Made by a program: the position numbers and the translations under genes. A stretch of 64,000 nt of DNA from Parvibaculaceae bacterium Mf 1.05b.01 (GTDB lineage: Bacteria; Pseudomonadota; Alphaproteobacteria; Parvibaculales; Parvibaculaceae): NCBI GenBank assembly GCA_000509225.1, contig BAOK01000002.1, positions 852,501 to 916,500 of the forward strand. The letters are read 5' to 3'. This document shows, one piece after another, positions 1 to 64,000 of this stretch. Positions within the stretch are counted from its first letter, which is position 1. Every line of letters begins with the position of its first letter. The notes beneath the pieces are model-generated. The model had not been told where the DNA came from and did not search any database. It saw only the letters and a list, made by a program, of their open reading frames with translations.

Positions 1-15
1 CGTCCGGCTCCACCA
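1..15 (+). tRNA. tRNA-Ala, 3' end only (truncated by window edge)
   Basis: The first 15 bases are the 3' T-arm/acceptor strand and CCA end typical of alphaproteobacterial tRNA-Ala in the 16S-23S spacer. The anticodon lies outside the window, so the identity rests on the 3' sequence and on its place before the 23S gene. Confidence 0.75.
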
Positions 16-387
16 GAGATCCGACAGGGATTGAGACTTACAGTGCACTGAATTCATCAGCCAGTTTATTAGGCAAGATGGATCGATTGTGAGAAAAACA
101 AGTTTGCTATCAGCTTCGGCTGGTTAGCGAAGATCATTTACATCGTAAAGAAGGGATATGTCCGAGCCGCTGCTCGATGACATGCCAATAGTTATGACTT
201 TTGTCTTCGGACGTTGGTTATATGGCATGTCAAAAGGCGGATGGTCGAGGCCAAGCCGATCCGATCGGAAGCATGCTAAGGCGCATGTGAAAGAGAGGTT
301 CATGGTCAGGATATATCCTAAGACAATCAATTCTGATCTAACCGCATTTGACTGATGTTACGTCCCGGGATCTGCACGACCCTGGGG
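16..387 (+). other. 16S-23S spacer downstream of tRNA-Ala
   Basis: This is transcribed spacer between tRNA-Ala and the 23S gene. I see no second tRNA and no convincing coding sequence; the short ORFs crossing it on both strands have no SD or recognisable protein features. The last bases, from 388, form the 5' arm of the 23S processing stem. Confidence 0.7.
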
Positions 388-3173
<2,786 letters not shown>

Positions 3174-3283
3174 TCTCGGGCTAGCGCGAGCTGGCCCATT
3201 TGGATGGCGGTGAGTGAATGTGGTTCAGATCAGAAAAAGATTGTCGTTACTTCAGAATTTCTGAAGGTTTTTGCCTTTTGCCG

Positions 3284-3399
3284 ACCTGGTGGTTATTGCG
3301 AGGGGCCTGCACCCGATCCCATCTCGAACTCGGCCGTGAAAACCCTCAGCGCCGATGGTACTGCATCTTAAGGTGTGGGAGAGTAGGTCGCTGCCAGGT
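3284..3399 (+). rRNA. rrf: 5S ribosomal RNA
   Basis: A region of about 116 bases starts and ends with complementary acceptor arms (acctggtg and tgccaggt). It contains the conserved 5S core with cccgatcccatctcgaactc in loop B/C and the gatggtactgc segment of helix IV. It lies about 125 bases after 23S, as usual. No tRNA-fMet follows it, although many alphaproteobacterial rrn operons end that way; the initiator tRNA lies alone at 28427. Confidence 0.95.
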
Positions 3400-3461
3400 C
3401 TGCTAAATGCAAAAACAAACGATGATCGACTTGTCTTAGGTCCCTTCTTTACCAGACTTCC

Positions 3462-3500
3462 AAAACGCCGCTTGAGCCTCACCGCTCAGGCGGCGTTTTT
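3462..3500. terminator. bidirectional rho-independent terminator of the rrn operon
   Basis: A 16-bp stem (3462-3477 with 3484-3499, one wobble pair) has a 6-base loop and is flanked by T-runs on both strands. It ends the rrn transcript and lies 8 bases after the stop of the convergent lipoprotein gene, so it probably serves both. Confidence 0.9.
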
Positions 3501-3507
3501 GTGTGTG

Positions 3508-4470
3508 TCACTGGTCGGACGCTGCAGGCGGATCAGCGGGTGGAACTGCTGTGATTTGAGCGGGGGGAGGTGCTTTGATTGTGGTTTGTGGGATCCTGGG
3601 TTCATCATCGGTTGTAACCGCCGGTGATGAAGAATTGAGAAGCCGCTCTTTCGCTGGTGCAAGCTGGTCTTCTGTGAATAGGCCGGACTGTGCCAGCAAT
3701 TGTATCCTCAATGTTTCGGCTTTGATTTCGTTGGTTTTATCGTCGGGTTTGTTGTCGGCTGCGATTTGTATTGCAGCAGAAAGTCCAGCCAAAGCAGATG
3801 GCATGCTGCATTTCTCGTGGTATCTGACTGCGTCGGCTACGGCTCGCATCGCACCGTATTGTTGCGAGGTTTCGCGCTGACGAAGCAGCATGTTTTCTCT
3901 GATGACCTTTCGGTCCGCGTCTATCTGCGACCATATCGTTGACAGAATTTGGTCCATAAGAAATGTGGAGTTCTTGACAGAGGCCAAACCGCTGAAGACG
4001 CCCGATGTGCCAGAGAGGATTGATTTCGCCATTTCCCCTTGGACAATTGCTCCGGCCGAAGCGAGGGCGAGAGCTGAGCCCAGCAGAGAGAAATCTGTTA
4101 GTGCGTTGAGTTGATAGAGCTTGTCTTGGTAGAGACCGCACATCGCATCAGAGCTCATGATGAGTTTGTTCTGAAGCTCATTTCGAAGACGGGGGTCGTC
4201 GCGGGCGACGACAAAGGCGTTGGCGGTGACTTCGTCATAAACTTGTGCTCCCGCTGCGTCCACGACTGGCTTCCCGTCGCCATCTACTCTCGGTTGCATA
4301 AATCGTGTAGTTCCGGAATCCAGATTGAATGGAGTTGCCTTCGGGTAGCGGGTGTCTTGTTCAGCGCCGTCATAGACAAGGGTCGGGAGCTGTCCGCGTG
4401 AAAAGACACCGGCTATGTTTGAGCATGCTGAAAGTGTGGCTAGGAGTATTAGCGAGATAATGAATTTCAT
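3508..4470 (-). CDS. uncharacterised secreted lipoprotein
   Basis: The protein has 320 residues. The N-terminus MKFIISLILLATLSACS is a lipoprotein signal peptide with lipobox LSAC. The ATG at 4470 is preceded by AGGGGA; a TTG eight codons upstream is in frame but less likely. The mature part has a mixed region, a hydrophobic stretch near the middle (SLLGSALALASAGAI), a helical region rich in charged residues, and a proline-rich C-terminus (PQTTIKAPPPAQITAVPPADPP). I do not recognise the family. It is convergent with the rrn operon and stands alone. It is probably anchored in the envelope; its function is unknown. Confidence 0.8.
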   Translation of the reverse strand: MKFIISLILLATLSACSNIAGVFSRGQLPTLVYDGAEQDTRYPKATPFNLDSGTTRFMQPRVDGDGKPVVDAAGAQVYDEVTANAFVVARDDPRLRNELQNKLIMSSDAMCGLYQDKLYQLNALTDFSLLGSALALASAGAIVQGEMAKSILSGTSGVFSGLASVKNSTFLMDQILSTIWSQIDADRKVIRENMLLRQRETSQQYGAMRAVADAVRYHEKCSMPSALAGLSAAIQIAADNKPDDKTNEIKAETLRIQLLAQSGLFTEDQLAPAKERLLNSSSPAVTTDDEPRIPQTTIKAPPPAQITAVPPADPPAASDQ

Positions 4471-4721
4471 TCTGGTCCCCTTTGAGTAGGTCAAAGGAGT
4501 GCCCCCCGTTGTTACGATAAAACGAATGATTCATCATGTAAAATGGATTTCAATTTTGTCGTCGAGGAGTCTTCAAGGGAGAACTGGTTGAGACAGGGAT
4601 CCCCTAGTTTGGAGCTTTGTGGGTCAGTGTAGTCAACGATGTCCCTTGCGAGAAGGTCGCGCTCCCTATATATCTCCGCGCCCTGACTTCTTGATAATCA
4701 ACGGTAATCGGACGGTGAGCG
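4471..4721. other. intergenic region between divergent genes
   Basis: This region separates the divergent lipoprotein and Hsp70-like genes and must hold both promoters. I see no clear palindromic operator and no additional gene. Confidence 0.5.
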
Positions 4722-5963
4722 GTGACTAACTGGCTCGGGGTGGATTTTGGCACCTCAAATTCTGCTGCCGCCTTTATGGCGGACGGCAATGTGGTGCATG
4801 TGGAACTTGAAGAAGGCCGGGAGACGATCCCGACGGCGCTCTTCTTCGATCTCTATGAGCGCCAAGTGCTGACTGGTCGTGTGGCAAACCAGGCGCTTTT
4901 GGACGGGGCGGAGGGCCGCTATATGCGGTCGCTGAAAAGCGTTCTTGGCACACCTTTGATGGAGGAGCAGCGGTTGCTGCTTGGCCGGCGCACGGATTTT
5001 TTCGAGGTTGTTTCCGCGTTTCTCACGCAGCTTAAAGATCGAGCGGAACAGTTTGCCGGCGTCACATTCGACCATGTTGTCGCCGGGCGGCCTGTCTTCT
5101 TCCACCGGGTGGATGCTGATCGGAACAGGCGGGCGGAGCAGGATCTGAAGGCCTGTTATCACAAGGCGGGCTTCGCCCATGTCCAGTTTATGTATGAGCC
5201 GGAAGCAGCGGCGCTTGAAAGTGCGCGCGACTATAAGAAGGGCAGTGTCGGCCTGGTGGTTGACATTGGCGGGGGGACGTCTGACTTCACCCTGTTTGAA
5301 GCACAAGAGCAGGGTGTCCGGATCATTGCGTCAAACGGTGTGCGGGTTGGCGGTACCGATTTTGACCGCCAGATCTCCTACGATCATTTTATGCCGCTGC
5401 TTGGCCGCGGGCAGGAGCTGACACGACGCTTTGCCGAGGGCACCATTCAGGCGCCGGCACATATCTTTTCTGAACTCGCGACCTGGGAGAAAATCCCGTT
5501 CCTCTATGACGAAAAGACCTTGCAAATGGCAAAGGGCATGGAGCGTGATGCTGTCAGCCGCCCGGTCTTTGCCCGTCTGGTAAAGACATTGGAGAGGCGG
5601 CTTGGTCACGACCTCGCCTTTGAAGCGGAACGCACCAAAATTGCGCATAATGAGGGCCGCAATCATTCAATGGTCGACCTCAGCCTGATCGAACTTGGCC
5701 TGCAGACCGAGCTCACTGATGAGGGGCTTGAAAAAAGCCTCCTGCGCTTTGGCGAGGAGATTGCGGAGGCCATCCAGGAGACTCTCGAGGCAGGAGGGGT
5801 CGAGGCTGGGCGCGTGGAAGCTGTCGTTAGCGTCGGGGGGTCCAGTTCCATGAAGATTGTCACCGATGCGATCCAGGGGTGCCTGCCAAACGTGGCCGTG
5901 AAACAAGGCGATGTCTTCACGTCGATTGTCGATGGGCTGGCGATAGCGACACAAGCTACCTAA
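4722..5963 (+). CDS. Hsp70 family protein, YegD-like
   Basis: This 413-residue protein is an actin-fold ATPase of the Hsp70 superfamily. Phosphate-1 motif GVDFGTSNSA is at residues 6-15, phosphate-2 motif VVDIGGGTSDF near 180, and the adenosine motif VVSVGGSSSM near 372. It is much shorter than DnaK (about 640 residues) and lacks the substrate-binding lid, as in E. coli YegD. The start is GTG; the ORF runs directly into the motif, so the start is well fixed. No co-chaperone gene is adjacent. The client is unknown. Confidence 0.88.
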   Translation: MTNWLGVDFGTSNSAAAFMADGNVVHVELEEGRETIPTALFFDLYERQVLTGRVANQALLDGAEGRYMRSLKSVLGTPLMEEQRLLLGRRTDFFEVVSAFLTQLKDRAEQFAGVTFDHVVAGRPVFFHRVDADRNRRAEQDLKACYHKAGFAHVQFMYEPEAAALESARDYKKGSVGLVVDIGGGTSDFTLFEAQEQGVRIIASNGVRVGGTDFDRQISYDHFMPLLGRGQELTRRFAEGTIQAPAHIFSELATWEKIPFLYDEKTLQMAKGMERDAVSRPVFARLVKTLERRLGHDLAFEAERTKIAHNEGRNHSMVDLSLIELGLQTELTDEGLEKSLLRFGEEIAEAIQETLEAGGVEAGRVEAVVSVGGSSSMKIVTDAIQGCLPNVAVKQGDVFTSIVDGLAIATQAT

Positions 5964-6135
5964 AAAATCGGCGTGCTTAATCCCATAGATGGTCTTTTGT
6001 GCCTGATTGCCGCATCCGAAAATCCTACTAAAATCAATGGTTTACTATTTGATATTGAGTAGAATAGTTCTTTTGTTCTGCAAGCATAGTTTCATCTTTA
6101 CGAAGGTATTATTTCAATTAGTACAAATTTTATAA

Positions 6136-6795
6136 ATGAACAGTACCTTGGACTTGGGTGGTCACAGAACATTTGCAGGCGGCAGTACGCAGCTGAGGTG
6201 GAGCTTCTTCTTCGCAGGTCAGCGCATGAGGAGTCTTTGCGCGTCGGGTCTGCACCTGAAGGGGAAAAAAGATGGGGATACTGGCAAGGAAGTTTTTTTC
6301 GATAAAGACAGTTTGATCGTGAGTAAGACGAACCTAAAGGGTCATCTTACCTACATGAATGATGTTTTTCTGGATATCGCGGGATATCAGGCGGAGGAAC
6401 TCGTCGGGAAACCGCACAACATCATTCGCCATCCTGATATGCCCAGATGCGTATTCAAGCTTCTTTGGGATGAGGTTCAGCAGGGCAAGGAAGTGTTTGC
6501 CTATGTGGTCAACATCACGAAGAGCGAAGACTATTATTGGGTCATTGCCCACGTTACGCCGAGCTTTGGTCTGGACGGATCTATTGTTGGCTATCATTCG
6601 ACACGGCGGGTGCCGAACCCTAAGACCGTTCGCGACATAATCATTCCCCTTTACAGAGAGCTGAGTGCAATTGAGACGAGCTATTCCAGTCGTAAGGAAG
6701 GCCTAGAGGCTTCTTACAAGAAGCTCCTTGCCATACTGGCTGAGAAAGATCTCGGTTATGACGAATTCGTCTCTCATCTGATGCTTGCGGCTTAA
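6136..6795 (+). CDS. PAS domain protein (Aer-like sensory module)
   Basis: Residues from about 55 to 165 form an Aer-type PAS domain: [19 protein letters not shown], then [10 protein letters not shown], then [11 protein letters not shown]. This family often binds FAD or haem and senses redox or energy state. The remaining C-terminus is helical with no membrane segment and no signalling output domain. The start is uncertain: neither ATG 6136 nor the in-frame ATG 6226 has a good SD, and the PAS homology begins only around 6286. The gene ends 10 bases before a chemoreceptor gene on the same strand, so the two probably work together. Confidence 0.8.
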
Positions 6796-6805
6796 GGGGA
6801 ACGTG

Positions 6806-7957
6806 ATGAATAAGCTATTTTCAAAAATGACAGGACAGACTGTGCCGATTTCTTCTGGATCCGATGATGTGTTGCAAAAGCTTGACGAAGTCATCTCTGT
6901 ATGTGAGCGGGTGAGCAAGGGAGATTTTGAAGCACGTATTCAGAATGTTCCTCACGAGGCCGGCCAAACGCGTGATCTCTGTCTGAGATTGAACGATCTT
7001 ATTGACAGAACTGATGCCTACATTCGCGAATCCACGGCCTGTCTTGGGTATATGGAACGCAATCAGTATTTCCGCCGGATTTCTGAAACTGGCATGCTGG
7101 GGGCATTTCTGGTCGCCTCGAAAACGATCAATGCTGCGGCGGATGGTGTTGAGCAAAAAATGCGTGATTTTGACGAGCTTGCATCGTCACTCGAGAATGC
7201 AGCAGGCACACTTAACAAGTGTGCAGAAGAGATGCGCCGCTCCAGCTCAACTTCAGAAGAGCAGGCGACCGGTGTTGCTGCGGGTGCAGAAGAAGCATTG
7301 ACGAATGTGCAGACTGTTGCTGCGACGGCTGAAGAACTCAACTCCTCAATTGTAGAGATTAACCGCCAGATCACGCAATCCACAGAGATGACATCGAATG
7401 TGGAACGTGAGAGCCAGGTTGCGGGTGCGGCCATTGGCGAGTTGTCCCAAACATCAGAGCAGATTGGTGCAATTGTCGAACTCATCACAGGCATTGCGGG
7501 GCAAACGAATTTGCTGGCGCTCAATGCGACGATTGAAGCCGCGCGCGCTGGCGAAGCTGGCAAGGGGTTTGCTGTTGTTGCCTCGGAGGTTAAGGCCCTG
7601 GCTGCGCAAACCGCGAAGGCCACTGAAGAGATTGAAGTGCAGGTTAGCGCAGTTCAGGAAGGGACGGGGCGTGCCGTTTCATCCATTGAATTGGTAACCC
7701 AAACACTTGCAAGTCTGAATTCGGCTTCAGGGGCGATTGCTGCAGCTGTTGAAGAACAGGGGGCAGCGACAACAGAAATCGCCCGCAGCATGTCTGAAGC
7801 GTCAAATGGCGTGGGTGACATTTCCGAGGGTATTACCGGAGTCTCCAGGAATGTCCAGGAGGCGAGCACGGGTGCCGCGGAGATCCTGAAAATATCAGAA
7901 AACCTTTCCTCGCAGGCAGGCTTATTGAAAAAGAGCCTTGAACGAAAAACTGCTTAG
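6806..7957 (+). CDS. soluble methyl-accepting chemotaxis protein
   Basis: The protein has 383 residues. The C-terminal half is the coiled-coil MCP signalling domain with the highly conserved hairpin tip ([20 protein letters not shown], then [15 protein letters not shown]). The N-terminal 130 residues are helical, with no transmembrane segment and no recognisable ligand domain, so it should be cytoplasmic. ATG 6806 has AGGGGA upstream. The PAS gene 10 bases upstream could supply the missing sensor as a separate subunit. No CheA, CheW or CheY gene is in the window. Confidence 0.92.
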
Positions 7958-7980
7958 ATCGTCTGAAATTGTTTATCGTA

Positions 7981-8019
7981 CGGGCTCGAGTAACTGATCA
8001 CTTGAGCCCGGACTTTTTT
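7981..8019 (+). terminator. rho-independent terminator after the chemoreceptor gene
   Basis: An 11-bp stem (7981-7991 with 8000-8010, one wobble) is followed by six Ts. The T-run ends only two bases before the ATG of the next gene, so the following gene needs its own promoter or depends on read-through. Confidence 0.85.
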
Positions 8020-8021
8020 GG

Positions 8022-8528
8022 ATGACCCAGTCTCTGTTGAGCGCCGACTGTTCGCAATGTGCGGCGCTCTGCTGCATGACTTTTGAGTTTGAGGTTTCTG
8101 ATGATTTTGCCATCAGCAAACCCGCCAACACGGCATGTCGAAATCTTGATGAGTGTGGAGACTGCAAAGTGCACGACACACTCGAGGATCTGGGGTTTCG
8201 CGGCTGTGCGGTTTTTGAGTGCTACGGCGCGGGGCAGCGGGTCACCCAGGACATGTTCGGCGGGCGCACCTGGCAGGACGACCCCAGCCTTATTCCTCTA
8301 ATGGCAGAGCGTTTCCGGCAGGTGCGGCGTCTTCATGAGTTACTCATGTTGCTTGAGGCTGGTGCGGTCCTTGCCCTGCCGCAGGTTGACGAAGCGCAGC
8401 GGGTCTCATGGGCAGAGCGGGTCGATATGCTGGTGTCAGCCGATGCTTCTGATGAAGAGATTGATGCGGTGAGCAAAGAGGTCCACGGCTTTTTGCGCTC
8501 GCTCCAGCGCCATGTGGGACAACGTTAG
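8022..8528 (+). CDS. cysteine-rich putative metal-binding protein
   Basis: The protein has 168 residues. The N-terminus holds CSQCAALCC (residues 10-18), followed by FAISKPANTACRNLDECGDCKVH and GFRGCAVFECYGAGQ, which together form a plausible multi-cysteine metal site. From memory, this N-terminal module occurs fused to pentapeptide-repeat proteins in actinobacteria; here it stands alone with a helical C-terminus. The ATG lies right after a terminator hairpin and has no visible SD, yet the start is needed to keep the first cysteines. Function unknown. Confidence 0.72.
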   Translation: MTQSLLSADCSQCAALCCMTFEFEVSDDFAISKPANTACRNLDECGDCKVHDTLEDLGFRGCAVFECYGAGQRVTQDMFGGRTWQDDPSLIPLMAERFRQVRRLHELLMLLEAGAVLALPQVDEAQRVSWAERVDMLVSADASDEEIDAVSKEVHGFLRSLQRHVGQR

Positions 8529-8555
8529 ACCACGTGCCTCAAAATACCTGTAGCT

Positions 8556-9920
8556 CTAGTGTACGCGGACGTCCTGGCGGCTGAGTTCTTGCTGCACCGC
8601 GCTCACATTCACATCTGTAAGAGGGGTGTCTTGTTTGACCGAAAGGGCGGCCGCGACGCCAGCACCCTGTCCGGTCACAGCGCAGCAAGACATGTTGCGG
8701 GTGGCGGCGTGAGAGATTTTGTCCCCGCCAATGGCCCGTCCCGCGACAAGCAGGTTCTCAATTTTCTTAGGCAGTAGTGAGCGATAGGGGATGTGCATAT
8801 AGCGTCCCGTGGTCGGCAGAATCAGGATGCCATAGCCATCGATGAATTCCGGATAGATCCCGATCGAGTCCTCAAAACGGCCTTCATAGCGCACATCCTC
8901 TTCCGTCATATTGTAGGATGCATCGATTTTACGCGTGTCTCTGATGCCGATGCTCATGCCGAAATTGCGCAGGCGCGCGTCTTCGCAGCCAGGTGTGTAT
9001 TTGCGGAGCACGTCTATGGCGGCGAGCGTTTGGCGTCGGCCCTCCATTTCAAATTTGGTGAGGCTTTCCGGGTCTGTGCCGTCGCATTCATTCAGATGGA
9101 TGAGGTTCATATAGGTCAGCTCCCCGCTATCGTGGACAGCGCCCCAGGTACCGCCAATGGTTTTTAGCTCTGCCGGTATCACACCGTCTTTGATGGCTTG
9201 ATCGAAGGGCTTCCCTAGGAAGGGCGAGAACATCTCATCTTCCTTGCCATCGGTTTCCATGTGCCAGGTACTGTTTTCCCAGTCCTTATAGGTCTGTGGG
9301 TTGTCTTTCACGCCCTGAAGAAACGCCTGCTTGTCGACGCCTGCGAGATGAAACATGACCGACGCCGCCTGCATGTCCTCCAGAGGTGTTTTGATTGTGG
9401 GAGCGCCCGCGCGGTGTGCGACATCGGCGTCGCCAGTTGCGTCAATCACCCGCTTGGCGAGGACAGCTTCGCGGCCCGCTTTTGACTCCACGATCACGCC
9501 TTCAATGCTGTTGCCGTTCATGATGGGGGCAACAAACTGGCGGTGCAGCATGGGATGGATGCCTGCTTCTTCGACCAACCTGTCGGCGACAAGTTTGAAG
9601 CCTTCGGAGTCTAGTTCGTAGCTGAGAGATTGGCTTTCTGGGACAGCCGCGCCCATCTCCTTGGCGCGCTCTTCAAACTCTCGACCTATGCCGCCGGCTT
9701 CGACAGTTTGTTCGTGGCGATACCAGGCAAAACCTTCCACGCCCACCACTGTGACGTTGCCACCGAAACACCCAAACCGTTCCAGCAGGGCGACGCGCAC
9801 GCCGCTTCTTGCAGCGGCGATGGCAGCTGACAGGCCGCCAGGTCCCGACCCCACAACGAGCACATCTGTTTCATGCGCCACTGGCGTTTCGCGCGCTGGT
9901 TCGGAAATGGTTCTGGTCAT
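8556..9920 (-). CDS. FAD-dependent oxidoreductase (FAD_oxidored family)
   Basis: The protein has 454 residues. The N-terminal Rossmann motif is DVLVVGSGPGGLSAAIAAARSG, followed by the ribityl-binding ERFGCFGGN typical of this family; DATGDADVAHRAG is a later FAD contact, and the C-terminal block ends the FAD domain (HAATRNMSCCAVTGQGAG). ATG 9920 is chosen because GGGGGGAA precedes it; the ORF extends about 100 codons further upstream without homology. The substrate is unknown. It is divergent from the cupin gene, so the two may share a regulatory region. Confidence 0.87.
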   Translation of the reverse strand: MTRTISEPARETPVAHETDVLVVGSGPGGLSAAIAAARSGVRVALLERFGCFGGNVTVVGVEGFAWYRHEQTVEAGGIGREFEERAKEMGAAVPESQSLSYELDSEGFKLVADRLVEEAGIHPMLHRQFVAPIMNGNSIEGVIVESKAGREAVLAKRVIDATGDADVAHRAGAPTIKTPLEDMQAASVMFHLAGVDKQAFLQGVKDNPQTYKDWENSTWHMETDGKEDEMFSPFLGKPFDQAIKDGVIPAELKTIGGTWGAVHDSGELTYMNLIHLNECDGTDPESLTKFEMEGRRQTLAAIDVLRKYTPGCEDARLRNFGMSIGIRDTRKIDASYNMTEEDVRYEGRFEDSIGIYPEFIDGYGILILPTTGRYMHIPYRSLLPKKIENLLVAGRAIGGDKISHAATRNMSCCAVTGQGAGVAAALSVKQDTPLTDVNVSAVQQELSRQDVRVH

Positions 9921-10016
9921 GGTTCCCCCCGCCTGTGACGTCGGTCTTTGACTGCCAGTCTGCGCTGAACCATGATCCTTGTGAAGTGAGCTCGGCCGAC
10001 AAATGAGAGATTGACG

Positions 10017-10505
10017 ATGAAACCTGCCATTGATGCGATGAAGGTTGATGCAGTTCGGGGCGGCCATGCCCTGCCTGTGGAAAGTGATCGCGGTGCTCTT
10101 GGGCCCCATGAGCTTGGTGGACCTTATGAAAGCCGGAATCTGGGTGATCTGTTCGCATTGACGCAGTTTGGGGTGAAGATGGAAACACTTCCGCCAGGTT
10201 CTCGCTCGTCCATCCGTCACTGGCATACAAAATCAGATGAGTTTGTCATGGTGCTAGAGGGCGAGCTGACCCTGGTCACCGATGAGGGGGAGACGCTGGT
10301 GACGGCTGGCATGGTTGCCGGCTTTAAGGCCGGGGACGCGAATGCCCACCACCTCATCAACACGTCGAACGCGGATGCCCGTTTTCTCGTTGTGGGTTCG
10401 CGTGTACCGGGAGACGAGGTGCATTACCCGCATGATGATTTCAAATGGGCTGTCGCCGAGGATAGCACCTGGTATGCCGCCCACAAGGATGGCACACCCT
10501 ATTGA
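10017..10505 (+). CDS. cupin domain protein
   Basis: The protein has 162 residues and one cupin barrel: the metal motif SIRHWHTKSDEFVMVLEGEL (about residues 64-83) carries HxH and the glutamate, and a second motif with histidines follows (ANAHHLINTS). Such proteins are metal-dependent isomerases, dioxygenases or sugar-binding proteins; the exact role cannot be read. ATG 10017 follows GAGAG; a TTG two codons upstream is less likely. It lies convergent with the amidohydrolase, 14 bases apart. Confidence 0.85.
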   Translation: MKPAIDAMKVDAVRGGHALPVESDRGALGPHELGGPYESRNLGDLFALTQFGVKMETLPPGSRSSIRHWHTKSDEFVMVLEGELTLVTDEGETLVTAGMVAGFKAGDANAHHLINTSNADARFLVVGSRVPGDEVHYPHDDFKWAVAEDSTWYAAHKDGTPY

Positions 10506-10519
10506 AGAAAGTGCGGGCT

Positions 10520-11974
10520 CTAAGGTGCAGCACTCTCCAGCAGAGCGTCGAGGTCAGTACGATCAAGAACTGTCCCACGGGTGATGACGGTATCGATGGT
10601 GCGCGTGTTGGCGATGTCTTCAAGTGGATTGGCGGTGAGGAGGACCAGTTCGCTGCTTTTCCCTGCTTCGATGGTGCCCATCTTTACTTCCAACCCGAAA
10701 AACTCAGCCGGTCGGAGCGTCGCGCTTGCCAGAGCCTCTTTCGGTGATAGGCCCGCCTTGACCAGCATCTCCATCTCTAGATGAAGGCTGAAGCCAGGTG
10801 TCAGCAAACCGATGGGCGTGTCTGTTCCGGCCATGATCGGCACCCCTGCCTCATGAAGCTGGCCGACCATCCCTAAGGACCAGTCTGCAAATGCCACATA
10901 AGCCGGGTCGATGGGGGTATCTGCGGCAGCATCAGCAAAAGCATTCCACTTATCCCGGACGGTAGCGGGGAGATGTTGGAAAGGGTCGCGCTGTCGAGGC
11001 TCAAGGAACTGTCTGAGGGCGCCGCGGGTATTCAGCGCGAGGGTCGGCGTCTGAAATACCTGAGCAGTGGCGAGAGCCCCGATCACGGTGCTGCAGCGGT
11101 CCGGGCCTTGTGATCCGAAGGCTATTGGGCGTTGGGCGGCGTGGATTAAGGATCGCAGCGTGCTGCCTTCCTCCTTTGCACCATCACGGAGCATGGCCTG
11201 TCTTTCAGTGAGCAGCATTTGTGCTTTGTTCGAACAGGCAAGGCCGATATTGCGCAGATGCTCCATGCCTTTGACGCCGGCTGCGATGACGGCTTCGGCG
11301 TCCATGCTGAGCGGAATGTGTGAGGTGACCGGCAATTCGCGTTCTGTTGCACGGGCGACAAGCGCGCGGAAGACATCCGGCTTTAGCATTTCGTAGGATT
11401 TAATAAGACTTGCGCCGGCAGCGGCGAGTTCATCGACGATGCGTTCCGCATCTTCGGGTGTTGAGGCGCCGTCGGATATGTTCGGGAAGCGTGCGGGGGT
11501 GCCGTCATAGACACGTGGCATGCCGTCTATGAGTGGGCCTGCGAAATAGATCTCCGGGGCCTGTGGCCCTCTCTCTTTCGCAATGTCCTGCACCAGGAGT
11601 ATTTCAGAGAGAAGCCCCCCTGTGTCGCGCACGCGGGTGATGCCGTTGGCGACAAAGAGGGGAAGGGCGGCATTGCCGATGTCCTTGTCGAAAGTCAGGT
11701 GCACATGGGCATCCCACAGGGCGGGGATGAGAAATTTACCGGTGCCGTCCAATGTGTCGACGGGTGCGAATGTCGCGATGCTGCCATGCTCTCCCATGGC
11801 GGCGATGGTCCCATTGCCGATCAGAATGTCCTGGTTTTCCGTTTCACCGGCGACGGGGTCGATGATCGTTACATTCTGGATCATCAGGTCGGCCCATGCG
11901 GGCGAGGTGATGGCGATAAGTCCACAGAATGTCAGTGCCGCTTTTGTCGCGAGACTGTTGATCCATTCACCCAT
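10520..11974 (-). CDS. secreted metal-dependent amidohydrolase
   Basis: The protein has 484 residues. A signal peptide (ending AITSPAWA, about residue 28) sends it to the periplasm. It is an amidohydrolase-superfamily protein of the imidazolonepropionase-like type: the metal motif WDAHVHLTF is near residue 88, later HIPLSMD and GMEHL supply histidines, and MAGTDTPIGL has the metal-binding aspartate. ATG 11974 is preceded by GGGAGGG. Such proteins are often Xaa-Pro or cyclic-imide hydrolases; the substrate is unknown. Confidence 0.87.
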   Translation of the reverse strand: MGEWINSLATKAALTFCGLIAITSPAWADLMIQNVTIIDPVAGETENQDILIGNGTIAAMGEHGSIATFAPVDTLDGTGKFLIPALWDAHVHLTFDKDIGNAALPLFVANGITRVRDTGGLLSEILLVQDIAKERGPQAPEIYFAGPLIDGMPRVYDGTPARFPNISDGASTPEDAERIVDELAAAGASLIKSYEMLKPDVFRALVARATERELPVTSHIPLSMDAEAVIAAGVKGMEHLRNIGLACSNKAQMLLTERQAMLRDGAKEEGSTLRSLIHAAQRPIAFGSQGPDRCSTVIGALATAQVFQTPTLALNTRGALRQFLEPRQRDPFQHLPATVRDKWNAFADAAADTPIDPAYVAFADWSLGMVGQLHEAGVPIMAGTDTPIGLLTPGFSLHLEMEMLVKAGLSPKEALASATLRPAEFFGLEVKMGTIEAGKSSELVLLTANPLEDIANTRTIDTVITRGTVLDRTDLDALLESAAP

Positions 11975-12044
11975 GATGCCCTCCCAAAGCAGTTGACCTC
12001 ATAGTGAGTGGGAACGTCGATCAGTGCAACGGGCGCGACGGGAA

Positions 12045-12482
12045 TTAGATCCAGCGGCGGGTACGGGCCTTATACGCCAGATAGTCGGCGCCGAATGTCT
12101 CTTCCATCTTTCTCTCTTCAAAGGGGATGTACCAAAGGTTGGTAATCACAAAGAAGGTTATCACCACAATAAATGGTGTTGCGGTCCCCAGGCCAATGGC
12201 AATACCGAGGAGCAATACCAGAAATCCCAGATACATTGGGTTTCGGGTGAAGCGAAAAAGACCACTGGTCACAAGGTGATCGGGCTTGTTGAAGGTTTTG
12301 ATGTTGGTGCCAATGCGGGAGAAAAGCCGTGCGCCAGAGAGTGTGAAACCCGCACCGACGATTGCGACAATGCCCGCCAGCAGTGGCCGGTCCATGAGGA
12401 CACCTAGCGGTAACAGCACGTGAAGCACGATCATGACCAGAATGCAGATTGCGACGAGGGCAGGGGGCAGAAGTTTTTGCAT
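12045..12482 (-). CDS. isoprenylcysteine carboxyl methyltransferase-like membrane protein
   Basis: The protein has 145 residues and about four membrane segments. The C-terminal half has the ICMT/PEMT signature: LVTSGLFRFTRNPMYLG (about 71-87) and EERKMEETFGADYLAYKARTRRW. Bacterial members are presumed SAM-dependent methyltransferases with unknown acceptors. It follows the FabF gene on the same strand after 90 bases and may be co-transcribed with it. Confidence 0.85.
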   Translation of the reverse strand: MQKLLPPALVAICILVMIVLHVLLPLGVLMDRPLLAGIVAIVGAGFTLSGARLFSRIGTNIKTFNKPDHLVTSGLFRFTRNPMYLGFLVLLLGIAIGLGTATPFIVVITFFVITNLWYIPFEERKMEETFGADYLAYKARTRRWI

Positions 12483-12572
12483 GATTTCCTCTCCAGTGGA
12501 TGTCTGAGTATGCCCCGCGCCGCCAATCGCTGTTTTGCTCGCAAATTGCGATTTGTAACAATGTGTTGCGCG

Positions 12573-13835
12573 TTAAAGGCGTTTCATTGAGAGGGTCGCG
12601 TTGACGCCGCCGAACCCAAAGCCGTTGCACAGCGCATGGGCGATTTCTCGTTTTGTTGCCGTTAGGGGCGTCAGGTTAAGGTCCTCCATGCCTTCGTCCG
12701 GCGTGCGCAGATTGAGAGTAGGTGGCAGCGATCCGGTTAGAAGCGACATGGCGGTAAAAACAGCTTCGACGCCGCCCGCAGCTCCCAGCAGGTGGCCGAT
12801 GGCAGATTTTGTGGACGAGATTGCAATATCTGGAATGCGTGTGCCGAAGACTTGTCTGAGGGCCGCGACTTCTCCACGGTCTCCAACGGGCGTGGATGTC
12901 GCATGTGCGTTTATATAGTCGACGTCTGACCCGTCGCTGTCGGCCATCTTGAGGCAGGCGCGCATAGATCTTGCTGCGCCAGACCCATCTTCCGGTCCCG
13001 CCGTCAGGTGATAGGCGTCCGCGCTGGTTCCGTATCCTGTGAGTTCAACAAGAGGCGTTGCGCCGCGGGCTTCTGCATGTTCCAGGGATTCCAGTACGAC
13101 AAGACCGGCGCCTTCGCCCATCACAAAACCATCTCTGTCTTTGTCAAAGGGGCGTGAGGCTTCTTGTGGTGCTTCGTTTCGGGTAGAGAGCGCACGGGCG
13201 GCGGCGAACCCACCGAGGCCAAGTGGGTCGACACAGGCTTCCGTTCCGCCCGCAAGCGCTATGTCGGCTTCGCCGCTTGCAATCAGACGCATGGCATCTC
13301 CAATCGCCTGAAGGCCCGCTGCGCAGGCGGTGACCGGTGTCCCCAGCGGCCCCATGAACCCATAACGGATCGACAGGTTTCCAGCGGCAAGGTTGGCAAG
13401 GAATGCCGGCACAACGAAGGGTGATAATTTGCGGTAGCCTCGAGCGTCCATTGTTTCTTTCGCGGCAGTGATGATCGGCAGGCCGCCGATGCCTGTTCCA
13501 ACGATGGTCGCCGTGCGTTCTCTTCTGGCTTCGTCTTCAGGTTTCCAATTGGCTTGGGTTAGTGCCTCTTCTGCGGCCGCCATTGCGTAGATGGTGAAGA
13601 GGTCGACCTTGCGCCGCTCCTTTGGCGAAACAACTGCGCCCATATCAAGTCCAGATGGATCGTCTGCGATGTCCGGTACAAGGCCGGCTATGTGTGTCGG
13701 CAAAGAGTCGGTGTCAAAGCGGGTGTTGGTCCGTATGCCGGACTCTCCTGCGACAAGGCGTTTCCATACGTTGTCCACGCCGACACCTAGCGGCGTTACA
13801 AGCCCCATTCCAGTTATCACAATCGGCTTATTCAT
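12573..13835 (-). CDS. fabF: beta-ketoacyl-ACP synthase II
   Basis: The protein has 420 residues and performs decarboxylative condensation of malonyl-ACP with acyl chains. The catalytic triad is visible: Cys171 in PVTACAAG, His311 in NAHATSTPVGD, and His348 with Lys343 in TKSAIGHLLGAAGG. ATG 13835 is preceded by GGAGAAAACC; an in-frame ATG four codons upstream overlaps that SD and is less likely. A MarR gene lies 41 bases upstream in the same direction and no acpP or fabG is adjacent, so this is more likely an accessory, regulated KAS II than the housekeeping copy. Confidence 0.93.
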   Translation of the reverse strand: MNKPIVITGMGLVTPLGVGVDNVWKRLVAGESGIRTNTRFDTDSLPTHIAGLVPDIADDPSGLDMGAVVSPKERRKVDLFTIYAMAAAEEALTQANWKPEDEARRERTATIVGTGIGGLPIITAAKETMDARGYRKLSPFVVPAFLANLAAGNLSIRYGFMGPLGTPVTACAAGLQAIGDAMRLIASGEADIALAGGTEACVDPLGLGGFAAARALSTRNEAPQEASRPFDKDRDGFVMGEGAGLVVLESLEHAEARGATPLVELTGYGTSADAYHLTAGPEDGSGAARSMRACLKMADSDGSDVDYINAHATSTPVGDRGEVAALRQVFGTRIPDIAISSTKSAIGHLLGAAGGVEAVFTAMSLLTGSLPPTLNLRTPDEGMEDLNLTPLTATKREIAHALCNGFGFGGVNATLSMKRL

Positions 13836-13850
13836 GGTTTTCTCCATTTA

Positions 13851-13860
13851 TGTATATACA
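13851..13860. promoter_or_regulatory. 10-bp palindrome between marR and fabF
   Basis: tgtatataca is a perfect inverted repeat just upstream of the fabF start, in the 41-base gap after the MarR gene. It could be a second site for the regulator, but an AT-rich palindrome this short may also arise by chance. Confidence 0.35.
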
Positions 13861-13876
13861 CTACTTTTGGAAATTT

Positions 13877-14311
13877 TTAGGCGACCGATGCCAGGGTCGA
13901 AAGAGCAGCCTGAATTTTGCTCCATTCACGGGTACCCAATTCCGCACGCAGCTCGTCCTGTGCCTTGATCCAAAGGGGGGCGACTTTTTCAACCGAATTC
14001 TGTCCAGCCTTTGTGAGTTTTACTTTTTGTGCGCGACCGCGACCTTCTGCGTCTGAGGTTATGTAGCCCTGGTCGCGCAGGACCTTGAGGTTCCGTGTCA
14101 GGGCACTGCGTTCAATCGCCATCTTATCGGCAAGATCAGAGATTGAGTCAAAGCCGCCCGCATAGATGCTTGAAAGCAGCGATGCCTGTGTTGACTGTAT
14201 GCCAAGCGGTTTGAGTAATTCGTTGTACCGGCGCGTGACGGCTCGCGCCGCGCGACGCGTTTTCAGCACCATGCACTGGTCGGTCATTCCTGGTGGGATC
14301 ACAAGTGTCAT
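13877..14311 (-). CDS. MarR family transcriptional regulator
   Basis: The protein has 144 residues and a winged helix-turn-helix: IQSTQASLLSSIYAGGFDSISDLADKMAIERSALTRNLKVL, then the wing DAEGRGRAQKVKLTKAG. MarR dimers usually repress their own gene and neighbours and release DNA when a small ligand such as a phenolic or acyl compound binds. It is the first gene of a probable marR-fabF unit and is divergent from the thioesterase gene, with a palindrome between. Confidence 0.9.
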   Translation of the reverse strand: MTLVIPPGMTDQCMVLKTRRAARAVTRRYNELLKPLGIQSTQASLLSSIYAGGFDSISDLADKMAIERSALTRNLKVLRDQGYITSDAEGRGRAQKVKLTKAGQNSVEKVAPLWIKAQDELRAELGTREWSKIQAALSTLASVA

Positions 14312-14331
14312 ACGGTTTTCTAACGTTTATA

Positions 14332-14343
14332 GTGCATATGCAC
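14332..14343. promoter_or_regulatory. probable MarR operator (gtgcatatgcac)
   Basis: A perfect 12-bp palindrome lies in the 53-base gap between the divergent MarR and thioesterase starts, where a MarR dimer could control both. The assignment to this regulator is inferred from position. Confidence 0.55.
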
Positions 14344-14364
14344 AAGTATGAATGAAAATGGATC

Positions 14365-14868
14365 ATGCTGGGTGACTATTCGCCGTTTGTCAGGTGCGGG
14401 CCGATGGGTTTCAGTCGCCGCTTTGCATTGAGTAGTGATGTCATGTTGCAGATTCCCGATGGTTTTGAGCCTCATTTTCGAAAAAGCCCCCTTACGGACC
14501 CCTGGGAGCCGCTTTACTCCAAGGCAGACGACACGTCAGTTGCGCTGGGGTTTTTCGCAGCAGAGCAGCACACAAATTCCCGCGGTTTTGTGCATGGCGG
14601 ATTGCTGAGCGCGCTCGCGGACAATGCGATGGGGCTTTCCTGCGCGGTTCAGCATGATGCTGTTGGCGGTTTGGTGACCGTCAATCTCAGTGTTGATTTT
14701 CTGGGAACAGCACAGCTCGGACAGTGGATCGAAATCAATTCCCCGTTCACCAAGACCGGCCGCACACTCGATTTTGCGCAAGCCTTTGTGACCGCGGATG
14801 GCACCGTGTGCGCACGGGCGAATGCAACATTCCGGGTGCTGCCTTCAAGCGATAGCCGGAAGCGCTAG
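14365..14868 (+). CDS. hotdog-fold thioesterase, PaaI-like
   Basis: The protein has up to 167 residues. The hotdog signature is NSRGFVHGGLLSALADNAMG, with the HGG loop and catalytic acid region, then VTVNLSVDFLGTA and the C-terminal strand. It likely hydrolyses acyl-CoA or aryl-CoA thioesters. The start is uncertain: ATG 14365 gives 26 extra residues without homology, and ATG 14443 (MLQIPDGFEPHF) looks more natural, although neither SD is strong. Its stop codon overlaps the stop of the convergent acyltransferase. Confidence 0.83.
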   Translation: MLGDYSPFVRCGPMGFSRRFALSSDVMLQIPDGFEPHFRKSPLTDPWEPLYSKADDTSVALGFFAAEQHTNSRGFVHGGLLSALADNAMGLSCAVQHDAVGGLVTVNLSVDFLGTAQLGQWIEINSPFTKTGRTLDFAQAFVTADGTVCARANATFRVLPSSDSRKR

Positions 14869-16415
14869 ACCGCCTTTTTGCGCTTCGCCTTTGCAGGTGA
14901 TTTGCCGGACTTCTTCTTCGCTGCTGCCGCCTTCTTGCGGGTTGTTGTGGCTGTGCTTCGGCTGGCGTTTTTCTTTTTGCGCGCTTTCACCTTCGCGCTG
15001 ATGCGCGCAACCTCTTCGTCTAGAAGGGCAGTTGATGCAGCATCCAGCTCTGCAAAGGCTTCCTGCATGTAGGTTGAGATTTTGCCGAGGTCATCGATGG
15101 ACTCGTGCGCGGCGATAAGACCGAAGTCGAGACTGTCTTCGCGCGACAGGACCGTGATGTTGAACGCCTGATAGTCAATCAGGACCGAGACCGGGAAGAT
15201 GGCCGAGAGTTTTGCATCGCCTAAATAGAGCGGGTGCCGCCAGCCGGGAACATTTGAGATCACCACATTGGTGGGCGGCATTGAAAAGTCGCCGGCACCG
15301 ACCAGTTGCGGGATCAAAGCGGAGAGACCAAAGATGGTGGCATAGTTCTGCGCAGCGGTTGAGGTGAGACCGCTGATTTTTTTCTTCTGGGTTGCCGCCC
15401 AGACAGACACGGCCTTCAGGCGCTGTATCGGATCTTCAATGTTAGAGCCCGTTGTCGCCGCAAAGATGGAGACATTATTGCCTTCCTGTTCTGCCCCTGC
15501 GGGACGGACCGACACGGGCACACCTGCGAGGACCGGCTTATCAGGTAACTCTCCGATTTCTTCCAGGTAGCGACGTATGCCAGCCCCACTGATGGAGATG
15601 ACCACATCATTGACGGTCGCGCCGAAGTCTTTTGCGATTTCCTTCGTCCGGGAAAGGGGCAGCGAAAACACATCCAGATGCCGATGGCGGGTGATGGCCA
15701 CATTGAACGGTGTTTTCGGGGCCTGGGAGCGGCCGAGAGAAGGCATGTTCCCGTGGGTGAGTTTGTCCAACTCACCGCGGAGGAAGTTGCCTGTGATCTG
15801 TCTAAGCGAACTCACCTGTTCGAACGCGTCTTCCATCGTGTGACGCAGAGCAGCAACAAAGGATTCCTTATCAGGCGCGGGACGTTTCTTTTTTGGGATC
15901 TGCCAGATCGGGTGCAGAGGCCCTGACGTGCTCTTTTCTTTCGACAGGGCACTTTGCACTAGGGCCATTCCCGCGACGCCGTCGATCAGGGCGTGGTGGG
16001 TTTTGAAGTAGACGGCGACGCGATTGCCTTCTAGCCCGTCAATGAAATAAAGCTCCCAGAGGGGACGGTTGCGATCGAGAACCGGCTCGTGGAGGCGCTC
16101 GACCAGCCGCATGAGCTGATCCTTGTCGCCGGGTGCCGGCAAGGCGACAAAGCGAATGTGGTAGTCCAGATCAATCTTGTCGTCCTCGACCCAGCTCGGC
16201 CAGACATCAAGCTTGCTCCAGTCTGAATGAAGTTTCTGATTAAAGGGGGGGGAGGCGCTCATGTCGCCAAACCGCTTCATCAGGTTGGGGACGAAGTCTC
16301 GCCGTTTGGCGTATTTTTTCGGAAGGTCAAATATCTGCACACTGGCAATGTGCATGGGACATTCGATGCTCTCTGCCTGCAAAAAGGCCGCATCCTGGAC
16401 ACTCAGTCGTTTCAT
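14865..16415 (-). CDS. wax ester synthase/diacylglycerol acyltransferase (WS/DGAT)
   Basis: The protein has 516 residues. It joins acyl-CoA to fatty alcohols or diacylglycerol to make storage lipids. The catalytic motif HHALIDG is at residues 140-146, the family start MKRLSVQDAAFL is complete, and NVVISNVPGW is the second conserved block. The last 45 residues are an odd Lys/Ala-rich tail (KARKKKNASRST, then repeated KKAAAAKKK and KAKRKKA) like histone H1, which may bind nucleic acid or phospholipid. The stop overlaps the thioesterase stop. The nearby CYP153 genes could provide the fatty alcohols. Confidence 0.93.
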   Translation of the reverse strand: MKRLSVQDAAFLQAESIECPMHIASVQIFDLPKKYAKRRDFVPNLMKRFGDMSASPPFNQKLHSDWSKLDVWPSWVEDDKIDLDYHIRFVALPAPGDKDQLMRLVERLHEPVLDRNRPLWELYFIDGLEGNRVAVYFKTHHALIDGVAGMALVQSALSKEKSTSGPLHPIWQIPKKKRPAPDKESFVAALRHTMEDAFEQVSSLRQITGNFLRGELDKLTHGNMPSLGRSQAPKTPFNVAITRHRHLDVFSLPLSRTKEIAKDFGATVNDVVISISGAGIRRYLEEIGELPDKPVLAGVPVSVRPAGAEQEGNNVSIFAATTGSNIEDPIQRLKAVSVWAATQKKKISGLTSTAAQNYATIFGLSALIPQLVGAGDFSMPPTNVVISNVPGWRHPLYLGDAKLSAIFPVSVLIDYQAFNITVLSREDSLDFGLIAAHESIDDLGKISTYMQEAFAELDAASTALLDEEVARISAKVKARKKKNASRSTATTTRKKAAAAKKKSGKSPAKAKRKKAV

Positions 16416-16663
16416 TCATTCCCTCCCGAAACCGGGCGTGGATTTGCTGCGACCGCGCCCCGGTCCAGAAGTATGAGTGAGGAATGAGAGCCCGTCAGCT
16501 TTAAATCGGCGTTTTGTCTAACTGCCGCAGGGCGGGGTCCGCGCTGGTTGACGTTGGTGTCAGATTCGTCCTAAAATCTATTTCGCGTACTAGTGCTACG
16601 CAAAAATGAGAGAGTCGGCTCATTTGGAGCTGTCTTTGACGTAGATGGTTTTGGGAGGGGACA
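16416..16663. promoter_or_regulatory. promoter region of the ferredoxin-CYP153 unit
   Basis: The gap separates the divergent WS/DGAT and ferredoxin genes. An imperfect inverted repeat at 16585-16601 (gcgta and tacgc arms) and a TTGACG at 16636-16641 are visible; the latter resembles the left half of the palindromes before the second and third P450 genes. No gene is seen. Confidence 0.4.
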
Positions 16664-16984
16664 TTGGTCCAGGTTACTTATATCGAGCATGATGGGACGA
16701 CCCATGAAGTGGACGCGACGGAAGGTCATTCCTTGATGGAAGTCGCGATTGAAAAGATGATCCCAGGAATTGACGGGGATTGCGGCGGGGCTTGCGCCTG
16801 CGCGACGTGTCATGTTTTCGTTGATGAGGCCTGGCTCGCCAAGACCGGTGAGAAAGACGATATGGAAACCAGCATGCTGGAGTTTGCAGAGGGTATTGAA
16901 GCGAATAGTCGCCTTGCTTGCCAGATCAAAGCCTCTGCTAAGCTTGACGGCATCGTCGTCCGTTTGCCTGAATCACAACATTGA
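16664..16984 (+). CDS. 2Fe-2S ferredoxin, P450 redox partner
   Basis: The protein has 106 residues and is an adrenodoxin-like ferredoxin. Cluster ligands are Cys40, Cys46, Cys49 ([12 protein letters not shown]) and Cys86 (SRLACQI). It should pass electrons from a ferredoxin reductase to the P450s that follow. The start is TTG 16664, supported by GGGAGGGG upstream; no ATG fits. The stop lies 23 bases before the first P450 ATG, so the two are co-transcribed. No ferredoxin reductase gene is in the window. Confidence 0.92.
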
Positions 16985-17007
16985 CGTTTGTTCTGGAGGA
17001 GACCGTT

Positions 17008-18258
17008 ATGAGCCAAGCTGCCGTAAAAACAGAAGAGAGTGTTATCCCCGATCCTTATTCCATATCTCTTGAGGAGATTGATATGGGGAAAGCTGCGCTC
17101 TATCCGGCGCAGGCGCATTGGGCCTATTTCGAACGGCTTCGGAAGGAAGACCCAGTTCATTTTTGTGAGTCAGAAGAATTCGGACCCTATTGGTCGATCA
17201 CCAAGTTCAACGACATTGTTCATGTGGACACGCACCATAAGCAGTTCTCATCCGAACCGCAGATTGTGATTGGGGATGCTGTCGATTTTCAGCCGCCCAT
17301 GTTCATTGCCATGGACCAGCCCAAGCATGATGTGCAGCGCAAGGTTGTAACCCCCGCCGTGTCACCTGTGCAGCTTTCCGAAGTTGAACCGATGATCCGC
17401 AAGCGGGTTGGTGATCTCTTGGACAGCTTGCCTGTTGGCGAGACGTTTGACTGGGTGGACCGTGTGTCGATTGAGCTGACCACACAGATGCTTGCAACCC
17501 TGTTTGATTTCCCGTTCGAAGAGCGCAGGAAACTCACCTATTGGTCTGACATTTCCGCGTCTGGCCCGCAGGTGGGCGACGATTCCATGACGGAGGAGTT
17601 TCGTCTGCAGGAACTGACGAAATGTCTGGAAGAATTCAACGCTCTTTGGCAGGAGCGGAAAGCACAGCCGCGCAAGAATGACTTTATCTCATTGATGGCG
17701 CATCACCCTGATATGCAGGACATGGATCCGATGGAATATCTCGGAAACCTGATGCTGCTGATCGTGGGCGGCAATGATACGACCCGGAACTCCATGTCGG
17801 GCGGTGTTGTCGCGCTTAACCAAAACCCGGCAGAGTATGACAAGCTGCGGGCCGACCCGTCTTTGATCCCCAATATGGTGTCAGAGATCATTCGCTGGCA
17901 GACGCCGCTTGCCCATATGCGCCGAAATGCGCTTGAAGATGTTGAGCTCGGTGGGAAAACCATCAAGAAGGGCGACAAGGTTGTCATGTGGTACATCTCG
18001 GGTAACCGGGATGATGAAGTGATTGATCGGCCCGATGACTTTATCATCGACCGACCCAAAGCCCGTCACCATGTTTCCTTTGGGTTTGGCATTCACCGCT
18101 GTATGGGCAACCGCCTGGCAGAAATGCAGATCAAGATCCTGTGGGAAGAAATTCTGAAACGCTTCAGCAATGTTGAGCTGGTAGGCGAGCCGGTTCGTGT
18201 GACGTCAAACTTTGTCATGGGCTATTCGCATTTGCCAGTTAGGTTGCACGCGAAATAG
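17008..18258 (+). CDS. cytochrome P450, CYP153 family (copy 1)
   Basis: The protein has 416 residues. CYP153 enzymes hydroxylate the terminal carbon of medium-chain alkanes and fatty acids. Visible motifs are the I-helix oxygen-activation [11 protein letters not shown] from residue 252, ExxR in EIIRW, and the haem loop [10 protein letters not shown] with Cys365. [13 protein letters not shown] is characteristic of CYP153. ATG 17008 is chosen because CTGGAGGAG precedes it. It is transcribed with the ferredoxin and ended by a strong terminator. Of the three copies this one diverges most in the region after the first 130 residues. Confidence 0.94.
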
Positions 18259-18321
18259 TTCCAAAGAATCCCCAGCCGGACAGCGTATCGGTCCGGTTTT
18301 GCGCCTTCCCAGAAGGGCGCT

Positions 18322-18354
18322 ACCGCCGCTCATCCCCCATGAGCGGCGGTTTTT
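18322..18354 (+). terminator. terminator after CYP153 copy 1
   Basis: A perfect 12-bp stem (18322-18333 with 18339-18350) with a 5-base loop is followed by a T-run. It separates copy 1 from copy 2. Confidence 0.92.
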
Positions 18355-18402
18355 CTATGCCCAACCGATTGACCTTGCGGAAAACGCCCCAATATGGAAA
18401 GT

Positions 18403-18416
18403 TGACGCTACCGTCA
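18403..18416. promoter_or_regulatory. TGACG-N4-CGTCA operator before CYP153 copy 2
   Basis: An inverted repeat with 5-bp arms lies 42 bases before the ATG. The 17 bases ending at its left arm match those before copy 3 at all but one position, pointing to a shared regulator. TTGACG could also be a -35 element. Confidence 0.65.
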
Positions 18417-18458
18417 TTTTGGCCCCACCTGTTGCGGGGCCTGGTCTTTGGAGGAACC

Positions 18459-19736
18459 ATGTCGCAATCGGCCGTGCTTGATCGTGAAGCCACAGATTTT
18501 GATCCCAATTCCATTCCGCTCGAGAAGCTGGATATGGCGAACGGGGACTATTATCAGAACCAACAACACTGGGCGCTGTTTGATCGCCTGCGCAAAGAGG
18601 ACCCTGTCCACTTCTGCGACAGCGAAATTATCGGCCGATATTGGTCGATCACACGCTACGAAGACATTGTTGCGGTGGATACTAACCACAAGCAGTTCTC
18701 TTCTGAACCTTCGATCTTTCTGACCACATTGGAAAATGAGCTGCGGTCTGAGGAAAACAACTTTAATCCTGAAACCTTCATCGCGATGGACCAGCCTAAG
18801 CATGATGTGCAGCGCAAAGCGGTAACACCTGCTGTGGCGCCGCCGGCTCTTGCGGAGCTGGAGCCGCTCATCCGGGAGCGTGTGGGTAAAGTTCTCGACA
18901 GCCTGCCTGTCGGGGAGACGTTCAACTGGGTCGAGAAAGTTTCCATTGAAATCACCACGCAGATGCTTGCTACGCTTTTCGATTTCCCGTTCGAGGACCG
19001 CCGGAAGCTGACCTATTGGTCTGACATTACAACCGCTGACCCGGTAACCCTTGAGGAATACGGCCTTACCGAAGATGAGCGCCGGGAACACCTTCTGGAG
19101 TGCTTGAAAACGTTTGGTCAGCTCTATGCAGAGCGGGCAGAATTGCCGCCAACCAATGATTTCATCTCCCTCATGGCACACAATCCAGCCATGAAAGACA
19201 TGGACCCGATGAACCTTCTCGGGAACCTCATCCTTCTCATCGTTGGTGGCAATGACACGACCCGGAACTCCATGTCCGGTGGTGTGCTGGCACTCCACAA
19301 TCATCCGGAAGAGTTTGCGAAGCTGAAAGCGGATCCTTCCATCATTCCAAACATGGTCTCTGAGATCATTCGCTGGCAGACACCACTTGCGTACATGCGT
19401 CGGACCGCGCTGGAAGATGTCGAGTTCCGTGGCAAAACCATCAAGAAGGGCGACAAAGTTGCCATGTGGTATGTCTCCGGCAATCGTGACGACAGTGTTA
19501 TTGATCGTCCGAATGAATTCCTGATTGATCGTCCCAAAGCGCGCCAGCACCTGTCCTTCGGGTTTGGCATCCATCGCTGCATGGGCAACCGTGTTGGTGA
19601 GATGCAGGTTCGGATTCTCTGGGAAGAAATTCTGAAGCGTTTCGACCGTGTCGAAGTGGTGGGCGAGCCAAAGCGCCTTCATTCCAGCTTCGTTATGGGC
19701 ATTACCGACCTTCCAGTGGTTGTTCACCCGCTCTAA
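18459..19736 (+). CDS. cytochrome P450, CYP153 family (copy 2)
   Basis: The protein has 425 residues. It carries the same motif set as copy 1: [31 protein letters not shown], and the haem loop [12 protein letters not shown]. It is closest to copy 3: the segment PAVAPPALAELE to FDFPFEDRRKL is almost identical in the two. ATG 18459 follows TTGGAGGAACC; the ORF is open for 40 more codons upstream, but these cover the operator. It forms a single-gene unit with its own operator and terminator. A 437-codon ORF on the opposite strand is a codon-use shadow. Confidence 0.94.
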   Translation: MSQSAVLDREATDFDPNSIPLEKLDMANGDYYQNQQHWALFDRLRKEDPVHFCDSEIIGRYWSITRYEDIVAVDTNHKQFSSEPSIFLTTLENELRSEENNFNPETFIAMDQPKHDVQRKAVTPAVAPPALAELEPLIRERVGKVLDSLPVGETFNWVEKVSIEITTQMLATLFDFPFEDRRKLTYWSDITTADPVTLEEYGLTEDERREHLLECLKTFGQLYAERAELPPTNDFISLMAHNPAMKDMDPMNLLGNLILLIVGGNDTTRNSMSGGVLALHNHPEEFAKLKADPSIIPNMVSEIIRWQTPLAYMRRTALEDVEFRGKTIKKGDKVAMWYVSGNRDDSVIDRPNEFLIDRPKARQHLSFGFGIHRCMGNRVGEMQVRILWEEILKRFDRVEVVGEPKRLHSSFVMGITDLPVVVHPL

Positions 19737-19766
19737 GCGGCCATCTTGAGCGCACTGACTTTTGCC

Positions 19767-19796
19767 AAAAAGGCCCGGAATTTCCGGGCCTTTTTG
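19767..19796 (+). terminator. terminator after CYP153 copy 2
   Basis: A perfect GC-rich stem (aaaaaggcccgg with ccgggccttttt) has a tight loop and is followed by Ts. Confidence 0.92.
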
Positions 19797-19876
19797 CGTT
19801 GTCAGACGCTGTTAAGGCCGATTTGGTAGCATTTACGCTCTCTTGACCCTGTATGAAGAGACCCTATATGTAAAGT

Positions 19877-19890
19877 TGACGCATGCGTCA
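19877..19890. promoter_or_regulatory. tgacgcatgcgtca operator before CYP153 copy 3
   Basis: This perfect 14-bp palindrome lies 49 bases before the ATG. It is the symmetric version of the site before copy 2 (TGACG-N4-CGTCA) and is preceded by the same TATG(t/g)AAAGT. Confidence 0.7.
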
Positions 19891-19939
19891 TTATTGACCT
19901 AATGTGGTCGGAAATCAGCGCTTTCTATTCGGAGGAAAT

Positions 19940-21190
19940 ATGTCCCAGGCTGCCGTAAAAGACGATCAACAGGCGTTCGACCCTTATTCGATCCCCATTG
20001 AGGACCTCGATATTGCGCATCCGGAATACTTTGCCAATCAGCAGCATTGGGCCCTGTTCGAGCGCCTTCGCAAAGAAGATCCGGTTCACAAGGCACACTC
20101 AGAAGAGCTGGGCGATTACTGGTCAGTGACACGCTACCAGGACATCATGCATGTCGACACAAATCATCAGATTTTCTCCTCTGAGCCGACCATTGTATTG
20201 CCTGACCTTGAAGAAGATTTCGCGCCTGAAATGTTCATCGCGATGGATCAGCCAAAGCACGACATCCAACGAAAAGTGGTGTCCCCTGCTGTTGCACCTC
20301 CCGCGCTCGCAGAGCTTGAGGGCCTTATCCGTGAGCGCGTCGGCAAGGTGCTCGACAGTCTGCCAGTGGGCGAGACTTTTAACTGGGTTGATAAGGTCTC
20401 CATCGAGATCACCACGCAGATGCTCGCGACGCTTTTCGACTTCCCGTTTGAAGATCGCCGGAAGCTGACTTTCTGGTCTGACGTTACGACTGCTGGTCCG
20501 GACGGTGGCGACACTGGTTTGGACGAAGATGAGCGCCGGGCTGAGCTGCTTGTCTGTCTTGAAACCTTTTCCAAGCTACTTGCTGAGCGTGCCCAGCAGC
20601 CACCGAAATCAGACTTCATTTCGATGATGGCTCATGATCCACAGATGTCCAAGCAACAACCCTTCGAGCTGCTCGGCAATCTGATGCTGCTAATTGTTGG
20701 CGGCAATGACACAACACGGAACTCCATGTCCGGCGGTGTTTTGGCCCTCAATGAAAACCCAGCCGAATATGCCAAGCTGAAAGCTGACCCTTCTTTGATC
20801 CCCAATATGGTGTCAGAGATTATCCGCTGGCAGACGCCGCTTGCATACATGCGCCGTACTGCGTTGGTGGACACGGAGCTTGGTGGCAAACAGATCAAGA
20901 AGGGCGACAAGCTTGCCATGTGGTACATCTCGGGTAACCGGGATGAGGCCGCGATTGATCGTCCGAATGAATTCCTGATCGATCGTCCGAATGCGCGGAA
21001 GCACCTGTCCTTCGGATTTGGTATTCACCGCTGCATGGGTAACCGTCTTGCTGAAATGCAGATCCGCATCTTGTGGGAAGAAATTCTGAAACGCTTCGAT
21101 AAGGTTGAAGTGGTCGGCAAGGAAACCCGCGCCAAATCAATCTTTGTGCATGGCATTACAGACCTCCCGGTTCGGGTGCATCCTAAGTAA
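19940..21190 (+). CDS. cytochrome P450, CYP153 family (copy 3)
   Basis: The protein has 416 residues, with CYP153 motifs as in the other copies: [16 protein letters not shown], and [17 protein letters not shown] carrying the haem cysteine. ATG 19940 follows CGGAGGAAAT. It has its own operator and terminator. The tandem arrangement and high similarity point to local duplication, with copies 2 and 3 the youngest pair. Different copies may prefer different chain lengths, but this cannot be read from sequence. Confidence 0.94.
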   Translation: MSQAAVKDDQQAFDPYSIPIEDLDIAHPEYFANQQHWALFERLRKEDPVHKAHSEELGDYWSVTRYQDIMHVDTNHQIFSSEPTIVLPDLEEDFAPEMFIAMDQPKHDIQRKVVSPAVAPPALAELEGLIRERVGKVLDSLPVGETFNWVDKVSIEITTQMLATLFDFPFEDRRKLTFWSDVTTAGPDGGDTGLDEDERRAELLVCLETFSKLLAERAQQPPKSDFISMMAHDPQMSKQQPFELLGNLMLLIVGGNDTTRNSMSGGVLALNENPAEYAKLKADPSLIPNMVSEIIRWQTPLAYMRRTALVDTELGGKQIKKGDKLAMWYISGNRDEAAIDRPNEFLIDRPNARKHLSFGFGIHRCMGNRLAEMQIRILWEEILKRFDKVEVVGKETRAKSIFVHGITDLPVRVHPK

Positions 21191-21273
21191 CTTTTTGTTG
21201 TCGCGTTTCCGGACGGAAAACCGCTGCACACTTTTCCTGGAAACGCTTTCAGGCACTTGTATCTGAGATTGAG

Positions 21274-21303
21274 AAGGCCCGGCAGAAATGTCGGGCCTTT
21301 TTC
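21274..21303 (+). terminator. terminator after CYP153 copy 3
   Basis: The stem is aaggcccg with cgggcctt around a 10-base loop, followed by five Ts. Confidence 0.88.
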
Positions 21304-21323
21304 TTGTGCGCTCTCTCTTGCCG

Positions 21324-21749
21324 CTAGAGGAATGCGGCCAGCAAGTGGCGGCCCAGTGTTCTTGGGCTCCGTGCAATGGGGCCGAAGAGCGGCGAGGGGT
21401 TGAAATAGGCAGTCCGCTCTTTTACCAACCCGTCCTCCAGAATGACCTTGTCGATGACCGGCAACCTTTGTTCGCCGCGCCCGATGGGAACGATCATCGT
21501 CCAATTGATGAAGATGAGGTCCCCGGCGCCAAGGCCGCCATGTATATCTCCCTGAAGACCGGGGAACTGCGCGAGGATTTTTCGGAAGGCTTTGCGCGCC
21601 GCGTCTTTCCCGTGCAGCGGCTCCGAGAGCGGCTGGATCAGGGTGACGTCTTCGCGCAATGGGGCCATTAGGTCATCGAGCGTTGGGTTGGCCCAGACCT
21701 GTCGAAATGTCTCGATGAACGGGTGTTGGCTCGGTGCTGAACTGTTCAT
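21324..21749 (-). CDS. SnoaL/NTF2-like protein
   Basis: The protein has 141 residues. The pattern HPFIETFRQVWANPTLDDLMAPLREDVTLIQPL, then GKDAARKAFRKILAQFP, then INWTMIVPIG is that of the NTF2-like cone fold, as in SnoaL cyclases and small-molecule hydrolases. The substrate is unknown. ATG 21749 is preceded by GAGGACCGAC. It is convergent with CYP153 copy 3. Confidence 0.8.
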   Translation of the reverse strand: MNSSAPSQHPFIETFRQVWANPTLDDLMAPLREDVTLIQPLSEPLHGKDAARKAFRKILAQFPGLQGDIHGGLGAGDLIFINWTMIVPIGRGEQRLPVIDKVILEDGLVKERTAYFNPSPLFGPIARSPRTLGRHLLAAFL

Positions 21750-21901
21750 ATGTCGGTCCTCCTATGAGGAGGCAGAGTGAGGGATGGTTGCCCGGAATGG
21801 AGGAGCCAGGTTGCGGTATGGGGGGCAAACCACATTTTTTTCAAATTGGGGGTTTACCGATTCCGCCAAATCAGTTCATGCTTGGCATGTTTTCAACCAT
21901 T

Positions 21902-21916
21902 GAAAGGAGGTGATCC
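21902..21916 (+). promoter_or_regulatory. extended Shine-Dalgarno (gaaaggaggtgatcc)
   Basis: These 15 bases are the exact complement of the standard bacterial 16S rRNA 3' end, far longer than a normal SD. They end one base before the ATG of a 26-codon ORF, a spacing of about 5-7 bases from the GGAGG core. Confidence 0.75.
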
Positions 21917-21917
21917 G

Positions 21918-21998
21918 ATGTCCAGTGAGATTTCGTCGCTAGCTCGGAAGAGAAAGTGTGGCCAGGGGAAGATGGAGCAACCTTCACCTACCTCCTAA
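21918..21998 (+). CDS. 26-residue micro-ORF with perfect SD
   Basis: The ORF starts MSSEISSLARKRKCGQGK and ends PSPTS; it is basic, has one cysteine and no membrane segment. I do not recognise it. Translation is suggested only by the 15-base SD. The last codons include acctcct (21990-21996), complementary to aggaggt of the SD (21905-21911), so RNA folding could hide the start. Hairpins follow and the unit ends in a terminator. It may be a leader peptide, a small protein, or part of a regulatory RNA. Confidence 0.5.
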   Translation: MSSEISSLARKRKCGQGKMEQPSPTS

Positions 21999-22052
21999 AA
22001 CGCTAGGCCCCTTCGGGTGGGCCACTCGAGCGAGTTAGCGCGCTCACGTTTA

Positions 22053-22083
22053 GGGATCGTTCTTGAAAAAGAACGATCCCGTT
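22053..22083. terminator. strong hairpin terminator after the micro-ORF
   Basis: A perfect 12-bp stem (gggatcgttctt with aagaacgatccc) with a GAAA loop is followed by a short T-run. It lies 30 bases after the end of the convergent TetR gene and could serve both strands. Confidence 0.85.
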
Positions 22084-22112
22084 TGCGTTCCGGTTGATGC
22101 AAGACTTGGGTG

Positions 22113-22688
22113 TCAGCCAGTCAGCTGCTTAATGTGGTCGCGAAGAAGCCTTCGGGCGCGGTCCAGATTTTCTTTTGTGGGATTGACCGCCGCGTGCAGT
22201 CCCACGCCATTGATCAGTCCGATTAGAAGATCAGCTTCCTGCCGTGCATCTGCTATGGGTGCGGCATCCTTGATGAGGTCGGCAAGTTCCTCAGCCCAGG
22301 CCTGATGGCGCGCATCGTTTTCAACGGCGAGGGTTTTGTCGACTGTTGCGGCGCTCCAGAAGGCGATCCAGACCTTCCACTCGCGCAAGCGTTCTTTATC
22401 TGTGGGAAGCATCTCTTCTGCAAACTGTAGGAGCTTTTCCTGATCATCGGTGTTGTTTGCAATCGCTTGGCGGGCGCGGTCACCGGTGACGTCATAGGAT
22501 GTGCGAAGAGAGGCGAGGATGAGCGCTTCCCGATCTGCAAAATAGTGGGTGAGCCTTCCCGTCGTGCACCCTGCTTCTGCCGCGATTTTGCGCATGGTGA
22601 CGCCCTCAAGACCCTCGGCGGCAATGACACGCCAGCTGGCTTCAATCAGCTCCTGTCGGCGGGCTTCGTGATCAACAATTTTTGGCAT
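22113..22688 (-). CDS. TetR family regulator (BetI/AcrR-like)
   Basis: The protein has 191 residues. The N-terminal HTH is VTMRKIAAEAGCTTGRLTHYFADREALI (about 31-58); the rest is the helical ligand-binding domain. It is divergent from the fatty acid hydroxylase gene, with two copies of a 13-base motif between, so it most likely represses that gene in response to a lipid-like ligand. Confidence 0.9.
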   Translation of the reverse strand: MPKIVDHEARRQELIEASWRVIAAEGLEGVTMRKIAAEAGCTTGRLTHYFADREALILASLRTSYDVTGDRARQAIANNTDDQEKLLQFAEEMLPTDKERLREWKVWIAFWSAATVDKTLAVENDARHQAWAEELADLIKDAAPIADARQEADLLIGLINGVGLHAAVNPTKENLDRARRLLRDHIKQLTG

Positions 22689-22721
22689 TCGCAGAATTTA
22701 GCCGTTTTTCACGCTTTACAC

Positions 22722-22763
22722 AACACATGTTTTGTAATAAGTTTTTGCAGAACATATGTTTTG
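22722..22763. promoter_or_regulatory. repeated operator AACA(C/T)ATGTTTTG
   Basis: Two direct copies of a 13-base motif, at 22722-22734 and 22751-22763, differ at one base. The second contains the perfect palindrome aacatatgtt. Their place between tetR and the hydroxylase gene fits a TetR operator overlapping the promoter. Confidence 0.6.
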
Positions 22764-22776
22764 CAAAGGAAACGGC

Positions 22777-23676
22777 ATGTTGGACTTTCTTCAGGGACTC
22801 TTGGCTATCCGGGATGTGGACCAGATCGGAATTCTTCTGGTTCTGTTGCTGGGAGAGGTGGCGCTGACGTGGGTGCTGCGCCGCAAGTTCTATGAGATGA
22901 CCGATACGCTGTGTTCAGTGGCGATGGGGCTGTTTTATGCGGCAAGCATCGCTTTGGCAGCGGGCACCGTGCTTCTGACATTCTACTGGGTGCATCAGTT
23001 TGCCTTCTTTGACATTGACTGGACCAGCAGCGTTCTTCTGATTGCGGCAGCCTATGTCTTTGTCGACTTCCTGTTCTATTGGTATCACCGGGCGATCCAT
23101 GAAGTGCGTCTTGGATGGGCAGCGCATGTGAACCATCACTCCAGTCAGCAATATAATGTTGGGACTGCGCTCAGGGCTTCGTTCGCTGAAGCCTGGATTG
23201 AACCGGTCTTCATGATCCCTGCTCTCCTTGTAGGTATCAACCCGATCATGGTGATTGCGCTTTTGTCGCTAAACCATCTCTACCAATATTGGTTGCACAC
23301 GCGGCACATTGGGAAGCTTGGGCCTCTTGAGTGGGTCATGAACACGCCGTCTAACCACCGGGTGCATCACGGGTCTAACCTGCAATATTGCGATCGCAAT
23401 TATGGCGGCACCTTCATCGTCTGGGACCGCTTGTTCGGTACCTATGAAGTTGAAGACGAGGAAGTGGTCTACGGCATCCGCCACCAGCTTGAGACTCACA
23501 ATCCGATTAAGGCAACGTTCCATGAGTGGATTGCTTTGGGCAAGGACATCAAATCCTCGGGGTCGTTGAAAAACGCGCTGGGGCATTTGTTCCAACCTCC
23601 GGGTTGGGCACCAGATGGCAAAGGAGAGCTGACGCGCGACCTGCAGGCTCAGATGCGTGCTTCGGCCCATGAGTAG
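22777..23676 (+). CDS. fatty acid hydroxylase/sterol desaturase family protein
   Basis: The protein has 299 residues. It is a membrane di-iron enzyme with the histidine motifs YHRAIHE, HVNHHSSQQYN and NHRVHHGSN, and about four membrane segments. It likely hydroxylates or desaturates an acyl chain or lipid headgroup in the inner membrane. ATG 22777 is preceded by AAAGGAAACGG; an in-frame ATG at 22756 lies inside the operator. It is probably controlled by the divergent TetR. Confidence 0.9.
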   Translation: MLDFLQGLLAIRDVDQIGILLVLLLGEVALTWVLRRKFYEMTDTLCSVAMGLFYAASIALAAGTVLLTFYWVHQFAFFDIDWTSSVLLIAAAYVFVDFLFYWYHRAIHEVRLGWAAHVNHHSSQQYNVGTALRASFAEAWIEPVFMIPALLVGINPIMVIALLSLNHLYQYWLHTRHIGKLGPLEWVMNTPSNHRVHHGSNLQYCDRNYGGTFIVWDRLFGTYEVEDEEVVYGIRHQLETHNPIKATFHEWIALGKDIKSSGSLKNALGHLFQPPGWAPDGKGELTRDLQAQMRASAHE

Positions 23677-23773
23677 GTCGGAATTGGTCTCCTTCTCTTC
23701 TTCTTAATGGTCATTTTCGCAGAGCCAGTTCAATGCATGATGGGCTGGGGATAGGTGACTAAAGGAAGAGCAG

Positions 23774-24535
23774 ATGGGAGAAAGTGTTGGCGCGGTCTAT
23801 AGCCGTGCCTGCGAGCGAAACGAGTTGGGGCAGCCTATCGGGGAGGCTCTCCCGGATTGGGCAGCTGCCGCCGCCCCGCCGCATACGGCCCTGGACGGAC
23901 GCTTCTGTAGGCTCGTTCCGTTGGACCCTTCCATGCACTCCCGAGATCTGTTCGAAGCTTTTGCACTCGACCACGAGGGACGGAACTGGACCTATCTTCC
24001 CCATGGGCCTTTCTTGGAATTCTCCATCTTTGAAAAATGGATGGCGGCAATCTGTCGGCAGGAGGACATGCAGTTCTACGCAATTGTTGACCGGCAAACT
24101 GATCGAGCTGTTGGCATTGCGAGTTATCTCCGGATTAAGCCTAAGGCGGGGTCCATCGAGGTCGGTCATCTGGTCTTTTCACCGTTGCTGCAGAGACGTC
24201 CGGCGGCGACGGAGGCGATGTATCTGATGATGCGCCGTGCATTCATTGAGCTTGGCTATCGTCGGTACGAATGGAAATGTGATGTGCTCAATGAAGCGTC
24301 CCGGAAGGCCGCAACCCGTTTGGGTTTTCGCTTTGAGGGGCTTTTCCGGCAAGCGAATGTCTATAAAGGACGCGATAGAGATACCGCCTGGTTCTCCATT
24401 CTGGATCGTGAGTGGCGTGTGCTCGAACCCGCCTATGAAGAATGGCTGGCAGGTGTGGAAGCCTCGCCTGAGGGGCTGCAGAAAGAACCTTTGAACAAAA
24501 TTATCAAACGGCATGTGGCCGCGCTGGGATCCTGA
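23774..24535 (+). CDS. GNAT family N-acetyltransferase (RimJ/RimL type)
   Basis: The protein has 253 residues. The GNAT fold covers about residues 40-215: GRFCRLVPLDPSMHSRDLF, GIASYLRIKPKAGSIEVGHLVFSP, and the acetyl-CoA region ending EWKCDVLNEASRKAATRLGFRFEG, typical of RimJ/RimL-like enzymes that acetylate N-termini or small amines. ATG 23774 has AAAGGAAGAGC upstream. The 30-residue N-terminal extension is variable. Confidence 0.88.
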   Translation: MGESVGAVYSRACERNELGQPIGEALPDWAAAAAPPHTALDGRFCRLVPLDPSMHSRDLFEAFALDHEGRNWTYLPHGPFLEFSIFEKWMAAICRQEDMQFYAIVDRQTDRAVGIASYLRIKPKAGSIEVGHLVFSPLLQRRPAATEAMYLMMRRAFIELGYRRYEWKCDVLNEASRKAATRLGFRFEGLFRQANVYKGRDRDTAWFSILDREWRVLEPAYEEWLAGVEASPEGLQKEPLNKIIKRHVAALGS

Positions 24536-24583
24536 CGCTAGTCTCACCATTTGACATTGTCTTTTGTCGGCCAGGTTCAGGAT

Positions 24584-25534
24584 TTGAAAAAATTTGTTCT
24601 CTATAGTGTCCTCTCCTTCATTGGGGTTGTATTTCTCTTTGGCCTTCTTTTTCTGAGAGGGCTTTCTGACTTTGACCTGTCTGAATATCCTCACACAGAG
24701 GTTCCCTTTTCGACCGATCAAGGCTTGATAGTCGGCACGCTTATTCTTCCCAGCGAGAGGGATGGTGTTCCTGTTGCGGTCTTCGTTCATGGTGACGGCC
24801 CGCAAGACCGTTTCTCCAGCGACAGCTATCTGGTGCAGATGCGGCTTTTGCTTGAAGCCGGTATCGGCGTCTATTCCTGGGATAAGCCGGGTGTCGGGGA
24901 AAGCGAAGGCAACTGGCTTCATCAATCTATGAGTGACCGCGCCCGGGAGGCCGACGCGGCGCTCCGTGCCGTCCAGCAGATCGACCATGTAGATGCATCC
25001 AAGGTGGGGTTTCTCGGCTTTTCGCAAGCGGGCTGGGTGGTGCCGGAGGCCGCAGGACCTGGCACAACCGCCGCCTTTGCCGTTCTGGTCGGGGGTGCGG
25101 TGAACTGGGAAGAGCAGGGTGCGTTTTATGGGCGTCAAAGACGCGCACAGGAGATCCCGCGCGCATCAATGTCGAGGGAGCGTTTAGCGTTTGTGGTGCG
25201 CAATCGCCGGGCTGACGCGCGTGCAGCGCTTGCCAAAGTCCGCATTCCCTTTCTGGCTCTTTATGGCTCAGATGATCTGAATGTTGATCCGGTGGCGGAG
25301 TCAGAAACCTATCGTCAGATTATTGTGCCGTTGCGTAGTGAGAACAAAGTGATGGTCGTTCCAGAGGCGACCCACGGGCTATTGCGGGCACCGCTCTTCA
25401 ACTATCAGCTGGTGTCGCAATGGCCTGATTGGCTCCTTGCCATGTATGTCATGACCGGGCGTTATGCCTTTGCCCGGGGCGGGTGGCACCAAATTGCGGA
25501 CTGGATCCAATCTGTGGTGCCGGCTGATCAATAG
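24584..25534 (+). CDS. alpha/beta hydrolase with N-terminal membrane anchor
   Basis: The protein has 316 residues. An N-terminal hydrophobic segment (FVLYSVLSFIGVVFLFGLLFL) anchors it to the membrane or acts as signal. The hydrolase fold shows HGDGPQDR as oxyanion loop, the nucleophile elbow GFSQAG, the acid in YGSDDLNVDP and the final histidine in ATHGLL. The start is uncertain: TTG 24584 (LKKFVLYSV, weak SD caggat) gives a natural N-terminus; TTG 24551 is 11 codons longer. Substrate unknown, probably an ester or peptide. Confidence 0.83.
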   Translation: MKKFVLYSVLSFIGVVFLFGLLFLRGLSDFDLSEYPHTEVPFSTDQGLIVGTLILPSERDGVPVAVFVHGDGPQDRFSSDSYLVQMRLLLEAGIGVYSWDKPGVGESEGNWLHQSMSDRAREADAALRAVQQIDHVDASKVGFLGFSQAGWVVPEAAGPGTTAAFAVLVGGAVNWEEQGAFYGRQRRAQEIPRASMSRERLAFVVRNRRADARAALAKVRIPFLALYGSDDLNVDPVAESETYRQIIVPLRSENKVMVVPEATHGLLRAPLFNYQLVSQWPDWLLAMYVMTGRYAFARGGWHQIADWIQSVVPADQ

Positions 25535-25543
25535 GGCGCTTCC

Positions 25544-27700
25544 TCACAAAAGACGAATGGGAAGCTCGGTAATCGGTTGCCCCGTGAATGCCGCCACAGC
25601 GTTTGCAATCGCCGCGCCTGATGCCACGATCGCGGCTTCTCCGGCACCCACGGGCGCTGCGTTTTCCGGCTCGATCAGTTCAATTGAGATGGCGGGGGCA
25701 TCGGCGATGGTTGGGATCTGATAATCTCCCAGATAGTCGGCGCTTAGGCGTCCTTGCTTGACTGAGAGTTCCTCGCTTTTGACCATGCCGAGGCCCCAAA
25801 TGAGATTTCCTTCAATTTGTGCCCGCACTTGATCTGGATTGATCACGCGACCGCAGTCATGAGCACAGGTCAAGCGGGTTACCTGAAAGGCTCCGCTCTC
25901 CTGGTCAATGTCGACATCTGCGATGACCGCTACATAGGTCACGCTTTTGTAAATTCCGCAGGCAATGCCACGCGCTGACGTTTGTGTGGTCGAGCGACCC
26001 TGCCAATCCGCGTTTTTTGCGACTTGTTCAAGGCAGGCAGATAGGCGTTTGTGTTCAGGTGGCAGGTTGGCAAGACGGAAGATTAGGGGATCCAGGCCTT
26101 TGTTGGATGCCAATTGATCTATGGCGGTTTCAATGGAGAAATTGTTGGGTGCCGCTCCAAGTCCGCGCCATGGTCCGGTCTTTACCGGCATGCGGACATC
26201 GGAGAAGGAAATTTCCGCGCGATGGGCGGCATAAGGGAGATGGGCGCCGCGCGCCGTTCCCGGGTCGCTGGCGAAACTTGTCACGGCCTGCATCCACCGG
26301 GGCATGGCGGCTGAGGTGAAGATCACATGACCGGACTTGAAACCATGACTCCAGTCGGTAAGCATGCCAACCTCGTTCGCGCTCGCCCTTATGCGATGCC
26401 TGGATGGGGGGCGGTGAAAGCCTTCCTGAAATTCGTCTGGCCGGGACCATTGGACTTTGACAGGACGCCGCGCCTCCTTAGCGAGCAAGGCCGCTTCGAG
26501 CTCGACCGAGCATAGCGTGCGACTGCCGAAGCCGCCGCCCACACGCTGGCTGTAAACAATGACTTCTTTTTCGCTCAGGCCGAAATGCTTTGCAATGTGG
26601 GACCGAACGTAGAAGGCATCTTGTGTGCCGGTCCATATTTCGAGTGTTGGGTCCACCTTGTCATTCCATCGCGCAACGGCCGCTCTTGGTTCAATGGCGG
26701 CGTGGGCAGCGAAAGGTATTGAGATTGACAGGTCGATGTCAGCTTGTTCGTTTGGTCTGCCGGAGGTTTCGAACACAATGTGCTCAAGCTCACCGACCGG
26801 TTCGACAAGGGCCAGAGAGGTGTTGATGGCGTCCTGGTCTGCCGCGGCCGCTGTCGTCCAGCTTGCTTCCACCAGGTCCAATGCTTCAATGAGGCTGGTC
26901 TGTGTGGGAGCCACCAGGCCAGCTCGCTCGCCATCAAAATAGCGTGCCAAAATCTGGTCTTGGGGAATTGCATCGAAGCTGGTCTCTGACAGCGTGGCGC
27001 CCAGTTGAGGGGGCCTGATGAAGGCCCCGTGGGCGAGGCCCGGCAACTGGATGTCTCCGGCAAAGAGTGGTGCGCCCGTCACAATGTCGGCAATGCGAGC
27101 TGTGGGGACGCTAGAGGGAAGGTGGCTTGCAGGCTTTGGCTGCAATGGTTTCGTCGCGGTGGGTGCCTCGCTTGGGTCCAGAAGGATGGGTGTGCCTGCC
27201 GCAAGCTCAGACAATGAAAGTCTTGACCCGTTGCTTGAGACAAATTCCCTTCCGGTGAAGGCCACCTCTACAGGTGTGGTGCCGAGCTGCTGTGCGGCAC
27301 GGGCACGGAGTGTCTCGGACATGATTTGACTGATTTCGGTGACGGGCTCCAGGAAGTCTTTGATGGACTCACTTCCCACGGTGGACTTTGCTTGCGCGAT
27401 GAGAGAAGTGTCCGGCGCGATGACTTCTACTTGTTCCAACTCCACACCGAGTTCTCGAGCTATGACAAGTTTGAGGGTGCTGGAAATGCCCTGCCCGATT
27501 TCTTGTCTAGGGGAGCAAAAAAGAAACCTGCCATCAGGTTTGAGCTGAAGCCAGGTGAAAGCGTCTGTCTCGGTCAATTCATTCCTGGACGGGAGCGCTG
27601 GAACAAGACTGCAACCGGAAACGGTCGCGGCAATTGTGAGGCCTGTGGCGGTCCAGCCGCTGCGGGAAAGGAAGGTTCTGCGTGATAAGACGTTTGGCAT
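25544..27700 (-). CDS. molybdopterin-binding subunit of a xanthine oxidase-family dehydrogenase (IorB-like)
   Basis: The protein has 718 residues. A twin-arginine signal (SRRTFLSRSG, then a hydrophobic stretch ending VSGCS) indicates Tat export. Moco-binding blocks are RVGGGFGSRT, GPWRGLGAAPNN and the C-terminal VGAGEAA with the catalytic glutamate. The size and single-chain layout match isoquinoline 1-oxidoreductase beta-type aldehyde or N-heterocycle dehydrogenases. It starts three bases after the stop of its 2Fe-2S subunit. Confidence 0.92.
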   Translation of the reverse strand: MPNVLSRRTFLSRSGWTATGLTIAATVSGCSLVPALPSRNELTETDAFTWLQLKPDGRFLFCSPRQEIGQGISSTLKLVIARELGVELEQVEVIAPDTSLIAQAKSTVGSESIKDFLEPVTEISQIMSETLRARAAQQLGTTPVEVAFTGREFVSSNGSRLSLSELAAGTPILLDPSEAPTATKPLQPKPASHLPSSVPTARIADIVTGAPLFAGDIQLPGLAHGAFIRPPQLGATLSETSFDAIPQDQILARYFDGERAGLVAPTQTSLIEALDLVEASWTTAAAADQDAINTSLALVEPVGELEHIVFETSGRPNEQADIDLSISIPFAAHAAIEPRAAVARWNDKVDPTLEIWTGTQDAFYVRSHIAKHFGLSEKEVIVYSQRVGGGFGSRTLCSVELEAALLAKEARRPVKVQWSRPDEFQEGFHRPPSRHRIRASANEVGMLTDWSHGFKSGHVIFTSAAMPRWMQAVTSFASDPGTARGAHLPYAAHRAEISFSDVRMPVKTGPWRGLGAAPNNFSIETAIDQLASNKGLDPLIFRLANLPPEHKRLSACLEQVAKNADWQGRSTTQTSARGIACGIYKSVTYVAVIADVDIDQESGAFQVTRLTCAHDCGRVINPDQVRAQIEGNLIWGLGMVKSEELSVKQGRLSADYLGDYQIPTIADAPAISIELIEPENAAPVGAGEAAIVASGAAIANAVAAFTGQPITELPIRLL

Positions 27701-27703
27701 GGC

Positions 27704-28195
27704 TCAGCTCGCGTCCTGATTGGTGCTTGGGGGTGTGTTCCGTGCGGCTTGCTTGATCGCGCTTCGAATGCGGGCGTAGGTGCCGCATCGGCAGAGATTG
27801 CCGGACATGTCGCGATTGATGTCGCTATCACTGGGCGCGGGGTTTTCAGCGAGGAGAGCAGCGGCAGACATGATCTGTCCGGCCTGACAATATCCGCATT
27901 GTGGAACAGAGTGCTCTACCCAGGCTTGTTGGACAGGGTGGAGGCCGGCGTCCGGCGTCGTGTCTGCTAGGCCTTCGATAGTGGTGACCTCGTGTCCGAC
28001 AATATCTTCTGGCGTGGTCTGACAACTCCGCACAGCTTTTCCATCCACATGAATGGTGCAGGCACCGCAAGTGCCGACACCACAGCCGAACTTTGTTCCT
28101 ACCAGCCCGAGTTCATCACGCAGGACCCAGAGCAGGGGGCTGTCAGCGATGGCATCCTCTACCTGTCGGACACGCCCATTAACGGTGATATCCAT
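27704..28195 (-). CDS. 2Fe-2S subunit of the molybdenum hydroxylase (IorA-like)
   Basis: The protein has 163 residues. The plant-type cluster is bound by [17 protein letters not shown] and the following cysteine in VRSCQT; the second cluster is in the helical domain ([10 protein letters not shown] and [12 protein letters not shown]). It transfers electrons from the Moco subunit. ATG 28195 is preceded by GGGAGAG; the ORF extends ten codons further without homology. There is no cytochrome subunit in the window. Confidence 0.92.
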
Positions 28196-28426
28196 GTTGT
28201 CTCTCCCTTCGTTTGCCTGACGCAAGATTTGGGTCTTTGGGCCACGAGTGCTTGAACAATCGCGCCATGCTGCCGATTATTTTGCGGTCGGAGGAGCTGC
28301 TGCCCACACTTTGTGAAAATCCCAGAAATCTGCGGATTCTTTTCTGAGAAAAGGGCGCTTTGGTGGTTCACAAATCTGACAAAGCTGATATAAAGCGCGC
28401 TCTCCACATGCAAGTGGAGGCTCTGA

Positions 28427-28503
<77 letters not shown>

Positions 28504-28511
28504 AAGAAAAG

Positions 28512-28542
28512 CCCTTGGTGCTTCACGCATCAGGGGTTTTTT
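28512..28542 (+). terminator. terminator after tRNA-fMet
   Basis: A 10-bp stem with two wobble pairs (28512-28521 with 28527-28536) is followed by six Ts, directly after the tRNA. Confidence 0.85.
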
Positions 28543-28790
28543 GCTTTTGGGCGATCTATGCACATCGGGCAAAAACCTGATGGTCGTAGGGTCGTTACGC
28601 TACATCTCGTTGAAATTAGACGAAAAACCCAATCAAGAAAAATCAAGGCCCTGAGCCGTATGCGCTATACACTCGTTGCACACTGCACCCTTGTTAGGAG
28701 GACGACCACAAAGGTGTGGGCGACGAAAGAAACGAGAGTGAGGCGATGGGGTTTGTGCAAATTGGTTTTGCGGGCACCCGCTGTCCCTGA
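28543..28790. other. intergenic region after tRNA-fMet
   Basis: No gene is supported here. An open frame of 139 codons on the plus strand crosses into the TetR gene on the other strand and lacks SD and protein-like composition. Confidence 0.5.
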
Positions 28791-29390
28791 TCATCTTCCA
28801 ATGAGGAGATCGATCCCTACATTGAGAGACGCTCGTTCCTTTTTTGTGGGGAGCTTTCCAGCGAATGCGAGCCGAGTGGATAGCCCCTCAATAAGATCCA
28901 GGATTTGGGCCGCACAGTCCTCGGCCGGCATTCGCAAAGTTGCTCCCTTGGCGGCTTCGAGGTCATGCAATATCTGAATGAGAATTGATAAAAGCGCTTC
29001 GCGATTTCTCTGAAACCCGCCTCGAATTTCTGGGTTACGAAGGCCTTCGCTAACGATCTCAGCGAAGAGCAAAGCGCTGTCGGGGTCGGTGCAGGCTTCC
29101 AGGTAAATCAGGACAAACCGATCCAATGCCTTTTGAGGTGTACGGCTCGCATTCAATAGGATTTGAAGCTGTCTGACTTCAACTGCCTCCAGTGTTGCGA
29201 TTTCTTTGATCAGCTCGGTCTTGCTGCCGAAATGATTGTAGAGATTTCCTAGGCTGATACCCGCTCGCGTTGCGAGGTCGCGCATACTGGTTTGATGGAA
29301 CCCCTTTTCTGAAAAACACTTAATGGCGGTTTCAACAAGTAGTTGGCGCCTTTCGGTGGTGCTTCTTTCGCGTTTGTTTGATGTGTTCAT
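28791..29390 (-). CDS. TetR family regulator of the RND efflux operon
   Basis: The protein has 199 residues. The HTH is TSMRDLATRAGISLGNLYNHFGSKTELI (about 35-62). It is divergent from the membrane-fusion protein gene with a palindrome between, the usual layout of AcrR-like repressors of RND pumps. The C-terminal domain should bind a pump substrate. Confidence 0.9.
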   Translation of the reverse strand: MNTSNKRERSTTERRQLLVETAIKCFSEKGFHQTSMRDLATRAGISLGNLYNHFGSKTELIKEIATLEAVEVRQLQILLNASRTPQKALDRFVLIYLEACTDPDSALLFAEIVSEGLRNPEIRGGFQRNREALLSILIQILHDLEAAKGATLRMPAEDCAAQILDLIEGLSTRLAFAGKLPTKKERASLNVGIDLLIGR

Positions 29391-29441
29391 CAGTGGTTCC
29401 AGAATTCTGCTTGCAACGTATCACCCTCGGTACTATATCCA

Positions 29442-29455
29442 CGAACATACGTTCG
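29442..29455. promoter_or_regulatory. probable TetR operator (cgaacatacgttcg)
   Basis: An imperfect palindrome (12 of 14 positions symmetric) lies between the divergent tetR and efflux genes. Similar symmetric sites control AcrR-type promoters. The assignment rests on position. Confidence 0.5.
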
Positions 29456-29522
29456 TTCAATATATTTTCCTCCAATAGTGCCCGCAAAAGACGGTTTGCC
29501 GACACTCCAAATCGAGGGTGAA

Positions 29523-30716
29523 ATGACTGGGATTTCGATGCCTGAGTCACCAAAGGCTTCCATTTGGCAAAAGGTCCGAAAGAAGCAGCAGACGCGGTTG
29601 TTTTGGATTTTGGCGGCAGTCGCAATCTTTGTTTGTGTTGTTCTGTTCTTGGTAATGTCAGAAGACACGATTGACATTGGCGACACACAAGACCCCAAAT
29701 CGCTGCCGCTTGTCACGGTGGAGCTTGTGTCTTCGGGGCCAGAACGCGTTGAAGTGAGCGCATTTGCAGAGGTCCGTCCCCGATGGTCAGCTGAGCTACG
29801 GTCCGCTGTTTCTGGCCGGGTCAGTGAAGTGTTGCAGACCGCCTTTGCTGGAGCGCAAGTGGAGGCGGGAACGACACTCCTATCAATTGAAGCGAGTAAG
29901 TACGCTGCTGATCTTGCCGCAGCTGAGCTGGCGTTGGAGGAGGCGATGTTGGCATTGTGGGAAGCGCGAAATGCGACGACGGTCGCGCGCCGGAGCTTTC
30001 AGCGGAGTGGCACCAACGCGCCAAACGACTTGGCGCTAAAACTGCCGCAATTGGCGATCGCTCAAAATACTGTCAAAACAGCAGAAGCAAGAGTCGCAGC
30101 TGCGCACCGTCAGTTGGATGATGCCGTCGTTACTGCTCCTTTTTCTGCTTTTGTCACCAAACGTTTTGTGAGCCCTGGTCAGACGGTCAATGTCGGCGAT
30201 CAGCTGGTGACGCTGGTTGATAATAGTAAGTATCAACTCGAGGTTGGTATCGGTCGCGATGATTGGGACTTGCTGGACACTTCAATAGTCGGCTTGAGAG
30301 CGTTGGTGCTTGATCAAAAAGGGGACCAAATTGCGCAGGCAATTGTTCGCGATAGCGGGGGGTTTTTGGATCAAAAGACACGCCAATACCAAGTCTTCTT
30401 GGAAATAGATGCTGAGGAGGCGCCCCAAGTAATATCTGGAGACTTTGTTCGAGTTCTTCTGCCAGGGATTACGGTGCCGGATGCATTAAATATTCCTGCA
30501 TCTGCGCTGACTCAAGAAGGGTATGTTTGGTATGTGGACACTGACAGTCGCCTTCAGCGATTTGAGCCTGAGATTTTGTTTCGACGCCAGGATCGGGTCG
30601 TCATCCGAAACCTCCAGACTGTGAATTCAACTTCCAGTTCGTGGCGTATCGCTGTCACGCCTCTTCTTGCATTCTTACCGGGCCAAGAAGTCCGGCCCCA
30701 AGAAGTGGGAGGTTAG
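29523..30716 (+). CDS. RND efflux periplasmic adaptor (HlyD/AcrA family)
   Basis: The protein has 397 residues. It has a single N-terminal membrane segment (FWILAAVAIFVCVVLFLVM), a barrel-sandwich domain split around a helical hairpin (SAVSGRVSEVL and APFSAFVTKRFVSPGQTV), and a C-terminal beta-barrel. It connects the RND pump to an outer membrane channel. ATG 29523 follows GAGGGTGAA; GTG 29478 is in frame but lacks an SD. The stop lies 3 bases before the pump gene. Confidence 0.9.
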   Translation: MTGISMPESPKASIWQKVRKKQQTRLFWILAAVAIFVCVVLFLVMSEDTIDIGDTQDPKSLPLVTVELVSSGPERVEVSAFAEVRPRWSAELRSAVSGRVSEVLQTAFAGAQVEAGTTLLSIEASKYAADLAAAELALEEAMLALWEARNATTVARRSFQRSGTNAPNDLALKLPQLAIAQNTVKTAEARVAAAHRQLDDAVVTAPFSAFVTKRFVSPGQTVNVGDQLVTLVDNSKYQLEVGIGRDDWDLLDTSIVGLRALVLDQKGDQIAQAIVRDSGGFLDQKTRQYQVFLEIDAEEAPQVISGDFVRVLLPGITVPDALNIPASALTQEGYVWYVDTDSRLQRFEPEILFRRQDRVVIRNLQTVNSTSSSWRIAVTPLLAFLPGQEVRPQEVGG

Positions 30717-30719
30717 GAC

Positions 30720-33700
30720 ATGCACGCGCTTACTTCCTGGTTTATTCGCAATCCTGTCGCAGCCAACTTGACAATGGCACTTATTCTATTCCTCGGCGTC
30801 CTCACGGTTTTCACTATCCGGATTGAAGGTTTTCCCAGGATTCCTCCTGAAACTATAAGTGTCACCACGACTTACCTGGGTGCTTCCACTGAGCAAGTGG
30901 ATGAGCTTGTGACACAAAAAATAGAGAAGGCTCTCGAGGGATTGGAAGGCGTTAGAAGCATAACGTCCCAGTCAACCGATGATGTGTCCGCAGTGAGCAT
31001 ACGTCGAGCCGGTGGACAAGATCTTCAGAAACTATTGGACAAAGTTCGTCTGCGAATTGATGGGATCTCGGACTTTCCGTCCGCCGCCAGACGGCCTGTG
31101 ATTGACGAAGGCGGTTTTGACTTCCCCGCTCTCTATGTAAACCTCCATGGGCGAACTGACCCTGGGACATTGCAGAAGCTTGCGGAGCGTCTCCGGGAGG
31201 AACTCTTGTCCAAACCGGAATTGTCGCGATTGCAGGTCTGGGGCCTGCTGGACCGTGAGATGCGGATTGAGGTGAGTCCTCAAACCCTCCAGCGGTTTAA
31301 TCTGACGGTTGCGGACGTGGTTACCAAAATCCAAGCTAGTTCCCTCAATTTTCAGTCCGGAGAACTTAGAACGGCTGGAGGGTCCATCTATCTTCGGGCG
31401 GACAGCCGAGCAAGGTTTTCAACTCAATACGCTGCAATTCCCATCATTGAACAGTCCGACGGAACGTTGGTGCTATTGGGTGACATCGCAGCGGTCAAAG
31501 ATTCCTTCAAAGAAGGTGACTATCTCTTCGAGTTGAATGGAGAGGCGACAGCGGGGATGGAGGTGCTGGTCGGCCAAAAGGAGAACCTGCTCCGGATATC
31601 GCAGGTCGTTCATGAGGTCGTTGAGGCATTCGAGGCTCAATTGCCGCCGAATGTGGAGATTACAATTTGGGGAGATTCATCAAACTATATCGCCGACCGT
31701 CTGCAACTTTTGAGCAGCAATGGTTTTCAGGGACTTCTGCTGGTGCTTCTGATCCTGTCCATGTTCTTGAACGTCCGTTTGGCATTTTGGGTCGCCATCG
31801 GTATTCCGATTTCGATAATGGGTGCGCTTGCCGTTGCGGGCTCAAAGTGGGTCGACTATTCCCTGAACGACGTGACGACTTTTGGACTTATCATTGTTCT
31901 GGGAATATTGGTCGATGATGCCGTCGTTGTTGGAGAAAGCGTCTTTGAAGAAAGACGAACCAATAAAGACCCGATCAGGGGAACGGAGAAAGGCGTTGAA
32001 AAGGTTGCCGTGGCGACCGTGTTTGGTGTTCTAACCACGATTGCAGCCTTTTTCCCGATGTTGCTATTGGACAATCCACTTGGAAAAGTGCTCGCCGGGT
32101 TTTCGGGGATTGTTATTTTTGCTCTTTCCTTTTCGCTGTTTGAAAGCAAATTCATCCTGCCCGCGCACCTTGCGCATACGAAAATTGATCAACAACCGAG
32201 CGGTCTCATCGGCCGGCTTTGGGCTGAGGTCCAAAAAATTTCCCGCAATAGTTTGAATTGGTGTCGTGACGAGCTCTATGCGCCCCTGCTAAGGGCGGCT
32301 CTTCGCCATCGATACGCAACGCTCATCCTTTTTGTTGCGGCGGGTGTTTTAGGCATAGGGCTCATAGGCTTGGGCAAGATTAAGACGGTTTTCTTCCCAG
32401 ATGTTCCCGGCCAGATAATCACTGTTAACCTGGAAATGGATGCGCGAGCTCCCTTTAGTTTGACGCGGGATAATCTTGAGAGAATTCATCAGGTTGGATT
32501 GGAGCTCAATGCCGAGTTGCAACAAGCGCATTCACTCGACCAAGCACCGATCGATACAATGTTTCAAATTGTCTCAGATGCGAGCTCCGCACAACTTATC
32601 GCGGAATTGACGCCGGTTGCGGCGCGACCCGGGGTGGAGGTTCTGGATGTTGTCCGACTGTGGCGCGAACGCACCGGCTATGTTGAGGGGGCGAGGAACC
32701 TACAATTTGTCGGATCGGAGCAGCTTGCAGGTGGTTTCCAGCTTCAGTTGTTTTCCAAAGACGCAGAACTGCTGGAGCTAGCGAGCAGGGACTTGCGGAG
32801 CTTCCTCGGACGAATTGAGGGCGTGCATAATGTTCGCGATGCTCTCGCGTCTGGGCAGCCCGAAATTCGGGTTCAGATAAGACCGGATGCGCGCAGTCTG
32901 GGTTTTGATACTGCTGCATTGGCGACTCAGATCGGCAATTCCTTCGGTGGGGCTGAGGTGCAAAAGGTCATGCGAGACGGAACCGAGCTTCGCGTGGTTG
33001 TGCAAAACACTGATGCCGCGCGAGACACCGTCGACGATCTTTTGAATACCCGTTTGCGTAGTAAAACAGGCGAATGGATATCACTTCGTTCTGTCGCTGA
33101 GATTACTGGCGGATATGCCTCAGGCGTGGTTTTCCGCCGCAATGGCAAGCTGGTCAATACAGTTGCAGCCTCGGTTGATCGTTCTGTCGCCGCACCGGCG
33201 GAAGTGGGGCAGGCGGTTTTCGAACAGTTTGTTCCCTTACTAAAAGAGAAGTACCCCAGTGTTTTAGTTGTCCCAGCAGGTGAACTGGAGGAGATGGGGG
33301 AAATTCAAGGCGGCATGAAGAAGGCATTGTTCCTGGCTACCGTCCTCATCTATGTTTTGATGGCTGTGCCGCTGAAATCCTACTGGCAGCCGATTGTCAT
33401 ACTTGCCATTGTTCCATTCGGATTTGTCGGTGCTGCCATGGGTCATCTGATCATGGGGTTGCCGCTTTCCGTCTTGTCCTTTTTTGGAATGCTTGCGCTT
33501 ACTGGGGTCGTGATAAATGACAGTCTGGTTTTGATCACTCGATACAATCAGGCGCGCGAAGAAGGTCTCTCTGTTTCTGATGCGCTTAATGAGGCGGGTG
33601 TGGGGAGGTTTCGTGCAATATTTCTGACAACAGCGACAACGGTGATCGGTCTGCTGCCGCTTTTGACCGAAACGTCTGAACAAGCGCAGTATCTCATTCC

Positions 33701-33845
33701 AGCGGCAGTCTCACTCGCTTTTGGAGAGCTTTTCTCAACAGCTCTAATGCTGCTGCTGGTTCCAGTGCTGATAGCCATTGCAGATGACGTGCAGTCCTTT
33801 TTTCGCCGAAGTCACGTTGCAGGAGCTGCTGATGCTGGATGGTAA
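30720..33845 (+). CDS. RND family efflux pump, inner membrane subunit
   Basis: The protein has 1041 residues, the normal RND length, with two repeats of six membrane segments and two large periplasmic loops. The N-terminus (SWFIRNPVAANLTMALILFLG) and the TM4 motif GLIIVLGILVDDAVVVGE with the paired proton-relay aspartates are intact. The closest branch looks like the NolG/AcrB-like multidrug pumps rather than metal exporters. The stop overlaps the next gene by 14 bases. No outer membrane channel gene is adjacent. Confidence 0.93.
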   Translation: MHALTSWFIRNPVAANLTMALILFLGVLTVFTIRIEGFPRIPPETISVTTTYLGASTEQVDELVTQKIEKALEGLEGVRSITSQSTDDVSAVSIRRAGGQDLQKLLDKVRLRIDGISDFPSAARRPVIDEGGFDFPALYVNLHGRTDPGTLQKLAERLREELLSKPELSRLQVWGLLDREMRIEVSPQTLQRFNLTVADVVTKIQASSLNFQSGELRTAGGSIYLRADSRARFSTQYAAIPIIEQSDGTLVLLGDIAAVKDSFKEGDYLFELNGEATAGMEVLVGQKENLLRISQVVHEVVEAFEAQLPPNVEITIWGDSSNYIADRLQLLSSNGFQGLLLVLLILSMFLNVRLAFWVAIGIPISIMGALAVAGSKWVDYSLNDVTTFGLIIVLGILVDDAVVVGESVFEERRTNKDPIRGTEKGVEKVAVATVFGVLTTIAAFFPMLLLDNPLGKVLAGFSGIVIFALSFSLFESKFILPAHLAHTKIDQQPSGLIGRLWAEVQKISRNSLNWCRDELYAPLLRAALRHRYATLILFVAAGVLGIGLIGLGKIKTVFFPDVPGQIITVNLEMDARAPFSLTRDNLERIHQVGLELNAELQQAHSLDQAPIDTMFQIVSDASSAQLIAELTPVAARPGVEVLDVVRLWRERTGYVEGARNLQFVGSEQLAGGFQLQLFSKDAELLELASRDLRSFLGRIEGVHNVRDALASGQPEIRVQIRPDARSLGFDTAALATQIGNSFGGAEVQKVMRDGTELRVVVQNTDAARDTVDDLLNTRLRSKTGEWISLRSVAEITGGYASGVVFRRNGKLVNTVAASVDRSVAAPAEVGQAVFEQFVPLLKEKYPSVLVVPAGELEEMGEIQGGMKKALFLATVLIYVLMAVPLKSYWQPIVILAIVPFGFVGAAMGHLIMGLPLSVLSFFGMLALTGVVINDSLVLITRYNQAREEGLSVSDALNEAGVGRFRAIFLTTATTVIGLLPLLTETSEQAQYLIPAAVSLAFGELFSTALMLLLVPVLIAIADDVQSFFRRSHVAGAADAGW

Positions 33846-34683
33846 ATCACTTACTGTTTTGGCTATCGTACGGACCTTCTTGCGCTCCATTAGTCTGACC
33901 TGGCTGTTTTCGCTGTGCGAGATGGTGCTGACCGCGTTGTTGCCGCTCTTTGTTGGTTTTGCAATTGACGGTTTGCTATCTGGGGACATCGAGGAATTGT
34001 TTCGGCTGGCTGTGTTGATGGCCTTCCTGATCTCAATCGCTGTTACACGTCGGATATACGACACGCGCGTTTTTGGAACAGTACGTGTCGAGCTCGGAAA
34101 ATCGCAGATGGCCCGTGGGGCGGGCATTCCTGTCTCATCGCTCAATGCTCGGCTGAATATGGCACGTGAGCTGGTTGGATTCTTAGAGGAAGACCTACCG
34201 ATGGTAATGATGTCGGTCGTTCAACTGATTGTAGCCGTCGTCGTTCTGTACTTCTTTCACCAATCGCTTGCGCTGGCTGGTTTGGTTGCGTTTGGCCTGG
34301 TGATATGCGTTTACGCGGCTTTTCATCGCCTGTTTTTCAGGTTGAATGGGCGGTTGAACAATCAGATAGAGCAGCAGGTGCGAATCCTGGAGCGGAGGAG
34401 AATGCCTGGCCTTGCTCAACATCTCTTGCGGCTGCGCAAAGTGGAGGTGCAAATCTCAGATACGGAGTCTATCCTTTATGGGTCTGTTTATGTGGTGTTG
34501 CTCGGATTGATCCTATTCAACCTGTGGTTCGCGACGACCAGTCTTGAGATTTCCGCAGGCACCATTTTCTCCATCGTCATGTATTCCTGGGAGTTTGTCG
34601 AGGCGTCGCTTGCTATACCTGCAGTTCTCCAAAGTTGGTCGAGGCTTTCGGAGATCACTCAACGTATTAACAACGAGAGTTGA
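33832..34683 (+). CDS. orphan ABC transporter six-TM domain protein
   Basis: The protein has 283 residues and resembles the transmembrane half of ABC exporters (about six membrane segments, e.g. LTWLFSLCEMVLTALLPLFVGFAIDGL) but ends before any Walker A, signature or Walker B motif, and no ATPase gene follows. ATG 33832 follows GCAGGAGC and overlaps the RND gene by 14 bases, so the two are translationally coupled. NCBI names a similar family six-transmembrane-domain ABC protein. Its role with the RND pump is unknown. Confidence 0.82.
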   Translation: MLDGKSLTVLAIVRTFLRSISLTWLFSLCEMVLTALLPLFVGFAIDGLLSGDIEELFRLAVLMAFLISIAVTRRIYDTRVFGTVRVELGKSQMARGAGIPVSSLNARLNMARELVGFLEEDLPMVMMSVVQLIVAVVVLYFFHQSLALAGLVAFGLVICVYAAFHRLFFRLNGRLNNQIEQQVRILERRRMPGLAQHLLRLRKVEVQISDTESILYGSVYVVLLGLILFNLWFATTSLEISAGTIFSIVMYSWEFVEASLAIPAVLQSWSRLSEITQRINNES

Positions 34684-35028
34684 ATTGGGCATCTCTAGAT
34701 ACCATCGCCAATCTTGAAGCGCTGACCGGTGTGTTGCAGTTGGAACTTACACACTTTGCTACACAGTCGCATTTTTCGTTCGAAATATCCTAAGTAAATC
34801 AACAAGATATTATGGGTGCGTTTCGGCTGATACCCTTAAGGTCATAGGCAGCAGACGATGATCGTCAATCTACATAGTTGATAGGGGGCATCACTCTAGA
34901 TCGCGACGTTTGGGTTGCCTGTTCTGATCGACCTACACACCTCATACAGATTCGAAATCGTCAGAGCATCTTTCAGGTGGCCAGCTGTTGCAATGAATTG
35001 GATTGTATACTGCGAAAGGTTCATGAAA
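34684..35028. other. intergenic region after the RND operon
   Basis: I see no gene and no strong terminator for the RND operon here. A small palindrome gacgatgatcgtc lies around 34854. Confidence 0.45.
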
Positions 35029-35029
35029 G

Positions 35030-35058
35030 AAGGCCCCCCGATGCAATCGGAGGGCCTT
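35030..35058 (-). terminator. hairpin after the beta-barrel gene
   Basis: An 11-bp stem with one mismatch (35030-35040 with 35048-35058) lies just after the stop of the minus-strand barrel gene. The T-run on that strand is weak. Confidence 0.6.
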
Positions 35059-35080
35059 AGAAAAATTCATGTCGATGAGT

Positions 35081-36154
35081 TTAGAAACGCAAACTAACGT
35101 TGCCGCCTACGCCCCAACCTTCATAATCTTCGCGAAGGACGGTGTAGTTGGCCGAGAGGCCACCAGAGAGCGCGCCCGACCCGAAAATGTTCACACCGGC
35201 ATCGAGCCTAACCTCATCTTTGTCATTGTCAGGCTGTGGAGGGGCGACAGTGGTCACATCGTCACTGATCGCGTCATAGACATAGGTCGCTCCAACATAC
35301 GGCATGAAGTTTTCGGTATAGTAGCTCACCTGGCCACCCAGCTGAATTTGTCCAAGCTGGGAGTCCGTTGCAGTAAATGCTGTGCCGAGGCTGTCTGTGT
35401 AAGCGTCATTGTCTGTGTCTGAATAGCTCCAGCCAAGGCGACCACTCACGCCAATATTGTCATACCATTTCATGCCGTTCAGACCGATTGACATGAAGAC
35501 AGTGTCCCCATCCTGGTTGCCTGTGGCGACAACTGCGCCAACTGTCCGCGAATTGTCGATGTCGCTTGTTGAATATCCAATGCTGGCATCAATGCTGAAC
35601 ATGTCATCCACGACAAAGCTCGCATATGGACCGATTGAAAATGATTCAGTATCGGAGCTGCCGCCATTAAAGGTGCTGTTGGTATCTGTGTCGCTATACG
35701 AGATATATGCGCCCAAAGTGACAAATTTGGACAGGATGTAATCCAGTCCTACGGAGCCAGCGACTGTCTCAGAATCGTATGCTGTCGCTGTGAAATCGCT
35801 TTCTGCTTCAGAATAGTTGATGCTCGACCAGACGCTGACCTTGTCCGACATCACAGCAGCTTGTTCACCCGCGGCGACGCCGGTTTCAAATCCACCAGCG
35901 TACCCGGCAGGTTTTTGACCGTTGGCAATTTGTTGCAGCAAAAACAGCGTGAATAGGTGGGGCGTCAGGAGCGCTTCGCGAACTTTCTGTTCGTCCATTA
36001 GAAGGTCTGGCGCGAGAGCGCTTGTGGTGCCAGACGTGCTGGTTGCTACGAAACCTGTTGTAGCGTGGGGTGAAGCACTGGCGGAAGACACGGCGCCTAC
36101 CGTTAGTAAGGTCATGCTCGTTAGAGCAGTTGTCGCAAGCCAATTCCGTTTCAT
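35081..36154 (-). CDS. outer membrane beta-barrel (autotransporter-domain) protein
   Basis: The protein has 357 residues. A signal peptide ends around VSSASAS. The passenger part is very short; residues from about 105 on are alternating beta strands with regular YSDTDTN-like turns, and the chain ends in F (NVSLRF), the signature that guides barrel assembly. Acidic Asp/Ser/Thr-rich loops suggest a surface protein. ATG 36154 is preceded by GGGACA; an in-frame ATG six codons upstream has no SD. Function unknown. Confidence 0.83.
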   Translation of the reverse strand: MKRNWLATTALTSMTLLTVGAVSSASASPHATTGFVATSTSGTTSALAPDLLMDEQKVREALLTPHLFTLFLLQQIANGQKPAGYAGGFETGVAAGEQAAVMSDKVSVWSSINYSEAESDFTATAYDSETVAGSVGLDYILSKFVTLGAYISYSDTDTNSTFNGGSSDTESFSIGPYASFVVDDMFSIDASIGYSTSDIDNSRTVGAVVATGNQDGDTVFMSIGLNGMKWYDNIGVSGRLGWSYSDTDNDAYTDSLGTAFTATDSQLGQIQLGGQVSYYTENFMPYVGATYVYDAISDDVTTVAPPQPDNDKDEVRLDAGVNIFGSGALSGGLSANYTVLREDYEGWGVGGNVSLRF

Positions 36155-36588
36155 TTCTTTGTCCCATTTCATTGTGTACTCGCGTGCGTCGAGATGTGCA
36201 CGTCTATCCCCAAAACGATCTCTAACCCTCAGGTCAGGCCCTCAGGTCAGGCATGACCCGAAAGGGCGTTAAGTAGATCGTTCGTCCTGCGAATTTTAGC
36301 AAGAGCGGAGGCATGGTGTGAGGAAAGTCACGAAAACTCATGCTGTTGATCGCTGCTAGCGTGACTTTGTTGTTCTTTGGCAACGAGGGGACTAGTTCTT
36401 TTTGTCAGTGAAGAGAGCATTCTGACCTCAATGTCATATGCAGCGGGCATTCATGGAAAACCGGCAGAACTAGGCCATTTTCGCGTTTGCGAAGGAGTGA
36501 TCGCACGCGTTAGCGTCGATGAAGTTGGCGCCATTGTTCCTCGCCGAGCAGAGAGTTGCCAAACCCATGGAGAAGGAGGGTGATAAGG
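36155..36588. other. intergenic region between divergent envelope genes
   Basis: It should contain the promoters of the barrel gene and the proline-rich protein gene. A 68-codon ORF at 36377 has no SD and is not supported. A 13-base tandem repeat is annotated separately. Confidence 0.45.
36226..36251. repeat. 13-bp perfect tandem duplication (ccctcaggtcagg x2)
   Basis: Two adjacent identical copies (36226-36238 and 36239-36251) lie upstream of the barrel gene. It may be replication slippage or a paired regulator site. Confidence 0.7.
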
Positions 36589-38487
36589 TTGAAGTCGCTT
36601 TTAATCGTGCTCACTCTTTTGGTACCCACGGGTGCTGCACTCGCTAACCATCATTACCGCCCTCCCGCTCCGCCGGCACACCCGCCGCCGACACAACACC
36701 GTCCGCCGGTCATTAATCGACCGCCTATTCAGCCACAGCAACAGATCCTGCAGCAAAGACAGTTGCAGCGTGGCGTGGCGGATCGAGCGAGGGCCGCCGC
36801 AGCAGGTTCCGTCGCGATTAAGGAAATTGATGACAAGGTGGGCGATTGGGCAGATTTCGCCACGCTGTCTGATGCAGAACTTGTGGCTCTGTTCAAAGAG
36901 ATGGGCGTTGGCGACGCGCAGTTTGATCGGAGCGCCATCAAAAACATGATGCTGGCTGAGATGGGTGGATCCGGGGCCCCGCCTGAAGTGTTGCAGCAGA
37001 TGAGTGCGCAGTTGGACGCCATGCTAGGCATGCTGCAAACCACAATTGGTGCGAGCATGGCCAATTTCCCCACTGACATGGCGCGTGAATTTAAGCAGAT
37101 CTATGCGGCCAATTGCTGCGGCAAAGCGCAATTCATCGCTGCTCTTGGTGCCGCAGAGACTAAGCTCGTCAATGCCTTCCGCAATGATTTTGCAGGCAGC
37201 ATGGCTGGCCTCGCGGCACAGAATGGCGCACCCGCAAACTCGGTTGCTGCCATGAGAGGTGCGCTTGGCGGTAGCACTACGATCATATATGACGCAGGAG
37301 ATGCTGCAGTTATTGCCGCGTCGAACATGGTTGGGAATGGGCGGGGTGGCCCCACGAATGTTGCAGTCAACACGAATCAAGGTGGTGGAACAAATCAAGC
37401 GCCGCCGGCACCTCCGGCAACAAACACGGGCGGTGGGACAAATCAGGCGCCGCCGGCGCCTCTGGCAACAAACACCGGCGGTGGGACCAATCAAGCACCA
37501 CCAGTACCTCCGGTAGCAAACACTGGTGGCGGCACGACGCAAACGCCGCCAGCTCCACCTGCAAACCCAACACCAGGAACGCAATTACCCCCATTGCCGA
37601 CTAACGCTGTACCCGCGACGCCCGTCGCCGGTACGCCTCAGGTGCCACCAGTACAACCTGTCAACCCTGGCGGCCAACAACAACCACCACAGCCTCCGAT
37701 GCAGCAGCCCACAGGCCTCTTGACCCTTGTGACGCCGCCGGGAAATGTGGACCCGGTGAACCTGGTGCCAGGGGGGATTAACACGCCTCCACCGGAACCA
37801 TTGGATACCAGCGGGTTGCTTGGCATCACGCCGGGCCAAGACCTAAATCCTCTTGTTACAGACGGTTCATTGCCCGACCCAACCAACACACAATCCACTG
37901 GTCCGACAACGCTGGACCAGATCACAAGCTATCGACCACCGGCTGAAGATCCACCGCCACCTTGTACGACACCGGCGTGTATTCAACGGGATTTGGATAA
38001 TCTTGCGATTGACCGCAAAGTCTTGGATTTCGAACGTCGGATTGAACCTTTCATCCAAACGCTAGACACGCTTGGCAATATCGGCACGGCAGTCGGCGGC
38101 ATCGGTTGCACAACACTTAATCCGGCTTGTGCATTGCTGCCGCTGGGGATTGCTCTAAAAGGTCTCAAGGTGGTTGTTGGCGGTGCGAAGGATGCCAAGG
38201 TTGCGGGCATCCAGGGTGCAGACAAGTATGAACGCCTGGGCACGTTTGTTGGGTCAAGTGCTGAAGGGGCCGCCATAGAAGTCGTCAAGGAAGGTCTCGG
38301 TTTTGGTGTTTCCAAAGTAGCCGGCGCGGTCGTCGGTGGAGAGGCAATGGAGACCTTCGGTGGTGCGGTTTTGGATGCGGGCACGGGTGCTCTCATCGAC
38401 GTCAGCGCAGATGTCGCTGAGGGAGAACTCAAGCTCAACGAACTCCCAACGGATGTTGCTCGCGCTTATACCGGCGGAGGGCTTTGA
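36589..38487 (+). CDS. secreted proline-rich repeat protein, uncharacterised
   Basis: The protein has 632 residues. The start is TTG 36589, backed by AAGGAGGG eight bases upstream. A signal peptide (MKSLLIVLTLLVPTGAALA) leads to a proline/histidine-rich segment, then a helical domain to about residue 255. Four 16-residue repeats (GGGTNQAPPAPPATNT type) come next, then a long Pro/Gln linker. A C-terminal domain follows with a paired-cysteine motif (CTTPACIQ) and glycine-rich hydrophobic helices (GIALKGLKVVVGGAKDA, AGAVVGGEAMETFGGAV). It resembles no family I know. It overlaps its downstream partner gene. Confidence 0.8.
   Translation: MKSLLIVLTLLVPTGAALANHHYRPPAPPAHPPPTQHRPPVINRPPIQPQQQILQQRQLQRGVADRARAAAAGSVAIKEIDDKVGDWADFATLSDAELVALFKEMGVGDAQFDRSAIKNMMLAEMGGSGAPPEVLQQMSAQLDAMLGMLQTTIGASMANFPTDMAREFKQIYAANCCGKAQFIAALGAAETKLVNAFRNDFAGSMAGLAAQNGAPANSVAAMRGALGGSTTIIYDAGDAAVIAASNMVGNGRGGPTNVAVNTNQGGGTNQAPPAPPATNTGGGTNQAPPAPLATNTGGGTNQAPPVPPVANTGGGTTQTPPAPPANPTPGTQLPPLPTNAVPATPVAGTPQVPPVQPVNPGGQQQPPQPPMQQPTGLLTLVTPPGNVDPVNLVPGGINTPPPEPLDTSGLLGITPGQDLNPLVTDGSLPDPTNTQSTGPTTLDQITSYRPPAEDPPPPCTTPACIQRDLDNLAIDRKVLDFERRIEPFIQTLDTLGNIGTAVGGIGCTTLNPACALLPLGIALKGLKVVVGGAKDAKVAGIQGADKYERLGTFVGSSAEGAAIEVVKEGLGFGVSKVAGAVVGGEAMETFGGAVLDAGTGALIDVSADVAEGELKLNELPTDVARAYTGGGL
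37381..37572 (+). repeat. four 48-bp coding tandem repeats
   Basis: Units start at 37381, 37429, 37477 and 37525. Each encodes GGGTNQAPPxPxxxNT with increasing divergence in the last copy. The in-frame unit of 16 codons would allow length change without a frameshift. Confidence 0.85.
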
Positions 38488-38489
38488 CG

Positions 38490-39323
38490 ATGGATGTGCC
38501 ACTTCGCTATGGAATTCGGCTTCTTGGTGTGCTGCTGGCTGTATGCATATATCCAGTTTCTGTGCGTGCTGCGGAAGCTGAGCAGCCTGCCTATCCACGC
38601 CACGTAGACTTGGTGACGCTCGGCACGGTCCTCGGCATGAGAGGTCAGACAGCGTCGGAGCGGGGATTGCCTGTTCGTTTTGCGTCCGCTGATGTTGCCT
38701 CCGTGCTGATTGATCCCGAGTTCCGCTATGAGGGTTTTTACCTCCACCGGATACTGATTAGTAAGGTGGCGACCATTGCGGGACAGACAGACAGCTGGCG
38801 TGTACAAGGGTTGTTGGTTTTTGAAGATGTGGCGGGCCGGCGCGCCTACGCTCAATATTCTACCTACTACCGTCTGCTGAGTGATGGAATCGAAATAACG
38901 CGTGCCGCAGCAAAAGCGTTTACCCCGCCGGAACCAACAATTGTCTGGTTTGCTGTACATCAGAAGGATGTGACGGCTGGCATGCTCGAACCTGAAAACC
39001 ATGCTGAGTTGATTAAGCTTGCTGCCACCCGGTCATTGACCAACGTACCATCCGTCACTGAAGATTATGCGGTCTTCGCATTGTCTATGGATCGTTTTGC
39101 GTCAAGTGAGCAGATGACGTTCCAGTCCAGTGTTCAGGGACTTGAAATTGGAAGTGCCAACCTTGGCGGTTGGCCAGTCGGTGTGTACACCGGCCGGTTT
39201 GACCCAAACGAGATTGGTGGCAAGCTGAAGGTGAACCTGGTAGGTGAGGTCTTTCCTATCGAGACGCTTGTATTACCCAGCTTCCCGACGCGTCCATTTG
39301 AGTGGGATAGCGACGCTCAGTAG
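38490..39323 (+). CDS. secreted protein of unknown function
   Basis: The protein has 277 residues. A signal peptide (RYGIRLLGVLLAVCIYPVSVRAAEA) is followed by a mixed alpha/beta protein with no membrane segment. There are no cysteines in the mature part and no motif I recognise. ATG 38490 lies two bases after the stop of the proline-rich protein gene, so the two are one operon and likely act together in the periplasm. Confidence 0.78.
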   Translation: MDVPLRYGIRLLGVLLAVCIYPVSVRAAEAEQPAYPRHVDLVTLGTVLGMRGQTASERGLPVRFASADVASVLIDPEFRYEGFYLHRILISKVATIAGQTDSWRVQGLLVFEDVAGRRAYAQYSTYYRLLSDGIEITRAAAKAFTPPEPTIVWFAVHQKDVTAGMLEPENHAELIKLAATRSLTNVPSVTEDYAVFALSMDRFASSEQMTFQSSVQGLEIGSANLGGWPVGVYTGRFDPNEIGGKLKVNLVGEVFPIETLVLPSFPTRPFEWDSDAQ

Positions 39324-39466
39324 TACGATGCTGAAATGCCTCACGTGACAAAGCTGGCAAAATCCGGAAATTTACGGATAGTTGTTGCAGGAATCTTTTG
39401 CGCGTAAGAGAGCTGGGTGGTGACGATGGGTGAGATAGCGGATAGCACGATAGGCCAGGTGCTAGG

Positions 39467-41266
39467 GTGAACAAACGCACTGACGTCAGCGGACCGACGG
39501 GCCAGCAAAAAGAGAGCAGCCTGTTCAACGCGCAAGTGCGCATGATGTATGCGACTGCCAATCCCGGAGTCATGCATACGCTGCTCGTCCTCATTGTTGG
39601 CTGGATGTATTGGGGGGTTGCGGACCAAGGTTCCCTGCTGCTCTGGCTTGGGGCGATGCTCACTGTTTCCCTGGGGCGTTTTGCGATGGTCCAAGTTTTT
39701 GTGGCCAGAGAGCCCGGCGATGAAGAGATCGAATGGTGGGACCGCGCCTATCTCATTGCCCTATTTGTGAACGGCGTCATATGGGGTGCTGCGGGTTTTC
39801 TCCTCTACCCGCCCGACAATACAATCTACCAAGTTGTACTCGCTTTTGTGATCGGGGGCATGAGTGCTTCGGCCACCGCATCGCTGGCGGCACGGCAAGC
39901 CGCAATAGTTCTCGCTGTTTGTCCTGCCATGCTCATCGCGTCCGTTCGGTTTCTGTTTGATGGAACAGAAGGTCACATTGAGATGGGTGTGATCCTTCTT
40001 TTGTACCTTGCTGTGTTGATGAATATCGGTCGGGCGATGCATCGGCAGATTATCGATTCTCTCTCTTTGCGTTTTGAAAACCAGGCTCTGGTGGAATCGC
40101 TGGAAAACTCTGTGAGCGAGCTTGAAGTGGCAAGAGGTATAGCAGAACAATCCAATCGGGCGAAAACGCGTTTCTTGGCTTCAGCAAGTCATGATTTGCG
40201 TCAGCCAGTTCACGCCATGACGTTGTTCGTATCGGCGCTTATGCGACGTTTGGTAGAGGACCAGAACAGCCAAGACCTTATCGCCAAAATAAATCGCTCG
40301 CTTGATAGCGTAAGAGGTCTTCTCGATTCTCTCTTGGATATTTCAAAGCTGGACGCGGGAATTGTTCATGTGCGCGAGGAACGAATTGAGCTGCGGGTTT
40401 TGCTGGACCAGGTCGTAAATGAGTTTGCGGGGCTGGCAGAAGAAAAAAGTCTGTACCTACGCGCTGCGGGTCCGACGGCATTTGTCGAAAGCGACCTCGT
40501 TTTGCTAGGCCAGATCGTTCGGAACCTCACAGCAAATGCTATTCGCTACACCAAAAGTGGCGGCGTTCTGATTGCCGTGCGCAAGAGTGGCGACACAGCC
40601 AGGGTTGAGATCTGGGACACAGGCGTAGGGATCAGGACCGAGGACCAGGAAGAAATTTTCCAGGAGTTTTTTCAGCTCCGAAATGTCTCTACTGATCAGC
40701 AGGGAGGGCTTGGATTGGGTCTCTCTATAGTCAAACGAACCTGTGATCTGCTCAATTGCAAAATGGAGCTCATGTCGGAATTGGGTAAGGGGAGCCGGTT
40801 TGTGGTGACACTGCCTCTTGCAGCGGATCAGGAGCAACACGCGTCCCAATTAGATATGCATGCACCAGATATGTCCGTTGGACAGGAAGCATCTCATGTT
40901 TTGTTGATTGAGGATGACCCGCTATCAGCTGATGCGTTGAAGGGGTTGCTCGAAAGCTGGGGGTATAAATGTGCCCTCACCGATGGCCTGGCTGGCCTTG
41001 CTGACGCTATCGGCTCTTTGGGAAACCGAGTTGACCTCATAATTTCCGACTACCGGTTGGCGGATGGCGAGACGGGTGACTATGTCGCGCGTGAGGTCCG
41101 GTCAAAGGTCGGAGAAAATACGCCAGTGCTTATTGTGACCGGTGATACCGGACCCGATCGCCTCTTGGACTTACGTGAAACCGGCCTTGATCTTTTGCAT
41201 AAACCTGTGCAGCCAGCGGAACTTCGGGCCATCGTCCGGCACTTGCTGACGCCGAATGCGGACTGA
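39467..41266 (+). CDS. hybrid sensor histidine kinase/response regulator
   Basis: The protein has 599 residues. Six hydrophobic segments span about 35-190 with no periplasmic sensor domain, so the signal is probably in or near the membrane. Then come a coiled linker, the HisKA domain with phospho-His242 (SHDLRQPVHAM), the ATPase domain (NLTANAIRY, DTGVGI, GLGLGLSIV), and a C-terminal receiver (VLLIEDDP, phospho-Asp in IISDYRLADG). The start is GTG 39467. It is convergent with a NarL-type regulator 20 bases away, which is its likely partner. Confidence 0.93.
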   Translation: MNKRTDVSGPTGQQKESSLFNAQVRMMYATANPGVMHTLLVLIVGWMYWGVADQGSLLLWLGAMLTVSLGRFAMVQVFVAREPGDEEIEWWDRAYLIALFVNGVIWGAAGFLLYPPDNTIYQVVLAFVIGGMSASATASLAARQAAIVLAVCPAMLIASVRFLFDGTEGHIEMGVILLLYLAVLMNIGRAMHRQIIDSLSLRFENQALVESLENSVSELEVARGIAEQSNRAKTRFLASASHDLRQPVHAMTLFVSALMRRLVEDQNSQDLIAKINRSLDSVRGLLDSLLDISKLDAGIVHVREERIELRVLLDQVVNEFAGLAEEKSLYLRAAGPTAFVESDLVLLGQIVRNLTANAIRYTKSGGVLIAVRKSGDTARVEIWDTGVGIRTEDQEEIFQEFFQLRNVSTDQQGGLGLGLSIVKRTCDLLNCKMELMSELGKGSRFVVTLPLAADQEQHASQLDMHAPDMSVGQEASHVLLIEDDPLSADALKGLLESWGYKCALTDGLAGLADAIGSLGNRVDLIISDYRLADGETGDYVAREVRSKVGENTPVLIVTGDTGPDRLLDLRETGLDLLHKPVQPAELRAIVRHLLTPNAD

Positions 41267-41286
41267 CTTGCGTCAGGTTTGAGGCG

Positions 41287-41913
41287 TTATTTGGGAGCGG
41301 CTTCTATTACGCCCAGCCGTATGGCCGTTTGCACGGCCTCTGTCCGGTTTCGCGCAGACAATTGTCTTAAAACTGCGGCGACATGAATTTTGACAGTCGG
41401 TAATGCAAGGCCGAGTTGGTTTGCGATGGTCTTATTGGGAGCGCCTTCGGCCAACAGACGTAAGACCTGTGTTTGTCTGTCTGTCAGGTTTGGCTCTCCC
41501 TCTTTCTCCGGCATATCCAGTGCTGAGGGCGGCACATAAATACCACCAGACAGAACGAGTTGCAGGGCTCTGAGCATGATGGTTGGAGAAACGGATTTTG
41601 GAATAAACCCTGCTGCGCCAGCGCTAATCAATTGTCGAATAGTGACAGGATCATCAGTGCCAGACACAACGACCAGGGGCAGAGCAGGAAAGGTGCCCCT
41701 GATCTGCGCCATGCCTTCAGTTTGCGTCATCCCGGGCATATCGAGATCCAGCAGCAGAAGATCAAATTTTCGCCCGCCTTCTAGCGCAGAAATAACATCA
41801 GTATATGAGGCAGCTTCGGTGATCCTGACCTCGTCGCCAAGTTCTGAGAGCGTGTGGCGGAGGCCCTGGCGCACAAGCCAATGGTCATCAGCGACAAGGA
41901 ATGAGTAAGCGAT
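41287..41913 (-). CDS. NarL/LuxR-type response regulator with probable ATC start
   Basis: The protein has 208 residues if it starts at ATC 41913. The receiver has acidic Asp9-Asp10 (SFLVADDHW), phospho-Asp56 (LLLLDLDMPG), SGTDD and Lys in FIPKSVSP; the C-terminus is a LuxR HTH (LTDRQTQVLRLLAEGAPNKTIANQL). The first ordinary start, GTG 41874, would delete strand 1 and both acidic residues. No ATG, GTG or TTG lies between it and the upstream in-frame stop at 41941-41943. ATC 41913 has GGGAG seven bases before it. It is probably the partner of the convergent kinase. Confidence 0.85.
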   Translation of the reverse strand: MAYSFLVADDHWLVRQGLRHTLSELGDEVRITEAASYTDVISALEGGRKFDLLLLDLDMPGMTQTEGMAQIRGTFPALPLVVVSGTDDPVTIRQLISAGAAGFIPKSVSPTIMLRALQLVLSGGIYVPPSALDMPEKEGEPNLTDRQTQVLRLLAEGAPNKTIANQLGLALPTVKIHVAAVLRQLSARNRTEAVQTAIRLGVIEAAPK

Positions 41914-41943
41914 GGTATGGCTCCCTATGTTTGAATTGCTTCA

Positions 41944-42433
41944 GGACCAAAGCGACTTCACGGCCTCAAGAAAGCACAAAGATTCTAGGGTTTATAGTAG
42001 TTCAGGAGGACTAGTCCTCCTATGCTGCTATTTGCGAGTGGTGAGCTTCATACCCGTTATGTAGCCATGTTTTGTTCGAGCAGGGGTGACCCAGATCAAT
42101 ATCTGCTGTTGCTTTGAATGAATTGGCAAACGCGCAGCGCATGGCTGTGAGTAAGGATTAGCGAGAATATGACCCGCCTTTCGAGGCGCTTGGCAAGTCT
42201 CTCACTGAAGACAGCAAGCGGTAATTTTACGCGTGCGCGCTTGCTGAGCTTCCAGAAGAAATTGATGTTGAGCACGGCGCTTTCTGTTCCCGCGATTTTT
42301 GGGTATGGAGGCAACAGGGTCTCTGCGGCCTGTGCCAGCGGTGTGCGCATTCTTTGATTGCTGTTCCGTGCGCCTTGGTGGAAGCTCTCGATCAACGAAC
42401 AACCACCATAGATGATGCGCAGGAGCGGTTTGG
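41944..42433. other. intergenic region between response regulator and enoyl-CoA hydratase
   Basis: Divergent promoters should lie here. A long palindrome at 42004 is listed separately. Open frames at 42096-42395 (minus) and 42169-42357 (plus) overlap each other, lack SDs and look like no known protein. Confidence 0.45.
42004..42021. promoter_or_regulatory. 18-bp perfect palindrome, probable regulator site
   Basis: aggaggactagtcctcct is fully symmetric, about 90 bases upstream of the NarL-type regulator start. It could bind a dimeric NarL-family regulator, perhaps that protein itself. It has no T-run, so it is unlikely to be a terminator. Confidence 0.55.
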
Positions 42434-43156
42434 ATGATTAAGTTGGAACGAGAAGTGGACGTTTTCACCCTGACAATGGACGCAGGAGAAAACCGGTGGA
42501 ATACAACGTTCGTGCGTGAAGTGGCTCAGGCGCTTGATGAGGTCGAGGCCTCAGAGGGCGCTGCCGCGCTTGTGACGCGCTCCGCCAATGAGAAGTTTTT
42601 TTCCAATGGTCTGGATCTCGATTGGGTGCAGGCACCGGATGATCATCCCGACGGTGGCGACCGTCAGGTTTTTGGCGGCGAGTTTATGGCGCTGATGGGG
42701 CGCATTATCACGCTTCCTGTTCCTACGGTTTGTGCGATTAACGGTCATGCCTTTGGTGCCGGCTTTATGATGTCGCTTTGCCATGATGTTCGTGTGATGC
42801 GCGTGGATCGCGGGTTTGTGTGTGCCAATGAGATGCAGTTGGGCATGAAAATTCCCGAACCTGAACTGGCGCTCTTCCGGCATAAAGTGCCAGCCAACGC
42901 CTTTTTTGAAACTGTTCAGCTCGCGCGGCGCTGGGCAGGGCCGCAGGCCCTGGAGGCCGGCATCGTGCAACATGTGTCGGAGCTTGATGAGCTCATGCCA
43001 CTGGCAACCCAAAAAGCGCAAGAGCTTGCACCACTTGGAGCGAACCGTGAGATCTATGGCGGACAGAAAGAGCGTCTGTTCGGTGAGAATGCCGCGCTCA
43101 ATCTGCCGCACGGGGCAGCTTACATGCTCAAAAATTCAGACAAATTTTCGCATTAG
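42434..43156 (+). CDS. enoyl-CoA hydratase/isomerase family protein
   Basis: The protein has 240 residues and a crotonase fold. The oxyanion-hole segments are ANEKFFSNGLDLDW and AINGHAFGAGFMMSLCHDVRV. ANEMQLGMKIPEPE follows where one catalytic acid is expected, fitting the Delta3-Delta2-enoyl-CoA isomerase-like branch also seen in plants and fungi. It probably handles unsaturated acyl-CoAs in beta-oxidation. ATG 42434 is preceded by CAGGAGCG. Confidence 0.88.
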   Translation: MIKLEREVDVFTLTMDAGENRWNTTFVREVAQALDEVEASEGAAALVTRSANEKFFSNGLDLDWVQAPDDHPDGGDRQVFGGEFMALMGRIITLPVPTVCAINGHAFGAGFMMSLCHDVRVMRVDRGFVCANEMQLGMKIPEPELALFRHKVPANAFFETVQLARRWAGPQALEAGIVQHVSELDELMPLATQKAQELAPLGANREIYGGQKERLFGENAALNLPHGAAYMLKNSDKFSH

Positions 43157-43174
43157 AGTTTTTTTGGAAATTCT

Positions 43175-44173
43175 CTAGAGGCGATAGACGCGCTTTGCGG
43201 TGCCAGAGAACATCTCGTCTTGTTCATCATCGCTGAAGCTGCTTGCGATTTTTTTCAGGCCATTCCAGAGAACGGGATAGCTGATTGAAAGACGATCTAC
43301 CGGGAAGTTGCTTTCGAACATGCATCTCTCAGGGCCGAAACAGGCGATCATGTGCAGGTAGTAGCGTGACTGAGCTTCCGCGAATTCGTCTGATGATGGC
43401 GGGGTCGCGCGCGTGTTCCAGCCAAAGCCATTATCCGGCATGGCAAGGCCGCCGATTTTCGCGACCACATTCGGGCATTCCGCGACCGCCGCCACATCGT
43501 CTTTCCAGGCGGCAAATATCTCTTCACGTTTTTCCTCATAGGGCCCCACCCCAAGTGGGGTGCCAAAATGATCCAGTATCATGGTGGTGCCGGGCACTGC
43601 TTTCGCGAGATCGAGGAATGCTTTGTTCTGATAGTGGTAGTGCCAGGTATCATAGGTGAGGCCGCGTTCGCCCAGTCGGGCCACGCCCTGTCTAAATGCT
43701 GGACGTTCATAGAGATCGGCCGGTGCGCCGCCGGGGATGGAGAGAATTTCGGGGTGATGGGCATGCGCCCCTGCATAGCGAATGCCTTTGAAGAGATCGC
43801 CGCCTATCTCTGTATGGGCGTCGAGAATTTCATCAAGGTCACTATGGTCCAGGTCTGCCCTGGCGACGATGCCGGAAATGCTTGCCTGCCCCTCCGTGTT
43901 CGCTGAGCGCTTTGCCCTCTCTGCGACATACTCCGTTTCGCCGAGGGACTTGAGATGATCGGGGCCCGTGTCTCGATAGCTTGAGCCGCATTCGACAAAC
44001 ACCGTCTGGGTGACGTTATGTCCACTGCCAGTGTCGGCCCACAGATCTTCAAGATCGTAGAGCGTTGCTTCCTGATGCCAGAGATGGTGATGCGGATCGA
44101 CGATTTCACGAGCAGGGTCGATGATGTCTTCGCTGCGTTGGTTCAGCCATTCGTCGTTTTTCCACATGGACAT
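43175..44173 (-). CDS. amidohydrolase family protein (lactonase-like TIM barrel)
   Basis: The protein has 332 residues. The metal motif VDPHHHLW (about 26-33), LDHFGTPLG and the C-terminal MFESNFPVDR identify the Amidohydro_2 family that includes sugar lactonases and aromatic lactone or decarboxylase enzymes. The N-terminus is complete. It ends 18 bases from the convergent crotonase gene. Substrate unknown. Confidence 0.88.
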   Translation of the reverse strand: MSMWKNDEWLNQRSEDIIDPAREIVDPHHHLWHQEATLYDLEDLWADTGSGHNVTQTVFVECGSSYRDTGPDHLKSLGETEYVAERAKRSANTEGQASISGIVARADLDHSDLDEILDAHTEIGGDLFKGIRYAGAHAHHPEILSIPGGAPADLYERPAFRQGVARLGERGLTYDTWHYHYQNKAFLDLAKAVPGTTMILDHFGTPLGVGPYEEKREEIFAAWKDDVAAVAECPNVVAKIGGLAMPDNGFGWNTRATPPSSDEFAEAQSRYYLHMIACFGPERCMFESNFPVDRLSISYPVLWNGLKKIASSFSDDEQDEMFSGTAKRVYRL

Positions 44174-44263
44174 GGTTTCTCTCCCCGGTTTTCCCTCGCC
44201 CTACTTGGTGAGGTATTGAGGAAAGACTACCCGTCCGGCGGGCTTGTCGCCAATAGATCGTTG

Positions 44264-45265
44264 CTACGATGTCGTCATTGCGGTTCTGAAGGTCTGGTCG
44301 CTCTGCTTCAGATCGATAATGTCCTGAGTACCTTGTGTCACCATCGGGTGCATGTGGTCGGCCACACCAGCTTTATAGCTTGGACGGTTTTGGAGAGCCT
44401 TCCAGTAGGCTCTTGCCGCAGGACGTGCCTCAATGAGGAACTCATCCAGCCAGTCACCTTCGCGCAGGCGGTCGAAGATCACCATGATGCCGACATCGGC
44501 CAGGGTGAACTGATCGCCGACAATCCAGGGTCCACCGGATTTTGCGAGTGTTGCTTCCAACTCATCAAAATGTATCTGCATTGCTTTCTTGGAGCTGTGG
44601 AGCAAGGCGACAACCGGCTTCATTTTGGCCAGGTTTTTCAGGCCGAACAGTTTGAGGGCCAAAAAGAAAACAGCTCTTACTTTCAGTCTGTGGAACAGGA
44701 GCCCCGTCAGAATGCGCCTTGTGGGAATGTGCACGACCATCGCCGCGAAAATCGGCGTTGTGAGGCCGGGTATGGCATTTCCTGCTGTTTCATCGATGGC
44801 CTCCAATGGGTTGTCGCCGATCAGAGACGACTTGTGGACCCAATGGTCCATCAGCTCCCGCTTGGCCGCATCCTGTGGCACCAGAAGATTGGGGTTGGAT
44901 GAGTGCGCGGCAGCATATTCAAGCTGATCATGGGACTCGTAAATCGGGTGTCCCTTGTGAACCAGGACGGGAACGATGGCGGCGGGGTTCACTTGGAGGT
45001 AGTGCCGGGAGAGTGTTTCGTAAGATCCGGTTTCGATCAGGTCGATGTGGTGAGGCTTGTAAGGAATCCCGAGTTCGGCGAGACAGACGCGGCTCTTCTT
45101 GGAGCAAAGCGAGAAATCATTATGGTAGAGCTCCCATTCCTGTTCGTGGGGGAGCGTGATGTTAGAGTGAAGTCCGCCGGACATTGCTCGGGTTTTGCGG
45201 TGTTGCAGCTCCCATATGTACCAGACCAGAAACGCGGCAATCGAAAGAAGGGTGATGGTCCACAT
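44264..45265 (-). CDS. membrane-anchored glutathione S-transferase
   Basis: The protein has 333 residues, longer than usual GSTs (about 210). An N-terminal membrane segment (MWTITLLSIAAFLVWYIWEL) precedes the thioredoxin-like domain: LYHNDFSLCSKKSRVCLAE, IVPVLVHKG and ESHDQLEYAA bind glutathione. The C-terminal helical domain contains WIVGDQFTLADVGIMV. A central insert of about 60 residues separates the two halves, as in GDAP1-like proteins. ATG 45265 follows GAGGATATG; ATG 45271 is possible. Confidence 0.87.
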   Translation of the reverse strand: MWTITLLSIAAFLVWYIWELQHRKTRAMSGGLHSNITLPHEQEWELYHNDFSLCSKKSRVCLAELGIPYKPHHIDLIETGSYETLSRHYLQVNPAAIVPVLVHKGHPIYESHDQLEYAAAHSSNPNLLVPQDAAKRELMDHWVHKSSLIGDNPLEAIDETAGNAIPGLTTPIFAAMVVHIPTRRILTGLLFHRLKVRAVFFLALKLFGLKNLAKMKPVVALLHSSKKAMQIHFDELEATLAKSGGPWIVGDQFTLADVGIMVIFDRLREGDWLDEFLIEARPAARAYWKALQNRPSYKAGVADHMHPMVTQGTQDIIDLKQSDQTFRTAMTTS

Positions 45266-45455
45266 GGGCATATCCTCATGCACTGCTCTGACATCTGAGC
45301 GTGTGCAATGTTGGCGCTCATTTCCTGTAGAGCGAGCGCACAGCTATTTTGATCAGCCGACTATCTAAGAGCTGGGTGGAAAATCAATATAAGACTGTGT
45401 GGGATCGCCAATCATTTTTGACTGTGGCTTGATTGGCGCGCATGGGACAGAAAAC

Positions 45456-46649
45456 TTACGAGGCGACGTTCAATTTTGATGGTCGACGGAGATTTTCAGC
45501 CAAGCCCTCACCCATCAGGTCCACGAAGTTTTCTGAGTAGAAGCGTTCTCGTGCGTCTGACGGGGTGTTTTCGAGGCTTTGGTCAAACCGTTTCAGGGGA
45601 TTGCGCCCGCCTTCCACATGGGGGAAGTCGGAGGAAAACAGGCACATGTCCTCGCCGGAATTTTCAATAATCCAGCCGGCGTCTTCATGGGGGTAGGGCG
45701 CGACGCGCAGTTGGCGACGGGCAATGTTTGAGGGCTTGTCAGATAGTCTCTGTAGGCGTTCTTCATTTCGACCAAAAGCATGCGCGGCGGAGTCGATGGC
45801 GCGCATCCAGCCAGGTAGCCAGGAGGCGCCGAGCTCAATGGCGCCCCATTTCAGTTTTGGGAAACGGTCAAAGACCCCATCGAAAATTAGGGTCGCGAGC
45901 GTCTGCATCACCGCATTGGGGATGGGCAGGTAACTCACTGATGTAAAATTGTCGTCGCCGCCATGAAAGTCTGGAACTGGCGGCAGACCGTTTTCCTTAT
46001 AAGTCAGGTTGAGTTTCTCCTCACCGCCAACATGGAAGAGAACGGGAATACCTGCTTCTTCGGCCATGGCCCACACGGGATCGAGCGCAATGTGGCTGGG
46101 CGCATGATTTTGCGGGCAGAGGGAGGGCACCATCAATCCCTTGGTCCCCATTTTAAGGGCTGCTGCCGTGGAGGCCGTCGCTCGGTCGAAGTCTTCCAGG
46201 GGGATGTAGGTTGTTGCAAGAAGCCGCGGATCAATGGAACAGAAATCTGTCATCATGCGGTTGTGCGCGTCGGCCGCCGCGTAACAAAGCTCCATGTCCG
46301 TCCCCTGATCCAGCCCGAAATTGCCGAGGCAGAAGGTGGTGAAGACAAGCTGGCTTGCAAAGCCCATAGCATCAAGGGCTGCGGGGCGATCGGCTGCAAG
46401 GAAAGAGCCTTGGGCATCGAAGTCTTTGCGCAACATGATCTGTTCGCCCATCTCGGCGCGAAACTCGGGGTCTTTGTGTTTTGCGCGCGCCGTCTCAGCC
46501 CATGTCTCTCGGCGGCGTTTTTCCTGATAGGAGGGCAGTGCGCGATAGCGCTCGAGCAGCTTTGTCTCCAGGTAGGGATCGAGGCAATCACTCAATTCCA
46601 TCAGATGGCTGTCTGCATCGTGGATAAAGCGGCCTTGTGCATATGTCAT
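45456..46649 (-). CDS. amidohydrolase family protein (ACMSD/LigW-like)
   Basis: The protein has 397 residues. The start MTYAQGRFIHDADSHLME is fixed by GGGGGAAG before ATG 46649; the ORF extends upstream without homology. Metal ligands are DADSH near the N-terminus, FHVGG, and the acid in LFSSDFPHVEGG near 345. This branch includes aromatic decarboxylases and hydrolases and is frequent in hydrocarbon degraders. Substrate unknown. Confidence 0.88.
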   Translation of the reverse strand: MTYAQGRFIHDADSHLMELSDCLDPYLETKLLERYRALPSYQEKRRRETWAETARAKHKDPEFRAEMGEQIMLRKDFDAQGSFLAADRPAALDAMGFASQLVFTTFCLGNFGLDQGTDMELCYAAADAHNRMMTDFCSIDPRLLATTYIPLEDFDRATASTAAALKMGTKGLMVPSLCPQNHAPSHIALDPVWAMAEEAGIPVLFHVGGEEKLNLTYKENGLPPVPDFHGGDDNFTSVSYLPIPNAVMQTLATLIFDGVFDRFPKLKWGAIELGASWLPGWMRAIDSAAHAFGRNEERLQRLSDKPSNIARRQLRVAPYPHEDAGWIIENSGEDMCLFSSDFPHVEGGRNPLKRFDQSLENTPSDARERFYSENFVDLMGEGLAENLRRPSKLNVAS

Positions 46650-46743
46650 GTGTCTTCCCCCGGTTGGAGAAAGGTTAGCGCTGAAGGGGGCTCGTGAAAA
46701 GTCCAGAGACGTGGATGCTCTGATGCGCGAAAAACCGCCAGAT

Positions 46744-47493
46744 TTAGCGGTGAGGAAGCTCATCCTTCACAATGCGCCCCTCCTCCATGGTGATGATCCG
46801 GTCGGCCATCTCCAGCACCTTATTATCGTGGGTCACCATCAAGGTGGTGGTGTTCCGCTCTGTACCCAGCCGCTTCAGAAGGCTTACGACCTGGTGGCCA
46901 CTCTCCTTATCGAGAGCGGCAGTGGGTTCATCGGCGAAGACAACGTCCGGATTGCCGACCAGGGCGCGGGCGACGGCGACGCGTTGTTTCTGGCCGCCGG
47001 ACAGGTTCCCGGGCAGATAGTCGAGTCTGTCTCCGAGCCCGACAAGATTGAGGAGATGGGAGGCAGGCGCTTTCCAGTCCTTGCGCGCCTGGGGGCCGTG
47101 GACATCGAGCCCCATGCGGACGTTTTGCATAGCCGTCAGACTTTCATGAAGATTATGCGCCTGGAAGATGAAGCCTAGCCGCCGCCGGCAAGCGACGAGC
47201 ACGTTTTCGTCTGCGCCGTTTAACTCCTGACCAAGAAGCTGCACGCTGCCATCCTGGACGTCCCGCAAGCATCCCGCGAGGGTAAGCAGGGTCGTTTTGC
47301 CGGAGCCGGATGCGCCCATGAGGATGACGAGGGACCCGCGCTCTATGGTGAGGTCGATGTCGAACAATGCCTGCTTACGAGCTTCGCCAGACCCAAACCA
47401 GTGATTGAGCCCTTTGATACGAATGGGCCCCTGCTGGTCGGCTGGTAGTGCGGCTGTCGATGTCTGGGTTATGTCTTTGTTGAACAGTTTCAT
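46744..47493 (-). CDS. ABC transporter ATP-binding protein (DevA-like)
   Basis: The protein has 249 residues. It carries Walker A GASGSGKTTLL, the signature LSGGQKQRVAVARAL, Walker B VVFADEPTAALD and the H-loop MVTHD. ATG 47493 has GAGGG upstream. It lies 7 bases after the permease stop; together with the adaptor gene the set forms a DevBCA-type exporter. Confidence 0.93.
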   Translation of the reverse strand: MKLFNKDITQTSTAALPADQQGPIRIKGLNHWFGSGEARKQALFDIDLTIERGSLVILMGASGSGKTTLLTLAGCLRDVQDGSVQLLGQELNGADENVLVACRRRLGFIFQAHNLHESLTAMQNVRMGLDVHGPQARKDWKAPASHLLNLVGLGDRLDYLPGNLSGGQKQRVAVARALVGNPDVVFADEPTAALDKESGHQVVSLLKRLGTERNTTTLMVTHDNKVLEMADRIITMEEGRIVKDELPHR

Positions 47494-47500
47494 GCGGCCC

Positions 47501-48676
47501 TCAAAACAGGTCGGCGGGGTTGGCGCCGGCCAGTCTTCTTGTGGCGATGGCGCCAGAGATGAGGCACATGGCGCTGGTTCCAAACAGAACCGCCACAGCC
47601 CTTATGCCTGTCATTTCTACAGGGAGACCTGTCGCACTGGTCAGAACGTCATAAAGCCCGAGGGCAAACAGAACGCCTGGTATGAAGCCAAAGATGGCCA
47701 GGATGATGGCTTCTTCAAAGACGATGCTGAGGAAGAAGCTCTGCTTATATCCAACAGCTTTGAGTGTCGCATATTCGCGCAGGTGATCGGCTACATCGGT
47801 TGAGAGAACCTGGTAGACGATAATGAGTCCCACCAGTACGCCGATGATGACACCGAAGCCGAAGATCACGCCGACGGGGCGTTCAGTGGTCTGATAGGCT
47901 TCGTCTGCGGCTGCTGCTTCTTCAACCGTTCGAATGATGATGTCCTTTTCCGGGATTGCGCTCCGCAGATTTTGCACAATTGTTTGCGGTGATACGCCGG
48001 GCTCCACGGTAACGAGGATGTGTGTTGGCGCACCAGCGGTGCGCTGTGGATACATTTGCAGGAAGGTCTGGTCAGACACGATGAGATAGCCGTCTGCTTC
48101 GAAACCCGCGCCGATTGAGAAGGTTCTTACAGCGCTGAGTGTTCGCCCGTTGGCTTCAAACCGGTGCGGCGTCCCTCCATCAATGCTGGCGGCGAGTTCG
48201 GGCTCAATATTGCGGGCTGACCTGTCGAGAAGGGCGGTATCAAGAAGTTGCAATTGCGCACGTGCCTTGTCGACCTCCGGATCTTTGAAAATCTGCTTCG
48301 TGGGATCAATGCCGAAGACCTGGAAGTTGACCGTCGTTCCATTGTCGCGCTGCCAGTCGAATTTCCCGAGATAGAAGGGGCTCGCGTCAGCAACACCGGG
48401 AACCGCCAGCGCCTGGTATAGTCGTTGGCGAGCAACATTGCTGCCGTCTGAGAGCGTGTTTGCATCGGATGCGGAAATCAGAATGTCGGCCACCATGGGC
48501 CGGTAAGGGAGTTTGGTGGTTTCAACCAACGCACCGAGGAAGCCCAGCTGCATAAAGATCAAAATGTTGGCGAATGCCACCCCGGCGATCGCTGCTGCAA
48601 GCCGTGACTTGTTATGTTTCAGCTGTAGCCAGCCAATGGGCAGCCTGCCGAGGAGTTTTGTGAGCAGAGCTGTCAT
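47501..48676 (-). CDS. ABC transporter permease (DevC-like, FtsX fold)
   Basis: The protein has 391 residues. It has one N-terminal membrane segment, a large periplasmic domain, and three C-terminal segments with the DevC hallmark (ERPVGVIFGFGVIIGVLVGLIIVYQVLSTD split by the membrane). GWLQLKHNKSRLAAAIAGVAFA at the start is typical of DevC. In cyanobacteria such proteins export glycolipids with DevB and TolC. The start overlaps the stop of the adaptor gene. Confidence 0.92.
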   Translation of the reverse strand: MTALLTKLLGRLPIGWLQLKHNKSRLAAAIAGVAFANILIFMQLGFLGALVETTKLPYRPMVADILISASDANTLSDGSNVARQRLYQALAVPGVADASPFYLGKFDWQRDNGTTVNFQVFGIDPTKQIFKDPEVDKARAQLQLLDTALLDRSARNIEPELAASIDGGTPHRFEANGRTLSAVRTFSIGAGFEADGYLIVSDQTFLQMYPQRTAGAPTHILVTVEPGVSPQTIVQNLRSAIPEKDIIIRTVEEAAAADEAYQTTERPVGVIFGFGVIIGVLVGLIIVYQVLSTDVADHLREYATLKAVGYKQSFFLSIVFEEAIILAIFGFIPGVLFALGLYDVLTSATGLPVEMTGIRAVAVLFGTSAMCLISGAIATRRLAGANPADLF

Positions 48677-49911
48677 GAGCCATTCGCTGTTTGGATGGTC
48701 GCGACCACCTGAAGATTTGTATATCGCGCGGCGATTTCAGATGCTGCTTCGTCGAGCAATACAGTCACTTCTACGATGCGTGCATCTGTATTGGCTGCGG
48801 GATCATCGTCAATCAAGGTTTGACGTTCCACTTCCAGGCCGATATGCGAGACGCTGCCCTGCAAAGGTGTGGGGAGGGCATTCGCCGTAATGCTGACAGG
48901 GTCACCCAATGTGACATCCCCAATCTGGGTTTGATAAATCTCGACCTTCGCTGTCATGCGCTGAATATTGCCAATGTTCATGACTCCTTCAGCGCCTGGC
49001 TTTTCTCCTGGGCGAACGTGAATTTTGAGGACAGTGCCGGTGATGGGCGCACGGACATAGGCTTTTTCCAGGTCTCGCTCAGCCTGTGTGAGGGCTGCCT
49101 TGGCGGAGTCGTAACTCCGTGCCGCAACCACAACATCGACCTGACTGTCGATCTCGCCCACGTACCGGGAGTGCGTGGCGCGCGCCTGGTCGACAGCCCG
49201 CGCTGCCTGGTCACTGGTCGTACGTCTCTGGTCCAGTACAGCTTCTGATATGCTTCCACGCTGGATGAGAGATTGCGCGCGCTCATAGTCTTTGCGTGCG
49301 TTCAACGCAGCCGCTTCGGCACTGCCGAGGCTTGCGCGCGCTTCTTTCAGACTGGCCTCAATGGAGGTGCGTGTCTGTTCCAGATTTGCCTGTTTGAGGG
49401 CGACATTGGCTTCTGCAGCTTCAAGTGCTGCCTTGTACTGTGCTTCATTGTCCAGAATGGCGAGGGTGTCGCCCACGGTTACCTGGTCGCCTTCATCGAC
49501 GAGCAAGGTGGTTACACGTGCATCGCCTGCCCCAAAGGGGGGGGCGATGGTTGCGACATCTCCATCGGGCAGCAGTGCACCCAGACCAATAACCGTATCT
49601 GGGCCAGGAATGGCTGAGGGATCAATCTCCGCGATTATGGTGTGATTGAGCGGCACCGCTATGGGGCTTGAGGTGCCCGCGCCTGGTTCCAGGCCGAGTG
49701 TCCGCATGGCCAGCTGGAGTCCAGGAGGCTGAAAGTAAAGGCCCATAATGCCGCCGAATGCGACGCAGATCATGAGGATGGGAATGATCCGAAAGCTTTT
49801 TGCTTTAGCCCAGTGCGCATTGGTGTTGTTCATCTGCGTGTCCGTGGAGCGATCCACGGCTTCCAAGGGGAGGTCGGCACTCTCTATCGAATCTTTGGGC
49901 CGTTGCGCCAT
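48673..49911 (-). CDS. periplasmic adaptor of the ABC exporter (DevB/HlyD-like)
   Basis: The protein has 412 residues. It has an N-terminal membrane segment (RIIPILMICVAFGGIMGLYF), a lipoyl half ATIAPPFGAGDARVTTLLVDEGDQV, a long coiled-coil hairpin, and the second half YVRAPITGTVLKIHVRPGE. ATG 49911 is chosen because AGGGA precedes it by about 8 bases; the ORF is open much further upstream without homology. It is first in the operon and divergent from a TetR gene. Confidence 0.88.
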   Translation of the reverse strand: MAQRPKDSIESADLPLEAVDRSTDTQMNNTNAHWAKAKSFRIIPILMICVAFGGIMGLYFQPPGLQLAMRTLGLEPGAGTSSPIAVPLNHTIIAEIDPSAIPGPDTVIGLGALLPDGDVATIAPPFGAGDARVTTLLVDEGDQVTVGDTLAILDNEAQYKAALEAAEANVALKQANLEQTRTSIEASLKEARASLGSAEAAALNARKDYERAQSLIQRGSISEAVLDQRRTTSDQAARAVDQARATHSRYVGEIDSQVDVVVAARSYDSAKAALTQAERDLEKAYVRAPITGTVLKIHVRPGEKPGAEGVMNIGNIQRMTAKVEIYQTQIGDVTLGDPVSITANALPTPLQGSVSHIGLEVERQTLIDDDPAANTDARIVEVTVLLDEAASEIAARYTNLQVVATIQTANGS

Positions 49912-49955
49912 TTTCTTCATCCCTATGGTTGGTTTCGATCTGCAATCTTGACTAC

Positions 49956-49975
49956 TAATGACCTTTGGGTCATTA
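49956..49975. promoter_or_regulatory. TetR operator (taatgacc-N4-ggtcatta)
   Basis: A perfect inverted repeat has 8-bp arms and a 4-base spacer. It lies between the devBCA-like operon and the divergent tetR, the standard place for autoregulated TetR control of an exporter. Confidence 0.7.
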
Positions 49976-50014
49976 ATATATAGGTGAAGTGATGATGAGA
50001 ATCCAGACCTGAAT

Positions 50015-50656
50015 ATGACAAAACCAGAAACAGTGTCCCGATCGGCTGCACCGAAGAAAAGACAAAGGCGGAAAGATGCGCGCCCGGCGGAAATTATTGA
50101 AGCTGGACTCGCTGAATTTGCTGAGAAAGGGTTTGCAGGCGCACGTCTTGCCGACGTAGCGGCACGCGCTGGCGTGGTTAAAGGCACGATCTATCGCTAT
50201 TTCGATAACAAAGAAGCGCTTTTTCAGGCCGCGGTGATGTCTCGCATCGTTTCAACTCTCGATAATGTCGAGGAGTTGGTTGACGGGTATGAAGGCCCAA
50301 CAGACGAGTTATTGAAGCTCGTGCTCAAGGTCATCTATGAGAAAATCGTTGCCTCTGACGCGCGCATATTGCTGCGGATCATCATTGCTGAGGGTGCGCG
50401 CTTCCCGGATATCCCGGCCAACTATTATCGTGACTCAATTTCAAAAGGCATGGCTCTTATTGATCGGATTGTTCAACGAGGCATAGAGCAAGGTGAGTTT
50501 CAAGACGGCCCGATGACTAAAGCACCACCCATTATTTTGGGTCCAGCGATCTTTGCTGCTGTCTGGAAAATGACGTTTGAGCCTGTTGCGCCGCTCGACC
50601 TTGATACGTTTATGGAGGCCCATGTGGACATGGCTTTGAACGGGTTGTTGCGATAG
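50015..50656 (+). CDS. TetR family regulator of the DevBCA-like exporter
   Basis: The protein has 213 residues. The HTH is ARLADVAARAGVVKGTIYRYFDNKEAL (about 43-69). The C-terminal domain resembles the TetR_C branch found in AcrR-type regulators of exporters (EGARFPDIPANYYRD). It is divergent from the exporter with a strong palindrome between, so it likely represses both. Confidence 0.9.
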   Translation: MTKPETVSRSAAPKKRQRRKDARPAEIIEAGLAEFAEKGFAGARLADVAARAGVVKGTIYRYFDNKEALFQAAVMSRIVSTLDNVEELVDGYEGPTDELLKLVLKVIYEKIVASDARILLRIIIAEGARFPDIPANYYRDSISKGMALIDRIVQRGIEQGEFQDGPMTKAPPIILGPAIFAAVWKMTFEPVAPLDLDTFMEAHVDMALNGLLR

Positions 50657-50668
50657 CGTCGGCACGTG

Positions 50669-50995
50669 ATGGACTATACGCGCCTCTATAAACTCATTGC
50701 TGAAATACCGGCTGGTCAGGTTGCGACCTATGGGCAACTTGCCAAGATTATCGGGTGTGGTCCGCGACAGGTGGGGCAGGCTCTGGGTGCCCTTGATGGC
50801 AAAAACGTTAAAAAGGTGCCCTGGCATCGGGTGGTGAATTCCCAAGGGAAAATCAGCATCCGCTCGGAAGGCGGCGGCGAGACATTGCAAGGTGACCTGC
50901 TGCGCCAAGAGGGCGTTATCTGGCGCGCCAGTGGGCGGATCGACCTAAAAGTCTACGGTTGGCCCGGTCCCTTTGATCCTGATGCCTGGAGATAG
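50669..50995 (+). CDS. alkyltransferase-like protein (ATL)
   Basis: The protein has 108 residues, homologous to the DNA-binding C-terminal domain of O6-methylguanine methyltransferase. The active-site motif PCHRV is changed to PWHRVV, with Trp52 in place of the alkyl-accepting Cys. That defines ATL proteins, which bind alkylated bases and hand them to nucleotide excision repair. The HTH and arginine finger region (CGPRQVGQALG) is intact. ATG 50669 starts 13 bases after the tetR stop. Confidence 0.9.
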   Translation: MDYTRLYKLIAEIPAGQVATYGQLAKIIGCGPRQVGQALGALDGKNVKKVPWHRVVNSQGKISIRSEGGGETLQGDLLRQEGVIWRASGRIDLKVYGWPGPFDPDAWR

Positions 50996-51074
50996 GACGC
51001 GGGCAAGCCTCGGTGTCGGATTGGGCGAGCGGTGGGCGTCCTAGCCAGGATCTCTCACCTGTAAAGGATACCTC

Positions 51075-51401
51075 ATGCCTTATGATCCTCATCTTGCGGA
51101 CCTGATGCGCGATGCATTAAAGCGCCGAAAGGGTATTTCAGAAAAGAAGATGTTTGGTGGCTATTGCTGGATGCTGAACGGCAACATGCTGTGTGGTGTG
51201 GGCGTCGGCCGCTTTATGTTTCGTGTCGGGAAAGATCTGGAGGCGGAAGCGTTGACCCGACCAGGGGCAGAGCTTGTTGATTTTAACGGGCGGCGCATGG
51301 GCGGCATGGTCTGGGTTGCGGCCGATGCCTGCCTCGAGACAGGGCTTAAAGACTGGATTGCTTTTGCTGCACAATTTGCAGGGAGCCTGCCGCCGAAATA
51401 G
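51075..51401 (+). CDS. TfoX N-terminal domain protein
   Basis: The protein has 108 residues. The pattern KKMFGGYCWMLNGNMLCGVG, then RFMFRVGKDLEAEAL and a C-terminal helix matches the TfoX_N fold without the C-terminal domain. Single-domain members are common and their function is unclear; they should not be taken as competence regulators. ATG 51075 follows AAAGGATACCTC. Confidence 0.87.
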   Translation: MPYDPHLADLMRDALKRRKGISEKKMFGGYCWMLNGNMLCGVGVGRFMFRVGKDLEAEALTRPGAELVDFNGRRMGGMVWVAADACLETGLKDWIAFAAQFAGSLPPK

Positions 51402-51481
51402 ATGTGGCGGAGCTACCCGTCGCGGAAATGTGATCCGTCAGGCTGCTTGCAACCGGTCGGCGGAGCAGCAACATTGCGCTC

Positions 51482-52408
51482 ATGGACATTCTTGATGACA
51501 TCCTGGATACGCTCAACCTGAAAGGCGTGCTCTATTTCCGTACCGACTTTTCAGACCGGTGGGCGGTGACGGTGCCGGATCTCGAGCAGGCGGCGCGGTT
51601 TCACCTGGTAGTTCAGGGAAGTACCCATGTGCAGTTTTCTGACGGCAGCTCCGTTAGGCTTGGCCCAGGTGACCTGGTTCTTATTCCCCGTGGGCGTTCT
51701 CATATTCTTGCTGATCAGGCTTGTACGTCCGCTCCGGATCTGGAGACGGTTCTAAGTGATGTGGGCTATGACGGGCAGGGAGTCCTCGCCGTTGGTGCAG
51801 GAGACAAGGATGCCTCTACGCAGATGGTCTGTGGACATTTTGTTTTTCGGCCAGGGGCTGATCACCCTCTGCTCAGAGCCCTGCCTGACTATCTTGTGAC
51901 GACGGCCTCAATGCGGGCGCGCGAACCCTGGCTCGATGAAATGCTGCGCGTGCTCGTGCGGCGGGCGTTCTCCGCTGAAATGGGATCGGCGGCATCGGTC
52001 ACTCGGCTGTCGGAGATTGTCTTTATTGAACTGCTGCGGGTGGGGGTTAGTCAGAGTCCACAGCTTGCATCAGTCCTTGAGGCCTTTCAGGACAAACAGA
52101 TTGGCAGAGCCCTTCAGGTCATTCATGGGGCACCTGCCGAAACCTGGACTGTTGAACGGCTTGCATCAGAAGTGGGCATGTCCCGAAGCCGTTTTGCGGA
52201 ACGGTTCAGACAGCTGATGGGGACGGGTCCCATGGCCTATCTTTCTGACTGGCGATTGCAAAAAGCCCTTTCCCTGCTCGAGGGGTCGCAATGCAGCATG
52301 CAGGAAGTCGCGAGCCGATCCGGCTACCAATCCTCGGCGGCCTTCAGTCGCGCGTTCTCCGGTAAGTTTGGGGTGGCGCCCAGCGCCTACCGGCGGGCGC
52401 AGGCGTAG
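51482..52408 (+). CDS. AraC family regulator with cupin-type N-terminus
   Basis: The protein has 308 residues. The N-terminal part is the AraC cupin domain (RFHLVVQGSTHVQF, GPGDLVLIPRGRSHIL). The C-terminus has two HTHs (TVERLASEVGMSRSRFAERFRQLMG and SMQEVASRSGYQSSAAFSRAFSGKFG). It precedes the YHS-VOC-MAPEG operon in the same direction, with GTCCC repeats in the gap, and probably activates it. Confidence 0.9.
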   Translation: MDILDDILDTLNLKGVLYFRTDFSDRWAVTVPDLEQAARFHLVVQGSTHVQFSDGSSVRLGPGDLVLIPRGRSHILADQACTSAPDLETVLSDVGYDGQGVLAVGAGDKDASTQMVCGHFVFRPGADHPLLRALPDYLVTTASMRAREPWLDEMLRVLVRRAFSAEMGSAASVTRLSEIVFIELLRVGVSQSPQLASVLEAFQDKQIGRALQVIHGAPAETWTVERLASEVGMSRSRFAERFRQLMGTGPMAYLSDWRLQKALSLLEGSQCSMQEVASRSGYQSSAAFSRAFSGKFGVAPSAYRRAQA

Positions 52409-52453
52409 GTCGGCGGGCATTTTCCTCCCAAATCGTCTTCTTTTTTGCAATCC

Positions 52454-52512
52454 GTCCCAAGTGATTTGCGGTTAGTCCCAAAAACCCGGGACGTGATTGA
52501 TAATTCGTCCTG
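52454..52512. promoter_or_regulatory. repeated GTCCC/GGGAC motifs before the YHS gene
   Basis: gtccc occurs at about 52454 and 52475, its complement gggac at 52488, and gtcc again near 52508, spaced roughly two helical turns apart. AraC proteins bind such repeated half-sites. The link to the upstream AraC protein is inferred. Confidence 0.4.
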
Positions 52513-52566
52513 ACGGGCGCACCTAGATCCTCGTTGATGTTGAACCCCATTCAAGGAGATTCTGGG

Positions 52567-53049
52567 ATGTCTAAATCACTCACACTCGCCGCTATTGCTC
52601 TGGCCGCCATGGCAACGACGGCTCCTGCACTTGCTGCTGACGAAAACAATGTTGCTGCCGGTCTCACCGCTGCAGGCGCGCCGCTTGGACTTCATGGTGT
52701 TGACCCTGTTGCCTTCATCGAACTCGGCAACCGGTTGGACGGTGCAGCGCCGTACACAGCAGTCCATGAAGGTGTTGCTTACTACTTCTCTTCCGAAGCC
52801 AACCTGAACACGTTTACCGCCAACCCTGAGAAGTACGTTCCTCAGAATGGTGGCTTCTGCACGTTCGGTGTTTCTGTCGGCAAGAAGTTCGACGGTGACC
52901 CACAGTTTGCGGCTGTTGTTGACGGCAAGCTTTACGTTTTCCTGAACGAGGAAATCTTCCAGGCGTTCAACAAAGACCGCGCTGGCACGATCTCCAAGGC
53001 TGCGACCAACTGGACCAAGATCGAGCACACAGCTGCGACCGATCTCTAA
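52567..53049 (+). CDS. secreted YHS domain protein
   Basis: The protein has 160 residues. A signal peptide (LAAIALAAMATTAPALA) is followed by GLHGVDPVAFIELGNRL and a YHS-type core (YYFSSEANLNTFTANPEKYVPQNGGFCTFGVS). YHS domains bind metals or sense them. ATG 52567 has AAGGAGATTCTGGG upstream. It is first in an operon with VOC and MAPEG genes, which suggests a role in stress or detoxification in the periplasm. Confidence 0.87.
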   Translation: MSKSLTLAAIALAAMATTAPALAADENNVAAGLTAAGAPLGLHGVDPVAFIELGNRLDGAAPYTAVHEGVAYYFSSEANLNTFTANPEKYVPQNGGFCTFGVSVGKKFDGDPQFAAVVDGKLYVFLNEEIFQAFNKDRAGTISKAATNWTKIEHTAATDL

Positions 53050-53056
53050 GACACTT

Positions 53057-53079
53057 GAAGAGAGGTTTTGCCTCTCTTC
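53057..53079 (+). other. intercistronic hairpin after the YHS gene
   Basis: A perfect 9-bp stem (gaagagagg with cctctcttc) lies between the YHS stop and the VOC start, followed by a pyrimidine-rich tract rather than a clean T-run. It may be a leaky terminator or an mRNA stabiliser that favours the first gene. Confidence 0.65.
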
Positions 53080-53110
53080 ATTTCCCCCTTTCTAATTCTG
53101 GAGAAAATTG

Positions 53111-53500
53111 ATGAATATTATTGACCACCTGAGCGTTGGCGTGCCCAGCATTGACCAAGGCAAAAAGTTCTACGATGCCGTGATGGAGACCATTGATTGC
53201 GCGTGTCTCGCTGCCACTGACGGTTTTGCCGCCTATGGCAATGGTGCTGTCCAGTTCCTCATTATGCTGCCGAACGATGGCGCAGCTGCGACAGCGGGGA
53301 ACGGCGTCCATATCTGCTTCAAAGCGTCTTCTAAGGACGCTGTTGACGCCTTCCACGCAACAGCGATGAAGCTCGGCGGTGAGTGTGCCGGGGAGCCTGG
53401 TCCACGACCTGACTATCCAATGCCGGATGTTTACACAGGCTTCGTTCGCGACCCTTTCGGCAACAAGCTTGAAGTCATCCATGGCGGCTTCGCCTCTTAA
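53111..53500 (+). CDS. VOC family protein (glyoxalase-like)
   Basis: The protein has 129 residues. Paired beta-alpha-beta units begin with MNIIDHLSVGVPSIDQGKKFYDAV and end with YTGFVRDPFGNKLEVIHGG, where His and Glu are metal ligands. Candidate roles are glyoxalase, dioxygenase or fosfomycin-type thiol transfer. ATG 53111 follows CTGGAGAA. It lies in the middle of the YHS-VOC-MAPEG operon. Confidence 0.87.
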   Translation: MNIIDHLSVGVPSIDQGKKFYDAVMETIDCACLAATDGFAAYGNGAVQFLIMLPNDGAAATAGNGVHICFKASSKDAVDAFHATAMKLGGECAGEPGPRPDYPMPDVYTGFVRDPFGNKLEVIHGGFAS

Positions 53501-53527
53501 CTTCATGCGCATTACTGGGAAAAGATT

Positions 53528-53935
53528 ATGCAAGACGTATTCATCTATCTCGCCTTGAGCGGTGTCCTTACTGTTCTTCTATGGACGCCTTACATTCTGG
53601 CGCGGCTGTTTGTTTGGGGACTCCCCACCTTCCTGAACAATTACCCGGATGGCTTTCCGGCCAATCAACCAGAACCACCGCTCTGGGCGCAGCGGGCGCA
53701 CCGGGCCCATCTCAACATGGTGGAAACCATGCCGGCCTTCATCGCCGTTGTTTTGGCGGCTGCGTTGCTTGAGACAGGCTCTGGTGCGGCAGTTGCTGAA
53801 TGGGCGGCTGTGTTCTTCTATGCTCGGGTTCTCCATGCGATTGTCTATATCGCAGGCGTTCCTTACCTCAGAACTCCTGTGTATCTCGTATCTTGGGCAG
53901 CAATTCTGATGATTGGTGCCGAAGTCTTGCTCTAG
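53528..53935 (+). CDS. MAPEG family membrane protein
   Basis: The protein has 135 residues with four membrane segments. RAHRAHLNMVETMPAFIAVVLAA is the MAPEG core, with ARVLHAIVYIAG later. MAPEG proteins are often membrane-bound glutathione transferases or peroxidases. The operon ends here with a strong terminator. Confidence 0.88.
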   Translation: MQDVFIYLALSGVLTVLLWTPYILARLFVWGLPTFLNNYPDGFPANQPEPPLWAQRAHRAHLNMVETMPAFIAVVLAAALLETGSGAAVAEWAAVFFYARVLHAIVYIAGVPYLRTPVYLVSWAAILMIGAEVLL

Positions 53936-53951
53936 GCCGACTAGAGCAAGG

Positions 53952-53984
53952 AAAGCCCGGTGGGATCTCCCCACTGGGCTTTTT
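53952..53984 (+). terminator. terminator of the YHS-VOC-MAPEG operon
   Basis: A 13-bp stem with one wobble (53952-53964 with 53970-53982) is followed by Ts. Confidence 0.9.
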
Positions 53985-54079
53985 GCGGTTTTGTCGACCT
54001 ATGGAGCTGGTCTGTCGGATTTGTGGTGACGGGTGCGTCTTTAAGTGAAAGATGGGTCTGTTCCCAACCGGAGGCGCCT

Positions 54080-54751
54080 ATGAGCGATGGATTTGAGGGA
54101 TTTCCGAAGGCTGGGGTCAAGTTTCTGAAAGATCTTGAGAAGAACAATTCTCGTGATTGGTTCAATGACAATAAGAAGGCTTACGAGCAGAATGTGAAAG
54201 CGCCCGCGGAGCAGTTTCTGAGCGAGGTACATTTCGAGCTTGAGAAAAAGCTGGGTGGCGAAGTTGTTCCCAAGCTTTTCCGCATTCATCGCGATGTTCG
54301 CTTCTCCAAAGACAAGACGCCCTACAATAGCCATGTACGCATGGCCTTTTTCGGAAAGCCCGGGAAAACGGGTCAGGGTGTCCACTCCGGTTTCTATTTC
54401 TCGCTCGATACGAAGGGCGTCTTCTACGGCGCGGGGTCGATGAACTTGGAGAAGCAGGCGCTTGAAAAATACCGTCAGGCTGTGTGCGACGGGAGGCGTG
54501 GACCTGCGTTGGACAAAATGATGAAGGCACTTGTCAAAAAGGGCTGCCGGTTGAGCGAGCCTGATCTGAAGCGGTTGCCCTCCGGTTATGATGTTGACCC
54601 GGCTTATGCCCCTTTGTTGCAGCATAAGGGGCTTGGTGCCTGGCTCGACAATAGGGGGCATGCCAAAGCGACAGGTCGGGATGCTGTAAAACATGCTGTA
54701 TCTGCTTTCACGACCGTTCGCCCACTCCATGATTTCCTGATGAGCCTTTGA
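54080..54751 (+). CDS. DUF2461 family protein
   Basis: The protein has 223 residues. The family hallmarks are FLKDLEKNNSRDWFNDNKKAYE near the start, FRIHRDVRFSKDKTPYNSHV in the middle and GVFYGAGSMNLEKQALEKYRQAV. The family (TIGR02453) is widespread with no known function. ATG 54080 follows CCGGAGGCGCC; the ORF reads 40 codons further upstream through the terminator and is rejected there. Confidence 0.88.
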   Translation: MSDGFEGFPKAGVKFLKDLEKNNSRDWFNDNKKAYEQNVKAPAEQFLSEVHFELEKKLGGEVVPKLFRIHRDVRFSKDKTPYNSHVRMAFFGKPGKTGQGVHSGFYFSLDTKGVFYGAGSMNLEKQALEKYRQAVCDGRRGPALDKMMKALVKKGCRLSEPDLKRLPSGYDVDPAYAPLLQHKGLGAWLDNRGHAKATGRDAVKHAVSAFTTVRPLHDFLMSL

Positions 54752-54763
54752 GCTTTACACTTT

Positions 54764-55399
54764 CTAGGTGGAACCTGGCCGTTCGGTCGCAATCCAACTG
54801 AGGATAGATTTGCGGTCGTCCCGCCGTTCTGTTTCTGTGATACGAAACCCTGATGTCTCAAGCAGCTGTTTGACATCTGCAATGGTGCGGAACGCGTAGA
54901 TGTTGTCCGGGAAAATCGACGCTGTGCGTGTGTCATCTCCCGGCCGAAATCCGATCACAAAACGTCCGCCGGGTACGAGCACCCGAAAAATCTCTTTGAA
55001 ATGGGTTGTTACGTCCTCCCAGAAGTAGATCGTGTGCATGGTCAGGATTTTGTCGAAGCACTGGTCTGCATAAGGCATGGCGTCGCTCGTGCCTTGGTGC
55101 AGATGAAGCCTACCTGATCTTATGAGCGGTCTGTTTTTCTTTCGGGCGATCTTCAAGGCAGTGGGTGAGAAGTCGAGACCGTCCAAAGAGCCTGGATCGT
55201 TAAGCGATGCTAGGGTGGCGAGTGCGGCGCCATGGCCTGTGCCGACGTCCAGTACCCGATCACCGGGCGACACGTTTAACAGCGCGATGGCAATGTCGTT
55301 CGCGGCGGCAGTTTCTTTCGACATGATGCGCCCAACTAAGGAGCCAAGCAGGCCGGATGGCTGGCGGCCTTGCCGGGCGATGAATTGAGGTTTTTTCAT
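54764..55399 (-). CDS. class I SAM-dependent methyltransferase
   Basis: The protein has 211 residues. SAM-binding motif I is VLDVGTGHGAALA, motif II is LDGLDFSPTAL, and later TSDAMPYADQCFDKILTMHTIYFWED and VLVPGGRFVIG. The type resembles small-molecule or lipid methyltransferases. It is convergent with the DUF2461 gene and lies 9 bases from the downstream stop region of nothing else; its upstream neighbour is the DUF2147 gene, whose stop is 9 bases before its start, so they form an operon. Confidence 0.88.
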   Translation of the reverse strand: MKKPQFIARQGRQPSGLLGSLVGRIMSKETAAANDIAIALLNVSPGDRVLDVGTGHGAALATLASLNDPGSLDGLDFSPTALKIARKKNRPLIRSGRLHLHQGTSDAMPYADQCFDKILTMHTIYFWEDVTTHFKEIFRVLVPGGRFVIGFRPGDDTRTASIFPDNIYAFRTIADVKQLLETSGFRITETERRDDRKSILSWIATERPGST

Positions 55400-55408
55400 C
55401 CTATACTC

Positions 55409-55909
55409 CTAATCCTGCATGGCTTGGGCGGTGGTTGCGGGACAGACAGAGTGCGGTCGTCGCCAGATCTGGGTCTGGCAGAAAATACCCAGCACACAAC
55501 CGGTCACGTCCAGAGTTCCATCCGCGCGGGGCCTCAGCGACGCGGCATAGATATTGCCGTCTTCCGGGTTGTACATTCCATCGCCCTGCCAATGTCCGTC
55601 GCGAAGGCGCGCGAAGTTTCGAAATATGGGTGTGCCGATAAGTGGTCGATCACGCAGATGAGCAGTTGGGTTCTGTTTGTCCGTTAGCAGCTGCCCGTCG
55701 GCATCTCGGTCTGTCCAAAGCCAGGTGATCTGCCCGCAGAGCAGTTCTCCCGCGTCTTCGCACCGCGTAATGAGAACTTGCGCGCCATACCCTTGTGTTG
55801 CCCAGGTGCCGATGAGTTTTTCGTGATCGGGTGATTTCGCCAGGGCGGGCGTTGAGAGAATCAAGCTCATCCCCAGTAGAGGGCCGAGCCATTGCAAGTG
55901 TTGATGCAT
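55409..55909 (-). CDS. secreted DUF2147 family protein
   Basis: The protein has 166 residues. A signal peptide (LLGMSLILSTPALA) is followed by the small beta-barrel pattern KLIGTWATQGYGAQVLITRCEDAGELLCGQITWLW split by loops, then GTPIFRNF and DGTLDVTGCVLGIFCQTQIWRR. Several cysteines may form disulphides. ATG 55909 is preceded by AAAGGAGATG. Function unknown; the family is periplasmic. It is transcribed with the methyltransferase gene. Confidence 0.86.
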   Translation of the reverse strand: MHQHLQWLGPLLGMSLILSTPALAKSPDHEKLIGTWATQGYGAQVLITRCEDAGELLCGQITWLWTDRDADGQLLTDKQNPTAHLRDRPLIGTPIFRNFARLRDGHWQGDGMYNPEDGNIYAASLRPRADGTLDVTGCVLGIFCQTQIWRRPHSVCPATTAQAMQD

Positions 55910-56118
55910 CGAGACATCTCCTTTGGTGTTGCGACTAAAGGTGGGGCTGTTTTCACATAAGATCTTGCCGATTTCTGGGATGAGGCTGAAAACTGTGAAA
56001 ACGCTCAGCTTTTTCAAAATTTGGTCATATGTTTGGACGGCTTGTCGGTGAGGTCTTCTGCGATGTCGGATTTCGTCGTGTCCGCCCGTCCTATGAACTG
56101 GCCAATTTTGGAGGGATC

Positions 56119-56496
56119 ATGCTGTATTCAATTTTGATATTCGGGGAAGATGGAACGTTCGATCAGCTTTCTGAGGACGAACAGGCAGCGGTCATGAGTA
56201 AGCATTATGCCCTTCAGGACCGTCTTGCGGCGGAGAAGCAAAACGGTCCGGCGGCCAAGCTGCATGCGACCGCAACAGCGGTCACTTTGCGGGAGCAAGG
56301 GGGCGTGCCGGTTGTGACAGATGGCCCTTTTGTGGAAACAAAAGAACATCTGCTCGGATTCTACACAATTGAGTGCGACACGATTGAGGAAGCGATTGAG
56401 GCCGCAAAACTGCTGCCATTGGATATTGCATCTGTCGAAGTGCGGCCGATCAGCTGGTTTGGCCCGGGGCAGGTGATCGCTCCTGAAGATGGCTAA
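56119..56496 (+). CDS. YCII-related DGPF domain protein
   Basis: The protein has 125 residues and a ferredoxin-like fold: MLYSILIFGEDG, then VTDGPFVETKEHLLGFYTIEC, which contains the DGPF motif that names the family, and EVRPISWF. ATG 56119 has GGAGGGATC before it. The stop overlaps the sigma-factor start by 8 bases. DGPF genes are the usual partners of ECF42 sigma factors. Confidence 0.92.
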   Translation: MLYSILIFGEDGTFDQLSEDEQAAVMSKHYALQDRLAAEKQNGPAAKLHATATAVTLREQGGVPVVTDGPFVETKEHLLGFYTIECDTIEEAIEAAKLLPLDIASVEVRPISWFGPGQVIAPEDG

Positions 56497-57730
56497 TCCG
56501 TCGCCTCTATCCCGTCACTTTACCGCTGCGCGGCCCCGTGCGATGGCGGCGCTGACGCGCTATTTCAGAACTGTCGATCTGGCTGAGGATGCCTATCAGG
56601 ATGCCTGCATGCGGGCGATCAAGTCATGGGCGCATAACGGCGTGCCGAGAGACCCCACAGCCTGGCTTATCCTGGTCGGCCGAAATGCTGGCATAGACGC
56701 GCTTCGCCGGCGCGAGACAGAACGGACCGTGGTTGAGGGGAGCGGGATCGAGGCTGACCTGGGCGATGTTGAAGCAGATTATGCAGAAGCGATTGATATG
56801 TCTGACTATCGGGACGATGTGCTCCGGCTCCTCTTTATGTGCTGTCATGATGAGCTATCGGTCCAGGATCAGTTGGCGCTTGCGCTCAAGGTGGTTGTCG
56901 GCTTTTCGGTTGAAGAAATCGCGCGGGCCTTTCTCGTGAAGCCGAAGTCTATGGAGCAGCGGATCACGCGGGCCAAGAAAAAAGCTGCGGTTGTGGCAGC
57001 GGCACTTGAGACGCCGTCGCCGCAGGAACGGGCTAAGCGGTTAAACGCTGTGTTGGTGATGCTCTACCTCTTGTTCAATGAGGGATATTCTTCCCATGGA
57101 GGGGCGGACCACATTCGACATGCGCTGTGCCAAGAAGCGATCCGCCTTACGCGGCTGCTCCTGCAGCTGTTCCCTGCGCAACCGGAAGTGATGGGGTTGC
57201 TCGCACTCTGTCTTTTGCATCATGCGCGCAGTTCCGCCCGGCAGGATGTTTCTGAGACGCTAGTGCCTTTGGATGAACAGGACCGCGGTCTTTGGGATCG
57301 ATCTGCAATTGCCGAGGGGCAGGTTTTGGTGGAAAAGGCGCTGCGTCGTGGGCGTCCCGGTGCATTTCAAATTCAGGCGGCGATTGCGGCGGTCCATTGT
57401 GCGGCGCCAAATGCAGAAGAGACCGACTGGTCGGAGATTGAACGCCTCTACCGAGCCTTGGAACAGGTACAGCCGTCGCCGGTGGTGACCCTCAACAGAT
57501 TGGTTGCGGCGTCGAAAGTGAGCGGCGCAGCAGAGGCGCTTAAAGGCATGGAGTCTATCGCGGCGGATCTCCAGAACTATCTCTATTTTCACTCAACCCG
57601 TGGCGCACTTTGCGCCAAGCTGGGTGAAGAGGCGGCCGCCCGGGAGGCGTATGAAAAGGCGCTTATGCTTGGGCCCTCAGATGCTGAGCGGGCCTATATT
57701 CGCCGCCGTCTTTCCTCTCTGAAAAAGTAA
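56489..57730 (+). CDS. ECF42-type RNA polymerase sigma factor
   Basis: The protein has 413 residues, twice the length of ordinary ECF sigmas. Region 2 covers about 15-80 (DLAEDAYQDACMRAIKSW, NAGIDALRRRE), region 4 covers about 120-165 (LALKVVVGFSVEEIARAFLVKP). A C-terminal extension of about 230 residues is helical and TPR-like (LLFNEGYSSHGG, then repeated helix pairs). This architecture and the overlapping DGPF gene match ECF42, which has no anti-sigma factor; control is thought to lie in the C-terminal part. Confidence 0.92.
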   Translation: MANPSPLSRHFTAARPRAMAALTRYFRTVDLAEDAYQDACMRAIKSWAHNGVPRDPTAWLILVGRNAGIDALRRRETERTVVEGSGIEADLGDVEADYAEAIDMSDYRDDVLRLLFMCCHDELSVQDQLALALKVVVGFSVEEIARAFLVKPKSMEQRITRAKKKAAVVAAALETPSPQERAKRLNAVLVMLYLLFNEGYSSHGGADHIRHALCQEAIRLTRLLLQLFPAQPEVMGLLALCLLHHARSSARQDVSETLVPLDEQDRGLWDRSAIAEGQVLVEKALRRGRPGAFQIQAAIAAVHCAAPNAEETDWSEIERLYRALEQVQPSPVVTLNRLVAASKVSGAAEALKGMESIAADLQNYLYFHSTRGALCAKLGEEAAAREAYEKALMLGPSDAERAYIRRRLSSLKK

Positions 57731-57811
57731 GTCATGTTTGTCGGGTTGGGCTTTGTCCAAGCGTCCTTGGGGTGATCGGGCACGAGCTCGAAACAATCAA
57801 GGGAGATAGAC

Positions 57812-58198
57812 ATGACAACGAACCCCACAACAACGCATGGCATGCCAAGTTGGATTGCCCACAACAGCACCGATCCCGTCGCTGCTCGGAAATTCTATGA
57901 AGGCGTGCTTGGATGGAATGTGGTCGATATGCCCATGCAGGACGGTTCAAGCTATCCCGGCATTATGGTCGGCGAAGGTCCGATCGGCGGTATTCCCAAT
58001 ACACCCTCCAATGATCCGGTCTGGGTTGTCTACATCACGGTTGATGATGTGGATCAGCGTTTCAAGGCAGCCGTGAAAGCCGGCGCGGAAGAAGTGAGTG
58101 CACCAGCGGATGCACCAGGGGTCGGACGTATGGCGACAATCCGCGATCCGTTTGGCGCGAGCATTGCCTTCATCTCCTATGAAGTCCCTCAGGCCTGA
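57812..58198 (+). CDS. VOC family protein (second copy type)
   Basis: The protein has 128 residues. MPSWIAHNSTDPVAARKFYEGVLGW, then VYITVDDVDQRFKAAVKAGA and IRDPFGASIAFISYE mark a two-unit VOC domain of the type common in ECF and stress operons. ATG 57812 has AAGGGAGATAGAC upstream. It may be transcribed with the sigma factor (81 bases upstream) and with the MAPEG gene after it. Confidence 0.88.
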   Translation: MTTNPTTTHGMPSWIAHNSTDPVAARKFYEGVLGWNVVDMPMQDGSSYPGIMVGEGPIGGIPNTPSNDPVWVVYITVDDVDQRFKAAVKAGAEEVSAPADAPGVGRMATIRDPFGASIAFISYEVPQA

Positions 58199-58270
58199 GC
58201 GCTTCATGGTTTTCCATCAAGGGCGGGCACGACCCTGTGCCTGCGTCTATCTGCAGCTAAGGAGATTGTT

Positions 58271-58669
58271 ATGACCCTTCACCTCACAGCTCTGTTCGCA
58301 GGCGTGTTGATCTTCATTCAGATCGCCCTGACCACCCTGGTGGGCGTCTATCGCGGTAAGGTTGGGATCAATTTTATGCATGGTGATGATGATGTGTTGC
58401 TGCGGCGCATGCGTGCCCACGGCAATTTCACAGAAACCGTGCCGATTGTATTGATTGCCATGGCACTCGCGGAACTGGCAGGGGCGCCTTCCTGGCTTAT
58501 GTTGGCCGGTGGGACGAGCCTGGTTCTTGGGCGTTTGATCCACGCGATCAATTTTGTGGGCTCGGGCGGTGGTGTGGGCGCTGGACGCGCAGCCGGTATG
58601 GCGTTCACCACCATCTCAATGGCAGCTTTTGCGATCTATGGTCTGATGATCTTTGCCAACGCTGTTTGA
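58271..58669 (+). CDS. MAPEG family membrane protein (second)
   Basis: The protein has 132 residues and four membrane segments. RMRAHGNFTETVPIVLIAMALAE is the MAPEG core, GRLIHAINFVG follows. ATG 58271 has AAGGAGATTGTT upstream. It differs clearly from the MAPEG protein at 53528, so the two are not recent duplicates. Confidence 0.88.
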   Translation: MTLHLTALFAGVLIFIQIALTTLVGVYRGKVGINFMHGDDDVLLRRMRAHGNFTETVPIVLIAMALAELAGAPSWLMLAGGTSLVLGRLIHAINFVGSGGGVGAGRAAGMAFTTISMAAFAIYGLMIFANAV

Positions 58670-58684
58670 TTGCTTCGCGCAATC

Positions 58685-59119
58685 TCATGTGGGCGGCAGC
58701 GAATTTTTTGCTGCCGCTTCCTCCGGCTTGAAGAACATGCCGAGCTTCAGGCTTTCTGCGACACGTTCTGCCTTGTCGATGAAGATTGCAGCAGCCGGGG
58801 GAGGGCAGACCTCGCCTGCAGTCTCACGAAACAGAGACAGCCATCTGTCGAAATGGTGGGGTTCCACCATTTTGAGTTTCATGTGGGCGACCATGGGCTG
58901 ACCCTTATAGCGGCCTGTCAGCATGGTGAGCGACGACCAGAAGGCGAACATTTTTTGAAGATGAGGCTCCCAATCACCTGAAATCACCATTCCAAAAATC
59001 GGCCCAAGTTCCTTGTCGGCACGGATCTTCGTGTAAAACGTGCGTACGAGCTTCTCAATCAGTGCATCATCAATAGAGGGATGAAGGGGTTCTCGAAACG
59101 GTTTTCGTTGCTCGGACAT
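58685..59119 (-). CDS. group III truncated haemoglobin
   Basis: The protein has 144 residues. The 2-on-2 globin pattern is LVRTFYTKIRADKELGPIFG, then HLQKMFAFWSSLTMLTGRYKGQPM, and the proximal histidine in EPHHFDRWLSLF. Group III truncated haemoglobins bind oxygen and are linked to nitric oxide or peroxide handling. The stop is 15 bases from the convergent MAPEG gene. Confidence 0.9.
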   Translation of the reverse strand: MSEQRKPFREPLHPSIDDALIEKLVRTFYTKIRADKELGPIFGMVISGDWEPHLQKMFAFWSSLTMLTGRYKGQPMVAHMKLKMVEPHHFDRWLSLFRETAGEVCPPPAAAIFIDKAERVAESLKLGMFFKPEEAAAKNSLPPT

Positions 59120-59208
59120 GGGTTTGTTTTCCTGAAGACGGAATGACCATTAGCATATAGAGATTAATCGGTTTCATTGCATGTGGCGGGTCGTCTCAGG
59201 GGAATTTC

Positions 59209-60243
59209 ATGAAATTTGCGAGTGATAATGGCAGCGGCGTCGCGCCGGAGATTATGTCTGCGCTGGGCGCTGCAAATGAGGGGGCGGCTCCGGGTTATGG
59301 GGCGGATGACTTCACGCAGGAAGCATGTGATCGCCTTTCTGAGGTTTTTGAGAGAGACGTGTCTGCCTTTTTGGTGGCGACTGGGACTGCCGCCAATGCG
59401 CTCAACCTTGCGGTGATTACAGAACCCCATGGCGCTGTGTTTGTACATGAGCGGGCACATGTTCATACGGACGAGTGTGGCGCTTCGGAATTCTATATGC
59501 ATGGGGCCAAACTGCTACCGCTCGCTGGAGAGCATGGGAAGCTGTCCGCGGCAGCCATCAAACAGGGTCTTGAAGGGTTTGCTCAAGGAATTGTTCATCA
59601 TCCGCAAGCTCAGGCGATCAGTCTGTCTCAGGTGACGGAAAGCGGGACGGTCTATTCGGTCGCGGAGATTGAAGCTCTGTCTGCGCTGGCGAAGGACCAT
59701 TCGCTTCGTGTGCATATGGATGGAGCGCGGTTCGCCAATGCGTTGGTATCGCTCGGCTGCAGCCCCGCTGAGATGACCTGGAAGGCTGGTGTGGATGTGC
59801 TTTCTTTTGGTGCGACGAAGAACGGCGCGATGGGCGTGGAGGCTGTGGTTATTTTCGATGAAGGTCTCGCCGCAAACTTTCCATTTTTGCGTAAGCGATC
59901 CGGTCAGCTCATGTCCAAGGGCAGGTTTCTCGGTGCCCAGATGAGCGCTTATCTCAAAGACGGTCTTTGGCTCGCCATGGCAGCCCATGCAAATAAGATG
60001 GCATCCCTATTGGCGTCAGGCATTGAGAGATTGCCAGCGGCGCGCCTCCGGCACCCAGTACAAGCTAACCAGGTGTTTGCGGTTCTTCCCAAACCCGCGC
60101 ACAAGGCGCTCATTGCTGCAGGCGCCGCCTATTACCCATGGGAACGCGAACCGGATGGCATTGCGGTGCGTCTGGTCACATCATTTTCCACTTCAGAGGA
60201 AGAAGTGGACGCGTTTCTCTCTATTGCTGGCGGCGCTTTGTGA
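59209..60243 (+). CDS. low-specificity L-threonine aldolase
   Basis: The protein has 344 residues and is a PLP enzyme that splits threonine or allo-threonine into glycine and acetaldehyde. The start KFASDNGSGVAPEIMSAL is typical; the PLP-binding lysine is in SFGATKNGAMG (about residue 204), and MDGARFANAL has the pyridine-binding aspartate. ATG 59209 follows AGGGGAATTTC. It is a single gene, convergent with the SDR. Confidence 0.92.
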   Translation: MKFASDNGSGVAPEIMSALGAANEGAAPGYGADDFTQEACDRLSEVFERDVSAFLVATGTAANALNLAVITEPHGAVFVHERAHVHTDECGASEFYMHGAKLLPLAGEHGKLSAAAIKQGLEGFAQGIVHHPQAQAISLSQVTESGTVYSVAEIEALSALAKDHSLRVHMDGARFANALVSLGCSPAEMTWKAGVDVLSFGATKNGAMGVEAVVIFDEGLAANFPFLRKRSGQLMSKGRFLGAQMSAYLKDGLWLAMAAHANKMASLLASGIERLPAARLRHPVQANQVFAVLPKPAHKALIAAGAAYYPWEREPDGIAVRLVTSFSTSEEEVDAFLSIAGGAL

Positions 60244-60252
60244 GCGGATGGC

Positions 60253-60996
60253 TCACCACTCTTCTTTAAACGGCCGCAGATCGAGTTCGTGGGTCCAGGC
60301 GCTTGGATGCTGTACATGGAGTTGCCAGAAGGCTTCGGCAATTGCGCTTGGTTCCAAGGCGCCATTGTTGCCTTTGCTCTCCAAGTATCCTTCATAGATG
60401 CTGCGGACCATATCTCCGTTTACAACACCATCGATCACGACATGCCCAACATGAACGCCTTTGGGGCCATAGTCTCGTGCGAGGGACTGGGTGAGGTTTC
60501 TCAGAGCGCCTTTGGCCGATGAAAAATGCGCGAAGTTTGGTTTGCCGCGCATGGATGCGGAAGCGCCGGTGACGAGGAAAGACCCAGATCCCTGTTCTGC
60601 CATAACCTTCAAGGCCTTTTGTGCGACCAGGAAGGCACCATAGGCACCTGTCCGCCAAAACTGTTCGAACTGCTCTGGCGTGACGTCTTCAAAAGGAATG
60701 ATGGCATTGTTGCCCGCATTGTAGAGTACAGAGCCCAGAGGCCCGTGTTCTTTGGCAACATCAAACAGGGTAGCTACCTGATCGGGGCTCGTTACATCGC
60801 AGACTTGCGTATAGGCCGTGCCGCCGCTCGCGGTCACTTCTTTCGCAACGGCTTCAATTTTTACCGGTGTGCGCCCGACGATCAGAACCGGCGCGCCGCC
60901 CTTGGCAAAACGATGCACAAGCGCGCCGCCGACGCCATTTGATGCGCCGACGCCAATGATGACACTCAGGCCTTGAACGGTGTTTTCTGCGGTCAT
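60253..60996 (-). CDS. SDR-family protein with Tyr-to-Phe active site
   Basis: The protein has 247 residues and a Rossmann fold of the short-chain dehydrogenase type: IIGVGASNGVGGALVHRF (the usual TGxxxGxG is altered), NAG in LYNAGN, and the catalytic region NFAHFSSAKGALRN, where Phe158 stands in place of the catalytic Tyr while Lys162 is kept. The altered motif suggests a changed or lost dehydrogenase activity. It is convergent with threonine aldolase. Confidence 0.85.
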   Translation of the reverse strand: MTAENTVQGLSVIIGVGASNGVGGALVHRFAKGGAPVLIVGRTPVKIEAVAKEVTASGGTAYTQVCDVTSPDQVATLFDVAKEHGPLGSVLYNAGNNAIIPFEDVTPEQFEQFWRTGAYGAFLVAQKALKVMAEQGSGSFLVTGASASMRGKPNFAHFSSAKGALRNLTQSLARDYGPKGVHVGHVVIDGVVNGDMVRSIYEGYLESKGNNGALEPSAIAEAFWQLHVQHPSAWTHELDLRPFKEEW

Positions 60997-61124
60997 GTGA
61001 TCTCTCCCGTTTGGTTCAGCCCAATGTAGGGAGGCTGCGGTGACTTACAAGACTGTTGCCTGCGGAACCTCTTGCAAGACGTAGATGGCTGTGCCAGCGT
61101 CCCGACAACAGGAGACGAAAACCC

Positions 61125-62393
61125 ATGTCACGACCCATTTTCCTCATCATCGCTGTGCTTGCCGTACTTGGTGGCGTCGCGTGGCTGGCTTTTGAACTGG
61201 TGGATGAGGCTGGGGAGACTCGAGGGTTCTCCAGGGTGCACGGTCCTGTTCTTACACTGGACACACATGTGGATATTCCGCCGACCTATACAACGCTGCC
61301 GGAAGTCGACCCTGGTCTTGAGACCCGGCTTCAAGTGGATTTGCCCAAGATGGAAAGAGGGGGGCTCGATGCTGCTTTCTTCATCGTCTATGTGGGGCAG
61401 ACGGCGCGAACGGAAGACAATTACGCGGCGGCGAAAGAGGCGGCGCTTGTGAAGTTCAATGCTATTCACGCGATGACCGATGCGCTCTATCCGAGCCGGA
61501 TCGGGCTGGCTTCGACGCCTGCGGACGTGGTCGATATTCACGGGTCGGGTCGCAAGGTCGCGATGATTGGGATCGAGAATGGCTATGTGATCGGCAAGGA
61601 TCTGTCGCTTGTTGAAGAATATTATGACCGTGGCGCTCGCTACATGACGCTTGCCCATGTGGGACATAATGACATCGCTGACAGTTCCATGCCGCGGATC
61701 GATTTGGGTGATGCGCCTGCTGAGCATGGGGGCTTGAGTGATTTTGGGCGCGACGTGGTGAAAGAAATGAACCGCCTTGGCATGATGGTTGATATCTCCC
61801 ACATCTCGCACGATGCGATGATGCAGGCGGTAGAGCTGTCTGAGGCGCCAGCGATCGCGTCGCATTCAGCTACCACGGCATTGGCGGACCATCCCCGGAA
61901 CCTGACGGATGATCAGATGCGCGCACTTGCAGCTAAAGGTGGCATTGCGCAAATCGTTGCCTTCTCAACCTATGTCAAGGCAGATCCTGGCCGGACGGCG
62001 GCTGGCATGGCACTCCGTAACCGAATTGCTCAGGAGCAGGGAGCGCCACGCTTTAGCTATCTCGCTCATGGCAAACTGCCGGAGTTCCGCGAAGGAATGG
62101 CCGAGATCAATCGGCTTTACCCGCGAGCGACGCTTGCTCAATTTGTTGATCACATTGACCATGCCGTCAAAGTGATGGGTATCGATTATGTGGGTATTTC
62201 CTCTGACTTTGACGGCGGCGGCGGGGTGGTTGGTTGGGACGATGCGTCCGAGACGGGGAATGTCACTGCTGAGCTGCTCAAGCGCGGGTACACTTATGAG
62301 GAAATCGAGAAACTCTGGAGTGGCAATTTCCTGCGGGTCTGGGCGGAAGTCGATGCTGTTGCGGCCCGTCTTCAGGGCAACGCTGCAAACTAA
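61125..62393 (+). CDS. membrane dipeptidase (peptidase M19)
   Basis: The protein has 422 residues. An N-terminal hydrophobic segment (IFLIIAVLAVLGGVAWLAFEL) anchors or exports it. The zinc-binding motif TLDTHVDIP is near residue 50, then IGIENGYVIG with the bridging glutamate, HVGHNDIADS and SHSATTALADHPRNL carry further histidines, and SSDFDGGGG is near the end. It hydrolyses dipeptides, including D-amino acid ones. ATG 61125 has CAGGAGACG upstream. Confidence 0.92.
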   Translation: MSRPIFLIIAVLAVLGGVAWLAFELVDEAGETRGFSRVHGPVLTLDTHVDIPPTYTTLPEVDPGLETRLQVDLPKMERGGLDAAFFIVYVGQTARTEDNYAAAKEAALVKFNAIHAMTDALYPSRIGLASTPADVVDIHGSGRKVAMIGIENGYVIGKDLSLVEEYYDRGARYMTLAHVGHNDIADSSMPRIDLGDAPAEHGGLSDFGRDVVKEMNRLGMMVDISHISHDAMMQAVELSEAPAIASHSATTALADHPRNLTDDQMRALAAKGGIAQIVAFSTYVKADPGRTAAGMALRNRIAQEQGAPRFSYLAHGKLPEFREGMAEINRLYPRATLAQFVDHIDHAVKVMGIDYVGISSDFDGGGGVVGWDDASETGNVTAELLKRGYTYEEIEKLWSGNFLRVWAEVDAVAARLQGNAAN

Positions 62394-62405
62394 TTCCAGT
62401 AAGCC

Positions 62406-63845
62406 TCAGGTGCGGTTTCTTGGTTCGTCTATCAGCAAGGCGACCATCAGCAGTGCGATGCACATGAACGCCATGGCGCACCAGAAAACAGCTGTGTAGG
62501 AAAACCAGAGCGCTACGAAGCCGCCCATGAGGGGGCCGAGCCCCATCATGAAAGAGTTGCCCATGTTGGAAATTGCAATGCGCATGGGCAGGTCCTGTCG
62601 ATCGCCAAATTCCAGCACCATGTTTTGTGACGAAATCTGAAAGCCGCCAAGCCCTGCGCCTAGCCCGGCGAAGACCAGGCCGAGCAGGATGATGTCATTT
62701 GCGAAGAACAAGAGAACTGTTGAGAGAATCCAGGTAATCAGCGTCGCCATAAAGACGAAGCGATTGCCGGTCTTATCCGCGAGCGCCCCCCAGCCCAGAT
62801 TTGTGGCTGTTTGGCTCAAGAGAAAGGCAAGGGAGAGTATGCCGAGATTGGTCCCGCTCAGGCCCACAACTTCGCCGGCATAAAGGACATAGAAGGGCAC
62901 GGCGATGGTGCCGAGCGCGCCGAGAGATCGCGCAATGAAAAACCTTGTGAAGCCCCGGTCGGCGCGGAGGAGAGCTGGTAGCTCTTTCATGCGCCCAAAG
63001 AAGCTTGCCTGTGCGCGGACGACCGGTGGGACGGGCTCGCGAATGAACGCGAGAAGCCCGAGGCCAATACTGGTCAGTATGAACGCCGTCAGGAAGGTGG
63101 CGGAATATCCGTTTCCGAGGGCGTTTGTTTCGATGAAATATTGACCGCCGAGATAGGCTACGCCGGATGCCGTCAAACCCGCCATGAAATTGCGCAGCCC
63201 CGTCAGACGGCCACGCAGGCTTACCGGGATCACCTTCGACATCATGTAGTTGAAGACGACCGCCTGCATGCCGTTGAAGAAACCGAAAAGACCAAGAAAC
63301 AAGCAGGACGCAATGAAGGCGACCTGTCCATCCAGGAAAAGTCCTGCAAGGGCCAAACCCAGCACCTGCACCCGCATCAGGCCACCGATGACAAAGCCGA
63401 TGGGAATAACTTTCTTGCGATGTTCGATGAGGGTGGCACCCAAAAGGGATGAACTGGCCGCCCCAAAATGCTGAGCGGCGAGGGCAAGGCCCACGGCGAG
63501 CTCTGATCCGGAAAGGATGTAGATGAACGCGGGGACGAAGGTTGGTGCGTGGACCAAGCGAAAGCCGGTCTGGCCCAAAAGTCCGTGTACGAGATTGACA
63601 GCGTAGTTGCGCGGCAGGTCACGGCGGACTTGCTCGTCAAAGGCTTTTTCGGCTTCGGCGAGGGACTTGTCGGGGGCGGCTTCTGTCAAAAGTACTCCGG
63701 GGCCGCCAATGAGGGCAGTCAAAAGTGAATTGGATTGAATGTCTGAGTGACCATTATAGACGGTCTTGGCGTAACTCTGAAATTTTGGACAAAACTTTAT
63801 CCCCGGGTGGTTTGGGTGCTTGTACCTTATGGGGTCCCGAGTCAC
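62406..63845 (-). CDS. MFS transporter
   Basis: The protein has up to 479 residues and twelve hydrophobic segments of the major facilitator type, with the central break around the loop REPVPPVVRAQASFFGRMKEL. The start is uncertain: GTG 63845 gives a 40-residue polar N-terminus without homology, and a downstream TTG just before LTALIGG is possible. The substrate is unknown. It is convergent with the dipeptidase, 12 bases apart. Confidence 0.82.
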   Translation of the reverse strand: MTRDPIRYKHPNHPGIKFCPKFQSYAKTVYNGHSDIQSNSLLTALIGGPGVLLTEAAPDKSLAEAEKAFDEQVRRDLPRNYAVNLVHGLLGQTGFRLVHAPTFVPAFIYILSGSELAVGLALAAQHFGAASSSLLGATLIEHRKKVIPIGFVIGGLMRVQVLGLALAGLFLDGQVAFIASCLFLGLFGFFNGMQAVVFNYMMSKVIPVSLRGRLTGLRNFMAGLTASGVAYLGGQYFIETNALGNGYSATFLTAFILTSIGLGLLAFIREPVPPVVRAQASFFGRMKELPALLRADRGFTRFFIARSLGALGTIAVPFYVLYAGEVVGLSGTNLGILSLAFLLSQTATNLGWGALADKTGNRFVFMATLITWILSTVLLFFANDIILLGLVFAGLGAGLGGFQISSQNMVLEFGDRQDLPMRIAISNMGNSFMMGLGPLMGGFVALWFSYTAVFWCAMAFMCIALLMVALLIDEPRNRT

Positions 63846-63897
63846 AGTCCTTTCAGTCTAAGCTTAGCGAATCCGCTGGCGAATATGAGGGTATGAG

Positions 63898-64000
63898 ATG
63901 CGAAGCTGGTCACTTCTGGTTCCGATTGTGTTGTCACTGGGTCTTGCAGGGTGCGACGGGGATGTCGAGGACGCGGCTGTTGCGCCCCCGCCGGTGGTCA
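63898..64000 (+). CDS. lipoprotein, N-terminal fragment (runs off window)
   Basis: ATG 63898 follows GAGGGTATGAG. The 34 visible codons begin MRSWSLLVPIVLSLGLAGC, a lipoprotein signal with lipobox LAGC, then an acidic and proline-rich segment. The rest lies beyond the window, so no family can be given. Confidence 0.65.
   Translation, partial: MRSWSLLVPIVLSLGLAGCDGDVEDAAVAPPPVV

Follow-up and report, generated by a model that had tools for sequence, protein, structure and literature searches.

The element described here lies within a 64,000-nt stretch of the genome of Parvibaculaceae bacterium Mf 1.05b.01 (the window; all coordinates refer to it). The window carries 23S and 5S rRNA genes at its start (408-3399) and, further on, a 2Fe-2S ferredoxin-like gene (16664-16984) followed by three consecutive, very similar cytochrome P450-like genes (16981-21190, + strand), the ferredoxin-like and P450-like genes being named by eye. 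The element spans positions 21894-22080 (about 190 nt) in the order Shine-Dalgarno (SD) sequence, 26-codon ORF, hairpin and terminator (Table 1), and a convergent TetR-type gene, also named by eye, lies downstream (22113-22688). A preliminary description of this DNA had reported a 15-base perfect anti-16S SD as well as the ORF, hairpin and terminator, and each of them was found. A weak but probable promoter precedes the element; in 124 of the 235 elements in which it was sought, the best -10 sequence started 24-28 bases before the SD, its position being conserved and its sequence weak.

Table 1. Features of the element and of its upstream region in the window
Feature	Position	Strand	Remarks
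Probable sigma-70-type promoter	21853-21882	+	TTTACC (21853-21858), 18-bp spacer, CATGCT (21877-21882); weak, score 7/12
Conserved TCAAC	21893-21897	+	Probable RNA 5'-end; most lineages carry TCAAC/CAACAA immediately before the SD
RF01867 (CC2171 sRNA) match	21894-22080	+	Model 1-159; 46.2 bits, E=9.6e-9 (e-value mode)
SD, perfect 15-base anti-16S complement	21902-21916	+	gaaaggaggtgatcc; unique in the genome
26-codon ORF	21918-21998	+	MSSEISSLARKRKCGQGKMEQPSPTS; ATG 21918, TAA 21996-21998; start-stop frame kept in relatives, peptide not
Long-range helix, 5' arm	21924-21946	+	Codons 3-10; duplex of -23.9 kcal/mol with 22030-22048
ACCTCCT	21990-21996	+	Overlaps the stop; shared by the window with its four closest relatives
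Middle hairpin	22007-22023	+	ggccccttcgggtgggcc; variable-sequence hairpins between the stop and the 3' arm in clade folds
Long-range helix, 3' arm	22030-22048	+	Directly before the terminator; fold, duplex energy and compensatory changes
Intrinsic terminator stem-loop	22053-22080	+	12-bp perfect stem

The reference for the 15-base complement was the 16S 3'-end of Sinorhizobium meliloti (GGAUCACCUCCUUUC), printed in the oligonucleotide table of PMC6943124, rather than the 16S rRNA of the window genome itself, and the SD gaaaggaggtgatcc is its exact reverse complement. The E. coli-type oligonucleotides of that table read CCUUACC instead, and the GAAAGG form of the SD therefore suits alphaproteobacterial ribosomes. 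Both the 15-mer and its 13-base core occurred only once in the 3.8-Mb genome, and a single spacer base separated the SD from the ATG. Long start-proximal SD pairing that governs initiation, and that is general to many starts, is described in a Staphylococcus aureus study on extended SD sites (PMC13009471); the element is alike in its long start-proximal SD but has a single full-length site per genome.

A blastn search with a 211-base stretch gave matches in 39 of 61 relatives, the alignment with the distant ones being confined to some 31 bases that surround the SD and the start. The SD followed by NATGTC was found in at least 119 stretches of named genomes, and among the matches listed the titles were alphaproteobacterial (Sphingomonadales, several families of Hyphomicrobiales, Azospirillum, Hyphomonadaceae, Parvibaculaceae and others). 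The exact SD with NATG was present in 26/385 genomes of the class. When a sample of 398 genomes of the phylum was searched for the SD with an ATG or GTG start, 65 genomes had it, with one copy each; all 65 belonged to the Alphaproteobacteria and none lay outside this class, and the reversed control gave no match. Six matches came from viral contigs, five of which were Bradyrhizobium-like or Caulobacter-like forms and thus probably host DNA, the other one being an unrelated 71-codon ORF. Names such as Rhodobacteraceae-like or Bradyrhizobium-like are inferred labels. Since the elements compared below were collected through the SD and the start, with at least 13/15 matching SD bases as the selection criterion, the conservation of the SD among them (15/15 or 14/15 in nearly all) is partly by construction; they were not chosen by frame length, helix or terminator.

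At Rfam gathering thresholds only rRNA and tRNA were detected in the window. The element gave a full-length significant match to RF01867 (E=2.5e-8 genome-wide), whose gathering cut-off is 75 bits; because its 46.2 bits are under this cut-off, we claim membership as homology and not as a match passing the threshold. On this basis the element seems to be a distant relative of Caulobacter CC2171. Relatives across the class behaved in the same way as the window, with matches at E<=0.01 in 96/385 genomes and over the cut-off in 13/385. Among the control genomes there were matches in Caulobacter vibrioides and Deinobacterium, and one of them, presumably that of Caulobacter, was over the cut-off. CC2171 shares with the element the order 5' CAAC, SD (GAAAGGAGGUGAUCC), start, helix between early codons and 3' segment, and terminator, the model starting with cAAcaA, which matches the conserved 5' CAAC region; it differs in its GTG start (ATG in the element), in its middle part and in being filed as a non-coding sRNA. 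Caulobacter-like forms had the same SD followed by GTG TCT CAT, opening a frame of about 20-26 codons. No tie of CCNA_R0050/R0051 to CC2171 was established. The match in Mesorhizobium huakuii (MH_s33) was listed in an sRNA study (PMC5596092) whose annotated sRNAs are reported to be backed by RNA-seq. The preliminary description had named lack of conservation in relatives and lack of a transcript as what would speak against its proposal; the unit was conserved across the class, and the family match in M. huakuii has been listed among transcribed sRNAs.

The filing of RF01867 as an sRNA, the RNA-seq-supported set that holds the M. huakuii match (PMC5596092), and the conserved structure and terminator would agree with an ordinary trans-acting sRNA that pairs with mRNAs, its ORF having merely a protective or side role as in dual-function RNAs. 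However, the most conserved part was the SD with the start, which is not a typical antisense seed, and the frame was retained, so we regard an sRNA of this kind as possible but somewhat unlikely.

The frame opened by the start codon was mostly 15-37 codons long in 191 distinct elements, and 56-59 codons long in Azospirillum; all three types of stop codon were in use. In pairs 50-60% identical in the body, drawn from these elements, the exact ORF length was common to 82% of the pairs in frame 0; the corresponding shares for the two other frames were 4% and 9%. The peptides were unrelated between clades, with 18 aa in sphingomonads (MSHGSA...), 23 aa in Phyllobacteriaceae (MSSDF...), 36 aa in Parvibaculaceae (MSNG...) and 14 aa in Bradyrhizobium-like forms. 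No purifying selection on the peptide was detected within the six clades, besides Azospirillum, in which pN/pS could be computed (0.79-1.35), values near 1 being a crude measure in frames of 18-36 codons whose synonymous sites are themselves constrained by structure; variation in the Bradyrhizobium-like forms was too low for this calculation. The start and the stop were thus kept while the peptide changed, suggesting that translation itself, rather than the peptide, is the function. Together, the SD and the retention of the frame point to translation of the ORF. SgrS, SR1 and RNAIII are dual-function RNAs that combine a regulatory fold with a small ORF whose peptide is functional. Like them, the element is a folded RNA with a retained small ORF behind an SD, but its peptide showed no detectable selection (pN/pS about 1).

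The perfect SD, its optimal spacing and the retained frame could also belong to a small-protein gene with the peptide as its product, one of the readings offered in the preliminary description. An EQPS motif near the peptide C-terminus in the window's relatives is consistent with it, as is the Azospirillum-type version: it has 56-59 codons and a stretch resembling a signal peptide, and its pN/pS is lower (about 0.6, from eight sequences, one of which was the unrelated viral-contig 71-codon ORF). However, this reading was weakened because the peptide was without purifying selection in the six other clades, and the peptides were unrelated between clades; we consider it unlikely. The Azospirillum-type ORF (loci L074, L105, L115, L160, L163, L249 and L250) gives the impression that a genuine small protein, exported from the cell, had evolved on the RNA.

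The 221-nt fold had a z of -3.8, and none of 200 shuffles was as stable. In this fold a long-range helix, supported also by duplex energies and compensatory changes, is predicted to pair early codons (about 2-8) with the segment before the terminator. A confident terminator was present in 168/191 elements, its T run in the window being short (cgtttgcgtt). In these 168 elements the 26 bases after the start codon were paired with a 36-base segment whose end lies just within the terminator; the self duplex had a mean of -21.7 kcal/mol, versus -15.1 with the 3'-ends of other clades and -14.6 with shuffled 3'-ends, controls that ignore phylogeny, and all 168 beat their own shuffled mean. The letters of the helix differed between clades: the window has AGUGAG/CUCAC, sphingomonads have CAUGGUUCAGC/GCUGACCAUG and Caulobacter-like forms have CAUUGUC/GACAAUG. 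Two-sided changes were found in 6/18 long-range pairs in the window's own set of eight sequences and in 6/23 in sphingomonads, and the pairs were nearly invariant within the Rhodobacteraceae-, Bradyrhizobium- and Parvibaculum-like clades. When the Caulobacter-like and the Phyllobacterium-like sequences were each folded jointly with RNAalifold, the long helix was missing, probably due to poor alignment.

According to the preliminary description, the ACCTCCT at the end of the ORF could pair with the SD. The motif was indeed present, conserved in the closest relatives and lacking in the remaining three members of the eight-sequence set; its pairing with the SD did not hold up, being no better than chance (22.5% of ORF shuffles paired equally well) and not used in the minimum-energy fold. 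Analogous sequestration was predicted in other clades: the SD core of Rhodobacteraceae-like forms was predicted to be paired (0.99), an anti-SD-like CCACCTCC lying just before their terminator. Within the ORF of Bradyrhizobium-like forms, a TCACCTC was predicted to pair with the SD. The start site would thus be opposed in these clades too, by differing elements. Sequestration by ACCTCCT itself is, in our judgement, highly improbable. The CCACCTCC...CTTTC segment of the Rhodobacteraceae-like forms (L232-L238 and L252-L255), predicted to pair with the SD, resembles the 16S tail.

A genome-unique 15-base complement could in principle act as a decoy or sink for 30S subunits, the SD just tying up ribosomes and the ORF being incidental. 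But a decoy would need neither the start codon, nor the retained stop, nor the early-codon helix, all of which were conserved, and with one gene copy the RNA would have to be extremely abundant, making a decoy decidedly unlikely.

The arrangement, with hairpins and a terminator behind a short ORF, would also suit an attenuator or a leader peptide, the latter being another suggestion of the preliminary description. However, the downstream gene is convergent in the window, and no conserved regulated gene was found directly downstream, either in the window or in other lineages. The neighbours elsewhere were unrelated, including SMC-like ATPase, TlyA-like and ThiC-like proteins by our own reading of the sequences, and carbonic anhydrase and exonuclease III by annotation. 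Because the neighbouring genes differ between lineages, we do not consider this stand-alone unit a leader, a role that now seems scarcely credible.

Sequence comparison thus describes a unit that is conserved, stands alone and occurs in a single copy; it has a perfect SD, a retained frame, an unconstrained peptide, a long-range helix at the early codons and a terminator. The explanation that we favour, tentatively and with a probability of about 0.4, is a stand-alone RNA in which translation from an extreme SD opposes the RNA's own fold, that is, a ribosome-gated regulatory RNA. The unit is probably transcribed and translated in this organism, and ribosome loading would then compete with the helix. 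Ribosomes would load on the SD and, while translating, would have to open the helix between the early codons and the 3' segment, which would close again once they leave or when they are scarce. In this way loading would shift the RNA from a closed to an open form and back; the open form might free the 3' segment, or protect the RNA, for a putative regulatory role, and the RNA would act as a reporter or user of translation capacity. Whether as a switch of a regulatory 3' segment or as a report of ribosome supply, the outcome of such a competition is hypothetical. Two other readings of the preliminary description, a small unit under the control of its own RNA and an RNA that captures ribosomes, fit the data. 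The element might be an ancient RNA of the Alphaproteobacteria that gauges how many ribosomes are available or whether the 16S 3'-end is intact, with translation and not the peptide as the signal; it would be opened only by 30S subunits whose intact tail can form the 15-base duplex. We hold this proposal to be improbable.

By comparison of sequences, an RNA family filed as non-coding in Caulobacter appears to undergo translation across many lineages of the class, with an SD of the greatest possible length and without conservation of the peptide. If so, translating this free-standing RNA is in itself regulatory. Small frames within other "non-coding" RNAs merit similar scrutiny.

Pos19 of Rhodobacter sphaeroides was considered as a homologue and dropped. 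It is a stand-alone 219-nt sRNA with a translated small ORF, whose regulation is independent of translation (PMC5036791). The element is like it in being a stand-alone sRNA with a small ORF, with no homology claimed; unlike the element, Pos19 is reported only in R. sphaeroides, has an RpoE promoter and needs its SD only partly (PMC5036791).

The ORF was not annotated in the two public plasmid records with gene tables that were inspected. In the Azospirillum oryzae record (L249, 1522-1731) an antisense hypothetical protein, possibly a misannotation, is annotated over the element. In Inquilinus limosus, a Whalefall-1 RNA (RF01762) scoring over its cut-off was found about 6 kb from the element (L066, 7753-7804).
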